From Wenyingzhuangia aestuarii (GTDB lineage: Bacteria > Bacteroidota > Bacteroidia > Flavobacteriales > Flavobacteriaceae): DNA of 64,000 nucleotides. This document shows, in pieces, positions 1 through 64,000 of this stretch (its first letter is position 1; each line of letters starts with the position of its first letter). A model generated the notes under the pieces. It worked only from the letters and a program-made list of their open reading frames with translations, ran no database searches and had not been told where the DNA came from. Both the position numbers and the translations under genes were made by a program. Where the stretch lies: positions 186,001-250,000 of the forward strand of contig NZ_JAATJG010000002.1 of assembly GCF_011927765.1 (NCBI RefSeq), given 5' to 3'.

Positions 1-416
1 TCTACATGTACATGCCATTTTCCTGTCATGTAAGTTTCGTACCCTCCAGACTCTAATAACTTAGCCCAGGTTTTGTTAACATTGCCGTCTTTTTTAAATT
101 TTCCTGTAAATTTTTTAGCATTCCAAACAAATCTACCTGTATTCATCATAGCTCTAGAAGCCAAACAAACGGCACCACTCCAAGATCCCATATTGTAGGC
201 ATGTGTAAGTGTCGTTCCGTTGTGTACTAACTTATCCATGTTAGGAGTAATAATTTCATTATTCCCTAATGCGTGAATAGAAGAATAGGTTTGATCATCT
301 GTAAAAATAAAAACAATATTAGGTTTTCCTTTTTGTTCTTTCTTTTTGTTGTCTTTACCACCACAGCTAGCCAAAGCTAAACTTAAGGAGATAAATAGAA
401 TTTGTTTTATAAACAT
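1..416 (-). CDS. Sulfatase, lipoprotein, partial (3' part beyond the window)
   Basis: The 5' end of a sulfatase gene starts with ATG at 416 and runs off the left edge; 138 codons are visible. Translation shows a lipoprotein signal (hydrophobic stretch ending LALASC, Cys at residue 18), then KPNIVFIFTDDQ with the paired metal-binding Asp at 40-41, and the formylglycine site VCLASR with Cys at residue 84. The site is CxAxR rather than the usual CxPxR; both forms are accepted by sulfatase-maturing enzymes in the family. The expected role is hydrolysis of sulfate esters on a polysaccharide or oligosaccharide, tethered to the cell envelope. It follows the 551-2206 sulfatase gene after 134 bp that contain a plausible own promoter. 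The substrate cannot be read from this fragment. Confidence 0.9.
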   Translation of the reverse strand, partial: MFIKQILFISLSLALASCGGKDNKKKEQKGKPNIVFIFTDDQTYSSIHALGNNEIITPNMDKLVHNGTTLTHAYNMGSWSGAVCLASRAMMNTGRFVWNAKKFTGKFKKDGNVNKTWAKLLESGGYETYMTGKWHVHV

Positions 417-441
417 AGCTTTAATAAATATTTGATGTTAT

Positions 442-475
442 CAAAAATATAAAAACACTTTCAATACATTATCAA
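442..475 (-). promoter_or_regulatory. Putative Bacteroidota promoter for the left-edge sulfatase
   Basis: On the minus strand TATTTTTG (449-442) matches the TAnnTTTG -7 consensus of Bacteroidota, with a TTG (475-473) 23 bases upstream, at the long end of the accepted spacing. The start codon at 416 would be about 20 bases after the predicted transcript start. The 134-bp gap holds no other recognisable signal. Confidence 0.4.
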
Positions 476-550
476 TATATATAGACATAAAAGAATACAT
501 ATGTGTTAATATAGGGGTAATGATGTTGAAAATGTTTTTAATAACGGTTC

Positions 551-2206
551 TTAATGTCCTCCATCTGGATGACTGTCGTTTGTATATCTATATACAGCAG
601 GAGTTCCTTTACCTCTAGCATAGGTAATTTGTCTTTTCCAAGCTGCTTTTAATTTATGAAGAACTGCTGTATGTTTTGGGTTATTGATTAAATTGTGTAA
701 TTCGTTAGGATCGTTTTTTAAATTGTACAATTCCTCATACACAGGTTGTTCTCCTTCTAAAGAAGATTCTGCCAAATGTCTGTAGTAAGCAATATCTGGA
801 TCGTGTACTGCATATAACATTTTGTTTACAGGAATTCCCATTGCTTTAGCTGTTTTAATTTCTTGAGTAGCAGAACGAGTGGTGTTTTTGTAATAACGAA
901 TGTATTTCCATTCTTTATCTTGTACAGCTTCACATTTAGGATTTCCAAAGTGAGTAGACCATAAATTTTCTGTGTAGGTATAGTCTCTTACTTCTTTGTT
1001 TCCTCCTTTAATTAAGTTAGAAATATCTTTTCCTTGCATTTCTTTAGGAATTTCTATTCCTGCCATAGCCAACATCGTAGGAGCAATGTCTATTGTTTGT
1101 ACCAAAGCATCACTTCTCATTCCTCTTGTTTTTCTTTTTGCTTTAGGATCTAATACAATAATAGGTACGTGTGTTGTTTTTTCATAACACAAAGCTTTTC
1201 CACCTAAACCTTGTTCTCCCATAAATAAACCGTGATCAGAAGTAAAAATAATGATGGTTTTTTTATTGATTTTTAAGTCTTTTAATTTTTTTCTTAAGTT
1301 TCCAACCAAACGATCAATACCCGTCATAGCTTCTAATTGACGAATATATCTTTCTTTTACGTCTTTTGGAGTATCAGAGTAATTGTATCCATCTTGTCTG
1401 TCTTCTGCTCTTAATAAATCAGCAGGTAGCTTAGGAGTTTTAATATCTTTTTTAGCAATATAGTTCTCAGGTAAAGGAATTTCTATATCTCTATATTTAG
1501 TTCTATATAAAGCATCATCCGTAGGTTTTAGTTTCATAGTTTTAGTACTGGCACTATGAGGTAAATTAAAATTGATAGATAACATAAAAGGTTTGTCTAA
1601 AGGTCTTGATTCTAAGAATTTTATAGCACCTTTTAATTTACGAGCATTAGGATCTAAAAAATCATCTACACCTTCGTTAATTACCTCTGGTTGCGTGTTG
1701 GCAATGGCATCGTTAAAAATTTTGTGTCTATCTTTAGGATAGAATCCTAAGTGACCGTGACCAGCATACCAATAATCAAAACTTTTTTCCATAAGTCCAC
1801 TATCGTAACCTCCTTCTCCAACAGGAGCGTGATTTTTACCTATCCAACCAGTATAGTATCCTGCATTACGCATAACCATTGGATATGATTTTTCCCAAGC
1901 TTTGTCTGATACAGCAGTTCCTGAATTAAAGTTGACACCGTGTTTACGTTCGTATTGTCCTAACAAAATAGAAACTCTACTAGGGGTGCAAATAGCACTA
2001 GATACGTGTGCGTTGGTAAACATTACTCCTTCTTTGGCTAACTTGTCGATATTAGGTGTTTCTACAATTTCGTTTCCTGTACAACCTAATAAGTTGTAAG
2101 ATTGATCATCTGTAAGAACAAAAACAATATTAGGACGTTCTTGCGCTTTGGCAGCCATAAAAAATAGGCTACAGCATACAGCAATTATTTTAAATGTATT
2201 TTTCAT
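551..2206 (-). CDS. Secreted sulfatase
   Basis: A 551-residue sulfatase of the alkaline-phosphatase fold. A Sec signal peptide (residues 1-21, ending MAAKAQ) is followed by RPNIVFVLTDDQ with the metal-binding Asp pair at 33-34, and the formylglycine motif CTPSR with the Cys to be converted at residue 73. A later TSDHGLFMGEQ segment supplies the second metal-binding Asp/His. Family knowledge: such enzymes remove sulfate esters from glycans after conversion of Cys to formylglycine by a maturase not encoded in this window. It lies 14 bp after the fucosidase gene in the same transcript as the GH2 and 6225-8030 sulfatase genes, so it probably desulfates the same glycan. Subfamily and positional specificity are not assigned. 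Confidence 0.93.
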   Translation of the reverse strand: MKNTFKIIAVCCSLFFMAAKAQERPNIVFVLTDDQSYNLLGCTGNEIVETPNIDKLAKEGVMFTNAHVSSAICTPSRVSILLGQYERKHGVNFNSGTAVSDKAWEKSYPMVMRNAGYYTGWIGKNHAPVGEGGYDSGLMEKSFDYWYAGHGHLGFYPKDRHKIFNDAIANTQPEVINEGVDDFLDPNARKLKGAIKFLESRPLDKPFMLSINFNLPHSASTKTMKLKPTDDALYRTKYRDIEIPLPENYIAKKDIKTPKLPADLLRAEDRQDGYNYSDTPKDVKERYIRQLEAMTGIDRLVGNLRKKLKDLKINKKTIIIFTSDHGLFMGEQGLGGKALCYEKTTHVPIIVLDPKAKRKTRGMRSDALVQTIDIAPTMLAMAGIEIPKEMQGKDISNLIKGGNKEVRDYTYTENLWSTHFGNPKCEAVQDKEWKYIRYYKNTTRSATQEIKTAKAMGIPVNKMLYAVHDPDIAYYRHLAESSLEGEQPVYEELYNLKNDPNELHNLINNPKHTAVLHKLKAAWKRQITYARGKGTPAVYRYTNDSHPDGGH

Positions 2207-2220
2207 TTTTTGTGATTAAT

Positions 2221-3720
2221 TTATTTTAAGGTGATTTTATAAACTAGAGCAGCCTCTGCTTCTAGTGGTTTTTTGTGAGGTTGATGAACAGTTAAACCCT
2301 TTTTCGATTGTTTCCATTTTATTTTTTCTGAGCTTCCTAAGACAGAGACAGATTTTACCTTTACTTGATTTTTTTTAGTAAAAACAGATAAGGTACGTTC
2401 TCCATCTTTAGCATCCCAACCTAATTGTAAAGCATATACCGTTTTTCCTTTGGTTGTATATCTAATGTCTTTACTGTTTAAATTTCCTAATCCTTTTTTT
2501 ATGGCTCCGTAAGCGTTCCAAGCATCACTTTCATCTCTTTTTAAAACAGTAACCCCTTGACCGTAGCTAATAAAAGGTCTAGTCTTGTAAATAGCTTCAC
2601 CATACAGTTTCATCCAAGCTCCAATTTTTTCCATGGCTTGTACTTGTTCTATAGGCATGGTTCCATCGGCCATAGGACCAGCAGACAACAACATTACTCC
2701 GTTTTTACTCACCACTTCGGCCAACATTCTAATGGCTTTTTTAGGGTCTATAGCGGTACGCTTTGTTTTATCATAGCACCAAGAACTTCCCAAAATAAAA
2801 TCGGTAATCCAAACTTCTGGAGTAATATCTTCCATGGTAGCTCTTTCTACATTTACTACGGATAGTTCAGTAGGGAAGAAGTCTCCTTTGGTATTTACCA
2901 CAACTTCTTTGTTGTTTTGTTGTGCTTTGTTAAAATAGTGAGCTAAGAATTGTTTTCTGTGAGCTTCATCAATATAACGTTGTCCAAAATCCATCCAAAT
3001 ATAATCGGGTACAAACTCATCTACTACCTCATTTAATTTAGCTAACCAAATGTTGTTTTCGGCTTCGTAAGATAAATCTCCATATAGTTTTTTTAAACCT
3101 TCTTCTTGTGGTGTTTCTACATTTTCATAACTCAACAAATGTCTACTAGCAGGACGTAACACGGAACCTTCTTGTTTTGGGAAAAACAAGTTGTGAAAAC
3201 CATGATGAAAAGTAGCCATAAACTTTAAATCTCTTTTTTGCGTTTCTTCTGCAATGGCCTTTACCACGTTTACATCGGGTCCCATATTTACAGAATTCCA
3301 TTCGTTTACCTTACTGTCCCATAAAGAAAATCCATCGTGGTGTTCTGCAATAGAACCAATAAATTTAGCTCCCATTCCTTGGAATAGATCTACCCACTCT
3401 TTGGCATCAAATTTTGGAGCTTTCCACATTGGAATAAAATCATGATACTCAAAATTTTCTCCATAATCCTTTTTGTGTTGTTTGTAAATTGTGCTTCCCC
3501 AACCAATTCTATCAGGTGTATACATCCAACGTCCGTACCATTCTCCTCCGTGTGCAGGAACAGAATAAACTCCCCAGTGAAAGTAAATTCCCAGTTTAGC
3601 ATCAGCAAACCAATCGGGTACAGCCTTGTGTTTTTTTAAACTTTCCCATTCAGGTTGATAGGTTTCTTGTGCAAACAAGTTGCATCCAATAAAAGCGATT
3701 AAAAGCAGTAGTTTTTTCAT
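2221..3720 (-). CDS. Alpha-L-fucosidase, GH29
   Basis: A 499-residue GH29 alpha-L-fucosidase with a signal peptide (ending NLFAQ, about residue 18). Family landmarks: KLGIYFHWGVYSVPAHGGEW (42-61), the His-rich AEHHDGFSLWDS segment (125-136) that lines the fucose pocket, and WMDFG at 242-246, whose Asp244 corresponds to the family's catalytic nucleophile. The C-terminal third is a beta-sandwich. It should release terminal alpha-L-fucose from oligosaccharides in the periplasm. Its ATG overlaps the upstream GH2 stop codon by one base (TAATG), which indicates translational coupling in the sulfatase-GH2-GH29-sulfatase transcript. The acid/base residue is not placed; linkage preference is unknown. 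Confidence 0.93.
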   Translation of the reverse strand: MKKLLLLIAFIGCNLFAQETYQPEWESLKKHKAVPDWFADAKLGIYFHWGVYSVPAHGGEWYGRWMYTPDRIGWGSTIYKQHKKDYGENFEYHDFIPMWKAPKFDAKEWVDLFQGMGAKFIGSIAEHHDGFSLWDSKVNEWNSVNMGPDVNVVKAIAEETQKRDLKFMATFHHGFHNLFFPKQEGSVLRPASRHLLSYENVETPQEEGLKKLYGDLSYEAENNIWLAKLNEVVDEFVPDYIWMDFGQRYIDEAHRKQFLAHYFNKAQQNNKEVVVNTKGDFFPTELSVVNVERATMEDITPEVWITDFILGSSWCYDKTKRTAIDPKKAIRMLAEVVSKNGVMLLSAGPMADGTMPIEQVQAMEKIGAWMKLYGEAIYKTRPFISYGQGVTVLKRDESDAWNAYGAIKKGLGNLNSKDIRYTTKGKTVYALQLGWDAKDGERTLSVFTKKNQVKVKSVSVLGSSEKIKWKQSKKGLTVHQPHKKPLEAEAALVYKITLK

Positions 3721-6203
3721 TAGTTTTTACTTGTAATTTTTAAAGTATCACTGTTCAGGTTTTTAGCCGTTGCGGTAATTGTTATTTTTCCTGCTGTTTT
3801 TGATGATTTTAAAATAGCCAAACATTGTCCGTTAAAAGCTTTACGATGATTTGCTTGAAAAGAAGCCAAAGAAGTTTGATCTCCATTTCCAACAGCTGCC
3901 AATGTACCTGCTCCTTCTACACTAAAATTGATTGTGTTGTTTGCATTAGGACATAAATTTCCATCTTTATCTTCTACTCTTACCGTAACATAAGACAAGT
4001 CTACTCCGTTGGCTTTGATTTGATCTCTATCTGCAATTAATTTAATTTTTGCGGGCTGCCCAGCTGTTTTAATTTCTTTGCTAGCTACTTGTTTTCCGTT
4101 TTTATAGGCTACTACTTTTAAGCTTCCTGGTTGGTAAGGAACATTCCAGCTTAATCTATATTTAGACTTGTACATTCCTTTTTTAAACCCGTGATATTCT
4201 GATGGAATTTCTGTAACATCTTTTCCTTTAACTCTTTTACCAAAAGATTTACCGTTTACAAACAATTCTACTTCATCACAATTGGTGTAGGCAATTACAG
4301 GAATGTTTTTTCCTTCTTGTCCTTTCCAATTCCAATGTGGTAATACGTGTACCATAGGTGTTGTAGTCCACTGACTTTGGTATAAATAATATCTGTCTTT
4401 AGGAAATCCACATAAGTCTACAGGAGCAAAATATGCGGAACGTGATGGCCAATCGTCATTCCAATATCCATTGGTAGAATTGTCTCTCCCTCCATAAGGA
4501 GTAGGTTCTCCTAAATAATCAAAACCGGTCCAAATAAATTCACCCAAAGCACGAGGTTCTTTTGCTAAAGCATCAAATTCAACATCAGGAGCATAAGCCC
4601 AAGGTGGGCCCACAATAACATCGTAACTAGACACGTGATTGGTTTTGTGTTGTTCATTATAATCAATAGGAAGGTGGTATACCCCTCTACTACTAGTCAT
4701 AGAAGAGGTTTCTGAACCGTACACAATCATATCAGGATGGTCTCTTAAAATATTACTATATTCTTCTGGCCAATAATTCATTCCTACGACATCAACATAA
4801 TTGGCTAATTTGTTTTTAAATGGAGCAGGAAAGTAGTTAAACCCAATAGTTGTAGGTCTTGTATTGTCTTCATCGTGACAAATGTCGTTTAGTTTTTTGG
4901 TGATTTTCCAACCCTCTTTTCTAGATTGTTCTAAAATTTCGTTTCCAATACTCCACATAATTACAGAAGGGTGGTTACGATCTCTTTTGATCATGTCACG
5001 TAAATCTTTTTCGTGCCATTTGTCAAAATATAAGTGATATCCGTTTTCTACTTTCCCTAATTTCCATTCGTCAAAAGCTTCTACAATAACTACAATTCCT
5101 AATTCATCACAAACTTTTAAAATTTCTGGAGAAGGAGGGTTGTGACTTGTTCTAAGGGCATTAACTCCCATAGATTTCATAATTTCTAGTTGTCTTTGCT
5201 TGGCTCTAAAATTAATAGCGGTTCCTAAAGGACCTTGATCGTGATGCAAACAAACTCCTTGAAATTTTATTTTTTTTCCGTTTAAGGTAAATCCATCATT
5301 TCTATCAACTTTAATGCTACGAATTCCAAAAGTTGTTTCAAATTCATCTACAATAACACCATCTACCAATACTTTGCTAATAGCTTTGTATAAATTGGGA
5401 CTGTTTAAATTCCACAATTCAGGTTGCTCAACAGTTGCTACAATTGTTGCAGTGTGTGATGTTTTTTTATTGATGGTAATTAACTTTTCTGAAGTGTTTA
5501 CAAGTGCTCCTTTTGGATTTAAAAGTGAGGTTTGCAACACTATAGATGAAGTTTTATTTTGAGTGTTTAATATTTTGGTTTGAAGATGTACTTCTGCTTT
5601 TTCTTTAGATATTTTAGGAGTTGTTACATAAGTTCCCCATTGCGGAATGTGTACTCCGTTGTTAATTTTTAAACGAACATTACGATAAATTCCTGCTCCA
5701 GGATACCATCTGGCAGATAGATCTTTAGGAGATAATTGCACGGAAATAACATTGTTTTGTCCATATTTAATATAGGGAGTTAAATCAAATTCAAAACCAA
5801 TATATCCATAAGGTCTCTCACCAATATAGTTTCCGTTAAGCCATACTTTGGCATTGTTCATAGCCCCATCAAACTCAACAGAAATTACTTTGTTGCTGTA
5901 TTGTTTGTCAACGGTAAAATGTTTTCTGTACCAAGCCGTACCTGTTACAGGCAATCCACCTGTTCTAGCATTGTGTTCGTTGCTAAAAGGACCTTCTATA
6001 GCCCAATCATGAGGTAAGTCCAATTTTCTCCAATCCGTATCATTTAAATCTGCTTTTTCTCCATTAATACTGTCTTTTAAGAACAACCAATCGCTATTAA
6101 AATTGAGATCTTTAACAGAAGTGTTTTTTTCTTGTGTGCTACAAGAACTTATGAGAATGAAAAGAATGAATGCTAAACTGATTCTTTGGATAAATTGAAA
6201 CAT
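3720..6203 (-). CDS. Glycoside hydrolase family 2, beta-galactosidase-like lipoprotein
   Basis: An 827-residue GH2 enzyme. It begins with a lipoprotein signal (ILISSC, Cys21), then a sugar-binding jelly roll (about 30-180), an Ig-like domain (about 190-295) and the TIM barrel from about 300. The conserved RTSHNPPSPE (351-360), WSIGNE with acid/base Glu422, and YGSETSS with nucleophile Glu498 are present. The C-terminus carries a DUF4982-type domain (ELFVNGKSFG) and an Ig/invasin-like domain. Beta-galactosidase is the commonest activity for this architecture, but GH2 also includes beta-glucuronidases and others, so the substrate is inferred from the neighbouring fucosidase and sulfatases. It is 21 bp downstream of the 6225-8030 sulfatase and overlaps the fucosidase start. 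Confidence 0.9.
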   Translation of the reverse strand: MFQFIQRISLAFILFILISSCSTQEKNTSVKDLNFNSDWLFLKDSINGEKADLNDTDWRKLDLPHDWAIEGPFSNEHNARTGGLPVTGTAWYRKHFTVDKQYSNKVISVEFDGAMNNAKVWLNGNYIGERPYGYIGFEFDLTPYIKYGQNNVISVQLSPKDLSARWYPGAGIYRNVRLKINNGVHIPQWGTYVTTPKISKEKAEVHLQTKILNTQNKTSSIVLQTSLLNPKGALVNTSEKLITINKKTSHTATIVATVEQPELWNLNSPNLYKAISKVLVDGVIVDEFETTFGIRSIKVDRNDGFTLNGKKIKFQGVCLHHDQGPLGTAINFRAKQRQLEIMKSMGVNALRTSHNPPSPEILKVCDELGIVVIVEAFDEWKLGKVENGYHLYFDKWHEKDLRDMIKRDRNHPSVIMWSIGNEILEQSRKEGWKITKKLNDICHDEDNTRPTTIGFNYFPAPFKNKLANYVDVVGMNYWPEEYSNILRDHPDMIVYGSETSSMTSSRGVYHLPIDYNEQHKTNHVSSYDVIVGPPWAYAPDVEFDALAKEPRALGEFIWTGFDYLGEPTPYGGRDNSTNGYWNDDWPSRSAYFAPVDLCGFPKDRYYLYQSQWTTTPMVHVLPHWNWKGQEGKNIPVIAYTNCDEVELFVNGKSFGKRVKGKDVTEIPSEYHGFKKGMYKSKYRLSWNVPYQPGSLKVVAYKNGKQVASKEIKTAGQPAKIKLIADRDQIKANGVDLSYVTVRVEDKDGNLCPNANNTINFSVEGAGTLAAVGNGDQTSLASFQANHRKAFNGQCLAILKSSKTAGKITITATAKNLNSDTLKITSKN

Positions 6204-6224
6204 ACGTTTGGTTTAAAATTGAAA

Positions 6225-8030
6225 CTATAGTTTTTCTATGTATACATAGTATGCAACGTTGTCTTCTCCTTTGTTGTTTTGAAAACTTGCTTTAAATTGT
6301 TGTTGCCCTTTGTTTAGGTGAACTTTAAATTTTGCAGATAAATCATCTTCTGCAACTCTGGTTTGTTGTGTTGCGTTTTTCCCAATGCTAATGAATGCTT
6401 TTTTATAGTTCATGTTTACTCCAGCAGGAATATCGTATTCTAAACCAGGGTTTTGTTGGGTGGTTGTTCCCTCAACAGTATCATTAATTCCTAAGTTAGA
6501 TTCTGTTGGATATCTTTTTAATGAAATAAGATAATCTCCTTCTGCAACAACGTCAATTGTCCAGTATCCATATCCTTTGCTTCCTTCTCTAATATAGTTT
6601 TGATTCCATGGTTGGTTTCCGTTAGGTGCATGCACATCGTGAGCAGTTAAGGTTACTGGGTTTTCGTTTTTAGAACCTACTTTTATGTATACTTCTTTGT
6701 CAAAATCTACAGCAACTTGTTGCCACCATTTTTCATAAAAAGCACGCATTTCTTTTACCTTTTTAGGGTTTTTAGCGGCAATGTTTTGTTTTTGACCTTG
6801 ATCTTTTTCTATGTTGTACAATTCTTTACCATTTACCAATCTCCATTTGTTTTGCATCACAGCAGAACCCCTCCATTTTTCTGGACGTTGAATACGTTGA
6901 GAATCAGTAATAACCATTCTATTGTCTTTTTTAGAAGGTCTTTTAAAGAAAGGTACAATACTTTTACCGTCAATTTTTTTGTGATTTTTAGGCAAATCAA
7001 TGTTGCACAAATCAGCCAAAGTAGGCATAATGTCTATTTGAGCTGTTAGTTGATTGATGTCTTTAGATTTAGATAATTTTCCGTTTTTCCAATGTATAAA
7101 GAAAGGTACACGGTGTCCACCTTCGTAAGGACTTCCTTTGGTTCCTCTCATTCCTGCATTGTATCCTTTTTTACCATCTCTACTATATCCTGCTGAGGTA
7201 CCATTGTCTGTCATAAAAATTAAAATGGTATTGTCTGCAATTTTTAATTCTGTTAAAGCATCTCTTAATTTTCCAAAATTGTCATCAATATTGGTAATCA
7301 TTCCGTAAAAGCGTTTTTGCTTTTCTGTTAATTTGTCAGCACTAATATTTTTGTATTTGTTGTAGTATTCAACAGGTACGTTGTAAGGTCCGTGTGGTGC
7401 ATTAGGTGCTAAGTAGCAAAAGAAAGGTTGATCTTTGTTCTTTTTAATAAAGCGTAAAGCTTCGTTAAAAAAGATATCAGTACAATATCCTTTATATTTT
7501 TTAGGTTCCCCATTTTTGTAATAAGTATCATCAAAATAATCATTATTCCAAAAGTCAGGAGTTTGATGAACACCACCACCACCGTGCATTACCGTTTCTT
7601 GAAAACCTCTATTTTCAGGTCTAAAATCATAATTATCTCCTAAGTGCCACTTACCAAAACCACCTGTTTTGTAACCACTGTCTGCAAACATATCTGCTAG
7701 CGTTTTTTCTCCTTCTCTTAGTAAAGACCATCCACCTACGGTATGCCAAACACCTACACTGTTCGCGTAACGTCCGGTCATTAATGCAGATCGGGTAGGA
7801 GCACAAGTTGGACCTACGTGAAAATTAGTTAAGTGATAACTTTCTTTGTGGAAAGAGTCAATATTAGGAGTTTGTATAAGTTGATTTCCTAAGACTCCAA
7901 CATCACCATAACCTTGATCATCGGTTATAATAAGAATTACATTAGGTTTTGTAGTTTCTGGCTTGTTAGTGCTATTTACATAACTTGTAACTAGCAAGGT
8001 TAAGATTGTAATGTATTTTATAAACTTCAT
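6225..8030 (-). CDS. Secreted sulfatase with C-terminal beta-domain
   Basis: A 601-residue sulfatase, the first gene of the visible polysaccharide transcript. Residues 1-21 form a signal peptide; KPNVILIITDDQGYGD carries the metal-binding Asp pair (37-38) and CAPTR carries the formylglycine precursor Cys76. GKWHLGD and FMTDNGT segments complete the active-site signature of type I sulfatases. About 130 residues after the sulfatase core (from about 470) form an extra region of alternating beta strands that may be a carbohydrate-contacting module; this part is not assigned to a family. The divergent neighbour is peptidase E, 240-280 bp away, so the promoter lies in 8031-8270. No exact TAnnTTTG was found there. 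Confidence 0.93.
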   Translation of the reverse strand: MKFIKYITILTLLVTSYVNSTNKPETTKPNVILIITDDQGYGDVGVLGNQLIQTPNIDSFHKESYHLTNFHVGPTCAPTRSALMTGRYANSVGVWHTVGGWSLLREGEKTLADMFADSGYKTGGFGKWHLGDNYDFRPENRGFQETVMHGGGGVHQTPDFWNNDYFDDTYYKNGEPKKYKGYCTDIFFNEALRFIKKNKDQPFFCYLAPNAPHGPYNVPVEYYNKYKNISADKLTEKQKRFYGMITNIDDNFGKLRDALTELKIADNTILIFMTDNGTSAGYSRDGKKGYNAGMRGTKGSPYEGGHRVPFFIHWKNGKLSKSKDINQLTAQIDIMPTLADLCNIDLPKNHKKIDGKSIVPFFKRPSKKDNRMVITDSQRIQRPEKWRGSAVMQNKWRLVNGKELYNIEKDQGQKQNIAAKNPKKVKEMRAFYEKWWQQVAVDFDKEVYIKVGSKNENPVTLTAHDVHAPNGNQPWNQNYIREGSKGYGYWTIDVVAEGDYLISLKRYPTESNLGINDTVEGTTTQQNPGLEYDIPAGVNMNYKKAFISIGKNATQQTRVAEDDLSAKFKVHLNKGQQQFKASFQNNKGEDNVAYYVYIEKL

Positions 8031-8128
8031 TTTTATGGAATTAAATCTTTATAATATTTAAAGTAAAATTCGACATAATATAAGAAGCGCGTAGTTACAA
8101 ATGATTTTAAGGTTGATACATATGTTTT

Positions 8129-8154
8129 ATCTAACGATGCCTGTTTTGTTAGAT
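8129..8154. repeat. 7-bp inverted repeat upstream of the sulfatase/glycosidase transcript
   Basis: ATCTAAC (8129-8135) and GTTAGAT (8148-8154) face each other across 12 bases, about 100 bp upstream of the sulfatase start. The rest of the 280-bp gap between the two divergent genes shows no gene. It could be an operator for a regulator of the locus, but a 7-bp match can arise by chance. Confidence 0.3.
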
Positions 8155-8312
8155 TGCTTGTTTTTAGGGGATTATGTAATTAGCAATCGTTTATTTTTAC
8201 AATACCCTATTGTTTTTAATAGCACATTAGCTATTTAATAAAAATTAGATATTCCGGTATTGTATTTTCTTTGTTTATGAATATTTACTTATATTTAAAT
8301 AAACCTATGTTA

Positions 8313-9020
8313 ATGAGAAATTTAGTACTAGCAAGTTCAGGAAGTGTACATGGATCCGAATATTTAGCGTATTTATTACCTACGATTGACAAGCTTTATA
8401 AAGATATAGAAGAGGTGCTTTTTATTCCTTATGCGCAACCCAGTGGAATTTCTTTAGATGATTATACTGATTTGGTGCAGCAAGCTTTTGGTAGTTTAGG
8501 AATTGAAATAAAAGGTTTACATGAATTTGAGGATTCTAGAGCAGCTATTAAAAATGCCAAAGGGATTTTTGTAGGAGGAGGAAACACATTTTTATTAGTT
8601 TCTAAATTGTATTGTTCTGGTTTGTGGGAAGTTTTAAAAGAAGCTATTAATAAAGGAACTCCTTACTTGGGGACAAGTGCAGGAACCAATATTGTTGGAT
8701 TGAGTATGCAAACCACTAACGATATGCCTATTGTATTGCCACCTAGTTATAAAACTTTAGGAATAGTACCTTTTAATTTTAATGTTCATTATTTAGAACC
8801 TAGTAAAAAATCTAAGCATAAAGGTGAAACTAGAGCGGTTAGAATCAAAGAATTTCAGTGTATAGAAAACACAAAAGTATTAGGACTCAAAGAGGGAAGC
8901 TGGTTACGCGTTAAAGGAGACGATGTTTTCTTGAGAGGTGGTAAAAAAGCTTTCTGGTTTGAAAAAGGAGAAGTACTTAAGTTGGAACCAAATACAAATT
9001 TGGGGAAACAAAAAAGCTGA
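8313..9020 (+). CDS. pepE: Peptidase E (dipeptidase E), family S51
   Basis: A cytoplasmic serine dipeptidase that, in the family, cleaves Asp-X dipeptides. The reading frame opens at 8271, but the family-like N-terminus MRNLVLASSGS starts at the ATG at 8313, which gives 235 residues, close to the usual 230; the 8271 start would add 14 unconserved residues. GTSAGTN has nucleophile Ser122, an Asp lies near 137 (NDMPI), and NVHY supplies His159, matching the unusual Ser-His-Asp/Glu triad. GIFVGGGNT (84-92) is the conserved glycine turn. The gene stands alone, divergent from the polysaccharide locus, and its stop codon lies inside a palindromic terminator. Confidence 0.88.
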   Translation: MRNLVLASSGSVHGSEYLAYLLPTIDKLYKDIEEVLFIPYAQPSGISLDDYTDLVQQAFGSLGIEIKGLHEFEDSRAAIKNAKGIFVGGGNTFLLVSKLYCSGLWEVLKEAINKGTPYLGTSAGTNIVGLSMQTTNDMPIVLPPSYKTLGIVPFNFNVHYLEPSKKSKHKGETRAVRIKEFQCIENTKVLGLKEGSWLRVKGDDVFLRGGKKAFWFEKGEVLKLEPNTNLGKQKS

Positions 9021-9039
9021 GCAAATTTGCTCAGCTTTT
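9012..9039. terminator. Bidirectional terminator between pepE and ribB
   Basis: A perfect 28-bp palindrome (arms AAAAGCTGAGCAAA and its complement) embeds the pepE stop codon and ends in a T-run on the plus strand and an equivalent run on the minus strand. It serves the convergent pepE and ribB genes. Confidence 0.85.
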
Positions 9040-9043
9040 ATTG

Positions 9044-10195
9044 TTAATAGCTTATTCTGTCTATAACTTCTAAACCATAACCGGTAATACCTACACGTTT
9101 TTTTTGTGCGGGTGAGTTGGTTAATAATTTTAGTTTGGTAATATCTATATTGTGTAGAATTTGCGCTCCAATACCAAAATCTTTTTCATCCATTGGAGAA
9201 GAAGTTTCTTCTTTGGTTGCGATTCCTTTTTGAGCATTTTTAAAGTCAATCAAACGCTTTTTTAAATTAAAGGTTTTCTGTTCTTGATTGATAAATACTA
9301 CAGCTCCTTTTCCTTCTTGATTAATTTTATCAAAAATTCTAGCTAATTTATCTTCAGGTCCTTTGGTTAAGGTGTTTAAAACATCGTTACCAAAAGCATT
9401 GGGTGTTACTTTACAAAGAACAGCTTCATCCTTAGTCCAAGATCCTTTAGTTAGTACTAAGTGAATTTGGTTATTGGTCGTTTGGTTGTAAGCTCTTAAT
9501 CTAAATTTTCCAAAACGAGTTTCAATGTCAAAATCTTCAATTTTATCAATTAAAGAATCGTGTTGCATACGGTATGAAACTAAATCTTCTATAGAGATTA
9601 ATTTTAAGTCAAATTTATCAGCGACCTCTTTTAATTGAGGCAAACGAGCCATGCTACCGTCTTCGTTTAAGATTTCAACTAAAATTCCAGCAGGTTTTAA
9701 TCCTGCCAATCTAGCTAAATCTACACTAGCTTCTGTATGTCCAGTTCTTCTTAAAACACCACCTTCTTTAGCTTTTAACGGAAAAATATGTCCAGGTCTA
9801 CCTAAATCTTGAGGTTTTGTAGCTTGTTGAGTTAATGCGTAAATAGTTTTAGACCTATCATGTGCAGAAATTCCAGTAGTACATCCGTTTCCAATTAAAT
9901 CTACAGATACGGTAAATTGAGTATTGTGTAAAACAGTGTTGTTGTCCACCATCATGTTTAACCCTAATTCTTCACACCTTTCTTCGATTAATGGAGCACA
10001 AATTAATCCACGACCGTGTTGAGCCATAAAATTAATCATTTCTGGAGTTACTTTTTCAGCGGCTGCTATAAAGTCTCCCTCATTCTCTCTGTCTTCATCA
10101 TCTACAACAATTACCATTTTACCATTTCTGATATCTTCTATGGCTGCTTGAATGCTGTCTAACTTTATTTTAGAAGTGTTTTCTGTATTATTCAT
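9044..10195 (-). CDS. ribB: 3,4-dihydroxy-2-butanone 4-phosphate synthase with decayed GTP cyclohydrolase II domain
   Basis: A 383-residue RibBA-type protein for riboflavin synthesis. The N-terminal half keeps all DHBP synthase marks: [51 protein letters not shown]. This part should convert ribulose 5-phosphate to 3,4-dihydroxy-2-butanone 4-phosphate. The C-terminal half (from about residue 205) aligns with GTP cyclohydrolase II but lacks the zinc-binding cysteine cluster (the SEC...RCDCG segment reads [13 protein letters not shown] here) and the QEGRGIGL loop (QEQKTFNL here), although GIGAQIL and GYGL remain. The second domain is therefore probably inactive and a separate ribA is expected elsewhere. 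It overlaps lptG by 8 bases and is last in the lolA-lptG-ribB run. Confidence 0.9.
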
Positions 10196-11624
10196 CTCTT
10201 TTTTTAAGTCTATTGAATAGTTTTTTAAACGGTAGTAAAATTACACCAAATTTAATGAATCCCATATCTTTTGAAGCGCTTATCGTAAATATAATTGCAA
10301 GCGGCAACATAATTAAAGTACCCAACCAACCTCCTAAAAATGCAGATAAACTACTTTCTTCTGCCAGGTTTTTACCAAAGGTATTTGTAAAGTGATAGGT
10401 TACATATATAATAATAGCTACAATCATGGGTAAACCAAATCCTCCTTTTCTAATAATAGATCCTAAGGATGCTCCTACAAAGAATAGCAACAGGCATGAA
10501 AAGGAACTTGTTAAAATTAAATGATACTGGTAATCGTGATTGTTTAAATCTTTTCGTTTTCTTTTATAATAATCTTTATAAGCCTTAACATTTCTAATTT
10601 TATTGGTAACGCTACTTAAAGATTGGGTTAATATGGATAGTTGACTTTGTAGTTCAAAATTATCTAGAATATTTGGTTTTAATTCTTTAATACCAGGAGT
10701 GATAGAGTCTGATAAACTTTCTGTACCTATACTACTTTGCATAGTTTTAAACTTAATGTCTAAGTATTTGTCGTAAGAAACCTTTAAACTATCAGAACTG
10801 TTCTGTAATTGCACCAGATTTTTCATGGTGTAGTGATGTTTGTATTTTTCCTCTTCTAAATCACTACTTGTTAAATCAGATATATCTATGTTAACCGTGT
10901 ATTTTTCAAACTTTGCCATAGAAGCCGGCATTCTTAGTTTGTCTTCTTTCTTTTTTTTATCGGCAGTATGGTCTTCAAAATAATAACCATCTTCTAAAAT
11001 TAAGGTCATGTATTTACTACCTTCTTCGGTCGTAATTTTTCCTCTTTTGGCAGTAATTACTGTTTGATCTTCTTTTAGTCCTTTGGTGTCTATAATAATA
11101 ACATCTTTTAACAAGTTGTTTTCTTCACCATATTTTTCAGCAAATTTAATACTGTAGCCTGGAATTTCATCATTAAAACTACCCGCAACCAAAGCTAGTG
11201 TAGGCTGTGTTTTTTTAATATTTAAGAGTAAGTTTTTTTGTTTTAAACTAGCATAAGGAAAGGTGTAATTAATCATTAAAAAATTAATCAAACTAATAAT
11301 TCCTGCTGTAACAATTAAAGGCCTTAAAAATCTATAAAAAGAGACTCCTGAAGATTTAATAGCTGCCAATTCGTAATTTTCTCCAAGGTTTCCCATGGTC
11401 ATGATAGAAGACAGTAAAACCGATATAGGCAATGCTTGTGCGGTAACCAATAGACAGGTGTACCATAAAAATTTAAAAATAATAGAAATATCAATTCCTT
11501 TTCCAGCAATGTCATCAAACACTAACCATAATAGTTGCATGACCAATACAAACATTACAATTAGAAAAGAGGCTGTAAAAGGAACTAAAAAGTTCTTAAT
11601 AAGGTATTTGTCTAAAGTTTTCAA
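10188..11624 (-). CDS. LptF/LptG family lipopolysaccharide export permease
   Basis: A 478-residue inner-membrane permease of the YjgP/YjgQ family, which carries LPS from the inner membrane to the Lpt bridge together with LptB. The N-terminus KTLDKYLIKNFLVPF is typical. Membrane segments lie near 12-35, 50-85 and 100-122, followed by a large periplasmic region (about 125-365) and three more segments (about 370-450) with a conserved GASLGSIIRKGGFG turn. The periplasmic part contains a charged, low-complexity segment, as in other Bacteroidota members. It sits between lolA and ribB, an order common in Flavobacteriia. Whether it acts as LptF or LptG cannot be decided from the sequence. Confidence 0.88.
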   Translation of the reverse strand: MKTLDKYLIKNFLVPFTASFLIVMFVLVMQLLWLVFDDIAGKGIDISIIFKFLWYTCLLVTAQALPISVLLSSIMTMGNLGENYELAAIKSSGVSFYRFLRPLIVTAGIISLINFLMINYTFPYASLKQKNLLLNIKKTQPTLALVAGSFNDEIPGYSIKFAEKYGEENNLLKDVIIIDTKGLKEDQTVITAKRGKITTEEGSKYMTLILEDGYYFEDHTADKKKKEDKLRMPASMAKFEKYTVNIDISDLTSSDLEEEKYKHHYTMKNLVQLQNSSDSLKVSYDKYLDIKFKTMQSSIGTESLSDSITPGIKELKPNILDNFELQSQLSILTQSLSSVTNKIRNVKAYKDYYKRKRKDLNNHDYQYHLILTSSFSCLLLFFVGASLGSIIRKGGFGLPMIVAIIIYVTYHFTNTFGKNLAEESSLSAFLGGWLGTLIMLPLAIIFTISASKDMGFIKFGVILLPFKKLFNRLKKRDE

Positions 11625-11632
11625 CTAGGTGC

Positions 11633-12265
11633 TTATTCGTTTATGTAATAATCTAAAGCTACATATTTTGCTTTGTTAAAAACAAAAGTAGTAGGAGCTA
11701 AGGTTTGATTTGTTTTGTAACTCGTAATATCAAAACTAGTGTTGGTTCCATTGGTTCCTACTTCTGTTAAAGAGCTAATTTGGTTTTTAGCGGTGTTAAC
11801 TCCTAACATGATATGAGAAACCTCTTCAGATTCTTTTGTAGGAATTAATTTGATAAATTGAATGTCTCCAGATTTTTTTGCTAGTTGATAGGTATATCCT
11901 TTTTTGTAAAATGATAATAATTTTGAAGGAGTTAAGCTTTCGTCATCAATATCATTAGCATCTGTAATGTTGATTTCTTCGTTTTCAGGAGAAATTACAT
12001 AACTTTTTTGTTCGTCAAATAAAATGATGTTGTTTAAATAGTTTAACACGTATTTATCTCCCTCTATAATAGCAGAACCTTGACTAGCTTGTTTGATATT
12101 TACCACTTTGTTTTCTAAAGTATGGGTAAATTCAATAGTTATGTTTTTTTGTTGTTCTAAAGTCTTAGATACTTTGTTTAAAATAGCTTCTGCTTGTGGT
12201 GAGTTTTGACTAAATCCTACAGCATTTACAAATACTGCTAAGGCAATCATAATTTTAAATTTCAT
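11633..12265 (-). CDS. lolA: LolA-like outer-membrane lipoprotein carrier
   Basis: A 210-residue periplasmic protein with a signal peptide (ending VGFSQ, about 20). SPQAEAILNKVSKTLEQQKNITIEF, followed by alternating hydrophobic strands (GSAIIEGDKYVLNY, KSYVISPENEEINI), matches the LolA-like half-barrel that shields lipoprotein acyl chains between LolCDE and the outer membrane. It begins 1 base before the ftsK stop region ends and is followed by lptG after 8 bp, so ftsK-lolA-lptG are probably co-transcribed. Confidence 0.82.
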   Translation of the reverse strand: MKFKIMIALAVFVNAVGFSQNSPQAEAILNKVSKTLEQQKNITIEFTHTLENKVVNIKQASQGSAIIEGDKYVLNYLNNIILFDEQKSYVISPENEEINITDANDIDDESLTPSKLLSFYKKGYTYQLAKKSGDIQFIKLIPTKESEEVSHIMLGVNTAKNQISSLTEVGTNGTNTSFDITSYKTNQTLAPTTFVFNKAKYVALDYYINE

Positions 12266-12266
12266 T

Positions 12267-14738
12267 CTAGTTGTTTTTTTCGTTGGCTAATAACTGCTCT
12301 AAGGCTGTTAAATCGGTAATTAAAACTTGTCTGGCTTTGCTTCCTTCAAAAGGACCTACAATTCCAGCAGCTTCTAATTGATCGATCAATCTACCTGCTC
12401 TGTTATACCCTAATTTTAATTTACGTTGTAATAAAGATGCGGATCCTTGTTGTGCAATGACAATGGTTTCTGCAGCTTGACCAAATAATTTGTCTCTTTC
12501 GCTAATGTCAATATCAAGTTCTGTACCATTTCCTTCTTCTCCTACAAATTCAGGCAACTGATAAGCTTCTGGATAAGCTCTTTGTGAACCAATAAAATCG
12601 GTAATTTTTTCAACTTCAGGAGTATCTACAAAAGCACATTGTACACGAATTAAATCGTTACCACTAGAGTATAATAAATCTCCACGACCAATTAACTGAT
12701 CGGCACCTGGAGCATCTAAAATGGTTCTAGAATCTATTTTAGATGTGACTCTAAAGGCAACACGTGTAGGGAAATTGGCTTTAATAATACCTGTAATTAC
12801 GTTTACAGATGGACGTTGTGTAGCCACAATTAAGTGAATACCAATGGCACGAGCCAACTGAGCCAAACGAGCAATAGGTGTTTCTACTTCTTTACCCGCT
12901 GTCATAATTAAATCGGCAAATTCATCAATTACCAAAACAATATAAGGTAAGAATTTATGTCCGTCGTTAGGATTTAATTTTCTAGCTTTAAATTTATCGT
13001 TGTATTCTTTAATGTTACGAACCATTGCGTTTTTAAGCATATCGTAACGATTGTCCATTTCTATACACAAAGAATTTAAAGTGTGTACAACTTTGGTGGT
13101 ATCGGTAATAATAGCATCTTCAGAATCTGGCAATTTTGCTAAATAATGACGTTCTATTTTGTTAAATAAAGTTAATTCTACTTTTTTAGGATCTACCAAA
13201 ACAAACTTAACTTCTGCAGGGTGTTTTTTGTATAATAATGATGTTAATACAGCATTTAAACCTACAGATTTTCCTTGTCCTGTAGCACCTGCCATTAGCA
13301 TGTGAGGAGCTTTGGCCAAATCAAAAACAAAAGTTTCGTTAGAAATGGTTTTACCTAAGGCAATAGGTAATTCCATTTTAGATTGCTGAAATTTATTAGA
13401 AGCAATCGCAGAGTTCATAGAAACAATGTTAGATTTTTTATTAGGAACTTCTATACCAATGGTTCCTTTTCCTGGAATTGGAGCAATAATACGGATTCCT
13501 AAAGCTGATAAAGACAAAGCAATATCGTCTTCTAAGTTTTTAATTTTAGAAATTCTAATCCCAGCATCGGGTACAATTTCATACAAGGTAATTGTAGGTC
13601 CAACGGTAGCTTTAATTTGTGCAATTCCAATTTTGTAATTGCTAAGCGTATCTACAATTCTATTTTTATTAGCTTCTAGTTCTTCGGAATCTACAGAAAT
13701 ACTTTCGTCAAATTCACGTAAAAGGTTTAATGTTGGGAATTTATAGTTTCCTAAATCTAGGGTAGGATCAAATTCTCCAAAATCTTTAACCAATTTATCA
13801 GATAAGTTACTGGTTGATGTTTCTTCTTTTTTAGAAGCTTCAATATCAATTTTGATTTCTTCTGACTTTTTAGCCTCTTTTTTAGGTTCCTCTTTTTTGA
13901 TGCTTGAATGGTTTTGAATGGTAGGTGTTACATCTTTTACATTCAATTCAAAAGAAGACAATGGTTTTTCAGTTTCTTCAAATTCATCTAAAGAAATAAT
14001 ATTGTCTTTAACAACGGTTGGTTTTTTGTCAGAATTGGTTTCCTCTTTTTCTTGAATAGGAGAAACGGTTTCTGTAGTTTGTTTTTTCTGTGTTATTGGA
14101 GTTTCATCTTCAACAGCTAAGTCGGACTTTATATTTTGAAGATCCTCTTTTTTAGGGAACCAACTTTTAATTTTTTCGGGGGTTATTTTAAATCGAATCA
14201 CAAAGTAGGTTGCATATCCAAAAATTAAAATAATTAACAACCCAAAAGGAGCTAAATAAGGAATTAAATAGCTGTTTAATTCTACACCAACAACTCCTGC
14301 TACTAAAGCATTTTTATCTGCAAAAAAACCAAAAGTAGTAGCTGTCCATATCAAACCTAAAATACCCCAGTTCCAAGATCTTGCAATTTTTCTAATCGGA
14401 ATTTTTAATAGAATATAAACTCCTGTAAAAAACAATAAGATTGGAATTAGCATAGCAGCAATTCCAAAACCATCATAAATAAAGAAATGACTTAGGTTGG
14501 CACCCACTTTTCCTAATAGGTTTTGAGCCACAACGGTTTTGTCACCTAATTGAGATAAGGTGCTTTGGTCTTGTTTCCATGAAAAAAAGAAAGAAACAAA
14601 AGAGGTAAATAAAAAAACACCAAAAAGAGCAATAAACAATCCAACAACGGTTTGGGTTTGTCTGTTGTTTACAAACTCTTGTATTTTTTCTTTTCGTTGG
14701 TTGGGTTTATTTGTTTTTGTGTTGGTTTTCTTTGGCAT
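12267..14738 (-). CDS. ftsK: DNA translocase FtsK/SpoIIIE
   Basis: An 823-residue septal DNA translocase that pumps chromosome termini apart at division. Four membrane segments lie in the first 185 residues, followed by a charged linker (about 190-330). The RecA-like motor has Walker A GATGQGKS at about 484-491 and the Walker B region IVLVIDEFADLIM; ATQRPSVNVITG follows. The C-terminal winged-helix gamma domain (SASLLQRKLKLGYNRAGRLIDQ) reads KOPS-like sequences. Length and order are usual for Flavobacteriia. The gene lies between dgkA and lolA. The basic N-terminus precedes the first membrane helix. Confidence 0.95.
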   Translation of the reverse strand: MPKKTNTKTNKPNQRKEKIQEFVNNRQTQTVVGLFIALFGVFLFTSFVSFFFSWKQDQSTLSQLGDKTVVAQNLLGKVGANLSHFFIYDGFGIAAMLIPILLFFTGVYILLKIPIRKIARSWNWGILGLIWTATTFGFFADKNALVAGVVGVELNSYLIPYLAPFGLLIILIFGYATYFVIRFKITPEKIKSWFPKKEDLQNIKSDLAVEDETPITQKKQTTETVSPIQEKEETNSDKKPTVVKDNIISLDEFEETEKPLSSFELNVKDVTPTIQNHSSIKKEEPKKEAKKSEEIKIDIEASKKEETSTSNLSDKLVKDFGEFDPTLDLGNYKFPTLNLLREFDESISVDSEELEANKNRIVDTLSNYKIGIAQIKATVGPTITLYEIVPDAGIRISKIKNLEDDIALSLSALGIRIIAPIPGKGTIGIEVPNKKSNIVSMNSAIASNKFQQSKMELPIALGKTISNETFVFDLAKAPHMLMAGATGQGKSVGLNAVLTSLLYKKHPAEVKFVLVDPKKVELTLFNKIERHYLAKLPDSEDAIITDTTKVVHTLNSLCIEMDNRYDMLKNAMVRNIKEYNDKFKARKLNPNDGHKFLPYIVLVIDEFADLIMTAGKEVETPIARLAQLARAIGIHLIVATQRPSVNVITGIIKANFPTRVAFRVTSKIDSRTILDAPGADQLIGRGDLLYSSGNDLIRVQCAFVDTPEVEKITDFIGSQRAYPEAYQLPEFVGEEGNGTELDIDISERDKLFGQAAETIVIAQQGSASLLQRKLKLGYNRAGRLIDQLEAAGIVGPFEGSKARQVLITDLTALEQLLANEKNN

Positions 14739-14778
14739 ATTTAAATTTTAAATACAGGTTAGCAAAGATAGGGAAATA

Positions 14779-15162
14779 CTAAGAGTAGTATTGTATAATT
14801 TTAGGGATATAAATTAGGCCAATAATAATGGCTCCAAATAATCCAGAAAAGAGAACAGCTCCTGCACTAATATCTTTAATAGTTCCAATTTTTTTATCAA
14901 AATTAGGTTGTACAAAATCGGCTATTTTTTCAATAGAAGTGTTTAGGGCTTCTACACTAATTACAAGGCCTAAGGCTAAAAATTGAAACATCCATTCTGT
15001 AATATTTAATTGTACAAATATTCCAAGTGAAGTTAATAGCACTGTACTACAAGCGTGAACTTTAATAGCATTTTCTGTTCTTAATAAATAAATAAAGCCT
15101 TTAAAAGCATAACGCAAGCTATGTAATCTATCTATTACGATGTTTTTTTGTTCCGTTTTCAT
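14779..15162 (-). CDS. dgkA: Diacylglycerol kinase / undecaprenol kinase family (DgkA)
   Basis: A 127-residue integral-membrane kinase. RLHSLRYAFKGFIYLLRTENAIKVH at 12-36 and EALNTSIEKIADFV at about 76-89, with KDISAGAVL, are the family signatures; Glu and Asn residues there bind ATP-Mg. Three membrane helices are visible. Family members phosphorylate diacylglycerol (Gram-negative type) or undecaprenol; which applies here is uncertain. It lies 16 bp past the tpx terminator and 40 bp before ftsK. Confidence 0.88.
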   Translation of the reverse strand: MKTEQKNIVIDRLHSLRYAFKGFIYLLRTENAIKVHACSTVLLTSLGIFVQLNITEWMFQFLALGLVISVEALNTSIEKIADFVQPNFDKKIGTIKDISAGAVLFSGLFGAIIIGLIYIPKIIQYYS

Positions 15163-15174
15163 AAATACTTAAAA

Positions 15175-15198
15175 AAGGGCTTGCAGTTGCAAGCCCTT
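15175..15198 (-). terminator. Intrinsic terminator of tpx
   Basis: The hairpin has 11-bp arms AAGGGCTTGCA/TGCAAGCCCTT with a 2-base loop. On the minus strand it is followed by a run of six T, 8 bases after the tpx stop codon. Confidence 0.85.
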
Positions 15199-15205
15199 GA
15201 GATTT

Positions 15206-15700
15206 TTATAAAGCAGCTAATGCCGATTCGTAATCTGGTTCATTTGTAGTTTCACTTACTTGTTCCGTATAAATTACTTCACCAGCAGTATTAATAACTA
15301 CAATAGATCTAGATAATAATCCTTTTAAAGGTCCGTTAGCAAAAGCAACTTGATAGTCTTTACCAAAGTCTCCGCTAATATCCGATAAACTTAATACATT
15401 TTCTATTCCTTCTGCACCACAAAAACGTTTGTGAGCAAATGGTAAATCTTTAGAAATACATAACACTTTAGTGTTGTCTAAAGATCCTACTTTTTGATTA
15501 AAAGTTCTTACAGAAGTTGCACAAGTACCTGTATCTACACTAGGAAAAATGTTTAATACTAAGTTACTTCCAGCTAAATCTGCTAAAGAAACTTCAGCCA
15601 AATCTGTATTTGTTAATGTAAAAGAAGGAGCTTTACTTCCTACCTTAGGTAAGTCACCAACAGTTGTAAAAGGGTTAGATTTTAGGGTTACGTTTGCCAT
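15206..15700 (-). CDS. tpx: Thiol peroxidase (Tpx)
   Basis: An atypical 2-Cys peroxiredoxin that reduces hydroperoxides with thioredoxin. The frame is open to 15751, but I choose the ATG at 15700: it starts the family sequence MANVTLKSNPF, gives 164 residues (family about 165-168), and the longer version would run into the terminator hairpin at 15738-15765. The peroxidatic Cys60 sits in SVDTGTCATSVRTFN and the resolving Cys94 in HKRFCGAEGIENV. Cytoplasmic or periplasmic location is not resolved; no signal peptide is present with the chosen start. It has its own terminator. Confidence 0.93.
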   Translation of the reverse strand: MANVTLKSNPFTTVGDLPKVGSKAPSFTLTNTDLAEVSLADLAGSNLVLNIFPSVDTGTCATSVRTFNQKVGSLDNTKVLCISKDLPFAHKRFCGAEGIENVLSLSDISGDFGKDYQVAFANGPLKGLLSRSIVVINTAGEVIYTEQVSETTNEPDYESALAAL

Positions 15701-15737
15701 ATGATATGTTGTTTTTTTGAAGATTAAATATATAAAA

Positions 15738-15765
15738 AAAGCCTTTAACAACTGTTAAAGGCTTT
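15738..15765 (-). terminator. Terminator after the CBM48 gene
   Basis: The arms AAAGCCTTTAACA (15738-15750) and TGTTAAAGGCTTT (15753-15765) enclose a 2-base loop. A T-run follows on the minus strand. It separates the small CBM48 gene from tpx and supports the later tpx start. Confidence 0.8.
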
Positions 15766-15785
15766 AGAACTTAATTTTAATATTT

Positions 15786-16082
15786 TTATAACTCAAGTAA
15801 AGAGTTTTCTGCATTTGCAAATTCATTAAAAACTAATGCTTCAGGTTCGCTATCGTTTACATATTCACCATCAGCAATAAACTTATATTCGTAAGATTTG
15901 TCAATATCCAAATCAACTACAACTTTAAAAGTTCCGTTTTTCAATTTCTTTAGAGGAGTTGCAGTAGCATCCCACTCATTAAAATCACCTACTAATGATA
16001 ATTCTTTTACTTCTGGTGCAGTGTAAGCAAAAGTTACCTTACATACTGGTTTAGATTTTAAAAATTTTTTAGATACAGCCAT
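15786..16082 (-). CDS. Small CBM48 / AMPK-type glycogen-binding domain protein
   Basis: A 98-residue stand-alone early-set domain. CKVTFAYTAPEVKELSLVGDFNEWDATATPLKKLKNG followed by YEYKFIADGEYVNDSEPEA is the signature of isoamylase N-terminal/AMPK-beta carbohydrate-binding modules (the NEW and YEYKF motifs contact alpha-glucan). No catalytic domain is attached. Such short proteins are common in Flavobacteriia, but their job is not established; binding of glycogen-like glucan is inference. It is monocistronic, with a terminator downstream. Confidence 0.82.
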   Translation of the reverse strand: MAVSKKFLKSKPVCKVTFAYTAPEVKELSLVGDFNEWDATATPLKKLKNGTFKVVVDLDIDKSYEYKFIADGEYVNDSEPEALVFNEFANAENSLLEL

Positions 16083-16334
16083 AATTCAATTTTATTTATA
16101 GGAATCAAAATTAATAATATTTATAATACAAAACACTCTTTTTTTATGAACTCCTTGATTTTTAAGGATTTGTTAATTTAGGTTGATTAACATTAGTTTA
16201 TTGTTAAATAGAGGTAGTTATTCTTGTTTTAATAATATTAATTAATGTTGATTTAAGGTTAGTAACATATGGCACTGTAATTTTTTTTATATTTAAACGA
16301 CCTACGAAAGAGAATTAAAAGCAAATAGAACTAT

Positions 16335-16832
16335 ATGATAGAGGATGTTATTAAAAACTTAGAAAAAGGAAAATACTTATTAGAAAATATTTGCGATGAT
16401 ACATACACTAACAAAAGCATTGCTCCATATCACTCAAGTATAGGAGCACATTCTAGACATATTTTAGACATGTTTCATTGTGTTTTTTTAGGTTTTGAAT
16501 CTCAAGTTATTGATTTTACCAAAAGAGAAAGAAATACAAATGTAGAAACGTATACAGCTTACGGAATTACTTATTTTAACACAATTATAGGTAAACTAAA
16601 AAACATAGAACATTCTGATTTAGAAATAGTTGTGAGTGTTGTTGATGATTTAGGAAGTGGATGCTGTACTGTAAAAACAACTTTAGGAGCTATATTAGCA
16701 CAGTCACATAGTCATGCGATTCATCATTTTGCAACTATTGGTTATTTGCTACATCATTTAAATGTTTGTTTGCCTTGTGATAGTTTTGGAGTCAATCCAA
16801 CCACTCCTAAAAAAGTATGTGCAGATAAGTAA
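16335..16832 (+). CDS. DinB-like four-helix-bundle protein
   Basis: A 165-residue soluble protein. The His residues in SSIGAHSRHILDMFHCV and in LAQSHSHAIHHFATIGYLL match the metal-binding triad of the DinB/YfiT superfamily. Enzymes of this group include thiol-dependent S-transferases (bacillithiol, mycothiol) and many of unknown activity; no specific activity is claimed. The gene is divergent from the CBM48 gene across about 250 bp and stops only 2 bases from the convergent beta-helix gene, with no terminator hairpin between them. Confidence 0.72.
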   Translation: MIEDVIKNLEKGKYLLENICDDTYTNKSIAPYHSSIGAHSRHILDMFHCVFLGFESQVIDFTKRERNTNVETYTAYGITYFNTIIGKLKNIEHSDLEIVVSVVDDLGSGCCTVKTTLGAILAQSHSHAIHHFATIGYLLHHLNVCLPCDSFGVNPTTPKKVCADK

Positions 16833-16834
16833 GT

Positions 16835-17995
16835 TTATTTCAGTCGAATGAAGTTTTCTTTGGTTTTTAGATCTGTAATTTTTTGAATATCACTATATCT
16901 CTTTCCATTAATTAAGGTTTTTTTGTCAATTAAAAAGGTCATTGTTTTAGCAGACTTAAAGCTTTTTATTCCAATACTTTCAGACTTGATGATATTATTT
17001 CCTTTTATTTTTATAAATCCCTGACCGTAACCTACAGATATTGCTGAATCAGCCTTTCCAGATTGAATAACATTGTTATCTAAAGTAATGTTTCCAGAAC
17101 CCGATGCTTGTTTTTCTTCTTCGGTTAAACGTCTACCTGTTCCGTGACCAATTTTATCGGTTGCATATAAAAGAATGGCTACATCTGCCAAGCATTTAAT
17201 ACTATTATTGATTACCAATACGTCTTTGGTTCTATCTTCAAAATGCAAAGCTTGAGAGTAAGGTCCTGTTCCTCCTAAAAACGTACATTTTTTTATAAGT
17301 ACGTTTTGGGTATTGGCCAACGCTAAATTAAATCGATCGCATAAACCAAAATAGGTGTTTTTAATTTGAATGTTTTTATGACGAATAATTTCTGCATGTG
17401 GATTGTCTAAACTAATTTGATGATCTCCTTTAAAGAATTTACAATCATCTACGATAAAGTTTTCTAAAATAGGGCAGTCCATGGTTTGTATACTGAACTT
17501 TGTGTTTTCAAAAATAGTACGAGTAATAGCTACGTTTTGATAACTTCCTTTAAAGTTAATTCCAGTATATTTTCCATTTTTAAAGTAACAATCCATCACT
17601 TTAATTTGGTTGGTAATTTGCTTATTGTTTACAAAGTACAATTGCTGTAGTCCGTTTAAAAACAAAAGATTCTGAATGGTTATGTTACTTCCTGTTACTT
17701 TTAAAATAAAGTTTTTCTGATTGTTTCTTAAAAGTTTATATTTTCCAATTCCCTTGTCTTTTCCTTTAAGTGTAATGTTGTTTTTAGATATGACAATAGG
17801 AGCTTCATTGTCTTGAATTAAAATATCTAGATCTACCACAATTACATCACCCGATTGCGCTTTATTGTACGCATTTATAAATTTTTGTCGCGTGTTTTCT
17901 GTTCCTGTTTCCGATGATACTAAAATATCTTTAGCCCACGTAATTTGGGTGGTACATAGAATTATAAGAAAAGTAATGTAGTTAACTAATTTCAT
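16835..17995 (-). CDS. Secreted right-handed parallel beta-helix protein
   Basis: The chosen start at 17995 (MKLVNYITFL) gives a clean signal peptide ending TTQITWAK; the open frame to 18022 adds nine residues before it. About 387 residues. The N-terminal FINAYNKAQSGDVIVVDLDI plus repeated I-x-N-x-x-F/I turns (NITLKGKDKG, NITIQNLLFLNG, NVAITRTIFENT, NIQIKNTYFG, NVLIKKCTFLGG, DVLVINNSIKC, NITLDNNVIQSG) show a pectate-lyase-like beta-helix. The opening resembles chondroitinase-B/PL6-type polysaccharide lyases, but I cannot place catalytic Lys/Arg, so lyase activity is only a possibility. No CAZyme neighbours are adjacent. Confidence 0.72.
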   Translation of the reverse strand: MKLVNYITFLIILCTTQITWAKDILVSSETGTENTRQKFINAYNKAQSGDVIVVDLDILIQDNEAPIVISKNNITLKGKDKGIGKYKLLRNNQKNFILKVTGSNITIQNLLFLNGLQQLYFVNNKQITNQIKVMDCYFKNGKYTGINFKGSYQNVAITRTIFENTKFSIQTMDCPILENFIVDDCKFFKGDHQISLDNPHAEIIRHKNIQIKNTYFGLCDRFNLALANTQNVLIKKCTFLGGTGPYSQALHFEDRTKDVLVINNSIKCLADVAILLYATDKIGHGTGRRLTEEEKQASGSGNITLDNNVIQSGKADSAISVGYGQGFIKIKGNNIIKSESIGIKSFKSAKTMTFLIDKKTLINGKRYSDIQKITDLKTKENFIRLK

Positions 17996-18098
17996 AAAGG
18001 TAGTTTTTATAGTTATAAGCATACCTCAATAGTAGTGTTATTAAAGAATAACACTAAGTACAAAAAGTTAAATATGTTGTAGAAATGATTTTTAGACT

Positions 18099-18326
18099 CT
18101 AATCTCTAAACAAATATTTTAGCAAAGATCGGATTCCCATGGCAAACAAAACAATGGTACCAATAGCTAAAATAATTCCTATATAAAGTATAAAACTAAT
18201 GTCTCCTTTTTGTTGTGCTTTAAAACCAATAGTAATTACGATAGGACTAAGAATAAGGAGAGATAAGCTAGCTCCCATTATGTTAATACCTCTTCTTAAA
18301 TGTTTTTTAGGGTCTGGAGTTTCCAT
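18099..18326 (-). CDS. Small two-helix membrane protein (DUF6095-like)
   Basis: A 75-residue protein with two membrane helices (about 15-37 and 44-65) and a basic N-terminus (KKHLRRGINIMG). The layout resembles the small flavobacterial DUF6095 proteins; no function is known. Its ATG overlaps the murQ stop codon by one base (TAATG), so it is translated from the murQ transcript. Confidence 0.65.
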   Translation of the reverse strand: METPDPKKHLRRGINIMGASLSLLILSPIVITIGFKAQQKGDISFILYIGIILAIGTIVLFAMGIRSLLKYLFRD

Positions 18327-19135
18327 TATTTGTAGTTGTTAATTGCGTTTCTAACACTTCCGTATTTTAAAAGTAATGCTTTGGCAGTGTTGTAGTCAAT
18401 ATCAATTTCTTTTAGAATCATTTTAGTACCTCGGTCTACCAACTTATCATTAGACAATTGCATGTCTACCATTTTGTTTCCTTTTACTTTTCCTAGTAAA
18501 ATCATCACACTAGTACTAATGGTGTTTAATACCATTTTTTGAGCCGTACCGGCTTTCATTCTAGAACTTCCTGTTACAAATTCAGGACCTACAGTTACCA
18601 CCACAGGGTAGTTGGCTACTTTGTGTAAAGGACTGTTTAAATTCATGGTAATGCATCCTGTAACAATGTTGTTTTGGTTACAAGTTTCCAAAGCAGCTAT
18701 TACATAAGGAGTGGTTCCCGATGCTGCAATTCCTATCACTACATCATTACTACAAATGTTGTGTTTTTGCAAATCTATCCAACCTTGTTGGGTGTTGTCC
18801 TCTGCATTTTCTACCGCTTTTCTAATAGCAGTATCTCCTCCAGCAATAATTCCTACCACCAACTCATGAGGAACTCCAAAAGTAGGAGGGCATTCTGATG
18901 CATCTAAAATACCCAAACGACCACTAGTTCCTGCTCCCATATAAAACAATCTACCTCCATTTTTTAGTTTTTCTACAATGGTATTGACCAAAGCTTCAAT
19001 TTGTGGCGTTGCTTTTTCTACCGCAAACGCTACTTTTTGATCTTCGTTATTAATGTTCTGAATTAATTGTAAAGCAGACATGTTTTCTAAATGATTGTAT
19101 AGAGAATCTTGCTCAGTAGTTTTTGTAAAATCCAT
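18326..19135 (-). CDS. murQ: N-acetylmuramic acid 6-phosphate etherase
   Basis: A 269-residue SIS-domain enzyme that cleaves the lactyl ether of MurNAc-6-phosphate to give GlcNAc-6-phosphate and lactate during peptidoglycan recycling. GRLFYMGAGTSGRLGILDASECPPTFG and EFVTGSSRMKAGTAQKMVLN are the defining sequences. It is slightly shorter than the enterobacterial enzyme, as usual in Bacteroidota. The gene lies 4 bp downstream of pbpC, which links wall synthesis and wall turnover in one transcript. Confidence 0.93.
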   Translation of the reverse strand: MDFTKTTEQDSLYNHLENMSALQLIQNINNEDQKVAFAVEKATPQIEALVNTIVEKLKNGGRLFYMGAGTSGRLGILDASECPPTFGVPHELVVGIIAGGDTAIRKAVENAEDNTQQGWIDLQKHNICSNDVVIGIAASGTTPYVIAALETCNQNNIVTGCITMNLNSPLHKVANYPVVVTVGPEFVTGSSRMKAGTAQKMVLNTISTSVMILLGKVKGNKMVDMQLSNDKLVDRGTKMILKEIDIDYNTAKALLLKYGSVRNAINNYK

Positions 19136-19139
19136 GGAA

Positions 19140-21485
19140 TTATTCTAGGTTGATGTTTCTTTTAATTTGATTTCCGTTTTGATCAATCACCGTAATTTGA
19201 TGTTTTCCAATGGTTGGAGTAATCGCAATTTCATGATGATGCGTTGTTGTTTTTACATAGGTATGATCTAAGTACCAAAACAGTTGTTCATCGCTTCTTT
19301 GATGACTTACTTTGATGACAATAGGATTTATTTGTTCATCAAAATCTTTTGTCAGGATAAAATTAGTGTTTTCATTTGGACTTATAAAGTCCATAACTGA
19401 ATTGTTCACGTCCAAACAACTTTTTTTAATAGGAGGAATATCTTGATAATTGGCATTTTGTTTTTTGTAGTACCAAGCTTGGTTGGGGGGAAGTACAAAC
19501 CAAGTGGCAGGGAAAATAGTATTTCCATCGGCACAATTTTTAAACACACGATGTTTTTGCTTTTTGTCTATATATATTTTTTGATGATAAGGACAAAGCA
19601 ACGTGGTGTTATTTGTTAATGGAATCCATTCTTTAGTGGTTGGGCATAACGGATTTGCTTTGTGACCGCTAAGGCTGCAAACCTCTATTTCTTGAAGTTC
19701 ATCTATAGGTTTGTCAAACCAATCATTTTCAGGTAAACTTTCCAAAACATCAAACATAACTGGTGCAGCAAAATTGACCCCTGTCATGTTTGCAATTCCT
19801 TCCCCATCGGCATTTCCAACCCAAACACCTATGGCATATTTTTTAGTCACTCCAATACTCCAAGCATCTTTGTTTCCAAAGCTGGTTCCTGTTTTCCAAG
19901 ATATTTTATGAGAAGAATTGTAATGTTTCCATTCTTTGTCATTTTCGGGTCTAGTTAATTCTGTAATAGCCTCAAGACCTAAATAAATACTCCCTGCATC
20001 AAAAATATTTTTAGCAATGGATTTTTCTCCCAAGTCTAAAATGCTGTTTTTGTAAAAACTAGCCTCTTGATGTTCTTTGCTAAAATAACTTCCGTTGTTG
20101 GTGTTGTAATGATTTAGTGTGCTTGCCAAATTGGAATACATATTGGTCAGTTCCCATAAAGAACTTTCTGCTCCACCTAAAATTAAAGTCAACCCATAAT
20201 GATCTACAGGTTTGTGCACTCCATTTAATCCTAAATAATTTAAATCACTTTTAAACTTATGCAGGCCATAGGTTCTTAACATTCTAACCGCTGGGATATT
20301 TAACGATTTGGCAAGTGCTTTTTTAGCAGAAATAGCTCCAGAGTAGGTAAAATTATAGTTCTGTGGTTTGTATTCTTGTATTTGAGTAGGCACATCTGGT
20401 ACTAGCATATTGGGTAATATTTCTCCGCTATTTAACATGCCCATATATAGTATAGGTTTTAGAGTGCTACCTGTACTTCTTTGTGCCTGAATCATGTCTA
20501 CAAACTTTTCGTTTTTTGTAGTGGTAGGACTATTTCCTACATAAGAAACTACTTTTTTAGTGTCAATATCAATCACCAAAACCGCTAGGTTGTAAATATT
20601 GTTTTTAGCATATTGTTGATGAAATTTAGCAACACTTTTAAGGGCTTGTTGTTGAATGTCATCGTCTATGCTTGTTTCTATTCTTTCTCCATTGTTGGTT
20701 TGATTGATGTGTGAAATTAAATGAATGTTTTCTTGAGGAATAGCAACAGGTTTTTTAGGAATGTTTTCTTGTATGGATAACTGATACGTTGTTTCATCAA
20801 TAATTCCTTTTTGTTTTAATTTTAATAACAAAAAATCTCTTTTCTTTTGTAATAAGTGTTTGTTTTTTCCAGGAAAAATTAACCCCGGAGCATTAGGTAA
20901 TACTGCCAAAGTAGCACTTTCTGCCCAAGATAACTTTTCGGGAGAAGTTCCAAAATATCGCCAAGAAGCCATTTCTAAGCCCACTACATTTCCTCCATAA
21001 GGAGCGTGATTGGCATAGAGTTTTAAAATTTCATCTTTAGATTTGGAGAATTCTAATCTTGTAGCCCAAATAAGTTCAATAAATTTTTCTGTATAAGTTC
21101 TTTTTTTATTTCTGCTTAAACGTATGACTTGTTGTGTAAGTGTACTAGCACCTCTTTTGTTTTTTCCTGTTTTGTAATTGGTAATAATGGCTTTTCCTAT
21201 AGCTACAGGATTAAAACCAGGATGATTGTAAAAATATTCATCTTCATAATAGCGTATGCACTGCTTAAATTTTGTCGGAATGGAATCCGAAGGAGGGAAT
21301 CTCCATTGTTCATCACTAGCAATAGTAGCTCCTAGTAATTGATGGTTTTTAGAAAAAATAACGGTAGAATAATCTTCCTTAAATAGGTGAGTGGGTAAAA
21401 ACAAGAAATACCAAAAACACAACATAAAACCTATACTAAGTTTTAGTTTGTGTTTTAAACAATAAGATGTAATTTTTGTTTTCAA
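19140..21485 (-). CDS. pbpC: Penicillin-binding protein 1C
   Basis: A 781-residue class A PBP. One N-terminal membrane anchor (about 14-31) precedes the GT51 glycosyltransferase, with catalytic Glu81 in YYEDEYFYNHPGF and RGASTLTQQ. The transpeptidase has the SxxK motif STLK at 340-343 and KTGT starting at Lys531. The C-terminal 110 or so residues match the BiPBP_C beta-domain typical of PBP1C. It polymerises and crosslinks glycan strands in the periplasm. In many proteobacteria pbpC neighbours an alpha-2-macroglobulin gene; here such a gene lies at 22840-28335, separated by one plus-strand gene. Confidence 0.93.
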   Translation of the reverse strand: MKTKITSYCLKHKLKLSIGFMLCFWYFLFLPTHLFKEDYSTVIFSKNHQLLGATIASDEQWRFPPSDSIPTKFKQCIRYYEDEYFYNHPGFNPVAIGKAIITNYKTGKNKRGASTLTQQVIRLSRNKKRTYTEKFIELIWATRLEFSKSKDEILKLYANHAPYGGNVVGLEMASWRYFGTSPEKLSWAESATLAVLPNAPGLIFPGKNKHLLQKKRDFLLLKLKQKGIIDETTYQLSIQENIPKKPVAIPQENIHLISHINQTNNGERIETSIDDDIQQQALKSVAKFHQQYAKNNIYNLAVLVIDIDTKKVVSYVGNSPTTTKNEKFVDMIQAQRSTGSTLKPILYMGMLNSGEILPNMLVPDVPTQIQEYKPQNYNFTYSGAISAKKALAKSLNIPAVRMLRTYGLHKFKSDLNYLGLNGVHKPVDHYGLTLILGGAESSLWELTNMYSNLASTLNHYNTNNGSYFSKEHQEASFYKNSILDLGEKSIAKNIFDAGSIYLGLEAITELTRPENDKEWKHYNSSHKISWKTGTSFGNKDAWSIGVTKKYAIGVWVGNADGEGIANMTGVNFAAPVMFDVLESLPENDWFDKPIDELQEIEVCSLSGHKANPLCPTTKEWIPLTNNTTLLCPYHQKIYIDKKQKHRVFKNCADGNTIFPATWFVLPPNQAWYYKKQNANYQDIPPIKKSCLDVNNSVMDFISPNENTNFILTKDFDEQINPIVIKVSHQRSDEQLFWYLDHTYVKTTTHHHEIAITPTIGKHQITVIDQNGNQIKRNINLE

Positions 21486-21545
21486 ATTTAAGAAGTTACA
21501 TTCATCTATGTTTCTTAGCTAATTTAGAAGTGTTTTTTGTTTAAA

Positions 21546-21573
21546 TAGATAAAGTAAACATAAAGTTTATCTA
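21546..21573. repeat. Inverted repeat in the pbpC-LamG divergent region
   Basis: TAGATAAA (21546-21553) and TTTATCTA (21566-21573) flank 12 bases, about 60 bp upstream of pbpC. It may be an operator for pbpC or the divergent gene; the arms are short and AT-rich, so chance is possible. Confidence 0.3.
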
Positions 21574-21615
21574 GTTGCTGTTTTTTGTTCGTTTTTTAAT
21601 AAAAAAACTTTAAAA

Positions 21616-21657
21616 TGTCCGATTGGGCGATTGATTTGTCTTAATGGGTGATTGGTA
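21616..21657 (+). promoter_or_regulatory. Tandem 21-bp direct repeat overlapping the -33 element
   Basis: Two adjacent 21-base units (21616-21636 and 21637-21657) share 15 of 21 positions, with cores ATTGGGCGATTG and AATGGGTGATTG. The second unit covers the TTG of the promoter for the LamG/T9SS gene. A period of two helical turns at this position is typical of a tandem regulator site. Confidence 0.55.
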
Positions 21658-21680
21658 TTTTTTATAGTATAATAGCTTTG
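21652..21680 (+). promoter_or_regulatory. Promoter of the LamG/T9SS gene
   Basis: TTG (21652-21654), an 18-base spacer and TAGCTTTG (21673-21680) match the Bacteroidota TTG/TAnnTTTG consensus exactly. The start codon at 21715 leaves a leader of about 28 bases. Confidence 0.75.
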
Positions 21681-21714
21681 CTAGCTAATTAAATATTAAT
21701 AACAATTTACACTT

Positions 21715-22752
21715 ATGAAACTAAAAAACTACTTTTTTTTATGGGCTTTCCTATGCCTTAATACTATATACGCACAAAAGAATCATTTAGTTTCTGTAGC
21801 ACAAAAAGTCAATGTTGTAGAGTCCGCTACACATTTAAATTTTGGAAATCATAATGACTATGTAAAGATTCAAGGTATTAATCTTGCTAATTCTCCTATT
21901 ACCATTGAGTTTTATGCTAAAATTAACAATCCTTATCAAGCGGGTTATGTACTAAGTCAAGGAGTTGAAGCATATAGTCAACAATTACAAATTGGTTTTA
22001 GAAATGGTTTGTTTCATTTTTCTTTTTTTGGAAATGATTTATTTATATCTAATTACAATAGTGATGCTAATTGGCATCATTGGGCATGTGTATATGATCC
22101 TGCTACTTATGTAAGATCTGTATACCAAGATGGAGTTTTGGTAGGACAAAATTCAACAAGTCCATATCAAGGTTCTGGAGATTTATTGTTGGGACTAAGA
22201 ACATTATATAACAATACTGGATTTTTTGGAGATTTAGATGATTTACGCATTTGGAATGTTGCCAGAACATCTGCAGAAATTAATTCTAATAAAGAATGTG
22301 AATTGGTTGGGAATGAAACAGGTTTATTAGCTTATTACAAATTTAATCAAGGTGATGCATATGGGAATAATGTTGGGATATCAAGTTTGTTAGATGCAAC
22401 GTCTCATGGATACCATGGAACTTTTCATAGTTTTAATTTGTCAGGATCACAAAGTAATTTTTTATCAGGTTCCCCTGTAAGTAACTGTACGGTTTTAAAT
22501 ACTGCAAATTTTAATATAGATACTGATATTACAATTTTTCCAAACCCAACACTAGGAAGTGTAGAAGTTAATTTAAAAAGCTTAACGAATGTTACAGTTT
22601 CGGTTTATGATGTAAGTGGTAGAGAGTTGATACATAAATCTTTATCTGCAAAAGAGAACCGTATAGATATTTCTAATTTAAAATCTGGAATGTATTCTTT
22701 TATTATAAAATCAACAGAAGGAACAACGGTTAAAAAAATACTTAAAAACTAA
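21715..22752 (+). CDS. LamG-domain protein secreted by the type IX system
   Basis: A 345-residue protein with a signal peptide (ending NTIYAQ), a LamG/concanavalin-like domain (about 35-255; ITIEFYAKINNP, WHHWACVYDP, GDLDDLRIWNVARTSAEI) and a type A type-IX-secretion sorting domain at the C-terminus (about 272-345: IFPNPTLGSVEVNL, YDVSGREL, LKSGMYSFII, KKILKN). It is exported through the periplasm to the cell surface. LamG_3-type domains usually bind carbohydrate or protein; no catalytic domain is present, so it may be an adhesin or binding protein. It is transcribed alone between pbpC and the alpha-2-macroglobulin gene, from a strong consensus promoter preceded by a tandem 21-bp repeat. Confidence 0.85.
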   Translation: MKLKNYFFLWAFLCLNTIYAQKNHLVSVAQKVNVVESATHLNFGNHNDYVKIQGINLANSPITIEFYAKINNPYQAGYVLSQGVEAYSQQLQIGFRNGLFHFSFFGNDLFISNYNSDANWHHWACVYDPATYVRSVYQDGVLVGQNSTSPYQGSGDLLLGLRTLYNNTGFFGDLDDLRIWNVARTSAEINSNKECELVGNETGLLAYYKFNQGDAYGNNVGISSLLDATSHGYHGTFHSFNLSGSQSNFLSGSPVSNCTVLNTANFNIDTDITIFPNPTLGSVEVNLKSLTNVTVSVYDVSGRELIHKSLSAKENRIDISNLKSGMYSFIIKSTEGTTVKKILKN

Positions 22753-22769
22753 TAAAATCTCTTTTACTA

Positions 22770-22813
22770 TACCTACTAAAAAAGGCTGTGTAAACAGCCT
22801 TTTTTAGTAGGTA
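22770..22813. terminator. Strong bidirectional terminator
   Basis: Perfect 20-bp arms (22770-22789 and 22794-22813) enclose a 4-base loop. The lower stem supplies A-runs and T-runs on both sides of a GC-rich top (GGCTGT/ACAGCC). It serves the convergent LamG and alpha-2-macroglobulin genes. Confidence 0.9.
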
Positions 22814-22839
22814 AAATTATAGTGTTTAAATAATTAAAA

Positions 22840-25800
22840 TTAAGGAGTTACATCAATCCACATTCCTTTGGTATGACTCATAAAATTATCATCATACATA
22901 GCCTCTACATGTGTTCCTGGTAAATAATAAGAACCTAAGTAGGTGGTGTTTATTCTTACTTTTAAATTTATTTTTTGATTGGCTTTTAAATCAAAATAAT
23001 AGTGAATGGCATTGTCTCTAATATCTGTATAAGTAATAGTACTGTTGGTGTTGGTTTCTCCTGTTGCGTAGCGTGTGTTTAACAACTCCCAACCGGATGG
23101 AATTTGATAGGTCATGGCCACATCTTTTATTGCTTTGTTATAGGTGTTTTTAATTTCTATTTCTGCGGTAAAATTAGTTCCTTGTGGTAGATTTTTTACA
23201 TCGATTCGTTTACCGTTGGCATCTACATATTTTATATTGGTAACTATATTTTTAGAAATGTTTTCTTCGGTATTTATTTCTGGAATTCCTGCATAGGTTA
23301 ATTTTACATACAAAGGTTGTTTGTTTTTATTGTCTACAAGAATTTTATTGGCTCCCTTAGTAAATTCAACATTGTTAGCTTGTATAGATTTTTTAGATGC
23401 TATATTTAGCTTTTGCTTGTTTACTTTTACTTGTACATCCAAACCTTTGTTTGCTACATTTTTGTAATAATTAGCCACGGCTAATAAGCTCATAGCAGTT
23501 GTTTTGGTGTTTAAATAGGTATTTGCGTTTAATTCTTTGGCAATATCGTTTAACAATTCTCTAGCCTTTGTGGAGTGGTTTAAAACTCGGTAGGTTTCTA
23601 AAGCAATGGCTTTGTTGGCCAATGTAGAACCATGGTTTAGTTGATACACTTTGGTGTAATCAATTAATGAAGCACTTTGTGTTAATTCCAAGGCAGCCTT
23701 ACTTTGTCCTATAGTTGCATAAGCCAAAGCCAATCTTAATTTGGCAATGTTAGAAAGTTTGGCATCTTCTCTTAAACGGTTCATCATAGACATTTCTGGT
23801 TGTTGAGCCAGTGCTAAGGTGTACAAACGGTAAGCTTGTTCTACATAGGTGTTGTTTTTTGTTTTTCGCCAATTTCTTGCGGTCTCCTTTTGATAAGCAA
23901 TCCAATTGTTTTTAAAATTATAAGGCAAAGAAAATCCGTGTTGTTCTGCTTCTAGTAAAAAATGACCGGTATAGGTGGTAGCCCATTCATTTGCTTTCTG
24001 ATTTCCTGGCCAATAACTAAATCCTCCATTAGTTAATTGAAAATTGTTTAGTTTCTGGATTCCACGATTGATATGATCGGCTATTTTATTTTTTTCTATT
24101 AAAGAGGTTTCAAATAATTCATTGATGTACAATTGCGGAAAAATAGCCGAGATTGTTTGTTCTAAACATCCGTGAGGGTATTTGATTAAATATTTTAATC
24201 TATCCGTAAAATTTATGTGTGGAAAAGTAGAAACTTCAATAGTTCCTGTATTGCTGTTTTCTATTCCAAATCCATCAACCACCAATTCTTTTTTAGCATT
24301 GGCTTCTATAATAAATTGTTCACTTTTGGTAATTATATTGATTGGGTTGTAAGCATCTAACTCAATATCGTAACTAGTGGTGTGATTTTTATTACTTGCT
24401 TTAATGCTAATTTTTCCTAATCCAGAAGTTAAGGCCTTTATATTAAAATAAGCAATCTCATCACCCGGTTCTTTAAAAGTAACTTGTTGTGTTTTGGCTC
24501 CTACTATGCTAAAAATCTCATTGGTTTTAATTTCAACTTTTACATTTTGTGTTCCGTTTAAAGAATTAAAAACCGTAATTGGAATTTTAATTTGTTCGTT
24601 CTGACTTACTTTTCTAGGAGCACTGGCTAATAGCATTAATGGTTTTTTAACCAAAATACTTTGCTCTGTTTTTCCATAAGCTTCGTTTTTAGGTTGATGT
24701 GCTACCAGCATTGCTTTAACAGCTCCAATGTATTTAGGAAGCGTTATTTTATGTGTAGCGGTTTTGTTTTTGTCTAAGGTAAAAGGACCTTTAAAAATAA
24801 CTACAGGTTTAAACCTATTGGCTTTTTGAGTTTTGGCAGCTCCCAAATCTTGATCTCCACCAATACTAAATACCTGATTTAATTTTCCTCCAAATGCACC
24901 AATTACATCATCGTACATATCCCAAGTTTTAATTCCTAAAGCTTGTTTGGCATAAAAGGTATTCCATGGGTTAGGAGTTTTAAACCTTGTTAAATCTAAC
25001 AAACCTTCATCTACCACAGCAATCGTGTAGGTAAAGGGTTTCCCGTTTTTTTCTGAGATTTTTACTTCAAACTCCTTTTCAGGTTCTACTTCTTTGGCCA
25101 CTTTAAGAATAGGGAATAGGTGAGAAGAAGCATTTTCTACAGTAATGTTTTTTAACCCATACATTCTTATGGGCAAATCGTTTTTAGTATTGTTATGAGC
25201 TTGTAAAGTATGTATGTTAATGTATACGTTAGGAGTCATGCTTTGATCTACCGTAAAAGTAAAGTTGGTGCTTTCTTTCTGAGTTTGAATTCGGTAATGT
25301 TTAAGAACCTCAGTATTGTTTTCTAAAGTAATTAATGCATTTCCTTGTTCCGATGAAGGGAAGTTTACGCTTACCGTTTCTCCTATTTGATAGGTTTCTT
25401 TATCTGTAGTAAAAACAAGCATGGCCGCTTCTTTCTGATTTCCTTTTTTTGCTTTTCCAGCCCATCCTGGCCAATCAATAAATACACTTTCTCCGGTACT
25501 GTGTCCAGATTTTTTGTTGGTTACTTTTACAAAATAACGCCCCCATTCAGGATACTTAACTTCAAACTTAAAGTTCGCTTTTCCTTGGGTATTGGTGGTG
25601 ACTGTTTGATGAAATACAGCAGATTGGTATGAAGCAGAATTGAACTGAGAATAGTTGTTGTTATTGTTGTACCACCAACTGTTTTTCATTTTGTAAATGT
25701 TTATTTCTAAGCTTTGGTTGGCTACCGGTTTTCCTTGAGTATTTACACTTACCAATTCAAACAAATGTTGTTTGTCTGTAAGCAGCATATTTCTAGCTTT

Positions 25801-28335
25801 GTCTCCCACGGGTCTTTTAATTCCTGTGTATATGGTAAATGGTGAATAGGTTTGTGTGTACACATCAGTGCTAAAATCTCCCCCGTTTTCATAAACTCTA
25901 GTGGTTAAATAAGCTTTTAACATTCCCGGAGCATTGCTGTTGGTTTTAGGTTTTAAGGTGAATTGTGTTGTTCCTTGTGCATCTAATTTACTTTTTAAAA
26001 CATTGGTCTGTGCGGTTTCAAAATGTTTGCTAGGATCGTTAAAAACATAAGCAGGATAGTGCTCAAATTCTGTGTTTTGACTTTTTAAGGTCAAATCAGT
26101 TTCTACTTTTAATTCCTTGGCAATGGCTCCGTGTAACCATTTGGCAGCAATGTTTATTTGGTTGTTATTGCTTAAAATTTCTGCATCGGTTTTAATGTTG
26201 ATTTTAAGACGATTGGGTTTGATGGTTTCTACTTTTAAAGTCTTGTTAAACACAGCACCACCTACAGCAATGCTTAGGTTCCAATTTCCAGTTTCGTAGC
26301 TGCTTTGAGTTGGAACCGCATAGGTATATAAATTGTTGGTTCCTTGTGTATTTACTTTTCTGTGTTTTAAAACTCCGTTAGGATTTTTAAGTTCTAAAGT
26401 TACCGGATGTCCTGCGGGAATTTTGTTTTTAAGATCGTTTAACATAAAGCCAACAAAAATGGTGTCTCCAGGTCTCCAAACTCCTCTTTCTGTATATATA
26501 AAACCTTGAATTCCTTTGGTAGGTTTTACTCCGTTGGTATTAAAATTACTCATAGACAATACATTTCCATCGTTTACTTTTAAGTAAGTGGTTTGTCCGT
26601 TTTTTTGAGCTGTAATAATAAAAGGAGTGTTTTCTAAATGGCTAATAGCAATTCCTTCCTCATTTGTTTGGGTGCTGTAAATGGCTTGTTGCTGAAAGTT
26701 GTAAAATGTAATTGCAACATCAGACATAGGTTCAGAGCTAACCATGTTGTTAGTGGCTATAAAATAAGAGTTGTTGTTTCCTTTTTTTACGGTAATTCCA
26801 ATATCAGTAGCTATTACGTTTTTGTAAATAGATTTATTGGCATAATAAGAATCTGTACAAGGATCGTCTCTTTCTCTCCAATTGTAATACTCGTAGTTGT
26901 TGTAATATTCGTTATTGTCCCAATTGCTTGTTTCTAGTTCTTCTTCATTAAAATTGATCCTCTCTACAGGTGTTGTATTGCTGTTTGTTTCTCCTTTACA
27001 TTGATAAGTTGCATAACTTCTTTTGTAAGATAATTCTACTTTGTAAATAGCTCCTTTATCTATGCTGATAAGCTTGTCTAAAGCCAATCCGTAGGTTTGC
27101 CATTTAGCGTATGCGGAACTGTTTTTGGGTTGCAAAGGAATTATTTTTCTTAAAATGGGTCTTCCTACCATTTTAAAGTTTTGATTTCCTTGTAGGTTGT
27201 TTTGTTGTAGGAATTGAAGAATATTAGATGTAAAAACTTTGTAAATTTTAACTTCTACCGCTTTTAGATTGATGGCTTCAAATTGAATGTTTAAGTTTTC
27301 TGAGTTAGGAAGTATGTTTCCAGATTTAGAAAATCTAACATTGGGTTTGGGTTCATCAAAAGAAAGAGTTTTGTATAGGGCTTCTTTAAACTTGTATCCA
27401 TAAGCATTTTTAATCCCTTTTCTAATTCCAATGGTTAATTCTCCTTTTAAAGTTTTGTCCGGATAGACTTTAACCACATTTCCACTTTTAACAAATTTTA
27501 ATTTTCCGCTTGACTGAATAGAAATCAAGCCGTTTAAATATTGGTTTTTATCTACAGGGTCGCTAAAATTAATTTCAACTCTTTGTTCAGCATCATTAAT
27601 TACCTTTACATCCACCACTTTAAAGTTGTTTTTTCCGTGTATGTGAATTTCTCTTTGCTGTTGTTTGTCAACACCTATAGGAGCTCCGTTGTATGTTAAG
27701 GATAGTTTAGAGTCTTCTAAATCTCTATAAATACTATCTATCTTAAATAAAAAAACGTTGGTGTCTATAGTAACTACATCAAACTTTACTTTTCTGTTTT
27801 CTGTATTTTGTGTAGCCGTTAAAATTTGTTTTACTTTTTCTAAAGAGGTTACATCATTTGTGGTGATGTTTCCTAAAACATATTGCCAGTCTCGGTTATA
27901 AGATTGAATGGCTTGGGTGTGAACTTCAAAATTTTGTTTTTTGGTTTTGTACTTAAAATTGTAATTGATATTAGCAAGTTGCTCATCAGGAAACAAAAGA
28001 GCTAAATTTAAACGAATCGTATAAATTGTATTATTCTCTAAAGCTTCTGTAGGGGTAAATACAATTTGTTTTGCATTGATAATTTCTACAGTTCCTTTGG
28101 CTTTTGGAGTGATGGAAAAAGCCTTTTTTATATTGTTCTTAGAAATAGACGATTCTTTAGCAAGATAGATACTAATAGGGTTTTTAACTGAATTGATACC
28201 CGAAGTATGATTGTAGATATAAGTGCTGTAGTTAAATTTTGGGTTGTTTTTAGTATTTTTAGGCTTGCTACAGCTTGTTGTAAAACCAGTAACAACAAGG
28301 CATAGAAGTACCAAAAGCAGAAAAGACTTTTTCAT
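22840..28335 (-). CDS. Bacterial alpha-2-macroglobulin, thioester type, lipoprotein
   Basis: An 1831-residue periplasmic protease trap. The lipoprotein signal ends TTSCSK (Cys about 22). Macroglobulin domains and the MG2-type GFIYTERGVWRPGDTI strand (about 610-630) are followed by a bait-like region and MEKEVEPEKEFEV/YTIAVVDEGLLDLT. The thioester motif is intact: YPHGCLEQ with Cys1390 and Gln1393, in an alpha/alpha thioester domain (about 1380-1690). Family knowledge: bacterial A2Ms trap attacking proteases in the periplasm and often accompany PBP1C, thought to guard the wall when breached. Here pbpC is 1.3 kb away on the same strand. The start codon lies inside a perfect 19-bp inverted repeat that may restrain translation. 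Confidence 0.92.
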   Translation of the reverse strand: MKKSFLLLVLLCLVVTGFTTSCSKPKNTKNNPKFNYSTYIYNHTSGINSVKNPISIYLAKESSISKNNIKKAFSITPKAKGTVEIINAKQIVFTPTEALENNTIYTIRLNLALLFPDEQLANINYNFKYKTKKQNFEVHTQAIQSYNRDWQYVLGNITTNDVTSLEKVKQILTATQNTENRKVKFDVVTIDTNVFLFKIDSIYRDLEDSKLSLTYNGAPIGVDKQQQREIHIHGKNNFKVVDVKVINDAEQRVEINFSDPVDKNQYLNGLISIQSSGKLKFVKSGNVVKVYPDKTLKGELTIGIRKGIKNAYGYKFKEALYKTLSFDEPKPNVRFSKSGNILPNSENLNIQFEAINLKAVEVKIYKVFTSNILQFLQQNNLQGNQNFKMVGRPILRKIIPLQPKNSSAYAKWQTYGLALDKLISIDKGAIYKVELSYKRSYATYQCKGETNSNTTPVERINFNEEELETSNWDNNEYYNNYEYYNWRERDDPCTDSYYANKSIYKNVIATDIGITVKKGNNNSYFIATNNMVSSEPMSDVAITFYNFQQQAIYSTQTNEEGIAISHLENTPFIITAQKNGQTTYLKVNDGNVLSMSNFNTNGVKPTKGIQGFIYTERGVWRPGDTIFVGFMLNDLKNKIPAGHPVTLELKNPNGVLKHRKVNTQGTNNLYTYAVPTQSSYETGNWNLSIAVGGAVFNKTLKVETIKPNRLKINIKTDAEILSNNNQINIAAKWLHGAIAKELKVETDLTLKSQNTEFEHYPAYVFNDPSKHFETAQTNVLKSKLDAQGTTQFTLKPKTNSNAPGMLKAYLTTRVYENGGDFSTDVYTQTYSPFTIYTGIKRPVGDKARNMLLTDKQHLFELVSVNTQGKPVANQSLEINIYKMKNSWWYNNNNNYSQFNSASYQSAVFHQTVTTNTQGKANFKFEVKYPEWGRYFVKVTNKKSGHSTGESVFIDWPGWAGKAKKGNQKEAAMLVFTTDKETYQIGETVSVNFPSSEQGNALITLENNTEVLKHYRIQTQKESTNFTFTVDQSMTPNVYINIHTLQAHNNTKNDLPIRMYGLKNITVENASSHLFPILKVAKEVEPEKEFEVKISEKNGKPFTYTIAVVDEGLLDLTRFKTPNPWNTFYAKQALGIKTWDMYDDVIGAFGGKLNQVFSIGGDQDLGAAKTQKANRFKPVVIFKGPFTLDKNKTATHKITLPKYIGAVKAMLVAHQPKNEAYGKTEQSILVKKPLMLLASAPRKVSQNEQIKIPITVFNSLNGTQNVKVEIKTNEIFSIVGAKTQQVTFKEPGDEIAYFNIKALTSGLGKISIKASNKNHTTSYDIELDAYNPINIITKSEQFIIEANAKKELVVDGFGIENSNTGTIEVSTFPHINFTDRLKYLIKYPHGCLEQTISAIFPQLYINELFETSLIEKNKIADHINRGIQKLNNFQLTNGGFSYWPGNQKANEWATTYTGHFLLEAEQHGFSLPYNFKNNWIAYQKETARNWRKTKNNTYVEQAYRLYTLALAQQPEMSMMNRLREDAKLSNIAKLRLALAYATIGQSKAALELTQSASLIDYTKVYQLNHGSTLANKAIALETYRVLNHSTKARELLNDIAKELNANTYLNTKTTAMSLLAVANYYKNVANKGLDVQVKVNKQKLNIASKKSIQANNVEFTKGANKILVDNKNKQPLYVKLTYAGIPEINTEENISKNIVTNIKYVDANGKRIDVKNLPQGTNFTAEIEIKNTYNKAIKDVAMTYQIPSGWELLNTRYATGETNTNSTITYTDIRDNAIHYYFDLKANQKINLKVRINTTYLGSYYLPGTHVEAMYDDNFMSHTKGMWIDVTP

Positions 28336-28380
28336 TGTAAAATTTTTACTAAAAGTAGGGATTTACAATGAAAAAGTCTT
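28323..28380 (-). promoter_or_regulatory. 19-bp inverted repeat covering the alpha-2-macroglobulin start codon
   Basis: AAGACTTTTTCATTGTAAA (28323-28341) has its exact reverse complement at 28362-28380, with a 20-base loop. In the mRNA the left arm contains the ATG (28335-28333) and the first codons, and the right arm lies about 27-45 bases upstream. A transcript starting upstream of 28380 would fold with the start codon in the stem. It could be a translational switch or the trace of an inverted duplication. Confidence 0.65.
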
Positions 28381-28409
28381 GGTCTAATGTTATAGAAAAT
28401 AGAGGTTTT

Positions 28410-29246
28410 CTATTTAATTTTATAGGTTTTTTTTACAAACTGATTTAACGAAAAGAATCCTAAAGCGTAATTATCTTGATTGGTGGTGTTTAAAATATTA
28501 CCTCTTATTGTAGCTGGTGCTGTAGCAAATGGACCGCCAGATTCTTGAGCCAATGCCAATAGTTTACTTAGATAATTATTGTATTGATTACTAATTCCAT
28601 AGATGGTAATATCTATATCCATGTCTTTTTTTAGTTCATCATCTAAGATTACAAAGTCATAATTGTTTTCTCCAGGTTTTTCACTAATTAGTTTATCATC
28701 AAGATTCCCATATTCTGGAATATTTCTATAAGGAGTTTCTACTTGAAATAAATAATAATTATCAACTCCAATTTGATTGTCTATATTAATGTTTACTTGG
28801 ATTACCTCTTCTGTAAGTGTTACCGTTTCTTGGGTAATTTCATTAATATCTATAATACTTGTGTAGGTATCTTGAGCTGTATACACTTCTCCATTTACAG
28901 TAATGGTAAGTGTGTAGATATCTCCAATACTTGGAGTTACAAAATCTGTTGCTTCATAAATTCCAGCTTCTGTAGTCTCTGTAAATGTTGCTACAGAAGT
29001 ATTGGTTTGGTTAGTCATGCTAATGGTGGCTCCGCTAACAGTTGGGTAATTTTGATTGTAAAAACTACTTGTGTTGGTTAATTTAATAGTTTGAGTTGTA
29101 GTAGGAGCTCCATTGTTTTTATCAATATCCATGTGAGCTTCTATAACCAAACGAGTTTCTACTTTGTTTAATTCATCAATAGTAACTTCATCAACACATG
29201 AGATTAATGAAAATAAGGCAACTAAAAGGTATATGTATTTTTTCAT
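28410..29246 (-). CDS. DUF4249 lipoprotein, partner of a TonB receptor
   Basis: I choose the ATG at 29246 (MKKYIYLLVALFSLISCVDEV) because it gives a lipoprotein signal with Cys17; the frame extends upstream to 29291. About 278 residues. TRLVIEAHMDIDKN, TIKLTNTSSFYNQNYPTVSGATISM and YTAQDTYTS are beta-sandwich strands of the DUF4249 family. Such proteins are almost always encoded just after a TonB-dependent receptor; here the receptor stop is 4 bases away, so they are co-translated. The likely role is a surface lipoprotein that assists the receptor, comparable to SusD in position; the ligand is unknown. A small hairpin (28392-28413) overlaps the stop codon. Confidence 0.82.
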   Translation of the reverse strand: MKKYIYLLVALFSLISCVDEVTIDELNKVETRLVIEAHMDIDKNNGAPTTTQTIKLTNTSSFYNQNYPTVSGATISMTNQTNTSVATFTETTEAGIYEATDFVTPSIGDIYTLTITVNGEVYTAQDTYTSIIDINEITQETVTLTEEVIQVNINIDNQIGVDNYYLFQVETPYRNIPEYGNLDDKLISEKPGENNYDFVILDDELKKDMDIDITIYGISNQYNNYLSKLLALAQESGGPFATAPATIRGNILNTTNQDNYALGFFSLNQFVKKTYKIK

Positions 29247-29250
29247 GTTG

Positions 29251-31617
29251 TTAAAATTTAAAATTAAAAGTGATAGAAGGCAAAACACCAAAAATAGATA
29301 ACCTTTCTGTTTTGTTTTGTCCTGTTTCTACATCTTGTCCAAACAATACCGAAGACCAGTTTTGTCTGTTGTAAATATTGTAAACACTAAAAACCCATTC
29401 TCCTTTGAATTTCTTATTCTGATAGCGTTTAGGTTTGTATGTTGCTGCTACATCTAACCTGTGATAGGCAGGAAGTCTAAATGTATTTCTTTTTCCATAG
29501 TTAGGAACACTAACTCCTCTGTAGGAATAATTCCCTGTAGGGTAGGTAACAGGTTGCCCTGTTTGTAAGGTAAAATTAGAATTAAAATTCCATCTCTTAC
29601 TAGCTTTGTAATTAGCTAGAATTGTAACATCGTGAGTTTTATCATAACCTGTGTTGTACCAATTACCATTATTGATCCCAATTTCGGTAGGGGTTCTACC
29701 TGCAGTTTTTTGTTCCGATTTAGACAATGTATAACTAATCCATCCGTTAAATTTACCTAGTTCTTTTTTAAACATTAATTCTAAACCGTAAGCCCTAGCT
29801 TTTCCAGATAGCAATACGGTTTCTATGGCTTCTTGTGCTATTAAATCGGCACCATCAACATAGTCCAATCTGTTTTGTACTGTTTTTCCAAAAACTTCTG
29901 CTGTTAAGCTATACTTACCATTAAAATCTTTGTTGTATCCAACAGCAATTTGATCAGAAATTTGAGGTTTGATATAATCTCCACTTGGTGTCCAAATATC
30001 TAAAGGTGATGGAGATTGTGTGTTAGAGATTAAATGTAAATACTGAGCCATTCTTTGATAGCTACCTTTGATAGAACTATCATCGGTTAGGGCATAAGCA
30101 ATAGAAAAACGGGGTTCTAAATTTAAAAATGTTTTTTGAATTTTTGATACATTGATAGCAACGGTATCAATTGGAGTTGCCTTTTCGTAGATTTTTAAGT
30201 CTTCGTCATACAATACAGGACCGTTTTCATTGTAAATGTATTTTTCTTTTTCTCCCATTCTTGCAAAAGCAGAAAGTCTAAGTCCATAGCGTAAATCAAT
30301 TCGATCCGATATTTTTTGCTCTACATCTATATACAAACCAGATTCTATAGCGTGTTTTTTAGATAGTTGGTCTTCTATAATTCCGCTATCCTCATTGTTA
30401 GGCTCTATTTTACCTGGATTAAACTGATGAAAGGTACTGTTTATTCCAAAATTCACCGAAACATTGTCGTTGTAGTATTTGGTAAAATCGTACTGAAGAT
30501 TTAAGTTTTGTAAACCTGAATTCCATTTAAATCCAACAAAATCTAATTCTAATCCGTAGTAATAATTGCTGTAAATTAAAGATAAGTTAGAAAATAATTG
30601 ACTGTTAAAAACGTGATTCCAACGAAGGTTTCCAACTGCATTTCCATAGGTGTTAATGAATGATTCCGCAAAAGAAAATACATCTCTTCCAAAATAACCA
30701 GATAAATACAATTTGTTATGATTGTCTATTTCCCAGTTAATTTTGGTATTTAAATCATAAAAATAAGCTGTATTATCAGTATCTGGCATAGCCAATGGAA
30801 TAAATAAATCAGCATAAGACCTACGACCACTTAAAAAGAAAGAAGCTTTCTTTTTAACAATAGGTCCTTCTAAAGTTAATCTAGATGAAATCAATCCAAT
30901 TCCACCATTTCCGTGAAAATCGTATTTATTTCCATCTTTTTGGTGAATGTCTAAAACCGAAGAAATTCTACCTCCAAACTTAGCGGGAACTCCTCCTTTG
31001 TATAGTTTTAAGTCTTTAATAGCATCGGCATTAATTACAGAAAACAAACCGAATAGGTGAGAGGTATTGTATATGGTTGCTTCATCTAATAACACTAAGT
31101 TTTGATCGGCAGCACCACCACGTACATTAAATCCAGATTGTCCTTCTCCAGCAGTAGTAACACCAGGTAGTGTGGTAATAGATTTAATAACATCTACCTC
31201 TCCTAGTACAGCCGGAATTTGTTTTACCGTTTGTACCTTCATTTTATTGACACTCATTTCAGCTTTCTTAATGCTTACTTTTTCGGTGTAGGTAGAAATG
31301 ACTACTTCATCTAAACTCTCTAAGTTTTCTTTTAGATCTATGTTAAGTGTTGTGTTTTTAGTTAAGTTAATTTTCTTGGTAAAATTGTTATATCCTAAAT
31401 AAGAAATATCAATAGTATGTTCTCCTTTAGGAAGGGTAAAAGAATAAAAACCATATTCGTTGGTTACGGTTCCTTGCGATGAACTTTTTTCGATGATACT
31501 GACACCAATTAAAGTTTCTCCAGAACCTGCATCTTTTACAACTCCTGTAATGGTGAATTTTTCTTGAGCATAGGTGTTACTTACGATAAGGAGTAAGAGT
31601 ATTAAAAATTTTTTCAT
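29251..31617 (-). CDS. TonB-dependent receptor with carboxypeptidase-regulatory-like domain
   Basis: A 788-residue outer-membrane receptor. A signal peptide (ending NTYAQ) is followed by a CarboxypepD_reg-like domain (about 22-105: FTITGVVKDAGSGETLIGVSI), a plug (about 115-230: VKQIPAVLGEVDVIKSITTLPGVTTAGEGQSGFNVRGG) and a 22-stranded barrel. No STN domain is present, so it is not predicted to signal to a sigma factor. It pairs with the DUF4249 lipoprotein downstream. The substrate is not indicated by neighbours. Confidence 0.9.
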   Translation of the reverse strand: MKKFLILLLLIVSNTYAQEKFTITGVVKDAGSGETLIGVSIIEKSSSQGTVTNEYGFYSFTLPKGEHTIDISYLGYNNFTKKINLTKNTTLNIDLKENLESLDEVVISTYTEKVSIKKAEMSVNKMKVQTVKQIPAVLGEVDVIKSITTLPGVTTAGEGQSGFNVRGGAADQNLVLLDEATIYNTSHLFGLFSVINADAIKDLKLYKGGVPAKFGGRISSVLDIHQKDGNKYDFHGNGGIGLISSRLTLEGPIVKKKASFFLSGRRSYADLFIPLAMPDTDNTAYFYDLNTKINWEIDNHNKLYLSGYFGRDVFSFAESFINTYGNAVGNLRWNHVFNSQLFSNLSLIYSNYYYGLELDFVGFKWNSGLQNLNLQYDFTKYYNDNVSVNFGINSTFHQFNPGKIEPNNEDSGIIEDQLSKKHAIESGLYIDVEQKISDRIDLRYGLRLSAFARMGEKEKYIYNENGPVLYDEDLKIYEKATPIDTVAINVSKIQKTFLNLEPRFSIAYALTDDSSIKGSYQRMAQYLHLISNTQSPSPLDIWTPSGDYIKPQISDQIAVGYNKDFNGKYSLTAEVFGKTVQNRLDYVDGADLIAQEAIETVLLSGKARAYGLELMFKKELGKFNGWISYTLSKSEQKTAGRTPTEIGINNGNWYNTGYDKTHDVTILANYKASKRWNFNSNFTLQTGQPVTYPTGNYSYRGVSVPNYGKRNTFRLPAYHRLDVAATYKPKRYQNKKFKGEWVFSVYNIYNRQNWSSVLFGQDVETGQNKTERLSIFGVLPSITFNFKF

Positions 31618-31706
31618 GTAGTTGTTTTTTTGCAGGATAAAAATAGAATAATCAAATTAATAAATGATACTACTTTGTTAATAAGGTGTTAAAAGGCTTT
31701 TTTAGA

Positions 31707-32255
31707 TTAAAATCGATAACCTATACTTATTGCACGACGATTGATTATATTATGGTCTGTTTTATTAGCGTTAAATAAATTACCTCCCATACCAAATAAA
31801 GCTTCAAAAATAATTCCTTTTTTGGTAACCCATTTGTATCCAATACTTAAACCTAGTGATAAGTCAATAACATCAGGACCTTCATTTAAAGTAATATTTC
31901 CATTGACATCTGTTAGTTGTTTTCCATCTATTGAACCTAGTGTTCCAAATCCTTCAATAAAGAAACCCGAAGCATATTTTTTACCAAAATATCTTCTGTA
32001 AAAAGGAGAGATTTGAAAATTTACATCCTCATCATATTTTTTACTGAAAGAGTACAATCCTGTTATTCCTAATGATGACTTTCTATTTAAATTTCTTTCA
32101 TAAGTTGTTTCAAATAATCCAAATGCTGTGAAATAAACATTAATTTTTAGTTCATTTTTATTTTCGAATGAATAGGGGGGTATTTCATCTTTATTTTGTC
32201 CATTAACTGCAAGAATTGAAAATAGGATAGCTATTGTTAAGAGAGGGTTTTTCAT
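31707..32255 (-). CDS. Outer-membrane beta-barrel protein
   Basis: A 182-residue protein with signal peptide (ending AVNGQ) and alternating aromatic/polar strands (NVYFTAFGLFETTYERNL, SLGITGLYSFSKK, QISPFYRRYFG, FIEGFGTLG, LSLGLSIGYKW, FEALFGMGGNLF) ending in a C-terminal aromatic (GYRF), as in small 8-stranded barrels (DUF3575-like). Function unknown. It is flanked by the TonB receptor and DUF4386 genes on the same strand. Confidence 0.75.
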   Translation of the reverse strand: MKNPLLTIAILFSILAVNGQNKDEIPPYSFENKNELKINVYFTAFGLFETTYERNLNRKSSLGITGLYSFSKKYDEDVNFQISPFYRRYFGKKYASGFFIEGFGTLGSIDGKQLTDVNGNITLNEGPDVIDLSLGLSIGYKWVTKKGIIFEALFGMGGNLFNANKTDHNIINRRAISIGYRF

Positions 32256-32284
32256 AATACTGGGATTTGATTTTTTTGGTTGAA

Positions 32285-32995
32285 TTATATTTGGAATTGT
32301 TTATTCGTGTTAAATTTGATTGAATATGTTTTTTTAGGGTTTGTGATTCCTTTTTTAATTAACCAAATAGCCAAAATTACTTCTTGTAATAAAAGCGGAG
32401 TTGTTATAATTATATATTCGGTTGAAATAACAGTAAGTAATTGAAAAAAAAATAAAAAACCAGCAGTCATAATTAATATGTTTCCTGCTATTCCCCATAT
32501 TGAAATCCAAGTTGGGATGTTTTTTTGTTTATAAAGTATAGCGTAAAAAAGTAAGTTTCCTAATCCTGTTGCTATAATCACACCTAAATGGTTTACTAAA
32601 TCTCTAGTGTTTTTTAATATTTGACCAATTGTTTCATAAAATTTTAAATCACTGCTTATCTCTGTTAAGTATTTTTCACTCAAAAGGATATATGTTGGCA
32701 ATAGTATTATTCCTATTAATTGAAATACTCCCGCCATAAATCGAAATCCAACAAATCCAATAGAAAGAAAACTACTATACTGTTTTAATATTGGAAACAA
32801 TATTAAAGAGAAACTAATATAAATTGGTATTAAAAGAAATTGAAAAAGAGCTCCAATTAAAACGGTATTTTTGTTTAGATAAACAATTTCAAGATATTTT
32901 TCATTATCAATTGAAGGAATAATACTTAAAATACCAGTAATTATTCCCAAAAGGATTAGAGTTCCTGCAATTCTCGAATTTCGTTTATTTTCCAT
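32285..32995 (-). CDS. DUF4386 integral membrane protein
   Basis: A 236-residue protein with six predicted membrane helices. RIAGTLILLGIITGILSIIP, FRFMAGVFQLIGIILLP and NLLFYAILYKQKNIPTWISIWGIAGNIL are typical of DUF4386. No function is established. A TAnnTTTG match lies so close upstream that its transcript would be nearly leaderless. The upstream neighbour is a Crp-like regulator, a common partner for small membrane proteins of this type. Confidence 0.82.
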   Translation of the reverse strand: MENKRNSRIAGTLILLGIITGILSIIPSIDNEKYLEIVYLNKNTVLIGALFQFLLIPIYISFSLILFPILKQYSSFLSIGFVGFRFMAGVFQLIGIILLPTYILLSEKYLTEISSDLKFYETIGQILKNTRDLVNHLGVIIATGLGNLLFYAILYKQKNIPTWISIWGIAGNILIMTAGFLFFFQLLTVISTEYIIITTPLLLQEVILAIWLIKKGITNPKKTYSIKFNTNKQFQI

Positions 32996-33001
32996 ATGCT
33001 A

Positions 33002-33009
33002 CAAAAGTA
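33002..33009 (-). promoter_or_regulatory. Possible -7 element for the DUF4386 gene
   Basis: TACTTTTG on the minus strand matches TAnnTTTG exactly, but it is only 7 bases from the ATG at 32995 and no TTG lies at a good distance. A leaderless transcript is possible; a chance match is equally possible. Confidence 0.3.
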
Positions 33010-33050
33010 GCCTGGATCTAATTTAGATTTCATTGACTATAGTTAAGAAA

Positions 33051-33626
33051 TTATTTTTTGGTAAGTATTCTTTTTCTAATTCTACTTAACGATTCGGGTT
33101 TAATACCTAAATAACTAGCTATTTGGTGCTGAGGGACTCGTTGAATTAAATCTGATCTATTTTTTAACAGATCTAAGTATCTTTCCTCAGGATTGGAAGT
33201 TTTAAATTTAGCAAAGGAGTCTTGATTTTTAGCCATTATGACCTCGCCAATAACTCTAGATAAAGATTCTAATTCTGGGTACTTTTGAAATGTTTCTTTT
33301 TCTAATTTAGGGTTACCCACACTAACTATCACATTTTCAATACATTCTAAGTAATAATTAGAGGGACTAGATGTTCCATAATTAGAAGGTGTAACGGCAT
33401 ATTCCTCGGTATAAAATTCAATAGTTTTTTCTTCTCCGTTTTCAACAATATAACTTCTTATACATCCTTTTAAAATAAAATAGCATTCAATACAAACATC
33501 ACCTTCTTTAAGTAGAATCGTACCTTTTTTAAAGTGTTCAATAAAAGTGCTGTTTACAATAGCACTTTCTAATTCATGAGTGATTTTAGTATATTTTGAA
33601 AGATATTTTAGAATTTCATTTTTCAC
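33051..33626 (-). CDS. Crp/Fnr-family transcriptional regulator
   Basis: A 191-residue protein with a cyclic-nucleotide-binding-like fold (about 25-115: FKKGTILLKEGDVCIECYFILKGCIRSYIVENGEEKTIEFY) and a C-terminal winged helix (HQIASYLGIKPESLSRIRKRIL at about 165-187). No iron-sulfur cysteine pattern is visible, so oxygen sensing as in Fnr is unlikely. The ligand is unknown. It precedes the DUF4386 gene by 55 bp on the same strand. Confidence 0.88.
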   Translation of the reverse strand: MKNEILKYLSKYTKITHELESAIVNSTFIEHFKKGTILLKEGDVCIECYFILKGCIRSYIVENGEEKTIEFYTEEYAVTPSNYGTSSPSNYYLECIENVIVSVGNPKLEKETFQKYPELESLSRVIGEVIMAKNQDSFAKFKTSNPEERYLDLLKNRSDLIQRVPQHQIASYLGIKPESLSRIRKRILTKK

Positions 33627-33824
33627 GGTTATAGGGATTTAAAATAGAATTTTGGAAGATGTTATGTTTTCAATGAAAATTCCAATTAAGGAATGCTTTT
33701 TTAAAAAACGGTCAATTGTTCTTATTATTGGATTTTATGAAAATATATATTATTTAATGTTTTTGTCAGATGGGAAATTTAATTAGGGAAAGAAAATAGT
33801 TGAAAGATTGTCATCATCAAAACC

Positions 33825-33856
33825 AAAAAACGCTAACCATATGGTTAGCGTTTTTT
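33825..33856. terminator. Palindromic terminator after lysA
   Basis: A perfect 32-bp palindrome (16-base arms, six A then CGCTAACCAT) ends in T-runs on both strands, 14 bases after the lysA stop. The 200 bp between it and the Crp-like gene show no gene. Confidence 0.88.
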
Positions 33857-33870
33857 ATTTTATCGCATTA

Positions 33871-35076
33871 CTATAAATCAATTTCAATTTGATTTTTTAG
33901 AATATCTTCAAAGGTTTCTCTTTCTCTAATTAAATAATCTTGTCCTTTTATGACTAAAACTTCGGCAGGTTTAAAGCGAGAGTTGTAGTTAGAGGCCATA
34001 GAAAAACAATACGCTCCGGCATTGTCCATACAAATAATATCTCCTTCGCTTACTTTTCCTAGTTCTCTAGTTTCTGCAAACGTATCGGTTTCACAAATGT
34101 ATCCTACTATGTTGTAGGTTTGTTTTTCACCATCAGGATTAGAAATGTTATGTACTCTGTGATAAGCATCATACATCATAGGTCTCATTAAATGATTCAA
34201 TCCACTATCTACCCCAACAAAATTAATATTAGGTGTTTGTTTGATGACATTTACTTTGGCTAAGAATTTACCAGACTCACTTACTAAGAATTTACCTGGT
34301 TCAAAAATCAACTTTAATTCTTTACCGTACTCATCACAAAAAGCATTAAAACTAGCTCCTAATATAGGTCCTAATTCTTCTAAGTTGGTTGCATGGTCTC
34401 CATCTTTATAAGGTACTTTAAAACCACTTCCTAAGTCGATGAATTCAATCGTATCAAATTGTCTTGCAATTCCTAACAATACTTCCATAGCTTCTACAAA
34501 TGCACTAGGATCTTTAATATCAGAACCTGTATGCATGTGTACACCGTTTACAGGAGTTCCGTTGGCTGTTACTATTTTTTTGATTTCCTCAATTTGAGTA
34601 TGAGAAATACCAAATTTAGAATCTACATGTCCTACAGAAATTTTAGCGTTTCCACCCGCCATAATATGCGGATTGATACGCAAAGAAACAGGAGCTTTAG
34701 GAAATGCTTTTCCAAATTTATCTAAACTAGATAAGTTGTCTAAAGTAATTTTTACTCCTAAATGATGAGCTTCTGTAATTTCTGCAAAAGAAACTCCATT
34801 AGGAGTATAAGAAATGTCTTTTACGTTAAAACCAGCAGCTAAACACAATTTAATTTCTTGAACAGATACACAGTCTCCTCCAGATCCTAAATTTTTTAAA
34901 AACTTTAAAACATTTAAGTTGGTGTTAGATTTTACTGCGTAGTTTAATTTTACATTTTTTACAGAGGAAAAAGCATTCATCATACGTTTGTATTGACGTT
35001 CTATAATATCTGCATTGTATACATACAACGGTGCTCCGTATTTTTCTGTTAATGAAATTAAAAATTGATTATCCAT
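33871..35076 (-). CDS. lysA: Diaminopimelate decarboxylase
   Basis: A 401-residue fold-III PLP enzyme that makes L-lysine from meso-diaminopimelate. Lys49 in NYAVKSNTN holds PLP. HTGSDI, the glycine-rich DLGSGFKVPY, EPGKFLVSESG, YICETDTFAE (with the active-site Cys) and GAYCFSMASNYNSR are family motifs. Length is typical. It is transcribed after pepT, but an intervening GC-rich palindrome (35143-35183) may separate the two. Confidence 0.95.
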   Translation of the reverse strand: MDNQFLISLTEKYGAPLYVYNADIIERQYKRMMNAFSSVKNVKLNYAVKSNTNLNVLKFLKNLGSGGDCVSVQEIKLCLAAGFNVKDISYTPNGVSFAEITEAHHLGVKITLDNLSSLDKFGKAFPKAPVSLRINPHIMAGGNAKISVGHVDSKFGISHTQIEEIKKIVTANGTPVNGVHMHTGSDIKDPSAFVEAMEVLLGIARQFDTIEFIDLGSGFKVPYKDGDHATNLEELGPILGASFNAFCDEYGKELKLIFEPGKFLVSESGKFLAKVNVIKQTPNINFVGVDSGLNHLMRPMMYDAYHRVHNISNPDGEKQTYNIVGYICETDTFAETRELGKVSEGDIICMDNAGAYCFSMASNYNSRFKPAEVLVIKGQDYLIRERETFEDILKNQIEIDL

Positions 35077-35142
35077 TATTTTTATTTTTAAATCTACTTT
35101 TTATTATTATTCTCTTAATGACCATTGTCTGGTAACTACATT

Positions 35143-35183
35143 TCGACTCCGCTCGATAACCTACGGTGTTCGAGCGGAGTCGA
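35143..35183. repeat. GC-rich palindromic (REP-like) element
   Basis: TCGACTCCGCTCGA (35143-35156) and TCGAGCGGAGTCGA (35170-35183) face each other across 13 bases. The arms are far richer in G+C than the surrounding DNA. Similar GACTCCGCTCGA-type palindromes are dispersed in some flavobacterial genomes; only one copy is in this window. It lies between pepT and lysA and may act as a terminator. Confidence 0.65.
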
Positions 35184-35217
35184 GAACTTCTTGTCTTAAA
35201 TGAATTTACAGATTCGT

Positions 35218-36456
35218 TTAAACTTGTTTATACTTGTTAGCTGTAATTTCAGCAATATTTACAATTACTTTGGTTGCTTTTTCTATAGATTCCAAAGGTA
35301 CGTATTCATATTTACCGTGAAAGTTGTGCCCACCTGCAAAAATATTAGGACAAGGCAACCCCATAAACGATAGTTGAGAACCATCTGTACCGCCACGAAT
35401 GGCTTTGTATATAGGTTCTATATTTTCTTTTTCCATAGCTTCTGCTGCAATATCTACAATATGCATTACAGGAGCTATTTTCTCTTTCATGTTAAAATAT
35501 TGATCCTTTAATTCAATAGAAAAAATATCATCACCTATTTTTTGATTTAGCGAAGATACTAAAGACTTCATGGTTTCTTTACGAGCTTCAAACTTTTCTA
35601 AATCGTGATCTCTAACAATATATTCTAAGGTTGTTTTTTCCACATCACCGTTAATGTCGTGTAAATGATAAAAACCTTCGTAATCAGTGGTTTTTTCTGG
35701 AACCTCGTTAGCAGGCAATCCATTGATGAATTGTTGAGCTATCAAAATAGCATTCACCATTTTATTTTTTGCGTAGCCAGGGTGTACGTTTTTTCCTTGA
35801 ACGGTAACTACTGCACTTGCAGCGTTAAAATTTTCGTATTCCAATTCTCCAACTTGGCTACCATCCATGGTGTAAGCCCATTCTGCTCCATAAGCTGTTA
35901 CATCAAATTTATGAGCTCCTTTACCTACTTCTTCATCAGGAGTAAAACAAATACGAATGGTTCCGTGTTTAATTTCTGGATGATTGATTAAATATTCCAT
36001 AGCAGTTACAATTTCTGTAATCCCCGCTTTGTCATCGGCACCTAAAAGCGTGGTTCCATCAGTAGTAATAATGGTTTGCCCTTTGTATTGCTGAATGTCA
36101 TCAAAATAAGTAGCATCTAAAACAATATTTTGTTCAGCATTTAAAACAATATTTCCACCATCGTAATTTTTATGAATTTGTGGATGTACGTTTTTTCCGC
36201 TAAAATCTGGACTGGTATCTATATGAGCAACAAAACCAATTACAGGAACGTTGTGACTTACATTGCTAGGCAAAGTAGCTGTTAAGTAACAATTTTGATC
36301 CAATTGTACATTGCTTAAACCAATGGCTTTTAATTCTTTTTCTAGCATACGAGCTAATACCCATTGTTTTTCTGTACTAGGAAAAGCAGGGTTGTTTGGG
36401 TCAGATTGTGTATCTACCGTTATATAGCTAATAAATCTATCTAAAATGTGTTGCAT
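35218..36456 (-). CDS. pepT: Peptidase T (tripeptidase)
   Basis: An M20B zinc aminotripeptidase. The ATG at 36456 ([19 protein letters not shown]) is chosen over 36477 because the family starts there; 412 residues. Metal-ligand motifs: [28 protein letters not shown] with the catalytic Glu pair, and [31 protein letters not shown] is the C-terminal signature. It releases N-terminal residues from tripeptides in the cytoplasm. Its neighbours do not add functional information. Confidence 0.94.
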
Positions 36457-36542
36457 GCTGTGTACAATTTTTGGCAAAAATAGCTAAGTGTTTAGAACAA
36501 GCATAAACTTTTGTAAAATAAAACCGATTTGCTTTTACTTGT

Positions 36543-37109
36543 TTAAGGAAGCATTTTTAAGGAATTAAAAATACTTACAATTTCACAGCTGTTTTGTGCT
36601 AAATTTTGACTTCCATTTATTTGTGATGAAAGCAAATAATAATGTTCTTTATCGGCTACGTAACATTGAATAGTGTAGCTTGCGTTGGTAGCGTTTTTTT
36701 GAAAGCTATACACAGCATATGCGGGTTTGTTTTTAAAAGTGATGAGTTTGTCTTTGATTATATAGGTTCTAGGTTTAGCTAGTATTTGTTGGGAAATTTT
36801 GTTTTTAAAAGCCTCTTCTATAATTATTTTTCCTTTAAATCGGGTAATATCAATAAGAAAAGATGCCGAAAAACTACGAGTAGTATCCGCTGCGTAAATT
36901 CTAGATTGATAATCATCAAAATACAATTCTCTTTTCCAGTTTTCTCCAATGCTAATTTCAAATCCATTTTTTACATCTCTAATGCTTTTCGTATGATGGA
37001 ATTCTGTGTTAGAATTGCAATCAACCACATCAAAAATAGTAGGTCCTTGTTCACAAGAAAATAGGAGTGTAGCTATGATAAAATATAGGAAGTAATGATT
37101 TTTTTTCAT
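36543..37109 (-). CDS. Unknown lipoprotein
   Basis: The ATG at 37109 (MKKNHYFLYFIIATLLFSCEQG) gives a lipoprotein signal with Cys19; the frame opens at 37124. About 188 residues. After the signal come mixed strands (GFEISIGENWKRELYFDDYQSRIYAADTTRS; YAVYSFQKNATNASYTIQCYVADKEHYYLL) that may form a PsbP/Mog1-like fold, but I do not recognise a family. It is divergent from the patatin gene. Confidence 0.65.
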   Translation of the reverse strand: MKKNHYFLYFIIATLLFSCEQGPTIFDVVDCNSNTEFHHTKSIRDVKNGFEISIGENWKRELYFDDYQSRIYAADTTRSFSASFLIDITRFKGKIIIEEAFKNKISQQILAKPRTYIIKDKLITFKNKPAYAVYSFQKNATNASYTIQCYVADKEHYYLLSSQINGSQNLAQNSCEIVSIFNSLKMLP

Positions 37110-37177
37110 CGGAATAGTTAACAATTAAATATGTATATTTAGTTGACTAAAATAAGTCTAAAATATCAAAAACATAT

Positions 37178-38095
37178 ATGCGAGCATTGGTAATTTCTGG
37201 AGGTGGTAGTAAAGGAGCATTTGCAGGAGGGGTGGCAGAGTATTTAATCACCAAACTAAAAAAGGAATACGATATTTTGGTAGGAACTTCTACAGGAAGC
37301 TTGCTAATTTCTCATTTGGCTTTGGGCAGAATAGAAATGCTAAAAGAGTTGTACACCAATGTAAATCAATCTACTATTTTTAGTGTGAATCCCTTTGTCG
37401 TAAAAGGAAGTAGAGGAGCTAAAACCGTTTCTATCAATCACTTTAAGGTATTGTGGAATTTAATTAGAAAACAAAAAACATTTGGAGAAAGTACCAATCT
37501 TAGAAAATTGTTACACAAAACCATTGATGAGGCTTTTTTTAAAGAGTTAAAGGCAACACATAAAGATATTGTGGTTACAGTTTCTAATTTAACATTGGGA
37601 AAAGTAGAATACAAATCTATTAAAGATTTTGACAGAAAACAATTTTGCGACTGGATTTGGGCTTCTTGTAACTACGTTCCTTTTATGAGTTTGTACGAAA
37701 AAGACAACTGTCAGTATGCTGATGGAGGTTTTGGATCTTTGGTGCCTATTAAGGAAGCTATCAATCGTGGAGCTACAGAAATAGATGTGATTATTCTGGA
37801 TACAGAAACAAAGTTAATAGCCAATATTCCTGCAAAGAATCCATTTTCGCTAATTTCTGATGTGTTAGATTTTACGTTGGAACAAGTAAGGAACCACAAC
37901 GTTTCTATTGGTAAATTGGCATCGCATTATGGAGATGTACAATTAAATTTGTATTATACTCCTACCATTTTAACAACCAATTCTTTAATTTTTGATAAGG
38001 TGTTAATGACAGAGTGGTGGAAAGATGGTTTTGCCTATGCAAAGAATAAGCATAAAGATACCAATATGAGTGAATTAAAATTTGCTGATAAATAA
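37178..38095 (+). CDS. Patatin-like phospholipase
   Basis: A 305-residue lipid acyl hydrolase. The oxyanion loop GGGSKGAFAGG (8-18), nucleophile elbow GTSTG with Ser38, and the DGG motif with Asp182 form the patatin Ser-Asp dyad. No signal peptide or membrane anchor is visible, so it is probably cytoplasmic. The true substrate (phospholipid or other ester) is unknown. It is transcribed alone and ends in a terminator. Confidence 0.88.
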   Translation: MRALVISGGGSKGAFAGGVAEYLITKLKKEYDILVGTSTGSLLISHLALGRIEMLKELYTNVNQSTIFSVNPFVVKGSRGAKTVSINHFKVLWNLIRKQKTFGESTNLRKLLHKTIDEAFFKELKATHKDIVVTVSNLTLGKVEYKSIKDFDRKQFCDWIWASCNYVPFMSLYEKDNCQYADGGFGSLVPIKEAINRGATEIDVIILDTETKLIANIPAKNPFSLISDVLDFTLEQVRNHNVSIGKLASHYGDVQLNLYYTPTILTTNSLIFDKVLMTEWWKDGFAYAKNKHKDTNMSELKFADK

Positions 38096-38124
38096 AAAAA
38101 GGGAGTTAATTAGCTCCCTTTTTT
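38095..38124. terminator. Terminator after the patatin gene
   Basis: Stem GGGAG/CTCCC, extended by a G-U pair, lies between an A6 run and a T6 run. It serves patatin on the plus strand and the lactonase-like gene on the minus strand. Confidence 0.82.
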
Positions 38125-38129
38125 AAGTT

Positions 38130-39248
38130 TTAGAATAAAATACAAGTAGCTCTAAGTGCTTCTATTTCATCTACAAAAGTTAATTTTCCAGATTTTACAT
38201 CTCTTTTAAAAGAGCAAATATTATTTGTATCTCTATTAGCAACAACTAAAAATTGATTGTCTGTACTTAAAGAAAAATTTCTAGGGTGTTTACCCTGTAC
38301 CGAAACTCTTTCTACAAAAGTTAAAGTTCCATTTTGGGCAACACTAAAAACAGAAATACTATCGTGTCCTCTGTTGCTCATGTATAAGAATTTTCCGTCT
38401 TTGGTAATTTCTATATGTGCAGCTGTATTGGTGTTTACATCAAAACCAGCAGGTAAGGTAGGTACTGTTTCTAGAATACTATAGGTGTTTTCTTGAATGT
38501 TTTTTGCAATCACAGAAACGGTTGCGTTAAGTTCGTTTACTACATAAAAAACAGGAAGTGTAGGGTGGTAGCTTAACAATCTAGGTCCGCTATTTTTAGG
38601 GAGTTCTAATTCGTTAAATGCATTGGGTACAAATTTGTTGGTTTGTTTGTTTATGCTGGAAAATAAAATTTTATTCGCACCTAAATCAATGGCAATAATA
38701 TTGTTTGAGTTCGGTTCAAAATAACAAGAATGAGCAAATGCTTTCTTTTGTCTTTTGTGACTACTGGGAGTTGAATAAGTGTGTTTTTGAGTATCTAAAA
38801 TGCTACTTAATTTTCCGTTTTTATCAATGGTATGTAGATCTATAGTTCCATCTCCATAATTAGCATTTAATACATAACCATTTTGGGTAGAAACGTAACA
38901 AGGAGATTTTCCTGTTTCTGAGGTATTGATGGCTGTTAATTGATTTTCTCCAATTTTAAAACTGCTCAATCCAATTTTTCCACCAGAATTTGTACTAATC
39001 AAATAATCTTGATTGCTTGTTTTAGCTAAGTAAGAAGGGTTGTCTGTATCAGCCAGTAATTCTATAGAGCTCAATTTTCCTTCTGTACTAATACTAGATT
39101 GATAAATTCCTTGACTGGTAGAAAAACCTTTGTTGGTGACCGTTCCAATATAAAAAGAAGTTGATGCCGGTTTAGTTATTGTTTTATTTGTTTTGCAAGA
39201 GGTTGCTAAGCAAGTAATAATTGCTATAGACAAGAGTTTTGTATACAT
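38130..39248 (-). CDS. Lactonase-family beta-propeller lipoprotein
   Basis: A 372-residue protein with lipoprotein signal (CLATSCKT, Cys18). Repeated strands (FYIGTVTNKGFSTSQGIYQSSI, PSYLAKTSNQDYLIS, GPRLLSYHPTLPVFYVVNEL, AAHIEITKDGKFLYMSNRGHDSISVF, HPRNFSLSTDNQFLVVANRDTNNI) match the seven-bladed lactonase/6-phosphogluconolactonase (YbhE) fold. A lipoprotein location argues against a role in the pentose phosphate pathway; sugar-lactone hydrolysis in the envelope is possible. It is divergent from the metal-uptake operon, with its start 45 bp from the Zur-like palindrome. Confidence 0.8.
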   Translation of the reverse strand: MYTKLLSIAIITCLATSCKTNKTITKPASTSFYIGTVTNKGFSTSQGIYQSSISTEGKLSSIELLADTDNPSYLAKTSNQDYLISTNSGGKIGLSSFKIGENQLTAINTSETGKSPCYVSTQNGYVLNANYGDGTIDLHTIDKNGKLSSILDTQKHTYSTPSSHKRQKKAFAHSCYFEPNSNNIIAIDLGANKILFSSINKQTNKFVPNAFNELELPKNSGPRLLSYHPTLPVFYVVNELNATVSVIAKNIQENTYSILETVPTLPAGFDVNTNTAAHIEITKDGKFLYMSNRGHDSISVFSVAQNGTLTFVERVSVQGKHPRNFSLSTDNQFLVVANRDTNNICSFKRDVKSGKLTFVDEIEALRATCILF

Positions 39249-39292
39249 TTTAATTTTTTTGTGAAGATATCAATTTTTTAATACAAAATTTA

Positions 39293-39311
39293 AATGCAAC
39301 ATTGTTGCGTT
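39293..39311. promoter_or_regulatory. Zur/Fur-box-like palindrome
   Basis: The 19-base element has arms AATGCAACA and TGTTGCGTT around a central T, 8 of 9 pairs matching. It overlaps the TTG element of the promoter of the 39372 operon, which encodes a Fur-family protein as its third gene. Position and symmetry fit a metal-responsive repressor site. Confidence 0.6.
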
Positions 39312-39334
39312 ATTAAAAAAGATTTATATATTTG
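39305..39334 (+). promoter_or_regulatory. Promoter of the metal-uptake operon
   Basis: TTG (39305-39307), a 19-base spacer and TATATTTG (39327-39334) match the TTG/TAnnTTTG consensus. The start codon at 39372 lies about 30 bases after the predicted transcript start. Confidence 0.72.
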
Positions 39335-39371
39335 CAGTCAATAAAGTGAGATATCATAAATAAAAACAACA

Positions 39372-39995
39372 ATGAATTTTAAAGCAATTTTAACAGCGTT
39401 AGTCATAGCAGGTAGTATTATTTCTTGTAAAAAAGACGATCCAATAGTACCTAATGAATCAGAGTTAATAGAAAACGTAACCTTAACTTTAACACCTAAA
39501 GATGGAGGAGATGCTGTTGTTTTTCACTGGCATGATGAAAATGGAGATGGTGTAATTGATGAAAGTGAAAAAACAGAAGGAAGTTTAGAATCGGGTAAAA
39601 CATACAATGCTGTAATCTCTTTAAATGGTGAAGAAGACGACCATCATGATGAAGAGGAAGAGGAGCATGAAGAAGAAGGTGAAGAGCACGATCATGAACA
39701 CGGAGATGATATTGATGCTGAAATTAAAGAAGAAGGTAAGAATCACCAGTTTTTCTACATTCACAGTATTAGCGGATTGACAATTACTTATGCAGATGAA
39801 GATGAAAATGGAAATCCAATTGGTCTTGAAACTACTTTTAAAACATCAGATTCTTACCAAGAAGGTGGAGCTATTAATATTGTTTTACGTCATGAGCCAA
39901 ATAAATTTGCTCAAGGTGTTGCTAGTGGAGATATAACCAATGCAGGTGGTGAAAATGATGTAGATATCACTTTTAAGTTAGGAATAAATAAATAA
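39372..39995 (+). CDS. His/acid-rich lipoprotein of a metal-uptake operon
   Basis: A 207-residue lipoprotein (GSIISCKKDD, Cys19). It begins with a beta-domain (ENVTLTLTPKDGGDAVVFHWHDENGDGVIDE) and carries a central low-complexity stretch (about 86-120) of Glu, Asp and His ending EHDHEHGDD that should bind zinc or another divalent metal. The C-terminal half is again beta-rich. It is the first gene of a transcript with a ZnuD-like receptor and a Fur/Zur regulator, so it probably presents metal to the receptor or buffers it at the cell surface. Metal identity is inferred, not shown. Confidence 0.78.
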   Translation: MNFKAILTALVIAGSIISCKKDDPIVPNESELIENVTLTLTPKDGGDAVVFHWHDENGDGVIDESEKTEGSLESGKTYNAVISLNGEEDDHHDEEEEEHEEEGEEHDHEHGDDIDAEIKEEGKNHQFFYIHSISGLTITYADEDENGNPIGLETTFKTSDSYQEGGAINIVLRHEPNKFAQGVASGDITNAGGENDVDITFKLGINK

Positions 39996-40006
39996 GAAAA
40001 CACACA

Positions 40007-42340
40007 TTGAAGTTTACACATTATTTAACAATAGCTATACTGTTTATTCAGTATAGCTTTTTTGCGCAAAATTGCAGTTATACTATTTCTGGAATTGTAA
40101 AAAATGCCTCCAACAAATCACCCATTGTTGGAGCTTCTGTATTTATAAAAGAGACGGGAAAAGGAGCCATTAGCAATCAAGATGGATTTTATGAAATTAA
40201 AAATATTTGTGAAGGAAATTATCACATTATTGTCCGTCATATAGGATGTGAAGACAAAGAAAAATCGGTTGTAGTAACTAGTAATCTAAAAGTAGATGTA
40301 GAAATGCCTCATTTGGTTAACATGCTAGATGGTGTTCATTTACTAAACAAACATCCTAAAAAATCAACTCAAAGCACACAGGTAGTTAAGCTAAAAAACA
40401 TTCAAAAAAACACCAATAAAAATTTAGCGAATCAACTAGAGAATTTAACTGGTGTAAGTACGGTTAAAAACGGAAATAGTATTGCTAAGCCAGTAGTGCA
40501 TGGACTTTATGGTAGCCGAGTAATGTTGTTAAACAATGGTGTGGTACAAAGTGGACAGCAATGGGGTAATGATCATGCTCCGGAAATAGATCCTTTAATG
40601 GCAGGTACTATTCAGGTAACCAAAGGAGTAGGTGCTTTAGAGTATCAAGGAAGTAGTTTGGGAGCGGTTATAAATGTAATTCCAAAAGACATTCAAAAAG
40701 ATCCTCATTTGCACGGAAATCTACTTTATTTTACGGAAACTAATGGGAATGGACACAATGTAAATGTAAGTTTAGAACAAAATAATCAGCAAATTGCTTG
40801 GAGAGTTACTGGAACTTTAAAAAAGTATGGAGATAGAAAAACATCTGATTATTATTTAAATAATACAGGGTTTACAGAAGCCAACTTAGCTATTCAATTA
40901 GAAAAAAAAGTTTTAGACACTTGGATATCAAAAGTATATGCAAGTACCTTTAATACCACACTGGGGGTGTTAAGAGGTTCACATGTAACACTTAGTTCTG
41001 AATCTGAAAATGGAGAATTGTCTGAATATGCAAAATCTGTTTTGTATGCGGAGCAACCTCAATATACAGAAGCTAATTTTTCTTATGGTATTGATGCTCC
41101 AAAGCAAGAAGTACATCATCACTTGCTAAAATGGGAAAATGAAGTTAAGATAAGTGCTGATGAGCTATATGCATTTAATTATGCCGGACAAATAGACCAA
41201 AGAGAAGAGTATGATATACGAAGATCTGGTAGGACTGATACTGCAGCATTAGGTTTGTTGCAGCAAACTCATTTTTTAGAAGCCACACATCAAAAAGAAT
41301 ATAAAAACAAATTAGAGATTAAAAAAGGAATTCAATACACGTTTACTGACAATACCAATGATTCTGAAACAGGTATTTTACCTTTAATTCCAGATTATTT
41401 ATCTCATCAAATAGGAGGTTTTGCTTTGTTTGATTTGGATAGGGACAAATGGAAGTTTGAGTTTGGAGGACGATACAATTTTACGTATCAAAATGTAGCC
41501 TATATCAATAAAGTGAATAAAGATATTGAAAAGTATGACAACTATTTTCAGAACTATAGTTTGGCTACAGGAGTAGATTATCATGCAACTCAGAATCTAT
41601 TTTTGTCTTTTAATTTGGGACTAACGTCTAGAAATCCAGATATTAATGAATTGTATTCTTATGGATTGCATCAAGGAGTTAGTGGTTTTGAAATTGGGAA
41701 CCCCAATTTTAAAAAAGAAACTGGCTTAAAAGCTACGTTAGGTTTAGAGGGAAATATAGATTTTAAATGGTTTTTTGAAAGCTTAGTATATGCACAGTAT
41801 ATAGATAACTATATTTACTTACAACCTAGTAATGAATTTATTACTAATATTAGAGGAACGTTTCCCGTTTTTGAATATCAACAAGACAATGCTAGAATTT
41901 TAGGTGTTGATTTTGGAACTAATTATCTTTTTACAGATGAATTTAAAGTAGGAGCTAAGTATAGTTTTATTAGAGGAGATAATTTGTCGGAATCTACACC
42001 GTTGGTATATATGCCTACTAATAATGCCTTGTTAAATGCCGAGTTTAAAGGATTTAAAGACGGTTTTTTTAGAAACTCAGTTTTAGAAGTTCAATACAAA
42101 TACGTGTTTAAACAAAATCATTTGTTAGAAAGTCAAGATATTTTAACACCGCCAGATGCTTATCAGTTGGTAAATATTAATTTAACAAGTGAGTTTTATA
42201 TTTCAAAAACAAAAGTGAACTCCTATGTAAAAGTAGATAATGCTTTTAATGTTACCTACCGAGATTATTTAAATAGACTAAGATATTTTTCTGACGATTT
42301 AGGAAGAAGTATTGTGTTAGGGGTCAAAGTAAATTTTTAA
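40007..42340 (+). CDS. TonB-dependent receptor, probable zinc receptor (ZnuD-like)
   Basis: A 777-residue outer-membrane receptor. The start is TTG at 40007, directly before a signal peptide (KFTHYLTIAILFIQYSFFAQ) and 11 bp after the upstream stop codon; no ATG suits. A CarboxypepD_reg-like domain (about 25-105) precedes a plug (about 120-225) with GNDHAPEIDPLMAGTIQVTKG, resembling the DHA..DPL segment of ZnuD-type zinc receptors. A barrel follows, ending LGVKVNF. His-rich and acidic spots (EVHHHLLKWENE) occur in loops. The Fur gene 4 bp downstream and a Zur-like site upstream support metal import. Confidence 0.82.
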   Translation: MKFTHYLTIAILFIQYSFFAQNCSYTISGIVKNASNKSPIVGASVFIKETGKGAISNQDGFYEIKNICEGNYHIIVRHIGCEDKEKSVVVTSNLKVDVEMPHLVNMLDGVHLLNKHPKKSTQSTQVVKLKNIQKNTNKNLANQLENLTGVSTVKNGNSIAKPVVHGLYGSRVMLLNNGVVQSGQQWGNDHAPEIDPLMAGTIQVTKGVGALEYQGSSLGAVINVIPKDIQKDPHLHGNLLYFTETNGNGHNVNVSLEQNNQQIAWRVTGTLKKYGDRKTSDYYLNNTGFTEANLAIQLEKKVLDTWISKVYASTFNTTLGVLRGSHVTLSSESENGELSEYAKSVLYAEQPQYTEANFSYGIDAPKQEVHHHLLKWENEVKISADELYAFNYAGQIDQREEYDIRRSGRTDTAALGLLQQTHFLEATHQKEYKNKLEIKKGIQYTFTDNTNDSETGILPLIPDYLSHQIGGFALFDLDRDKWKFEFGGRYNFTYQNVAYINKVNKDIEKYDNYFQNYSLATGVDYHATQNLFLSFNLGLTSRNPDINELYSYGLHQGVSGFEIGNPNFKKETGLKATLGLEGNIDFKWFFESLVYAQYIDNYIYLQPSNEFITNIRGTFPVFEYQQDNARILGVDFGTNYLFTDEFKVGAKYSFIRGDNLSESTPLVYMPTNNALLNAEFKGFKDGFFRNSVLEVQYKYVFKQNHLLESQDILTPPDAYQLVNINLTSEFYISKTKVNSYVKVDNAFNVTYRDYLNRLRYFSDDLGRSIVLGVKVNF

Positions 42341-42344
42341 ACAA

Positions 42345-42761
42345 ATGAATGTAGAAACAAAGTTTATAGAATTATTAAGAGATAGAAATTTAAAAGCAAC
42401 TCCTAAGCGTTTGGAGTTGTTAACTGTTGTTGCAGCGTTTAATTCTGCAATTCCTTATAGCGAATTGCAAAAAAAATTAAAACATTTTGATAGAGTAACA
42501 CTTTATAGAACTTTACACGCTTTGTTGGATGGTGGAATTATTCATAAAGCCTCTGTAAGTAGTGATGAGGTATATTATGCTATGTGTAAAGAGTATTGTA
42601 CTTCGGAGTGTCACAATCATAAACATGTACATTTTAAATGTGTAGAGTGCTTAGAAGTGTCTTGTGTAAATACCACAAACACCATTCAAATTCAAATACC
42701 TAATGTTCAAATTCAACAAGTAGATGTAGAAGTAAGTGGTGTTTGTAGTAAATGTATGTAA
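42345..42761 (+). CDS. Fur-family transcriptional repressor, probable Zur
   Basis: A 138-residue Fur-family protein. The winged helix (about 14-80: KATPKRLELLTVV, RVTLYRTLHALLDGGIIHKA) is followed by the metal-binding dimer domain with HNHKHVHFKCVEC and CSKC, the two CxxC pairs of the structural zinc site. Fur, Zur and PerR cannot be separated by sequence alone; the operon with a ZnuD-like receptor and His-rich lipoprotein favours Zur. It ends 3 bases from the convergent NlpE-META gene with no terminator hairpin. Autoregulation through 39293-39311 is likely. Confidence 0.85.
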   Translation: MNVETKFIELLRDRNLKATPKRLELLTVVAAFNSAIPYSELQKKLKHFDRVTLYRTLHALLDGGIIHKASVSSDEVYYAMCKEYCTSECHNHKHVHFKCVECLEVSCVNTTNTIQIQIPNVQIQQVDVEVSGVCSKCM

Positions 42762-42764
42762 TTA

Positions 42765-43532
42765 TTAAGGTATAATTTTAAATTTAGCCAACGGTGCCAT
42801 TCTAGCTTTGTTTAAAGATAGTGTATTGTTATTTATAGTGTAGTTGTCAATAGTTCCTAGAACTTTTAAAAATTCTGCTTCATACGGAGTGTTTTCACAA
42901 TATTTTCTAGTAGCTGCTATTTTAGAAAAGTTTACTCTATTTCCTAATTTAAGCGTAAAATCACCTGAAAAATTATTGCATCCCGAGAATCCTGTAAGGG
43001 TGTTTTCTGTACTGTTTAAGCTTAAAAAAGGAATGTTTTTATCTGTTTGATTTACTTTTTGTCCTGCCAATTCTATCAACTGCCATTTTACATCTGTAAG
43101 ATTGGTATCTACAGCAATTTTTTGCAATACATACTGAGTAGCCAAAGCTCCTTTAATGTTTTCCTTTTCTTTATTTAGCTGAATTAGTGTGTTTTTACCA
43201 ACCATATAAGAAGTTTCTTTAATGGTAATGGTGTTTTCTAAATCATTCCAAGTAAATGTTCCATTAGTACTTGTAGCTGTATTTTCTTTACCTAAATATT
43301 TAATAGACTTTGTGTAGGTTAAATCTTGATGAAGTGTAATTTTGGTTTTAATTCCGCTACAATCTGCACAAGGAATTGTTCCTGCATAGGTTCCGTCCCA
43401 ATCTAATGTTTTTTTAGTTGAGTTTTCATCGGCTATAGGAGTCTGAAGATGATGAGGGTTTTCTTTTGTAGATGTTTTACATCCTATCATGGCAAAAGAA
43501 AAAAGTGTGATCGCAATTAATGTTGTTCTCAT
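42765..43532 (-). CDS. NlpE-META two-domain lipoprotein
   Basis: A 255-residue lipoprotein (AMIGCKTS, Cys18). Residues about 45-140 match the NlpE N-terminal domain: WDGTYAGTIPCADCSGIKTKITLHQD with the CxxC pair, then GTFTWNDLENTI. Residues about 145-255 are a META domain (VKWQLIELAGQKV, GFSGCNNFSGDF, CENTPYEAEFLKVL). NlpE in enterobacteria reports copper and envelope stress; that role is only suggestive here. It overlaps the CDF gene by 4 bases (ATGA), which ties it to a metal-efflux protein. Confidence 0.86.
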   Translation of the reverse strand: MRTTLIAITLFSFAMIGCKTSTKENPHHLQTPIADENSTKKTLDWDGTYAGTIPCADCSGIKTKITLHQDLTYTKSIKYLGKENTATSTNGTFTWNDLENTITIKETSYMVGKNTLIQLNKEKENIKGALATQYVLQKIAVDTNLTDVKWQLIELAGQKVNQTDKNIPFLSLNSTENTLTGFSGCNNFSGDFTLKLGNRVNFSKIAATRKYCENTPYEAEFLKVLGTIDNYTINNNTLSLNKARMAPLAKFKIIP

Positions 43533-44410
43533 AATTCTGTTTTTGGATAATAAGGTTCTATGTGAATTAAAATATTTCCCAAATTAGGGATTTCTTCATG
43601 TAAGGTATCTTTTAATAAGTGGGATATTTGGTGGCCTTCTGTTACCGATTTTGTTCCGTTTACTCTAGCGTGTAAGTCTACATGATAATGCATTCCTGCT
43701 TTTCTAATAAAACATTTTTCGGTACCCATAATTCCAGGAACTTTGTTAGAAATAATTCTAATATTTTCAATTAAATCATCATATCTATGTTCATCCATAA
43801 TTTCTCCCAAAGCAGGTCTAAAAATTTGATAAGCATTGTATATAATAATAAAAGAAGCAATCAAAGCAGCCCAATCATCAGCATTTTCAAATCCCTTTCC
43901 AAAATAGATGGCAATTAATATACCAATAAATGCAGCTACAGAAGTTAAAGCATCACTACGGTGGTGCCAAGCATCTGCTTTTAAAGAAGAACTATTGGTT
44001 TTGTGGCTGTTACGTAATACAATTCTATAAGAAATTTCTTTCCATAAAATAATAATACCTAAAACATATAAAGTCCATGTTTTAGGAGTTTTATGGGGAG
44101 TTTGTATGTTGATGATACTTTTGTAAGCAATTATTATGGCCGAAGAAACCAAAAGGACTACCACAATAAAAGTAATTAATGGCTCTATTTTTCCGTGTCC
44201 ATAAGGATGATTTTCATCGGCAGGTTTTTTAGCATATTTTAAACCAAATAAGACTAATAAAGATGAAAATACATCTGAGGTAGATTCAATAGCATCAGCA
44301 ACCAAAGCATAGGAATTACCAATAATTCCAGCAGCTCCTTTAATAATTGCTAAAAGAATATTTCCTAACAAGCTAAAATAAATGGTTTTTATTGCTTTTT
44401 GGTGATTCAT
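43529..44410 (-). CDS. Cation diffusion facilitator
   Basis: A 293-residue metal/proton antiporter with six membrane helices. VADAIESTSDVFSS (helix 2) and DAWHHRSDALTS (helix 5, HxxxD) carry the transport-site residues; a C-terminal cytoplasmic dimer domain (about 210-290) has His residues (GMHYHVDLHARV). The helix-2 site has Glu where many zinc members have His or Asp, so selectivity (zinc, iron, manganese, cobalt) is open. It overlaps the NlpE-META gene and lies 1.1 kb from the Zur-like gene, balancing uptake with export. Confidence 0.88.
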   Translation of the reverse strand: MNHQKAIKTIYFSLLGNILLAIIKGAAGIIGNSYALVADAIESTSDVFSSLLVLFGLKYAKKPADENHPYGHGKIEPLITFIVVVLLVSSAIIIAYKSIINIQTPHKTPKTWTLYVLGIIILWKEISYRIVLRNSHKTNSSSLKADAWHHRSDALTSVAAFIGILIAIYFGKGFENADDWAALIASFIIIYNAYQIFRPALGEIMDEHRYDDLIENIRIISNKVPGIMGTEKCFIRKAGMHYHVDLHARVNGTKSVTEGHQISHLLKDTLHEEIPNLGNILIHIEPYYPKTEL

Positions 44411-44457
44411 GTTTTAAAAATTAACTTGACTTACAGATGAAAGTACTAAAGATAAAA

Positions 44458-44486
44458 AAACACCTTTTAGAGTATAAAAGGTGTTT
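44458..44486 (-). terminator. Terminator after the FKBP gene
   Basis: AAACACCTTTTA (44458-44469) and TAAAAGGTGTTT (44475-44486) enclose a 5-base loop. A T-run follows on the minus strand, 25 bases past the FKBP stop codon. Confidence 0.82.
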
Positions 44487-44510
44487 GGTAATTTAGAAAA
44501 AAATTAAAGT

Positions 44511-44939
44511 TTAGTTAACTTCAACTAATTCAATATCAAAGATTAAATCTTGACCAGCCAATGGGTGGTTTGCATCTAATACAACTTCTTCTTCTTCAAC
44601 ACCAACAATCAATAACATTTGTTTTTGACCATCTTCGCGATTAGCCTCTAATTGCATTCCAACTTGAGGTTCTAATTCTGCTGGTAATTGAGTTTTTGGT
44701 AATTTAAATACAGCATCTTCATTTCTAGCTCCATAAGCTTCTTCTGCCACAATAGTAACTTGTTTGTTGTCTCCAACAGACATTCCATTAACTGCTTGGT
44801 CAAAACCTTGAATCATTTGTCCGGCACCTACTGTAAATTCTAAAGGTTCTCTTTCTCTAGAACTATCAAATACTTGTTCGTTATTTAATTTACCTGTGTA
44901 GTGTACCTTTACTGTACTTCCTTCTTTTGCTTGAGACAT
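44511..44939 (-). CDS. SlyD-type FKBP peptidyl-prolyl isomerase
   Basis: A 142-residue FKBP with inserted-flap (IF) domain. GSTVKVHYTGKLNNEQVFDSSREREPLEFTVGAGQMIQGFDQAVNGMSVGD is the FKBP half; GARNEDAVFKLPKTQLP begins the flap. It lacks the long His-rich nickel-binding tail of enterobacterial SlyD. The expected roles are prolyl isomerisation and chaperone action in the cytoplasm. It stands alone with its own terminator. A TAAATTTG match on the minus strand (44972-44965) may be its -7 element, without a clear -33. Confidence 0.9.
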   Translation of the reverse strand: MSQAKEGSTVKVHYTGKLNNEQVFDSSREREPLEFTVGAGQMIQGFDQAVNGMSVGDNKQVTIVAEEAYGARNEDAVFKLPKTQLPAELEPQVGMQLEANREDGQKQMLLIVGVEEEEVVLDANHPLAGQDLIFDIELVEVN

Positions 44940-45103
44940 ATCTCTAGTTTTAAATTTAAAAACACAAATTTATGTATTTAAATATGGCTCATAGAACGAT
45001 TTTAAAAAAATGCTCTATAGCTTTTTAATTTCTTGTTTTAGCGCTGCGCATAGTTTTTACTATCTATTCTAATGATCTATACTGAATAAAAGAAAAGAAT
45101 CAC

Positions 45104-45136
45104 AAAAAAAGGGAACCGTTAATGGTTCCCTTTTTT
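45104..45136 (-). terminator. Terminator after the MG2/plug protein gene
   Basis: GGGAACC/GGTTCCC with a 6-base loop lies between A and T runs, 16 bases past the stop codon on the minus strand. The 160 bp beyond it up to the FKBP start hold no recognisable gene. Confidence 0.85.
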
Positions 45137-45151
45137 ATTAGTAGCTTGTTG

Positions 45152-47644
45152 TTATTCTACATGAAAAGTTTTAATACCGTGAATTGGAGTACCGTTATCA
45201 GAAATACCTTCTATTTCTATAATATAGTCACTTCTAATATCGCTAGTGTAGAAAGAAACTTCTGCACCACCATTAGTTGTTGTTTGTATAATAGGTTCCC
45301 AGTGTAATGTAGTTCTTAAGTCAGATTTGTTTAATAATTCAAAATCATTTACGTGATCTGGTGCGTAAAATTTTCTAGCTGTATAAAAACCTTCTGCCTG
45401 AAAATCTATAATACCAGGTTTTCTTTTAATATTTCTACTACCCACATTACCTGTGTTAGAATACAAGGCAATTACTCCATTGGCAGCATTAGAAAAGGTA
45501 GCTGCATCAGATCCTTGTAATACATCTATAAAAGAAATTTCATCACCATTTATAGATTGTAAAAAACTAGCATCCACTTCTAAATTGTCTAATACAATTT
45601 TAGCAGGGTTATTATTTCTTCTAATAAAAATACTGTCTCCAGTTATAAAGACTCCATTCATTTGACCAACAATGTCAAAGGCTGTATAAGTACCAGGAGC
45701 TGTAAAATCGTTTAAAAGATCTAAGCGTTGTCCGTTCATAGGTTCTCCATAATCGGTAAGGTTACTCATTTCTTCTTGACGTTTTTCAAGCTCTGTTTTA
45801 CGTTTGGCTACCAAAGTAATTTCGTTTAGTTTTTCAACTTCTTTACTGTATCTAAATTTTTCTTCTTTGATATACTTGGTTACTTTTATAAAGTTAGCGA
45901 CTTGTAAATCACTATTTTCTTCTTCTATTTTATTAAAGAATACGTTTTTTTCTACTTTAGGAGTACTTCTATCTTTATCTACTAAAATTACTACGTTTCT
46001 TGCTTTTCTTCTAGTTGATTTAAAATCATCAAGTCTAGATTCTATAATTACAGGCATAGAATCAAAAAACACATAAGGACCAAATTTAAATTTACCTAAA
46101 GTGTCTGATTGTGTAATAGGTTCTTGAAAAACGTTTTTTCCAAAAAAGGTCAATCGAGTAGGAGCCGAAAAAGAATTGTAAGGCTTTTTTAATTGTTTGG
46201 TTGTTCCAGATATAAAGAGTCCAACTTCTGGTTTAATAGTTTGCTCTTTAGATTGATTATTTAACATGTCTGTCCATGTAAAACGTCTCCAACCATGAGT
46301 CATCATTACTAAGTCTAACAAGTATCTTCTTTTTAAGTCGTCTTCTTTTTCAAAGAAATAACCAGGGTTTTTAACTGTTCCTCTTAAGTCTGAGTTTAAC
46401 AATAACCAAGATTTAATATTACCAGATCTTGTGTTGTATGGATAGGCTTTTAAATCTCTTACAGCCATAGATAAAGAACTATTTACACTTTGTTCTTTAT
46501 TGCTTTTTACATCAATTTTTAAAGTTATTTTTTTACGAGACTCTAAAGCGTTTGTAGGAGTTACAATATCTAATTTTAGGTTGTTTTTAGGATTGTCTAC
46601 AAATACCAATCTTTCGGCTACAGGATTTCCTTGTTTATCAAATAAAGTAACATTAACAACTCCATCTGCCAATTCTTTGGTGGAGATTTTAATTAAGTCG
46701 TTTGTTGTTTCTTCGTTCTGAAACTTTTTATAAAGTAAGTGTCCTCTTTGGTGTGCTACCAAATAAGATCCTTTTAACCCTTTTTCTGTAGTAGATGAAC
46801 TTTGGATAATTATGTGTTGTCCGTTGTTTGTGATTCCTAAAGAATATCCTTTTGCTAATGCTTTTGGTAACGGATATTTTTCTTCTTTTCCGTTTACATT
46901 AATACTTGCATAATAAGTTTTATCTGCTTCTGGAATAAATATAAAACTACCTAAACCTAGTTCTAAGGTTTTAAAATCTAAAACCTCATTGTGGTTTTGA
47001 TCTTTAATCACTCCTGCTAAATTAATTTCACTATATCTCTTGTCTTTTATTTCAAAGGCAACTCTGTTAGCTGTTTCTGCAATTAGGTTTCCTCCTTCAG
47101 GATAAAACTTTAAGTTAGGTCTTGTTGCCTTAGCTTTTTTTGTTTTGGTAGCTACTTCTGTAGTAGGTGTTGTTATTGTTTCTGTTGTGGCAATACTATC
47201 TAGTTCTGCTATGGCATAAATAGGAATTTCTTTCTGAAAAAAGTAATCACTACTTTCATTTTGCATGTATTTAGTGTAGGCTCTTAATAAATAAGTACCT
47301 GGTTTCCAGTTTTTGTTAATTTTAAAATCTCCAGAAGCAATGGTGTTTGTAAAAAATAATCTTCTTTTAGAAACAATACTATCTTTAGCGTTGATTAATT
47401 CTACATGAACAACTTTACTCTTATTTGTTTTTTGATGTGTGATTCCGTTAACTAAATAGGCAGAAAACCACAAGTCTTCATCGGTAGAATAAAAGGGTTT
47501 ATCCGTTTGTATGTAAATTTTTTCGGGATGTTGTTTTGTGTAGTTCTCTAACTTTTTTTGAACTTTATCTAAAAAGTCAGTAGACTTTATAATGGTAAAC
47601 GAAACTAAGCATAAAGTGATGCTTATGAATAAAATTTTTTTCAT
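45152..47644 (-). CDS. MG2-domain protein with TonB-plug-like region
   Basis: An 830-residue exported protein (N-terminal hydrophobic stretch 3-19). Residues about 40-140 form an MG2-like macroglobulin strand set (HPEKIYIQTDKPFYSTDEDLWFSAYLVNG; WKPGTYLLRAYTKYM), with further beta domains to about 560. Residues about 640-720 resemble a TonB-receptor plug (DIVGQMNGVFITGDSIFIRRNNNPAKIVLDNLEVD; FIDVLQGSDAATFSNAANGVIALYS), but no barrel follows. This domain order recurs in Bacteroidota proteins of unknown function, perhaps subunits attached to outer-membrane complexes. It has its own terminator and a -7-like element at 47697-47690. Confidence 0.75.
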   Translation of the reverse strand: MKKILFISITLCLVSFTIIKSTDFLDKVQKKLENYTKQHPEKIYIQTDKPFYSTDEDLWFSAYLVNGITHQKTNKSKVVHVELINAKDSIVSKRRLFFTNTIASGDFKINKNWKPGTYLLRAYTKYMQNESSDYFFQKEIPIYAIAELDSIATTETITTPTTEVATKTKKAKATRPNLKFYPEGGNLIAETANRVAFEIKDKRYSEINLAGVIKDQNHNEVLDFKTLELGLGSFIFIPEADKTYYASINVNGKEEKYPLPKALAKGYSLGITNNGQHIIIQSSSTTEKGLKGSYLVAHQRGHLLYKKFQNEETTNDLIKISTKELADGVVNVTLFDKQGNPVAERLVFVDNPKNNLKLDIVTPTNALESRKKITLKIDVKSNKEQSVNSSLSMAVRDLKAYPYNTRSGNIKSWLLLNSDLRGTVKNPGYFFEKEDDLKRRYLLDLVMMTHGWRRFTWTDMLNNQSKEQTIKPEVGLFISGTTKQLKKPYNSFSAPTRLTFFGKNVFQEPITQSDTLGKFKFGPYVFFDSMPVIIESRLDDFKSTRRKARNVVILVDKDRSTPKVEKNVFFNKIEEENSDLQVANFIKVTKYIKEEKFRYSKEVEKLNEITLVAKRKTELEKRQEEMSNLTDYGEPMNGQRLDLLNDFTAPGTYTAFDIVGQMNGVFITGDSIFIRRNNNPAKIVLDNLEVDASFLQSINGDEISFIDVLQGSDAATFSNAANGVIALYSNTGNVGSRNIKRKPGIIDFQAEGFYTARKFYAPDHVNDFELLNKSDLRTTLHWEPIIQTTTNGGAEVSFYTSDIRSDYIIEIEGISDNGTPIHGIKTFHVE

Positions 47645-47689
47645 GATTTTTTTATAGCGTTAACTAGTCTAATCTTAGACCCCAAAAAT

Positions 47690-47697
47690 CAAATATA
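47690..47697 (-). promoter_or_regulatory. -7 element of the MG2/plug protein gene
   Basis: TATATTTG on the minus strand matches TAnnTTTG, 45 bases upstream of the ATG at 47644. No TTG is found at the usual distance. Confidence 0.45.
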
Positions 47698-47726
47698 GTT
47701 TATTTTGTTTTTAAAAAAACCGAAAA

Positions 47727-47759
47727 AAAAAAGAGAAAACGTAATGTTTTCTCTTTTTT
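47727..47759 (-). terminator. Terminator after lpd
   Basis: The 14-base arms AAAAAAGAGAAAAC and its complement enclose GTAAT, 20 bases past the lpd stop codon on the minus strand. Confidence 0.8.
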
Positions 47760-47778
47760 AGTAAATTATGTTTAATAC

Positions 47779-49167
47779 TTATAGGTGAATTACTTCATCA
47801 TAAGCAGCTGCAACAGCTTCCATTACCGCCTCAGACATGGTAGGGTGAGGGTGAACGGTTTTTAATACTTCGTGTCCTGTAGTTTCTAATTTACGACCTA
47901 AAACAGCTTCAGCAATCATATCGGTAACACCTGTACCAATCATATGACATCCTAACCATTCTCCGTATTTAGCATCAAAAATTACTTTTACAAATCCTTC
48001 TTTAGTTCCAGCAGCAGATGCTTTACCTGAAGCAGAAAAAGGGAATTTTCCAATTTTTAATTCGTAACCTGCTTCTTTAGCTGCTTTTTCTGTTAAACCA
48101 ACAGATGCAATTTCTGGGTAAGCATATGTACATCCAGGAATGTTTCCGTAATCAATAGGTTCTGTATGTAAACCTGCAATTTTCTCCACACAAGTAATTC
48201 CTTCTGCAGAAGCAACGTGTGCTAAAGCTTGACCAGGAACTACATCTCCAATAGCGTAGTAACCAGGAATGTTTGTTTGGTAAAAATCGTTTACAATAAT
48301 TTTATCTCTATCTACAACAATTCCAACTTCTTCTAAACCAATATTCTCTATGTTAGTTTTAATACCAACAGCAGATAATAAAATATCAGCTTCTAATTTT
48401 TCTTCTCCTTTTTTAGTTTTAACCGTAGCAACAACTCCATCACCAGAAGTATCTACAGATTCTACAGCAGAATTTAACATTACTTTAATTCCAGCTTTCT
48501 TTAAAGCGTTTCCAAAAGCTTTAGAAACTTCTTCATCTTCTACAGGAACTACGTTAGGCATAAATTCTACAATAGTTACCTCTGTACCCATTGAGTTGTA
48601 AAAGTGAGCAAATTCAACACCAATAGCACCAGAACCTACTACAATCATTTTCTTTGGTTGCTCAGGTAAAGTCATTGCCTGACGGTATCCAATTACTTTT
48701 TTACCATCTTGTGGTAAGTTTGGTAATTCTCTAGAACGAGCACCTGTTGCTATAATAATATGGTCAGCATCATATTCTGTTACTTTACCATCAGCATCAG
48801 TAACATCTACTTTTTTACCAGCTTTAATTTTCCCAGAACCTTTAATAACATCAATTTTGTTCTTTTTCATTAAGAACTCAATTCCTTTACTCATTCCTTC
48901 GGCAACACCACGAGAACGCTTAATTACTGCTTCAAAGTCTTTGTCTATTGCTTCCGCTTTTAAACCGTAATCATCAACATGCTTTAAATAATCGTACACT
49001 TGTGCACTTTTTAATAAAGCTTTGGTAGGAATACATCCCCAGTTTAAACAGATACCTCCTAAAGATTCTCTTTCTACAACAGCAGTCTTAAACCCTAATT
49101 GTGAAGCTCTAATAGCGGTAACATATCCTCCAGGTCCACTTCCGATAACAATAACGTCGTATTTCAT
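47779..49167 (-). CDS. lpdA: Dihydrolipoyl dehydrogenase
   Basis: A 462-residue FAD flavoprotein, the E3 subunit of pyruvate, 2-oxoglutarate and similar dehydrogenase complexes. FAD motif VIGSGPGGYVTAIRASQLG at 8-26; redox disulfide Cys40-Cys45 in GGICLNWGCIPTKALLK; NAD motif VVGSGAIGVEFAHF; ATGARSRELP; and the dimer-interface catalytic base in HPHPTMSEAVMEA. Length is typical. It is not next to E1/E2 genes. TACATTTG on the minus strand (49217-49210) is a likely -7 element about 43 bases before the start codon. Confidence 0.95.
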   Translation of the reverse strand: MKYDVIVIGSGPGGYVTAIRASQLGFKTAVVERESLGGICLNWGCIPTKALLKSAQVYDYLKHVDDYGLKAEAIDKDFEAVIKRSRGVAEGMSKGIEFLMKKNKIDVIKGSGKIKAGKKVDVTDADGKVTEYDADHIIIATGARSRELPNLPQDGKKVIGYRQAMTLPEQPKKMIVVGSGAIGVEFAHFYNSMGTEVTIVEFMPNVVPVEDEEVSKAFGNALKKAGIKVMLNSAVESVDTSGDGVVATVKTKKGEEKLEADILLSAVGIKTNIENIGLEEVGIVVDRDKIIVNDFYQTNIPGYYAIGDVVPGQALAHVASAEGITCVEKIAGLHTEPIDYGNIPGCTYAYPEIASVGLTEKAAKEAGYELKIGKFPFSASGKASAAGTKEGFVKVIFDAKYGEWLGCHMIGTGVTDMIAEAVLGRKLETTGHEVLKTVHPHPTMSEAVMEAVAAAYDEVIHL

Positions 49168-49209
49168 GTGTATATTTTTTAATCTAGTGATTGAAATTTA
49201 TAATGTATG

Positions 49210-49217
49210 CAAATGTA
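49210..49217 (-). promoter_or_regulatory. -7 element of lpdA
   Basis: TACATTTG on the minus strand fits TAnnTTTG, 43 bases upstream of the start codon. A clear -33 TTG is missing. Confidence 0.4.
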
Positions 49218-49327
49218 AGAATTCAAAACTATATTACATAGCTTCAATAATCGATTTTAAGCTGATTAACAAGGTTTGCTAACTTTGTTTAAAATATGAT
49301 ATTAGATTGTTACACTTCTAATTGCTT

Positions 49328-50200
49328 TTACAGCTTGTTTTTTAAGGATGCTCTGTATTTGCTAGGAGTATATTTGGTATGTTTTTTAAACAATCTAGTA
49401 AAGTAAGAATAGTCTTCGTAGCCCAATGATGTGGCAATTTGATTGATAGAAGCCGAGCTAAAAGTGAGCATTCTTTTGCTTTCTAAAACAATTTTCTGGG
49501 AAATGAGTTCTGTAACTGTTTTGTTTAAAAGATCTTTACAAATTCTATTTAAATGTTTTAACGTAATGTTCATTTCTGCAGCATAAAAAGATGGCGATTT
49601 ATGTACTATATAATGCTGTTCCAAAAGTTTGTTAAATATCTGTATTTTATGATTATAGGTTTGATATGAATAGGTGTTTTCTGATAAGTATTTTCTTGAA
49701 ATCTCTATGTGAATTATATCAATAAGATTTAATAGTTTTTCTGTTTTTCTAGATTTAAGTTGCTGATTTTCTTGAATTAATAATTTAAAATAAGGTTCAA
49801 TACCAGCTAGTTCTTTTTCGTTAAAAATAATTTCTGATATGTTTTTAGTAGCCTCGTAAAATGGATATTCTTCTATTTTTTTATTACCAAAATGTAAATT
49901 GTACATTTCATCCGTATAAAAAAGAATATAGCCATCAATATCGTTAGACAATTCCCAACCGTGTGCTTGTCCGGGTTTTAGCACATATAAACTCCCTCTT
50001 TTAATATCAAAAGTATTTGTATCTATTTGGTGCGTACCCGTTCCGTTGGTAAATAAAACCATCAAATAAAAGTTATGACGATGCGATTGCTCTATAAAAC
50101 TATGTGCTATTAAATGATTTTTAAACGTATTTATATACAAACTATTCTTGTGGGTAGTAGTTGTAAAATTTTGTAATGTATATACAGGAACTTTTTTCAT
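49328..50200 (-). CDS. AraC-family transcriptional regulator
   Basis: A 290-residue regulator with an N-terminal cupin-like sensor (about 30-100: SFIEQSHRHNFYLMVLFTNGTGTHQI; SLYVLKPGQAHGWE) and a C-terminal double helix-turn-helix (about 190-288: SPSFYAAEMNITLKHLNRICKDLL; SINQIATSLGYEDYSYFTRLFKKHTKYTPSKYR). The effector is unknown. It is divergent from the DUF983 gene and lies about 600 bp from the ECF sigma gene, so it may regulate either. An inverted TTTACAA/TTGTAAA pair lies in the divergent gap. Confidence 0.9.
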   Translation of the reverse strand: MKKVPVYTLQNFTTTTHKNSLYINTFKNHLIAHSFIEQSHRHNFYLMVLFTNGTGTHQIDTNTFDIKRGSLYVLKPGQAHGWELSNDIDGYILFYTDEMYNLHFGNKKIEEYPFYEATKNISEIIFNEKELAGIEPYFKLLIQENQQLKSRKTEKLLNLIDIIHIEISRKYLSENTYSYQTYNHKIQIFNKLLEQHYIVHKSPSFYAAEMNITLKHLNRICKDLLNKTVTELISQKIVLESKRMLTFSSASINQIATSLGYEDYSYFTRLFKKHTKYTPSKYRASLKNKL

Positions 50201-50272
50201 GTATTTAGAATGTCTTAATTGTGCTATAATGGGAGAAGATACTAATAATTTTTAAACTGCTTAATCTATAAT

Positions 50273-50298
50273 TTTACAAGCAATTTATAATTTGTAAA
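50273..50298. repeat. Inverted repeat between araC-like and DUF983 genes
   Basis: TTTACAA (50273-50279) and TTGTAAA (50292-50298) are inverted across 12 bases, 13 bp before the DUF983 start. The right part (50288-50301) shares 14 bases with the palindrome upstream of fecR. Confidence 0.35.
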
Positions 50299-50310
50299 CA
50301 TCCAACAAAA

Positions 50311-50670
50311 ATGCTAAAATTACTAAAACAGTTACTTGGTAACAAATGTCCTAAATGTGGGGAAGGAAAAGTATTTAAAGACAAAAGTATTTTTTTGAGT
50401 ATTGGTGCTCCTAAAATGAATACGGAATGTAGTGTTTGTGATTATAAATTTATGAAAGAACCTGGTTTTTTTATTGGAGCGATGTATGTTAGCTATGGGT
50501 TAGGAGTTGCCGAAGGTTTAATAACTTATTTTATAGCTTCTCCTTTTTTTGAAAAGTCTTTGGATTTAAGAATTATACCTGTTATAGTGCTGGTAATGTT
50601 ATTGTTAACTTTTTTAAATATTAGATTGTCTAGACTTATTTGGATTTATATGTTTAGAAGTATTAAGTAG
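50311..50670 (+). CDS. DUF983 membrane protein
   Basis: A 119-residue protein: NKCPKCGEGKVFK and CSVCDYKFMKEPGFFIGAMYVSYGLGVAEG form the zinc-ribbon-like CxxC pairs (CPKC, CSVC) and first helix of DUF983, followed by a second helix (about 86-105). Function unknown in the family; some members sit near cytochrome oxidase genes, but not here. Confidence 0.85.
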   Translation: MLKLLKQLLGNKCPKCGEGKVFKDKSIFLSIGAPKMNTECSVCDYKFMKEPGFFIGAMYVSYGLGVAEGLITYFIASPFFEKSLDLRIIPVIVLVMLLLTFLNIRLSRLIWIYMFRSIK

Positions 50671-50755
50671 GTCAAGTCTTTTGCTAAAATCTACTGATAA
50701 CTTTACCTATTGATATAAATTTTTTAATAATAAGGTAATTCCGTTTTTAGTTGTA

Positions 50756-50787
50756 TTGAACTATAATAGCTGAAATTTATAGTTCAA
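50756..50787. promoter_or_regulatory. Perfect 11-bp inverted repeat upstream of the ECF sigma gene
   Basis: TTGAACTATAA (50756-50766) and TTATAGTTCAA (50777-50787) are separated by 10 bases and end 15 bases before the sigma ATG. No T-run follows, so it is not a terminator of DUF983. It fits an operator or an mRNA hairpin near the ribosome site. Confidence 0.55.
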
Positions 50788-50802
50788 ACTAGGGTTTTAT
50801 AA

Positions 50803-51378
50803 ATGACTAATGCAGAAAAGGATATTACGATTTTACTTAAAAATCTCATCAAAGGAGATGAAAAAGCCTACATGTCTTTAATAGATATTTATTATCAAAA
50901 ACTTTTTGGATATGCCTATAGTCTTACCAACGATTCTGCCTTGGCAGAAGATATTGTTCAGAATGTTTTTATGCGCGTTTGGGAAACTAGAAAGAAATTA
51001 AACATAAAAGAATCTGTAAAAAGCTTTTTGTACAAATCTGTCTACAATGATTTTGTAAATAGTTATAGAAAAAAACAATCTTCTATAGTTTTAGATCAAA
51101 TTTTTTATGATACGTTAAACTCTTTTACAGAACCCGAAGAAACTAATTTATTGAATGAGAAATTAGCATTGATTAAAAGTGAAATTGAGCTTTTACCTAC
51201 TAAATGCAAACAGGTTTTTTTGTTAAGCAAAGAAGAAGGTTTAACCAATATAGAAATTTCAGAATATTTATCAATATCAAAAAAAGCAGTAGAAGCACAC
51301 ATTACAAATGCATTTACTATTCTTAGAGAAAGAACGGACATAAAAATAAAACAAGCAGAAAATAACATAGATAACTAA
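50803..51378 (+). CDS. ECF RNA polymerase sigma factor (FecI-like)
   Basis: A 191-residue group IV sigma factor. Region 2 (about 25-95: YYQKLFGYAYSLTNDSALAEDIVQNVFMRVWE) and region 4 (about 125-185: LPTKCKQVFLLSKEEGLTNIEISEYLSISKKAVEAHI) are present; region 3 is absent, as in ECF factors. In Bacteroidota such factors pair with a FecR anti-sigma and an STN-type SusC. Both are in the window (58344-59498 and 54676-58233), but the sigma gene is on the opposite strand at the far end of that cluster. It ends convergent with the phosphatase gene. Confidence 0.92.
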   Translation: MTNAEKDITILLKNLIKGDEKAYMSLIDIYYQKLFGYAYSLTNDSALAEDIVQNVFMRVWETRKKLNIKESVKSFLYKSVYNDFVNSYRKKQSSIVLDQIFYDTLNSFTEPEETNLLNEKLALIKSEIELLPTKCKQVFLLSKEEGLTNIEISEYLSISKKAVEAHITNAFTILRERTDIKIKQAENNIDN

Positions 51379-51386
51379 ACAAGAAA

Positions 51387-51404
51387 ACCGTCTAAATAGA
51401 CGGT
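51387..51404. terminator. Hairpin between convergent sigma and phosphatase genes
   Basis: ACCGTCTA and TAGACGGT enclose a 2-base loop, 8 bases after the sigma stop. The T-tracts are short (CTTCAT on plus, TTTTCTTG on minus), so termination may be inefficient. Confidence 0.55.
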
Positions 51405-51454
51405 CTTCATAACAATTTCAATTCGGTTAAAATTGAAATAAACAAAACAAACTT

Positions 51455-52867
51455 TTATTTTTTAGAAACAAAGTCTTTTCGGTGTCTTACTCCAATTTCT
51501 GGTTTATTGTTGGTTATGGTCTTTTTTCCATGTTTATCTTTTACCAAACTAAAACTATCATAAATAGTACCTTTTGGTGTGTAAGAATTATAGTTTAACG
51601 TATTGTTTTCTATGGTAATTATTTGAAATAGTTGTGTGTATTCCCCACGTTTTACCATCCATTCCTGATTCTGAGACTCGTACATTTTAGGTCCACTTAC
51701 AGATACTGCATATATTGCTCCTGCATTTTCTACAACTGTTTTTCCCAAACCTTGATTAGAAGCATAACCTCTAGCATAAGTATGATCGTGACCTTGTAAA
51801 ATTAAATCTACTCCATGTTTTTGTATCAAAGGTTGTATCATTTCACGCAACTCTTTGTTATCTCGCCCTTTTTTGGTTGAATAAATAGGGTAGTGCATGG
51901 TAATAGTTGTCCATTTTTTGTGATTGTGGGTTAAAACAGAATCTAACCATTTTGTTTGAGCATTTCTTGAGTTTTGACTGTTGATAAAACTTTGTGCATC
52001 AATAGAAATTAACTTCATGTTTTGATAATTGATGGCGTAACACGTTTCTTTTAACTCTTCCAAAGGACCATTTTCGGGTAATGTAAATTGAGGTTTCCAT
52101 AAGGCAGATAAATTTTTACGATTGCTACCCTTGTCATATTCATGATTTCCAGGAGTCATTACACTAGGTACAGTGGCATGAATAAAACTTCCTGCATAAA
52201 ACCACTCTCCCCATTCTTTGTCCGATTCGCTATGATTGATTAAATCTCCTGCGTGTAGCATAAAATCTACCGTAGGCATCATTTTATAAGACTTACGAAT
52301 TACCCTAGACCACATAGATTTTACATCGTTTTGAGCATCTCCAAAATAAATAAAACTAAAAGCTTTGTTTGTGTCTTTGGCAGGTGTGTTTATTTGAAAC
52401 CATTCGCTCCAAGTATCACTATTTTTAGCACCACTCCCAACACGATACACATAAGTGGTTTCTGGTTCTAAATTAGTTGCAATTACCGAATGATAAGCTG
52501 CGTGTACCAAAGGTTCTTGATCTCTAGTATTTTCAGTTTTTATAAATTGAGTTGTTGCTCTAATGCGTTTTACATGGTTGTTTAGTAAAAAATCTGGACC
52601 ATGTGTTTCTTTTGCTATTTCTATATAAGCCGTATCTATTTCTTGATTTGTTCTCCAATTTACAGCAAAACTATGTGCTGAATCTTCTGTTAAATTAACA
52701 ATAATTCTATCTGGTGTGGTTGATGGAAAAATTAATTTATGAGCAGGTACATCTGCTTGGTAGTGACTGTGATTGTGTGCATGTTCTTTGTGCTGCTGTT
52801 CTTGAGAAGTTTGATTACAGGCAGAGAACACAATAATGCAGCTGCAAAAAAGTATTAATTTCTTCAT
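51455..52867 (-). CDS. Purple-acid-phosphatase-like metallophosphoesterase, lipoprotein
   Basis: The ATG at 52867 (MKKLILFCSCIIVFSACNQ) is chosen for its lipoprotein signal (Cys17); the open frame to 52942 would cross the susD stop and a hairpin. 470 residues. An N-terminal Fn3-like domain (about 50-155) precedes the dinuclear-metal phosphoesterase with all ligand blocks: IYFGDAQND, MLHAGDLINH, TPGNHEYD, ITMHYPIYST, LQGHDHTYARGYA. It should release phosphate from organic phosphates at the cell surface. It follows susD by 60 bp with a hairpin between, suggesting the SusCD pair imports a phosphorylated compound or its product. Confidence 0.88.
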   Translation of the reverse strand: MKKLILFCSCIIVFSACNQTSQEQQHKEHAHNHSHYQADVPAHKLIFPSTTPDRIIVNLTEDSAHSFAVNWRTNQEIDTAYIEIAKETHGPDFLLNNHVKRIRATTQFIKTENTRDQEPLVHAAYHSVIATNLEPETTYVYRVGSGAKNSDTWSEWFQINTPAKDTNKAFSFIYFGDAQNDVKSMWSRVIRKSYKMMPTVDFMLHAGDLINHSESDKEWGEWFYAGSFIHATVPSVMTPGNHEYDKGSNRKNLSALWKPQFTLPENGPLEELKETCYAINYQNMKLISIDAQSFINSQNSRNAQTKWLDSVLTHNHKKWTTITMHYPIYSTKKGRDNKELREMIQPLIQKHGVDLILQGHDHTYARGYASNQGLGKTVVENAGAIYAVSVSGPKMYESQNQEWMVKRGEYTQLFQIITIENNTLNYNSYTPKGTIYDSFSLVKDKHGKKTITNNKPEIGVRHRKDFVSKK

Positions 52868-52887
52868 TTTTTTTGGATAAAAGTTAA

Positions 52888-52916
52888 AAAAACAGGAGTA
52901 ATGTACTCCTGTTTTT
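52888..52916 (-). terminator. Hairpin between susD and the phosphatase gene
   Basis: AAAAACAGGAGTA (52888-52900) and TACTCCTGTTTTT (52904-52916) enclose ATG, 10 bases past the susD stop codon and 20 bases before the phosphatase ATG. A T-run follows on the minus strand. It may attenuate transcription rather than end it, since no space remains for a promoter beyond it. Confidence 0.7.
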
Positions 52917-52926
52917 AGTTTGTAAT

Positions 52927-54663
52927 TTATTGTAATAGCCACATTTTAGACCATTGATTATTGGTGGCAGGTTGTAATTTTTCAATTGCTTTAAGCATAT
53001 TATCTTCGTTATAAGGATCCGTGTACCAGAATCTTACAGGAGTATTGTTTCCGTTACTTCCTGATATAATATTGCTATTTAAATCAGGGAAACCCGTTCT
53101 TCTCCAATCAAACCAAGATTCACTAGTAAGCCACAAAGCAATCCATTTTTGATGTATAATAGGTTCTAGCTTATTACTTGCATTGTCAAAAATATTTTTA
53201 ACATTGGCTATGTATTCATTTTCATCAAAAGAAATTAAAGTATTGTTTGCTTTATCGTATATGGAATTGTCATCACCATTGGTAATTTCATACTGTTCAA
53301 AAGACATTTTAATTCCATTTTTGTAATAATCATAAGCATTGTTTGTAATCCATCCACGAGCACTTGCTTCTGCTAAAATAAATTGAACTTCAGCAACATT
53401 CATTAAAGTAGCTTTAACCAAAGGATGGTTGTTTTCTGCATACATATCTGTTAAATAAGAAGCATGAGGATTTGCAGCTGCATTTAGGTAAATAGTGGTA
53501 TCAAGGTTGGAAATATCATTTTTATAATCACTAATAGTACCTCCTAAATTAAAGTCGTTTGGTGCACTTAAAGCAACAGGAAGCCCTACAAATAAATCGG
53601 TATTGATATCATTTTCTTTATCTGCATCTGTGTTAATAGCATTGATGTCTATATTTACATAGCGTATTATTTTACCAGCTTCTTCTACTACTTGATTGGT
53701 AGCTCCTTGTGCTAGTTGTACATCTACAGGTTTTATCCATTTGGTTAAACGAGGATCTTTTAATTCTGTAAGATCTTTTACAATAGTTGCCGACGGTTTT
53801 CTTCTGTAAAATTCAGAACGATTACTGTAATTTAAAGCCCCACCAGACCAACTGTTATCGCTATCTGTTCCAATATACGCAATCATGGCATTGTCATTAT
53901 TGTTTTGTAAAATAGGAAATTCACTAGCATTGTTTACAATTGTAGCTATTTCTGCAGATACATCAATATTAGAATTGTTCTTTTCAGACAACCTCATGTA
54001 AAATCTAAGACGTAATGAGTTGGCTAGTTTTCTCCATTTTTGACCATCACCATTATATACAACATCAGCATCTATTGCTTCTGTAATAACTCCAGTGTTT
54101 TTTAACAAAGTGTTGGCTGTTTTTAGATCGTTTAGAATACCTATAAAAACATCTTTTTGAGAATCGTACACTGGTTTAAAAAATTCATTTCCTCCTTTTT
54201 CACCTTGTAAAGCTTTGCTAAAAGGAATGTCTCCAAAAGCAGAGGTAAGAAAACCAAATTCATAAGATTTCATAATCAAAGCCACAGCTTGATAATAGTT
54301 TTTTGTTTCGTCCTTTTTTTCTTTTTCAGCACGTTCAAAAATGTATTGACTGTCTTTTAAAGGTTCGTAATAAATACTAAAATCACTAGCTCCCCATTGA
54401 TAATTGTTTTCTTCGTAACTGGTAAAATCTCTTTGTAAGTATTGAGTAGCAGCAGATAATTCTCCTCCTTCAAAGGCAATTCTACTCCTTATTTGTGCCG
54501 ATTTTGTTAGCACACCTGTTAGTACAAATTTAATATCAACCTCTGTGTCACTAAGTGTATTAGGACTCGTGTTTATTTCGTCTAAAGATTCACTACAAGC
54601 AGAAAACAAAAGTGTTGCTAAAGCTACATATAGTGTGATTATTTTATTTTTTATTTGTGTCAT
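52927..54663 (-). CDS. SusD/RagB-like nutrient-binding lipoprotein
   Basis: A 578-residue surface lipoprotein (LLFSAC, Cys23) of the SusD-like superfamily. SLDEINTSPNTLSDTEVDIKFVLTG, the TPR-type helices (NYYQAVALIMKSYEFGFLTSAFGDIPFSKAL) and the C-terminal EKWIAL-type segment HQKWIALWLTSESWFDWRRTGFPDL are characteristic. It forms the lid over the SusC channel and binds substrate. It lies 13 bp after susC. The phosphatase downstream suggests a phosphorylated ligand; no glycoside hydrolase is in the cluster. Confidence 0.92.
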   Translation of the reverse strand: MTQIKNKIITLYVALATLLFSACSESLDEINTSPNTLSDTEVDIKFVLTGVLTKSAQIRSRIAFEGGELSAATQYLQRDFTSYEENNYQWGASDFSIYYEPLKDSQYIFERAEKEKKDETKNYYQAVALIMKSYEFGFLTSAFGDIPFSKALQGEKGGNEFFKPVYDSQKDVFIGILNDLKTANTLLKNTGVITEAIDADVVYNGDGQKWRKLANSLRLRFYMRLSEKNNSNIDVSAEIATIVNNASEFPILQNNNDNAMIAYIGTDSDNSWSGGALNYSNRSEFYRRKPSATIVKDLTELKDPRLTKWIKPVDVQLAQGATNQVVEEAGKIIRYVNIDINAINTDADKENDINTDLFVGLPVALSAPNDFNLGGTISDYKNDISNLDTTIYLNAAANPHASYLTDMYAENNHPLVKATLMNVAEVQFILAEASARGWITNNAYDYYKNGIKMSFEQYEITNGDDNSIYDKANNTLISFDENEYIANVKNIFDNASNKLEPIIHQKWIALWLTSESWFDWRRTGFPDLNSNIISGSNGNNTPVRFWYTDPYNEDNMLKAIEKLQPATNNQWSKMWLLQ

Positions 54664-54675
54664 CTTGTTTTTTAT

Positions 54676-57600
54676 TTAAAAAGTAACATTAAGTCTGAAT
54701 CCCATTGGTAATGTCCAAGGAGCAAGATTCCATTTTTCGAAACCTTGATTACCACCATCGTAAGCCAATTCAGGATCTATTCCAATTCCTGCCTTTGTCC
54801 ATAACATGATGTTTTTAGCGTATACAGAGAAAGATATATTTTGAGCTGAGATATATTCGGTAATATTTCTCGGGAATTTATAAGTAAGAGTAATGTCTCT
54901 CATTTTTACAAAAGAAGCATCATACATAAAAGCATATCCGGTTCTCCAAAAACTCCCACTAGATTCTACCACTCTGTATGCATCAAAGAATTTAGTACCA
55001 GCACCTCCAAAGTTTTCGGTATATGTACCATCTCCGTTGTCTATAACTCCAGGAAAAAAGGCACCATTGTAATTTCCGTTGTACTCAAAACCACCTAGTT
55101 CTTGATTTCTACCCCCAACCCATACATCGTTATCTCTATAAGCAGGGTTTGATTTAATGGCTTCGGCAAGTGCTTCTCTATCACCATTATAAGAATTAGC
55201 GTTTAATACACCAGAAAATGTACTAGAACTGATTCCATTTTTCCAATTTTCTATTTTTCCAGATCTAGCCATTCTTTTCATAGATTCAGAAAAGAAATTA
55301 CCTCCTTGTCTCCAGTCAAAACTAGCAGAGATTGTGAAATTTTTATAACTAACAGAGGTGTTAAGTCCCATAGCAAAATCGTTATTAAAGTTTCCTACTT
55401 TAATTTGATTTTCTTTGCTTCTATCTACCTCCCATCTACCGTTAGCATCTAAAATATTCCAACCTTTGTATTCTCCTTCTTCTACTTTTTTAATGTAAGG
55501 AGAGTACAGATCTCCAATAGTACCACCTACTCTTGTAAATGCACCCATATCCGTACCTCCTCCAAAAGAAACTCTATCAATACCATCTACCAATTCTACC
55601 AGTTTACTTTGTTGTTTGGTAAAGTTAAGATTCATGTTCCATTCAAAATCTTTGAATTTTACAGGAATTACATTCATTCCTAATTCTATACCATAATTTT
55701 CGACATTACCTGCATTAATTGTAGTACTTGTATAACCTGTAAGAGGAGATACAGATACATTTAAAATTTGGTTTTTGTTTTGAGTTTTGTAGTAAGTAGC
55801 ATCAAAGCCTAAACGACCGTGAAAAAGTTTTACGTCTGTACCAATTTCATAAGAAGTAGCAATTTCAGGTTTTAGGTTTGTATTAGGCATACTACTAGGT
55901 AATGAATAAGTAAAATCATCTCCCCAATAACCTTGAGATAGGGTAGGGCTAATCATGTAAGGAGAAGTGTCTTTACCTACTTGTGCCCAACTAGATCTTA
56001 ATTTAAAAAGAGATACCCAATTTGGCATGTTTACAAATTCTGAAACTAATACACTAGTAGAAACAGAAGGGTAAAAATAAGAACGGTTTTCTTTAGGCAG
56101 AGTACTAGACCAATCGTTACGAGCAGTAATATCTACAAAAGCATAGTCTTTAAAACTAAGAGATACCATACCATATACACTGTAAATCGCTTTTTTATAG
56201 CTAGCACTAGCATAGTTTAAACCACCTCTAGATACGTTTGACAATGTATACAAACCAGGAAGCACCAAATTGTCTCCGCCACTGTTTATAGAGTAACCGT
56301 TTTGATGCATAATGTTGGCACCTACAGAAGGAGCTATGTTAAAATCTCCAACATCTTTTTTGTATGAAAAAAGGGCATCAATATTAGATTCTCTAGAAAT
56401 AGTATTACTAACATTATAAGAACCAAAAGGTTTGCTACTTCCAAATCCATCGTAAGACCAAGGTTTTATAATTTCTGTTTTGTTTGTTGTGCTACTATGA
56501 GAAACTCTAGCCATTGCATTAAAATCAGGAGTAATTTCCCAGTCTAATTTTACGTTTCCAAAACCTCTGGTTTTATCAAAAGTGTTTTTTCTTTCGTTAG
56601 CAGAAAACCAAGGATTGTTGTATCCTTCTGTAATTTTATTTTGTTGCGAGTTTTTAACGGTCCAGTAATCTCCATTTAAATCGTTAATATTAATGTGAGG
56701 AGCAATGTTGTAAATGTCAAAATACTGATCGTTATTACCAATAGACTTTACAGGAAAGTTGTTTGATTTTGGATTTGATAAATTGATGTTAGTAGACACT
56801 TTAACTTTGTCTGTTATATGATAACTAGTGGCAAGGTTAACCCCTATTTTGTTTAGTTCTGTACCTGGGGAAAAACCCTCTCCTTTTAAATGAGAAAGAG
56901 ATAGACGAATTTCTCCTTTTTCAGAAGCACCAGAAACACTAACATCATTAATAGTGGTTATTCCTGTTTTAAAATAATCTTCTAAGCTATTGTCATAAAA
57001 TTCTAAAGGAGTTTCTTGCCCATTGCTATTCCATTGCACAGCAGGAGTTCCTTCTTCGGCTCCATACCAATGTTGCCAAGTAGCTTCGTCAAATTGTCCT
57101 TTTTGTCCATTTGTAAATCTATTTTGCAAGTCAATATATTTGTAAGGAGTGTTAAAAGTTGTGGTGGTGTTAAAAGAAACTCCAATTCCTTTTTTAACGT
57201 GTTTTCCAGATTTTGTAGTAACAAGAATAACCCCGTTACCAGCTCTAGAACCATATAATGCTGCTGCACTAGCTCCTTTTAATACAGATATGTTTTCAAT
57301 ATCCATAGCGCTAATATCTCCCAAAACATTAGTGTCTCCAATTGGAGAACCATCAATAACTACTAAAGGTTGATCGTTTCCAGTTAAAGAAGTTTTTCCT
57401 CTAATGTATACATATGTTTCGCTATTTAAATCGTTTCCTCCTCTACGGATGTCTAAACCAGAAATTTTAGCAGACATACCTCCCAATACGTTTTCTTGAG
57501 GAACAAGGTTTAATTTTTCTGTATTTAATTCACCTACCGAATATCCTAGAGCCTTTTTTTCTCTCTTCATACCCAAAGCAGTAATTACTACTTCGTTCAT

Positions 57601-58233
57601 GTTTTCTACAGAGCGTTCTAAAATAATATCTAAATCTGTTTGGTTGTTAATTGTTATTTCTTGAGGAAGCATTCCAACATAAGAAATCACCAAAATAGTT
57701 TGTTTGTTAGGCACGGTAATTTTAAAAATACCATCAAAATTAGTAAGCACTCCTTTGTTTGTTCCTTTTATTAACACATTTGCTCCAGGTAATAACATTC
57801 CCTGAGAATCTTGCACCACTCCAGTAATTTCTATGGCTTGTTGTTGTACCGTTTTGGAGTTAAGCGGTTTTATAGGAGCTGTTTTAAGAACAATGTGGGT
57901 GTCAACAATTTCGTAAATTTTGTTTGTGTTTTTAAACAATTGATTTAGTACGGTTTCTACTTTTTCATTGATTACGTTGATGCTAACAATTTTATCTATA
58001 TCTACATCTTTGGTGTTGTATAGAAATTGGTATTCTGTTTTAGATTCTATTTCATCTAAAACTTTTTCAATAGTTACCTTATTTAAATTTAAGGTGATTT
58101 TAATGTTTTGATTGATGTTGTTAGCGTGTAGTGTAAATAGGCTAACAACTAAAAAAAAGGTGGTTAATTTAATTTTTAAATTAAATTTTAGAGCGCACAA
58201 AGCCATACTCTTGATTTGTGTGAAAATTTTCAT
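54676..58233 (-). CDS. SusC/RagA TonB-linked outer-membrane transporter with STN signalling domain
   Basis: An 1185-residue transporter. The signal region (to about 38) is followed by an STN domain (about 42-115: IKITLNLNKVTIEKVLDEIESKTEYQFLYNTKDVDI), a CarboxypepD_reg-like domain (about 132-210: ITGVVQDSQGMLLPGANVLIKGTNKG), a plug with SusC signature (LNLVPQENVLGGMSAKISGLDI; VYIRGKTSLTGNDQPLVVIDGSPIGD; LKGASAAALYGSRAGNGVILVTTK) and a barrel. The STN domain implies signalling to the FecR protein encoded just upstream. On the opposite strand a consensus promoter overlaps its start codon and would make an antisense RNA to its leader. Confidence 0.94.
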   Translation of the reverse strand: MKIFTQIKSMALCALKFNLKIKLTTFFLVVSLFTLHANNINQNIKITLNLNKVTIEKVLDEIESKTEYQFLYNTKDVDIDKIVSINVINEKVETVLNQLFKNTNKIYEIVDTHIVLKTAPIKPLNSKTVQQQAIEITGVVQDSQGMLLPGANVLIKGTNKGVLTNFDGIFKITVPNKQTILVISYVGMLPQEITINNQTDLDIILERSVENMNEVVITALGMKREKKALGYSVGELNTEKLNLVPQENVLGGMSAKISGLDIRRGGNDLNSETYVYIRGKTSLTGNDQPLVVIDGSPIGDTNVLGDISAMDIENISVLKGASAAALYGSRAGNGVILVTTKSGKHVKKGIGVSFNTTTTFNTPYKYIDLQNRFTNGQKGQFDEATWQHWYGAEEGTPAVQWNSNGQETPLEFYDNSLEDYFKTGITTINDVSVSGASEKGEIRLSLSHLKGEGFSPGTELNKIGVNLATSYHITDKVKVSTNINLSNPKSNNFPVKSIGNNDQYFDIYNIAPHININDLNGDYWTVKNSQQNKITEGYNNPWFSANERKNTFDKTRGFGNVKLDWEITPDFNAMARVSHSSTTNKTEIIKPWSYDGFGSSKPFGSYNVSNTISRESNIDALFSYKKDVGDFNIAPSVGANIMHQNGYSINSGGDNLVLPGLYTLSNVSRGGLNYASASYKKAIYSVYGMVSLSFKDYAFVDITARNDWSSTLPKENRSYFYPSVSTSVLVSEFVNMPNWVSLFKLRSSWAQVGKDTSPYMISPTLSQGYWGDDFTYSLPSSMPNTNLKPEIATSYEIGTDVKLFHGRLGFDATYYKTQNKNQILNVSVSPLTGYTSTTINAGNVENYGIELGMNVIPVKFKDFEWNMNLNFTKQQSKLVELVDGIDRVSFGGGTDMGAFTRVGGTIGDLYSPYIKKVEEGEYKGWNILDANGRWEVDRSKENQIKVGNFNNDFAMGLNTSVSYKNFTISASFDWRQGGNFFSESMKRMARSGKIENWKNGISSSTFSGVLNANSYNGDREALAEAIKSNPAYRDNDVWVGGRNQELGGFEYNGNYNGAFFPGVIDNGDGTYTENFGGAGTKFFDAYRVVESSGSFWRTGYAFMYDASFVKMRDITLTYKFPRNITEYISAQNISFSVYAKNIMLWTKAGIGIDPELAYDGGNQGFEKWNLAPWTLPMGFRLNVTF

Positions 58234-58240
58234 ATTTTTG
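58211..58240 (+). promoter_or_regulatory. Antisense promoter overlapping the susC start codon
   Basis: On the plus strand TTG (58211-58213), a 19-base spacer and TATTTTTG (58233-58240) match the Bacteroidota promoter consensus exactly. It points away from susC, into the susC leader, towards a terminator hairpin at 58283-58304. Confidence 0.6.
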
Positions 58241-58246
58241 ATTGAG

Positions 58247-58315
58247 ATTTTTAGTGGTAATTTTTATATCACTTTCCTTAATGGGAGATGTTAGCGCATC
58301 TCCCGTTTTTTTTTG
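58247..58315 (+). ncRNA. Putative antisense RNA to the susC leader (DonS-like)
   Basis: A segment of about 70 bases lies between the plus-strand promoter (58211-58240) and a plus-strand intrinsic terminator: GGGAGATG (58283-58290), loop TTAGCG, CATCTCCC (58297-58304), then G and about ten T. No open reading frame is in it. It would be fully complementary to the susC mRNA leader, from about 14 to 80 bases before the start codon. In Bacteroides, antisense RNAs of similar size and position repress susC-type operons under ECF sigma/anti-sigma control. Both ends are predicted. Confidence 0.5.
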
Positions 58316-58316
58316 T
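58283..58316 (+). terminator. Plus-strand terminator between susC and fecR
   Basis: The 8-bp GC-rich stem with 6-base loop is followed by a T-run only on the plus strand. On the minus strand, the direction of fecR and susC, no T-run follows, so it is not the fecR terminator, though it can form a hairpin in the susC leader. Confidence 0.72.
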
Positions 58317-58343
58317 TCTATTATGTCATGTTATTTTTTGTTT

Positions 58344-59498
58344 TTAGTGGATAATAATTTGATTTTTGTTTGTAGTATATTCAAAGTTGTAACTTTTTTG
58401 AAAGGTGTTTAATACCTTGTAGATATCTTCTTTTTTACTGTTAAAAGCAGCATTAAAGTATTCATGATTTAGTTGTTTGTTGTGGTTGATTATTTGAATA
58501 TTGTAGCTGCGTTCTAATCTTTTTATAATATTTTTAAAAGGGATGTTTCTAAATATAAGTTGTCCTGTTCTCCAACCCGTATAAATTCTAGTATCTACTT
58601 TTTCTTTAGAAATAGAACCTTCTTTTTCGTTGTAAAGACCTTTAAAACCTGGTGTTAGTAGAGTAGCAGTGGTACTGTTGTAATAGTTATTGTTATATAG
58701 TCCCACCAGTCCTTCTACCAATACTGTTGCTATATTAGGCTCCTCAGGATATGCCGATACATTAAATTGAGTTCCTAAAACACGGACTTTTAAATCATTT
58801 GCTTTTACAATAAAAGGCCTTAGAGAATCTTTTGCTACCTTAAAAAAAGCTTCTCCTTGTATACTAACTTCTCTTTTTTGATTAGAGGCAAACTGGGTAG
58901 GATATTCTATGGTTGTACCAGCGTTAATTGTAATAGTAGTTCCGTCAGATAAGACTAATTCAAACTGTTTACCGTAAGGCACACTTAGTTGATTATAGAC
59001 TGGAGTTTTAGAAGTAGACTTTGTATGGTAAACAATTCTGTTTTCTTCTTGAATTCCTATTTTGTTTCCGTGGATATCTACTATTTCTTTTGAGCTTTTT
59101 TCGTTGATGATTTCAACTTGTCCATTTGCTAATTGCAGTGTAATTTGATTTGAACTTGCACTAAACGTGTCTTTTACAATGTTTCTGTTGTAAAGAAAAT
59201 AACTAGAACCTACAAAAAGAATTAATATAGCTGCGTATTTTAAAGAGAGGTAAACAATTGACCTTTGTTTATTGTTTTTTGCTTTTTGAATTCTAGCTAG
59301 TTCTTTAGCTTTAAAATTTTTAGGAGTGGTTTTAGTAAGTAAAGTATTTGTAAGGTAATAGACCTTTAGGTAGTCGTTAAAAAGTTCTTTATTATGGTTG
59401 TCTATTTTTATCCAACGTTCTAACAAAGCCAATTCTTGTTTAGTAGCATTGCCTGTTAGGTAGTGTAGAATACTGTTTTCTATTTCAGATGGAATCAT
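58344..59498 (-). CDS. FecR-type anti-sigma factor
   Basis: A 384-residue inner-membrane protein. A cytoplasmic N-terminus (about 1-80, sigma binding: NSILHYLTGNATKQELALLERWI) precedes one membrane helix (about 82-103), a FecR domain (about 165-270: VPYGKQFELVLSDGTTITINAGTTIEYP; REVSIQGEAFFKVAKD) and a C-terminal DUF4974 domain (FRNIPFKNIIKRLERSYNIQI). It should hold an ECF sigma inactive until the STN domain of SusC signals. It lies 110 bp upstream of susC. Its presumed sigma partner is not adjacent but at 50803-51378 on the other strand. Confidence 0.92.
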   Translation of the reverse strand: MIPSEIENSILHYLTGNATKQELALLERWIKIDNHNKELFNDYLKVYYLTNTLLTKTTPKNFKAKELARIQKAKNNKQRSIVYLSLKYAAILILFVGSSYFLYNRNIVKDTFSASSNQITLQLANGQVEIINEKSSKEIVDIHGNKIGIQEENRIVYHTKSTSKTPVYNQLSVPYGKQFELVLSDGTTITINAGTTIEYPTQFASNQKREVSIQGEAFFKVAKDSLRPFIVKANDLKVRVLGTQFNVSAYPEEPNIATVLVEGLVGLYNNNYYNSTTATLLTPGFKGLYNEKEGSISKEKVDTRIYTGWRTGQLIFRNIPFKNIIKRLERSYNIQIINHNKQLNHEYFNAAFNSKKEDIYKVLNTFQKSYNFEYTTNKNQIIIH

Positions 59499-59576
59499 AC
59501 TTTTTCTTTTATATACCTAAGACATTGCTAAAATGCAATACCCTAGAAATACAGTGTTATGAGTATGTTATTACAA

Positions 59577-59600
59577 TGTTTACGAATTAATTTGTAAACA
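59577..59600. promoter_or_regulatory. Palindrome upstream of fecR
   Basis: TGTTTAC (59577-59583) and GTAAACA (59594-59600) flank GAATTAATTT; 22 of 24 positions are symmetric. It lies about 80 bp upstream of the fecR ATG and is a candidate operator. Confidence 0.5.
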
Positions 59601-59638
59601 TATTGCTTCTGATTTATAGTGTTTTATTGTAGTTTTTG

Positions 59639-59670
59639 TTTGTAATAAAAATTTAAATTTTTATTACAAA
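59639..59670. repeat. Perfect 32-bp AT palindrome
   Basis: The 16-base arms TTTGTAATAAAAATTT and its exact complement meet with no spacer. It lies between the membrane-protein gene and fecR. There is no GC core, so it is unlike an intrinsic terminator. Arm length is notable even for AT-rich DNA. Confidence 0.55.
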
Positions 59671-59696
59671 ATATAGATGAAGGGAAAAAATAGAAG

Positions 59697-59736
59697 AAAA
59701 AGAGTCCTTGTTTATTTACTAAAAACAGGATCTTTT
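59697..59736 (-). terminator. Imperfect terminator after the argS-membrane protein pair
   Basis: AAAGATCC-TGTTT on the minus strand pairs with AAACAAGGACTCTTT with two bulges; the stop codon at 59712 lies in the loop. A T-rich tract follows on the minus strand. Confidence 0.45.
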
Positions 59737-60314
59737 ATCTGTAGCTTGTTGGTTAATACATAAATTAAAGTGTTTACACACATATGAAAAATTACCAAAC
59801 AGATAAGTGCGTATAAAGGAACCCCTAAAAACTGATAAGGCCAAGAGTAGGTCCAAACACCTAAATTAATAGTGATGATTTCTCCAAAAGCAGGAAAAAT
59901 TAAAGCCAATAAAAAAGTAATTAAAGCTTTGGTTTGTAGTGATGGCTTGTTTAACTGGCTAAACAATTCTTTTTCTAGCTTGTATACATAACTAAAAGCT
60001 AGCATCCATGCAAAAGGTAGCCACAAAGGCATTTGCGTAGAAACATTGTGATATTCCCAGTATCCATTGTAAATACCCCAAGATTCTGCAGCGATCCCTA
60101 AAACTCCGGTTAAAATCATTCCTATAGGAACCATCCAGAATTTCTGTTTGTTTTTAAATCCTAAGCTATACATAGAATGTATTACCTTTAAAACTAGAAT
60201 AATGGCTACAATTCCATCGTATTTGTGTAATAAACCTATAAACACTCCAGCAATGCAAATTTTTAAAGTTGCTTTGAGGAGTGATATAGTTATGTTCTTT
60301 TGAGGAATTGTCAT
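59712..60314 (-). CDS. Integral membrane protein of unknown function
   Basis: A 200-residue protein with about six membrane helices. It has conserved-looking polar spots in membrane regions: AAESWGIYNGYWEYHN and FGEIITINLGVWTYSWP, each with a Glu followed by G-x-W-x-Y. I do not recognise the family. It begins 6 bp after argS and so is probably co-transcribed with it. Confidence 0.72.
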   Translation of the reverse strand: MTIPQKNITISLLKATLKICIAGVFIGLLHKYDGIVAIILVLKVIHSMYSLGFKNKQKFWMVPIGMILTGVLGIAAESWGIYNGYWEYHNVSTQMPLWLPFAWMLAFSYVYKLEKELFSQLNKPSLQTKALITFLLALIFPAFGEIITINLGVWTYSWPYQFLGVPLYALICLVIFHMCVNTLIYVLTNKLQIKDPVFSK

Positions 60315-60320
60315 TCAGAA

Positions 60321-62093
60321 TTACATTCTTTCAGGAACATCAATTCCTAATAAGTTAAAGGCCGATTTTATTGTATCTCCTACCTTAGCAGATAATTGAG
60401 TTCTAAATATTTTTACAGCTTCATCTTCGCAACCTAAAATGTAAGAGCTTTGGTAAAATGAGTTGTATTCCTTTACCAAATCATAGGTGTAGTTAGCAAT
60501 TAAAGCTGGGCTGTGATTGTTAGCTGCTTGTTGAACTGTTTCTACATATTGTTGTAGTGTTTTAATAACGGCTAATTCTTTGTCAGAAATTTCTACGTTT
60601 TGTTTGGCTGTGTAGTCAAAATCTGCTTTTCTAAGAATAGACTGAATACGTGCGTAGGTGTACTGAATAAAAGGTCCTGTGTTTCCGTTAAAATCTATAG
60701 ATTCTTTAGGGTCAAACAAAATACGCTTTTTAGGATCTACTTTTAAAATGTAGTATTTTAAAGCTCCCATTCCTATGGTTTTGTACAATTCCTCTTTTTT
60801 CTCATCAGAATAACCTTCTAGTTTTCCTAATTCTTGAGAAATTTCACGAGCAGTATTCACCATTTCTTCCATTAAATCATCGGCATCTACTACAGTTCCT
60901 TCTCTAGATTTCATTTTACCTGTAGGTAAATCTACCATTCCATAAGAAAGATGATACATGTTTTCTGCCCAAGAAAATCCTAATTTTTTTAAGATTAAGA
61001 ACAATACTTTAAAGTGATAATCTTGTTCATTACCTACTGTATAAGTTAATGCGTTGATGTCAAATTCTTGAAAACGCTGAATAGCAGTTCCTAAATCTTG
61101 TGTAATGTAAACCGAAGTTCCATCTCCACGTAACACTAGTTTTTCGTCTAAACCTTCATCTGTTAAATCTATCCAAACAGAACCGTCTTCTTTTTTGTAG
61201 AAAACTCCTTTGTCTAAACCATCTTGCACACAATCTTTACCTAAAAGATAGGTTTCACTTTCGTAATAATTTTTATCAAAAGTAACTCCTAAATTTTTGT
61301 AAGAAACTGCAAAACCATCATATACCCATTGGTTCATGGTTTTCCAAAGGTCTACCACTTCTTTATCTCCAGCTTCCCATTTCAATAGCATCTGTTGTGC
61401 TTCTACCAAAATAGGAGCTTGTTTTTTAGCTTCTTCTTCGGTTTTTCCTTCAGCCATTAAAGCGCTGATTTCTTCTTTATAAGCTTTGTCAAAAGCAACA
61501 TAGTAGTTACCTACTAATTTGTCACCTTTTAAACCTGTGTTTTCTGGAGTTTCTCCATTCCCAAATTTTTGCCATGCCAACATACTTTTACAAATATGAA
61601 TACCACGGTCGTTTATAATTTGAGTTTTGTATACTTTTTTACCACTTGCTGCAATAATTTCTGCTACAGAAAAACCTAACAAGTTGTTACGTACATGCCC
61701 TAAATGCAAAGGTTTGTTGGTGTTAGGAGAAGAATATTCTACCATAACTGCTTTGTCTGATGGAGCAGGAGTAAGAGTTCCATAGTTTTCGGTTTTATAA
61801 ATAGTGTAAAAACTATCTAAGAAAAAACTAGGATTGATAGAAACATTTAAGAATCCTTTGACCACATTAAAATCGGTTACCAAATCAACATTAGTCTTTA
61901 GGTATTCTCCTATTTGAGTTCCAATTTGAACCGGATTTCCTTTTACAAATCTTAAAAAAGCAAAAACCACAATGGTAATATCTCCATCAAACTCTTTGCG
62001 GGTTGCTTGGAATTCTACTGTTGGAATTTCGGTTTTAAAAATTTCTACAAATGCTTTTTTAACAGCTATTTCTAAATGGTTTTGGATACTCAT
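60321..62093 (-). CDS. argS: Arginyl-tRNA synthetase
   Basis: A 590-residue class I synthetase that charges tRNA-Arg. The N-terminal Add-1 domain (about 1-110), YSSPNTNKPLHLGH with the HIGH motif HLGH at 130-133, the KMSKS-like GKMKSREGT, and the C-terminal anticodon-binding domain (GPFIQYTYARIQSILRKA; ending LLGIDVPERM) are all present. Length is usual. Expression is probably housekeeping; no T-box or other leader element was noticed in the 106 bp upstream. Confidence 0.96.
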   Translation of the reverse strand: MSIQNHLEIAVKKAFVEIFKTEIPTVEFQATRKEFDGDITIVVFAFLRFVKGNPVQIGTQIGEYLKTNVDLVTDFNVVKGFLNVSINPSFFLDSFYTIYKTENYGTLTPAPSDKAVMVEYSSPNTNKPLHLGHVRNNLLGFSVAEIIAASGKKVYKTQIINDRGIHICKSMLAWQKFGNGETPENTGLKGDKLVGNYYVAFDKAYKEEISALMAEGKTEEEAKKQAPILVEAQQMLLKWEAGDKEVVDLWKTMNQWVYDGFAVSYKNLGVTFDKNYYESETYLLGKDCVQDGLDKGVFYKKEDGSVWIDLTDEGLDEKLVLRGDGTSVYITQDLGTAIQRFQEFDINALTYTVGNEQDYHFKVLFLILKKLGFSWAENMYHLSYGMVDLPTGKMKSREGTVVDADDLMEEMVNTAREISQELGKLEGYSDEKKEELYKTIGMGALKYYILKVDPKKRILFDPKESIDFNGNTGPFIQYTYARIQSILRKADFDYTAKQNVEISDKELAVIKTLQQYVETVQQAANNHSPALIANYTYDLVKEYNSFYQSSYILGCEDEAVKIFRTQLSAKVGDTIKSAFNLLGIDVPERM

Positions 62094-62199
62094 TTTTGTT
62101 TATTTCTATTGAACTGCGAAAGTACGGAAATAATTAATTTTGGACTACTTGTTAAATTTAAAATTATTGATGGTTTGTTTGGATCCTAAAATGGAACGT

Positions 62200-63057
62200 T
62201 TAATCACACTCAAACTTAGATGTTTCAAGGTATTTTAAATTTTCATCAGTAAATTGGTCGCCAGAACTACTATTTGTATCGGGTAAGTTTTCACGAGATG
62301 TAATAGTTTCTGTAGTGTATTTTGTATAATTATTTTCAGATTCTGAAATTCCTCTTACATTAATAAAAGGTAAGTTTTTTAAGGGATTTTTATAAGTGTC
62401 GTAATTTTTAAATTTTTGAATCTTATGAATTTTAGTTGTAGGGTTTTCTTCTGTATCTATTACAGATTGAATTGTTTCAATTTCAACCAAATTATGATTT
62501 TGGTATTTATATTCAGTTTCTGTTTTAGATATAAAGTAACTGCTGTTTTTAGTAGGAGTATAGTTAATTTTTACTGTCTTAATACGGTTTAGATCATCAT
62601 AAGTAATATTCTCTGTGCTAGAAAGTTTTTTATCCAATCCATAGTAATGGTAAATTTTATTAGGTTTATTACTAGAGTTTAAATATTCATAAGAATAATA
62701 GTGAGTGTTTTTTGAATATAATTTGTCAATTCTACCTTGATGATCGTAACTCAAACTATCAGTTGAGTCGTAGTCTAGAATTGTAACTCCATAATTTGTA
62801 GTTAGTGTATAGTTAACTCTTTTTTCTAGCTGATTGTGTTTGTTATAAAAATAATGACTTTTATATACAATTGTATCTTGTTTAGTGTTTGCAGGAGTAA
62901 GACCTAGAGAAGTTGTTGGTTTTATAGAAACAGATCCGTTTACAAAAACTCCATCACTAAAAATTAATCTACATCCTCCATTTTGATTGAAGTCATCGTT
63001 TTTAGAACAGCTAAATAGAACTAAAGCTATAATTGTAATATAAATTTTCATTTTCAC
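62200..63057 (-). CDS. Unknown lipoprotein with YD-like repeats
   Basis: A 285-residue lipoprotein (VLFSCSKN, Cys17). From about residue 95 it shows repeats of the form YDHQGRIDKLYS, YLNSSNKPNKIYHY, YDDLNRIKTVKI and YQNHNLVEIETIQ, resembling the strands of YD/RHS-type or DUF4595-type beta folds. Cell-surface or periplasmic location is likely. No function is proposed. Two palindromes lie upstream (63115-63200). Confidence 0.68.
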   Translation of the reverse strand: MKMKIYITIIALVLFSCSKNDDFNQNGGCRLIFSDGVFVNGSVSIKPTTSLGLTPANTKQDTIVYKSHYFYNKHNQLEKRVNYTLTTNYGVTILDYDSTDSLSYDHQGRIDKLYSKNTHYYSYEYLNSSNKPNKIYHYYGLDKKLSSTENITYDDLNRIKTVKINYTPTKNSSYFISKTETEYKYQNHNLVEIETIQSVIDTEENPTTKIHKIQKFKNYDTYKNPLKNLPFINVRGISESENNYTKYTTETITSRENLPDTNSSSGDQFTDENLKYLETSKFECD

Positions 63058-63114
63058 ATTATTTTTACTTCTTAGAGTAGCTTTTTTTTAATAGATAATT
63101 CTTGAAGTCAATTT

Positions 63115-63142
63115 TTACATAAATCTACGTAGATAAATGTAA
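63115..63142. repeat. Interrupted palindrome centred on ATCTACGTAGAT
   Basis: A 12-bp perfect palindrome is flanked on both sides by AA and then by TTACAT/ATGTAA arms, so 24 of 28 positions are symmetric. It lies 60-85 bp upstream of the 62200-63057 lipoprotein and may be its operator. Confidence 0.5.
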
Positions 63143-63161
63143 GATTTTATATAAAACCTAA

Positions 63162-63200
63162 ATTTTATTGATAAATGACAGTATTGTTTATCGATAAAAT
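63162..63200. repeat. 14-bp inverted repeat upstream of the lipoprotein gene
   Basis: ATTTTATTGATAAA (63162-63175) and TTTATCGATAAAAT (63187-63200) match except at one position, which can form G-U in RNA. The spacer is 11 bases. No T-run follows. Confidence 0.45.
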
Positions 63201-63259
63201 AAACACATTCTCTATACAGTTTTTGTGTCTCAAAACTAAAAAATAAATAAACAAAAAAA

Positions 63260-63283
63260 GAGCTATCAAATTAATGATAGCTC
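63260..63283 (-). terminator. Terminator of the small lipoprotein gene
   Basis: GAGCTATCA and TGATAGCTC enclose AATTAA; seven T follow on the minus strand, 22 bases past the stop codon. Confidence 0.82.
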
Positions 63284-63304
63284 CATATGTGGACAAAGCT
63301 GGGG

Positions 63305-63514
63305 TTACTTTGCATCTGTAGCATCGTCTACTTCATCCTTCACTTCTTCATATCCTTCTTTAATGTGATCTCCAGCTTCGTTAGCTCCGTCTTTAATTCC
63401 GTCTCCAACTTCTTCAAATCCATCTTCTACTTTTTCTTTTGGCGATTTTTTACAGCTTACTGTTAAGGCAACTACTGCTAATACTATGGTACTTATTGTA
63501 AATAACTTTTTCAT
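63305..63514 (-). CDS. Small lipoprotein with repeating amphipathic helix
   Basis: A 69-residue protein: lipoprotein signal (ALTVSCKK, Cys21), then about 45 residues of highly charged, helix-forming sequence with loosely repeated units (VEDGFEEVGDG, IKDGANEAGDH, IKEGYEEVKDE) of 11 residues. This resembles LEA-like or apolipoprotein-like helices. A role in membrane or stress protection is only a guess. It has its own terminator and is separate from the barrel gene 45 bp upstream. Confidence 0.78.
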   Translation of the reverse strand: MKKLFTISTIVLAVVALTVSCKKSPKEKVEDGFEEVGDGIKDGANEAGDHIKEGYEEVKDEVDDATDAK

Positions 63515-63561
63515 TTTGATTTATTTTTATGGTTACTATTCTTTTTTAATGTGTGTTTATT

Positions 63562-64000
63562 TTAAAAGTCGAATCCTAAAGATACTTGTAAGACTCTATT
63601 TTTTTGATTTTCTTCATCATACACTTTGTTCAGTCCAAAGTAATATCTAACTCCTAGGTTTAAACCAGAATCTGTTTTAAAACCTGTACCTACGTTGGCT
63701 CCATAATCAAAATCGTTGGGAGTTACTTCGTTAGTTGTGTCAAAAACATCAAAGTTGGCATCTAATTCTTCGGTGTGGTTTACAGATACTCCAAACTGGG
63801 GTCCAGCTTCCACGTAAAAATTGTCTGTTAAGTATCCTTTAAACAAAATTGGCAGATTTATATAATCTAATTTTTGAGTAAAGGTTCCGCTATCGTTGTT
63901 AATCTCGTATCCTTGCTGAGAGTACAATAGCTCCGTTTGTATGGCAAAATGTTGATGTAAAAAGACCTCGTTGTAAAATCCTACATGAAAACCATGCCTT
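63562..64000 (-). CDS. PorT-type outer-membrane beta-barrel protein, partial (5' end beyond the window)
   Basis: The open frame continues through the right edge: codons 63928-63999 read FHVGFYNEVFLHQHFAIQTELLYSQQG without a stop, so an apparent TTG start at 63927 is not real. At least 146 residues. Strands such as YINLPILFKGYLTDNFYVEAGPQFGVSV and GLNLGVRYYFGLNKVYDEENQKNRVLQVSLGFDF, ending in Phe, mark an eight-stranded PorT/OMP_b-brl_2-type barrel. Function unknown. Confidence 0.85.
   Translation of the reverse strand, partial: RHGFHVGFYNEVFLHQHFAIQTELLYSQQGYEINNDSGTFTQKLDYINLPILFKGYLTDNFYVEAGPQFGVSVNHTEELDANFDVFDTTNEVTPNDFDYGANVGTGFKTDSGLNLGVRYYFGLNKVYDEENQKNRVLQVSLGFDF

Follow-up and report, generated by a model that had tools for sequence, protein, structure and literature searches.

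In Wenyingzhuangia aestuarii, a promoter locked to the start codon of a susC gene probably drives an antisense RNA of about 70 nt, which would fold into two hairpins, pair with the susC leader, lower susC expression and set the threshold at which the import operon switches on. This reading comes from a 64,000-nucleotide stretch of the genome (the window) and from related genomes, where several independent tests, all of them comparative, point to a shared structured RNA at FecR–SusC junctions. The comparison supports the promoter box, the terminator, the folding strand, selection on RNA structure and the concentration of the element between fecR and susC. Judged from these features, a genuine antisense RNA is very likely; we infer that it is transcribed under some condition, and its repression of susC would be carried over from DonS, an antisense RNA of Bacteroides fragilis. 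Within the reach of the searches, three things are new: the two-hairpin structure common to the loci, the locking of the promoter to the start codon and the wide occurrence of the element.

The susC operon and its predicted antisense RNA

Gene calling and Pfam searches recovered the parts that the earlier note had read in this locus, namely fecR, an STN-domain susC, susD and an adjoining phosphatase:

58344–59498, minus strand: fecR, FecR anti-sigma factor
54676–58233, minus strand: susC, STN-domain TonB-dependent receptor, target gene of the putative antisense RNA
52927–54663, minus strand: susD, SusD-like lipoprotein
51455–52942, minus strand: purple-acid-phosphatase-type metallophosphoesterase
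50803–51378, plus strand: ECF sigma factor gene

The fecR–susC gap measures 110 bases. The ECF sigma gene does not adjoin fecR; it lies beyond the phosphatase and faces the operon, an arrangement also found in three of four same-genus relatives (G001, G002 and G003), while the stretch from the fourth (G005) has no sigma gene. Its product is likely the partner of FecR. At four other loci of the window genome (L031–L034), the gene immediately upstream of fecR is of sigma-70 type. Judging from its translation, the phosphatase probably starts at the ATG near 52867, and between this ATG and the susD stop sits a 13-pair hairpin (52888–52916), flanked on either side by A and T runs and listed on both strands, which might reduce expression of the phosphatase compared with that of susCD. 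Uptake of a phosphate compound is plausible as the cargo of the operon, because of the purple-acid-phosphatase-type protein and because of a precedent in Flavobacterium, the PUS, in which SusCD, phosphatases and FecR/ECF regulators come together under phosphate limitation (PMC8115612; papers are cited here for selected parts of their text).

The antisense element consists of the following features:

58211–58213, plus strand: candidate −33 TTG of the antisense promoter, within the susC coding sequence (from sequence; weak outside the genus)
58233–58240, plus strand: −7 box TATTTTTG (TAnnTTTG) of the antisense promoter (from sequence and junction comparison)
58246–58315, plus strand: predicted cis-antisense RNA, about 70 nt between predicted ends (from sequence, folding and family comparison)
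58253–58273, plus strand: SL1, 5′ hairpin AGTGGTA–loop–TATCACT (from folding and best-stem scoring)
58280–58307, plus strand: SL2, terminator hairpin (from terminator scan, folding and covariation)
58291–58296, plus strand: SL2 hexaloop TTAGCG, the innermost U·G not being counted as a pair (from sequence)
58306–58314, plus strand: terminator T-run of nine T, the first two pairing within the stem (from sequence and terminator scan)

The promoter that the earlier note had placed over the susC start codon, a TTG followed by 19 bases and TATTTTTG, is confirmed at 58211–58240 of the plus strand; the first T of the box is the last base of the start-codon CAT (58231–58233), an overlap of one base. 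The hairpin lies downstream of the promoter as described, at about 40 bases from the box rather than 45, and the eight GC-rich base pairs given for it hold as its core, whereas the whole stem in the terminator scan has 12 pairs, including A–U and G–U ends. That scan lists 58280–58307 on the plus strand only, in agreement with the view that the T-run belongs to this strand alone and that the hairpin does not terminate fecR. The RNA of about 70 nt complementary to the susC 5′ leader is likewise borne out as a prediction: 58246–58315 gives a two-hairpin fold of −22.3 kcal/mol (z −6.0), which none of 200 shuffles equalled, and with the T-run excluded the antisense strand reaches −22.0 kcal/mol vs. 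−16.1 kcal/mol for the sense strand. Across 48 aligned loci, the predicted length without the T-run is 51–77 nt. A search of the 4227 Rfam models at E values up to 1 gave no match at the window element, and seven related loci gave none at gathering scores.

The cis-antisense RNA driven by the plus-strand promoter, which is of primary-sigma type, would have its 5′ end about 13 nt before the susC AUG and its 3′ end at the intrinsic terminator, about 80 nt before the AUG, and would be complementary to the susC leader along its whole length. Pairing with the leader would probably begin at the hairpin loops, and susC expression may then fall because ribosomes are barred from a leader lacking a Shine–Dalgarno sequence, because the duplex is exposed to RNases, or for both reasons. 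Signalling through ECF sigma and FecR would raise susC mRNA and titrate the antisense pool, which would give the import operon its threshold.

Relation to DonS and to flavobacterial systems

The earlier note had likened the element to DonS as a cis-antisense RNA over a susC leader, and the comparison supports this likeness, the same architecture apparently recurring at some junctions of a probable Bacteroides genus. The Don locus of B. fragilis has FecR/ECF sigma regulators, and like the window it joins them to a SusCD operon. DonS typifies cis-antisense RNAs of 78–128 nt that are divergent to susC homologues and lower their expression, and ten antisense RNAs of this orientation are described in B. 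thetaiotaomicron, five of them shown by Northern blot (PMC7366714). In the PULs of that species the number later rose to 32, with two more shown (PMC10994844); expression of these RNAs is documented, in some cases in anticorrelation with susC (PMC7366714, PMC10994844). DonS is a repressor whose mechanism has been termed unknown (PMC11697453).

As in these B. fragilis and B. thetaiotaomicron cases, the predicted RNA of the window is short and lies opposite and divergent to susC. The DonS kind has its own promoter and 3′ terminator, and the window offers a conserved predicted TAnnTTTG box and a terminator. We note two differences. First, the DonS kind is known from Bacteroides and mucosal glycans, whereas the window belongs to another family, carries a phosphatase as its cargo and is known from sequence alone; cargo was not taken as defining the RNA. 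Second, at about 70 nt the predicted window RNA falls slightly short of the 78–128 nt of the DonS kind, both of its ends being predictions. Position, regulators, promoter and terminator thus support placing the putative window RNA with the DonS kind.

Closer in taxonomy, the Flavobacterium PUS resembles the window in joining SusCD and a phosphatase or phosphodiesterase to FecR/ECF regulators, and antisense RNA goes unmentioned in those parts of its description that were picked for other terms (PMC8115612). Flavobacterium psychrophilum has cis-antisense transcripts, as predicted for the window, and TAnnTTTG as its primary-sigma consensus; one paper lists flavobacterial antisense RNAs, offers them as a starting point for Bacteroides-like studies and, in its section on antisense RNAs, names no susC-leader family (PMC9723704). 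In the open-access literature, so far as its selected parts go, no conserved antisense RNA at fecR–susC junctions outside Bacteroides was found.

Recurrence of the element at fecR–susC junctions

A FecR protein search of 60 genomes gave matches in at least 34, and 80 stretches round FecR matches were taken from 17 genomes; they are mostly the better-scoring among the matches listed, so the shares that follow are no census. Gene calling in these stretches and the window produced 78 fecR–susC pairs, 7 pairs of another gene with susC and 518 other same-strand neighbours, with each frame given its first start codon by a mechanical rule, for junctions and controls alike, so that some starts are wrong on either side. 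Where the gap was 60–300 bp, a terminator on the antisense strand only was present in 49/72 fecR–susC gaps, 0/5 other susC gaps and 3/210 other same-strand gaps, while the corresponding numbers for sense terminators were 2/72, 2/5 and 51/210. TAnnTTTG stood exactly at the start codon in 37/77 fecR–susC pairs, 0/5 other susC pairs and 3/342 other same-strand pairs. The looser form CATAnnTTT[GA] occupied the susC start in 61 of the 78 pairs (46 of these 61 boxes ending in G), and, read on the antisense strand, a hairpin with a T-run often followed about 45–55 bases past CAT-AnnTTT. Twenty of the 78 junctions fall outside both hairpin classes, several of them visibly with a hairpin and several without. 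The comparison supports a plus-strand promoter of primary-sigma type that is locked to the susC start codon. The −33 TTG was rejected as a conserved element beyond the genus, being present at spacing 19 in 6/61 box loci and in 4/5 same-genus orthologues (window counted); promoters of F. johnsoniae likewise show no general conservation of a −33 TTG (PMC7366714).

A search for a sense promoter of susC upstream of the hairpin was also made and rejected, as it returned a loose motif only, often near the fecR stop. The k-mer ATGAAAT, found in 14/72 fecR–susC gaps vs. 3/210 control gaps, is a lead and not a promoter. By eye, a sense-strand motif close to TGCCTATGAAAT recurs between fecR and the hairpin (L323, L325, L329, L088, L089 and others) and is a possible susC promoter.

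Synteny of the operon extends to four genomes of the same genus (G001, G002, G003 and G005). The earlier note would have given up its proposal had relatives that keep the operon lost promoter and hairpin; no such loss was seen, all four genomes retaining both, with stem changes that preserve pairing. Two further genomes of the genus have no close FecR relative among the matches listed (G004, best E 6e-26; G006, none).

A covariance model, R1, was built from alignment A1, which comprises 48 of the 53 class-I candidates; the other five (L043, L046, L081, L098 and L102) were excluded for a wrongly chosen, truncated or atypical hairpin. Within the window genome, R1 matches five loci (the window and L031–L034), compared with nine FecR matches among the matches listed and 41 SusC matches. 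The element does not seem tied to cargo, since a PhoD-like phosphatase gene lies near L031 and GH97 and LamB-like porin genes lie near L032, with other genes between; these genes are neighbours by proximity.

Run on 60 relatives with up to 64 candidates scored per genome, R1 gave 59 matches in 15 genomes, mostly training loci; 29 of 30 loci from this run have both FecR and SusC, and the remaining one, L120 (G036:C25), has its match at a SusC with no FecR within 1.5 kb. In 395 genomes of the phylum, R1 matched 17, with nine candidates scored per genome, so that absence means little. Outside the training genomes there were 20 matches in 15 genomes, 19 of them at FecR–SusC junctions on the opposite strand. 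One match, L156 (G115:C1), lies near neither FecR nor SusC and is probably false. The complementary set of 40 SusC genes without FecR, left after 10 of 50 loci had been removed as having one, showed an antisense-only T-tail in 2/40, TAnnTTTG in 0/40, and 23 G·U vs. 10 A·C in best stems; R1 had no match under E 0.09 in this set, and among the 41 loci on which it was run the single strong match, L263, does possess FecR.

Sixty more FecR loci, again mostly the better-scoring among the matches listed and 40 of them outside the family, added 53 pairs, in which an antisense-only T-tail occurred 19 times and the reverse once, and the excess of G·U (47) over A·C (26) was smaller. Many very-short-gap pairs in this wider set are without box and hairpin, and the box with a similar hairpin appears in other families (e.g., L202, L205, L209, L210 and L234).

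To mark Bacteroides among the genomes, we used RF01694, which we take to be the Rfam family Bacteroides-1. It matched 2/198 genomes, both of one genus and one above the cut-off, and 1/14 controls, namely Bacteroides ihuae, so the genus marked is probably Bacteroides, as judged from one RNA family. Ten of the 13 genomes searched in it have FecR, and the 30 loci studied (mostly the better-scoring among the matches listed) comprise 19 gaps long enough to measure, 10 too short for the element and one without a pair. The 19 measurable gaps hold an antisense-only T-tail in 12 cases and the reverse in none, 25 G·U and 2 A·C, and the box in 8. R1 matches 5 of the 30 loci of this probable Bacteroides genus at E ≤ 0.01.

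Hairpin structure, alternative readings and meaning

The recurrence of promoter box and terminator at fixed places would also fit a reading in which the act of transcription is what matters, with the antisense polymerase interfering over the susC leader, or with the terminator shielding fecR from antisense read-through, and with the RNA as a by-product. We regard this reading as unlikely. Interference across 70 bp is usually weak, SL1 seems to be selected for structure on the antisense strand though it is no part of termination, and the SL2 hexaloop is conserved.

SL1, often of the form GTGGTTA...TAATCAC, lies outside the terminator and played no role in the choice of loci. Its best stem scores 7.07 on average vs. 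4.82 (sd 0.24) in dinucleotide shuffles, and its ratio of G·U to A·C is 53:3 vs. an expected share of 0.73 (sd 0.07), with 0/200 shuffles as skewed. The RNAalifold consensus of the A1 loci did not report SL1, probably because its aligned positions vary. It is mainly because of SL1 that the RNA itself is thought to matter beyond its transcription.

The loop of SL2 was surveyed in the 35 of 53 class-I candidates that have a six-base loop and a strict T-tail, with 19 generic six-base-loop terminators (of 127) from the same loci for comparison. The former carry TTNNNG in 19 cases and its reverse complement CNNNAA in 7, hence one or the other orientation in 26/35, and 34 are G–C-closed; the latter carry TTNNNG in none and CNNNAA in two (2/19), and 3 are G–C-closed. 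The inverted form, CNNNAA in place of TTNNNG, is seen in L056, L058, L069, L080, L093 and L101, and L054 has GNNNAA. This pattern suggests that the centre of the hairpin flips during evolution, and what counts may be the match between the loop of the antisense RNA and the loop of the leader; both orientations are expected if an inverted repeat sometimes flips its centre and it is the loop–loop match that counts. A second type of hairpin, with a longer loop, is found at 10/78 loci by a loose pattern, and the strict pattern ACTTTGn(1-4)GGT in 4/72 fecR–susC gaps vs. 0/210 controls. These loops resemble ACTTTGG..GGT (L050, L057, L108, L109 and L110) or its reverse complement (L035, L051 and L059), and the hairpins mostly have T after them on the antisense strand.

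The conserved hexaloop could also be a target site for a protein or for a partner in trans, and antisense RNA/susC pairs in B. thetaiotaomicron are correlated as well as anticorrelated (PMC10994844). Both points favour an RNA that protects or activates susC mRNA, or that is mainly trans-acting or protein-binding, over one that represses in cis. However, DonS represses (PMC7366714, PMC11697453), a protein reading a single RNA strand would hardly be expected to use a loop in both orientations, and FecR and SusC are both found at all but two (L120 and L156) of the 55 R1-match loci inspected, training loci and some duplicates included. We regard such a role as improbable.

An inverted repeat can fold on either strand, and the hairpin might serve the sense mRNA by attenuation in its leader or as a processing or stability element. 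The apparent plus-strand promoter would then be a chance resemblance or a translation-start context, the box lying where F. johnsoniae translation starts favour adenine, notably A at −3 (PMC6847099). The strand tests and the T-run on the antisense side make this very improbable. With the T-run excluded, the antisense strand folds more stably in 46/48 A1 loci (mean −21.7 vs. −14.0 kcal/mol). Each of the 78 fecR–susC gaps was represented by its best stem, chosen with G·U and A·C treated alike (A·C being G·U on the sense strand) and with the T-run ignored; these stems contain 93 antisense-strand G·U vs. 16 A·C, and T-tails are antisense-only in 47 gaps and the reverse in none. In 210 control gaps, the stems contain 62 G·U vs. 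112 A·C, and the T-tails are antisense-only in 8 and the reverse in 25. The G·U share of 0.85 compares with 0.68 in dinucleotide shuffles of the 78 gaps (sd 0.035, maximum 0.76; 0/40 as high), so that composition accounts for part of the excess and not all of it; SusC genes without FecR lean towards G·U as well (23 vs. 10). SL1, as described above, is skewed to the same side.

The leader bases point the same way. A comparison of 65 ATG-start fecR–susC pairs with 272 controls singles out C at −7 (0.65 vs. 0.13), A at −6 to −4 (0.80–0.85 vs. 0.47–0.54) and T at −1 (0.86 vs. 0.42), whereas A at −3 is unremarkable (0.60 vs. 0.52) and −2 is likewise relaxed. The standout bases spell TAnnTTTG on the opposite strand, and the relaxed −3 and −2 are its two n positions. 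A Kozak-like translation context as the source of the conserved box was rejected, since −3, where its A would sit, is relaxed.

In A1, SL2 has 11 pairs, 10 of them with changes on both sides, and a covariation of 0.561 vs. 0.260 in shuffled alignments (0/500 as high; 0.11–0.19 when slid); the loci were chosen for such a hairpin, which inflates the paired share and the compensatory changes less so. The wobble count within SL2, 55 G·U to 0 A·C, is biased because class I was chosen allowing G·U and not A·C, the unbiased count being the one from the best stems. That the repeat is a DNA operator for a susC regulator is hardly credible: its place between fecR and susC and a loop that occurs in either orientation would suit an operator, but the one-sided G·U excess and the T-run would be left without a reason, and the stem sequence varies while pairing persists.

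An antisense RNA that pairs with the susC leader thus remains the preferred reading, and it may extend further. The element could be an ancient, standard antisense RNA of the FecR–SusC module across Bacteroidia, with a two-hairpin structure, a start-codon-locked promoter and a strand-flipping hexaloop in which sense–antisense loop pairing, and not loop identity, is selected. We hold this class-wide reading tentatively, at slightly less than even confidence, because a single RNA family stands behind the genus name and distant loci show less of a wobble excess.

SusCD systems, present by the dozen in each genome (at least 41 SusC matches in each of six genomes scanned), are major importers of nutrients in Bacteroidota, and most need keeping off. 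If a conserved antisense RNA is indeed wired into the FecR–SusC junction, post-transcriptional control would be an inbuilt feature of one class of SusCD systems, and far outside the gut as well. With structure, box and loop defined, point mutations offer a direct test of how DonS-like RNAs act, and R1 can be used for annotating such antisense RNAs. Should the class-wide reading hold, the element would be a cargo-independent threshold device for nutrient import throughout Bacteroidia.
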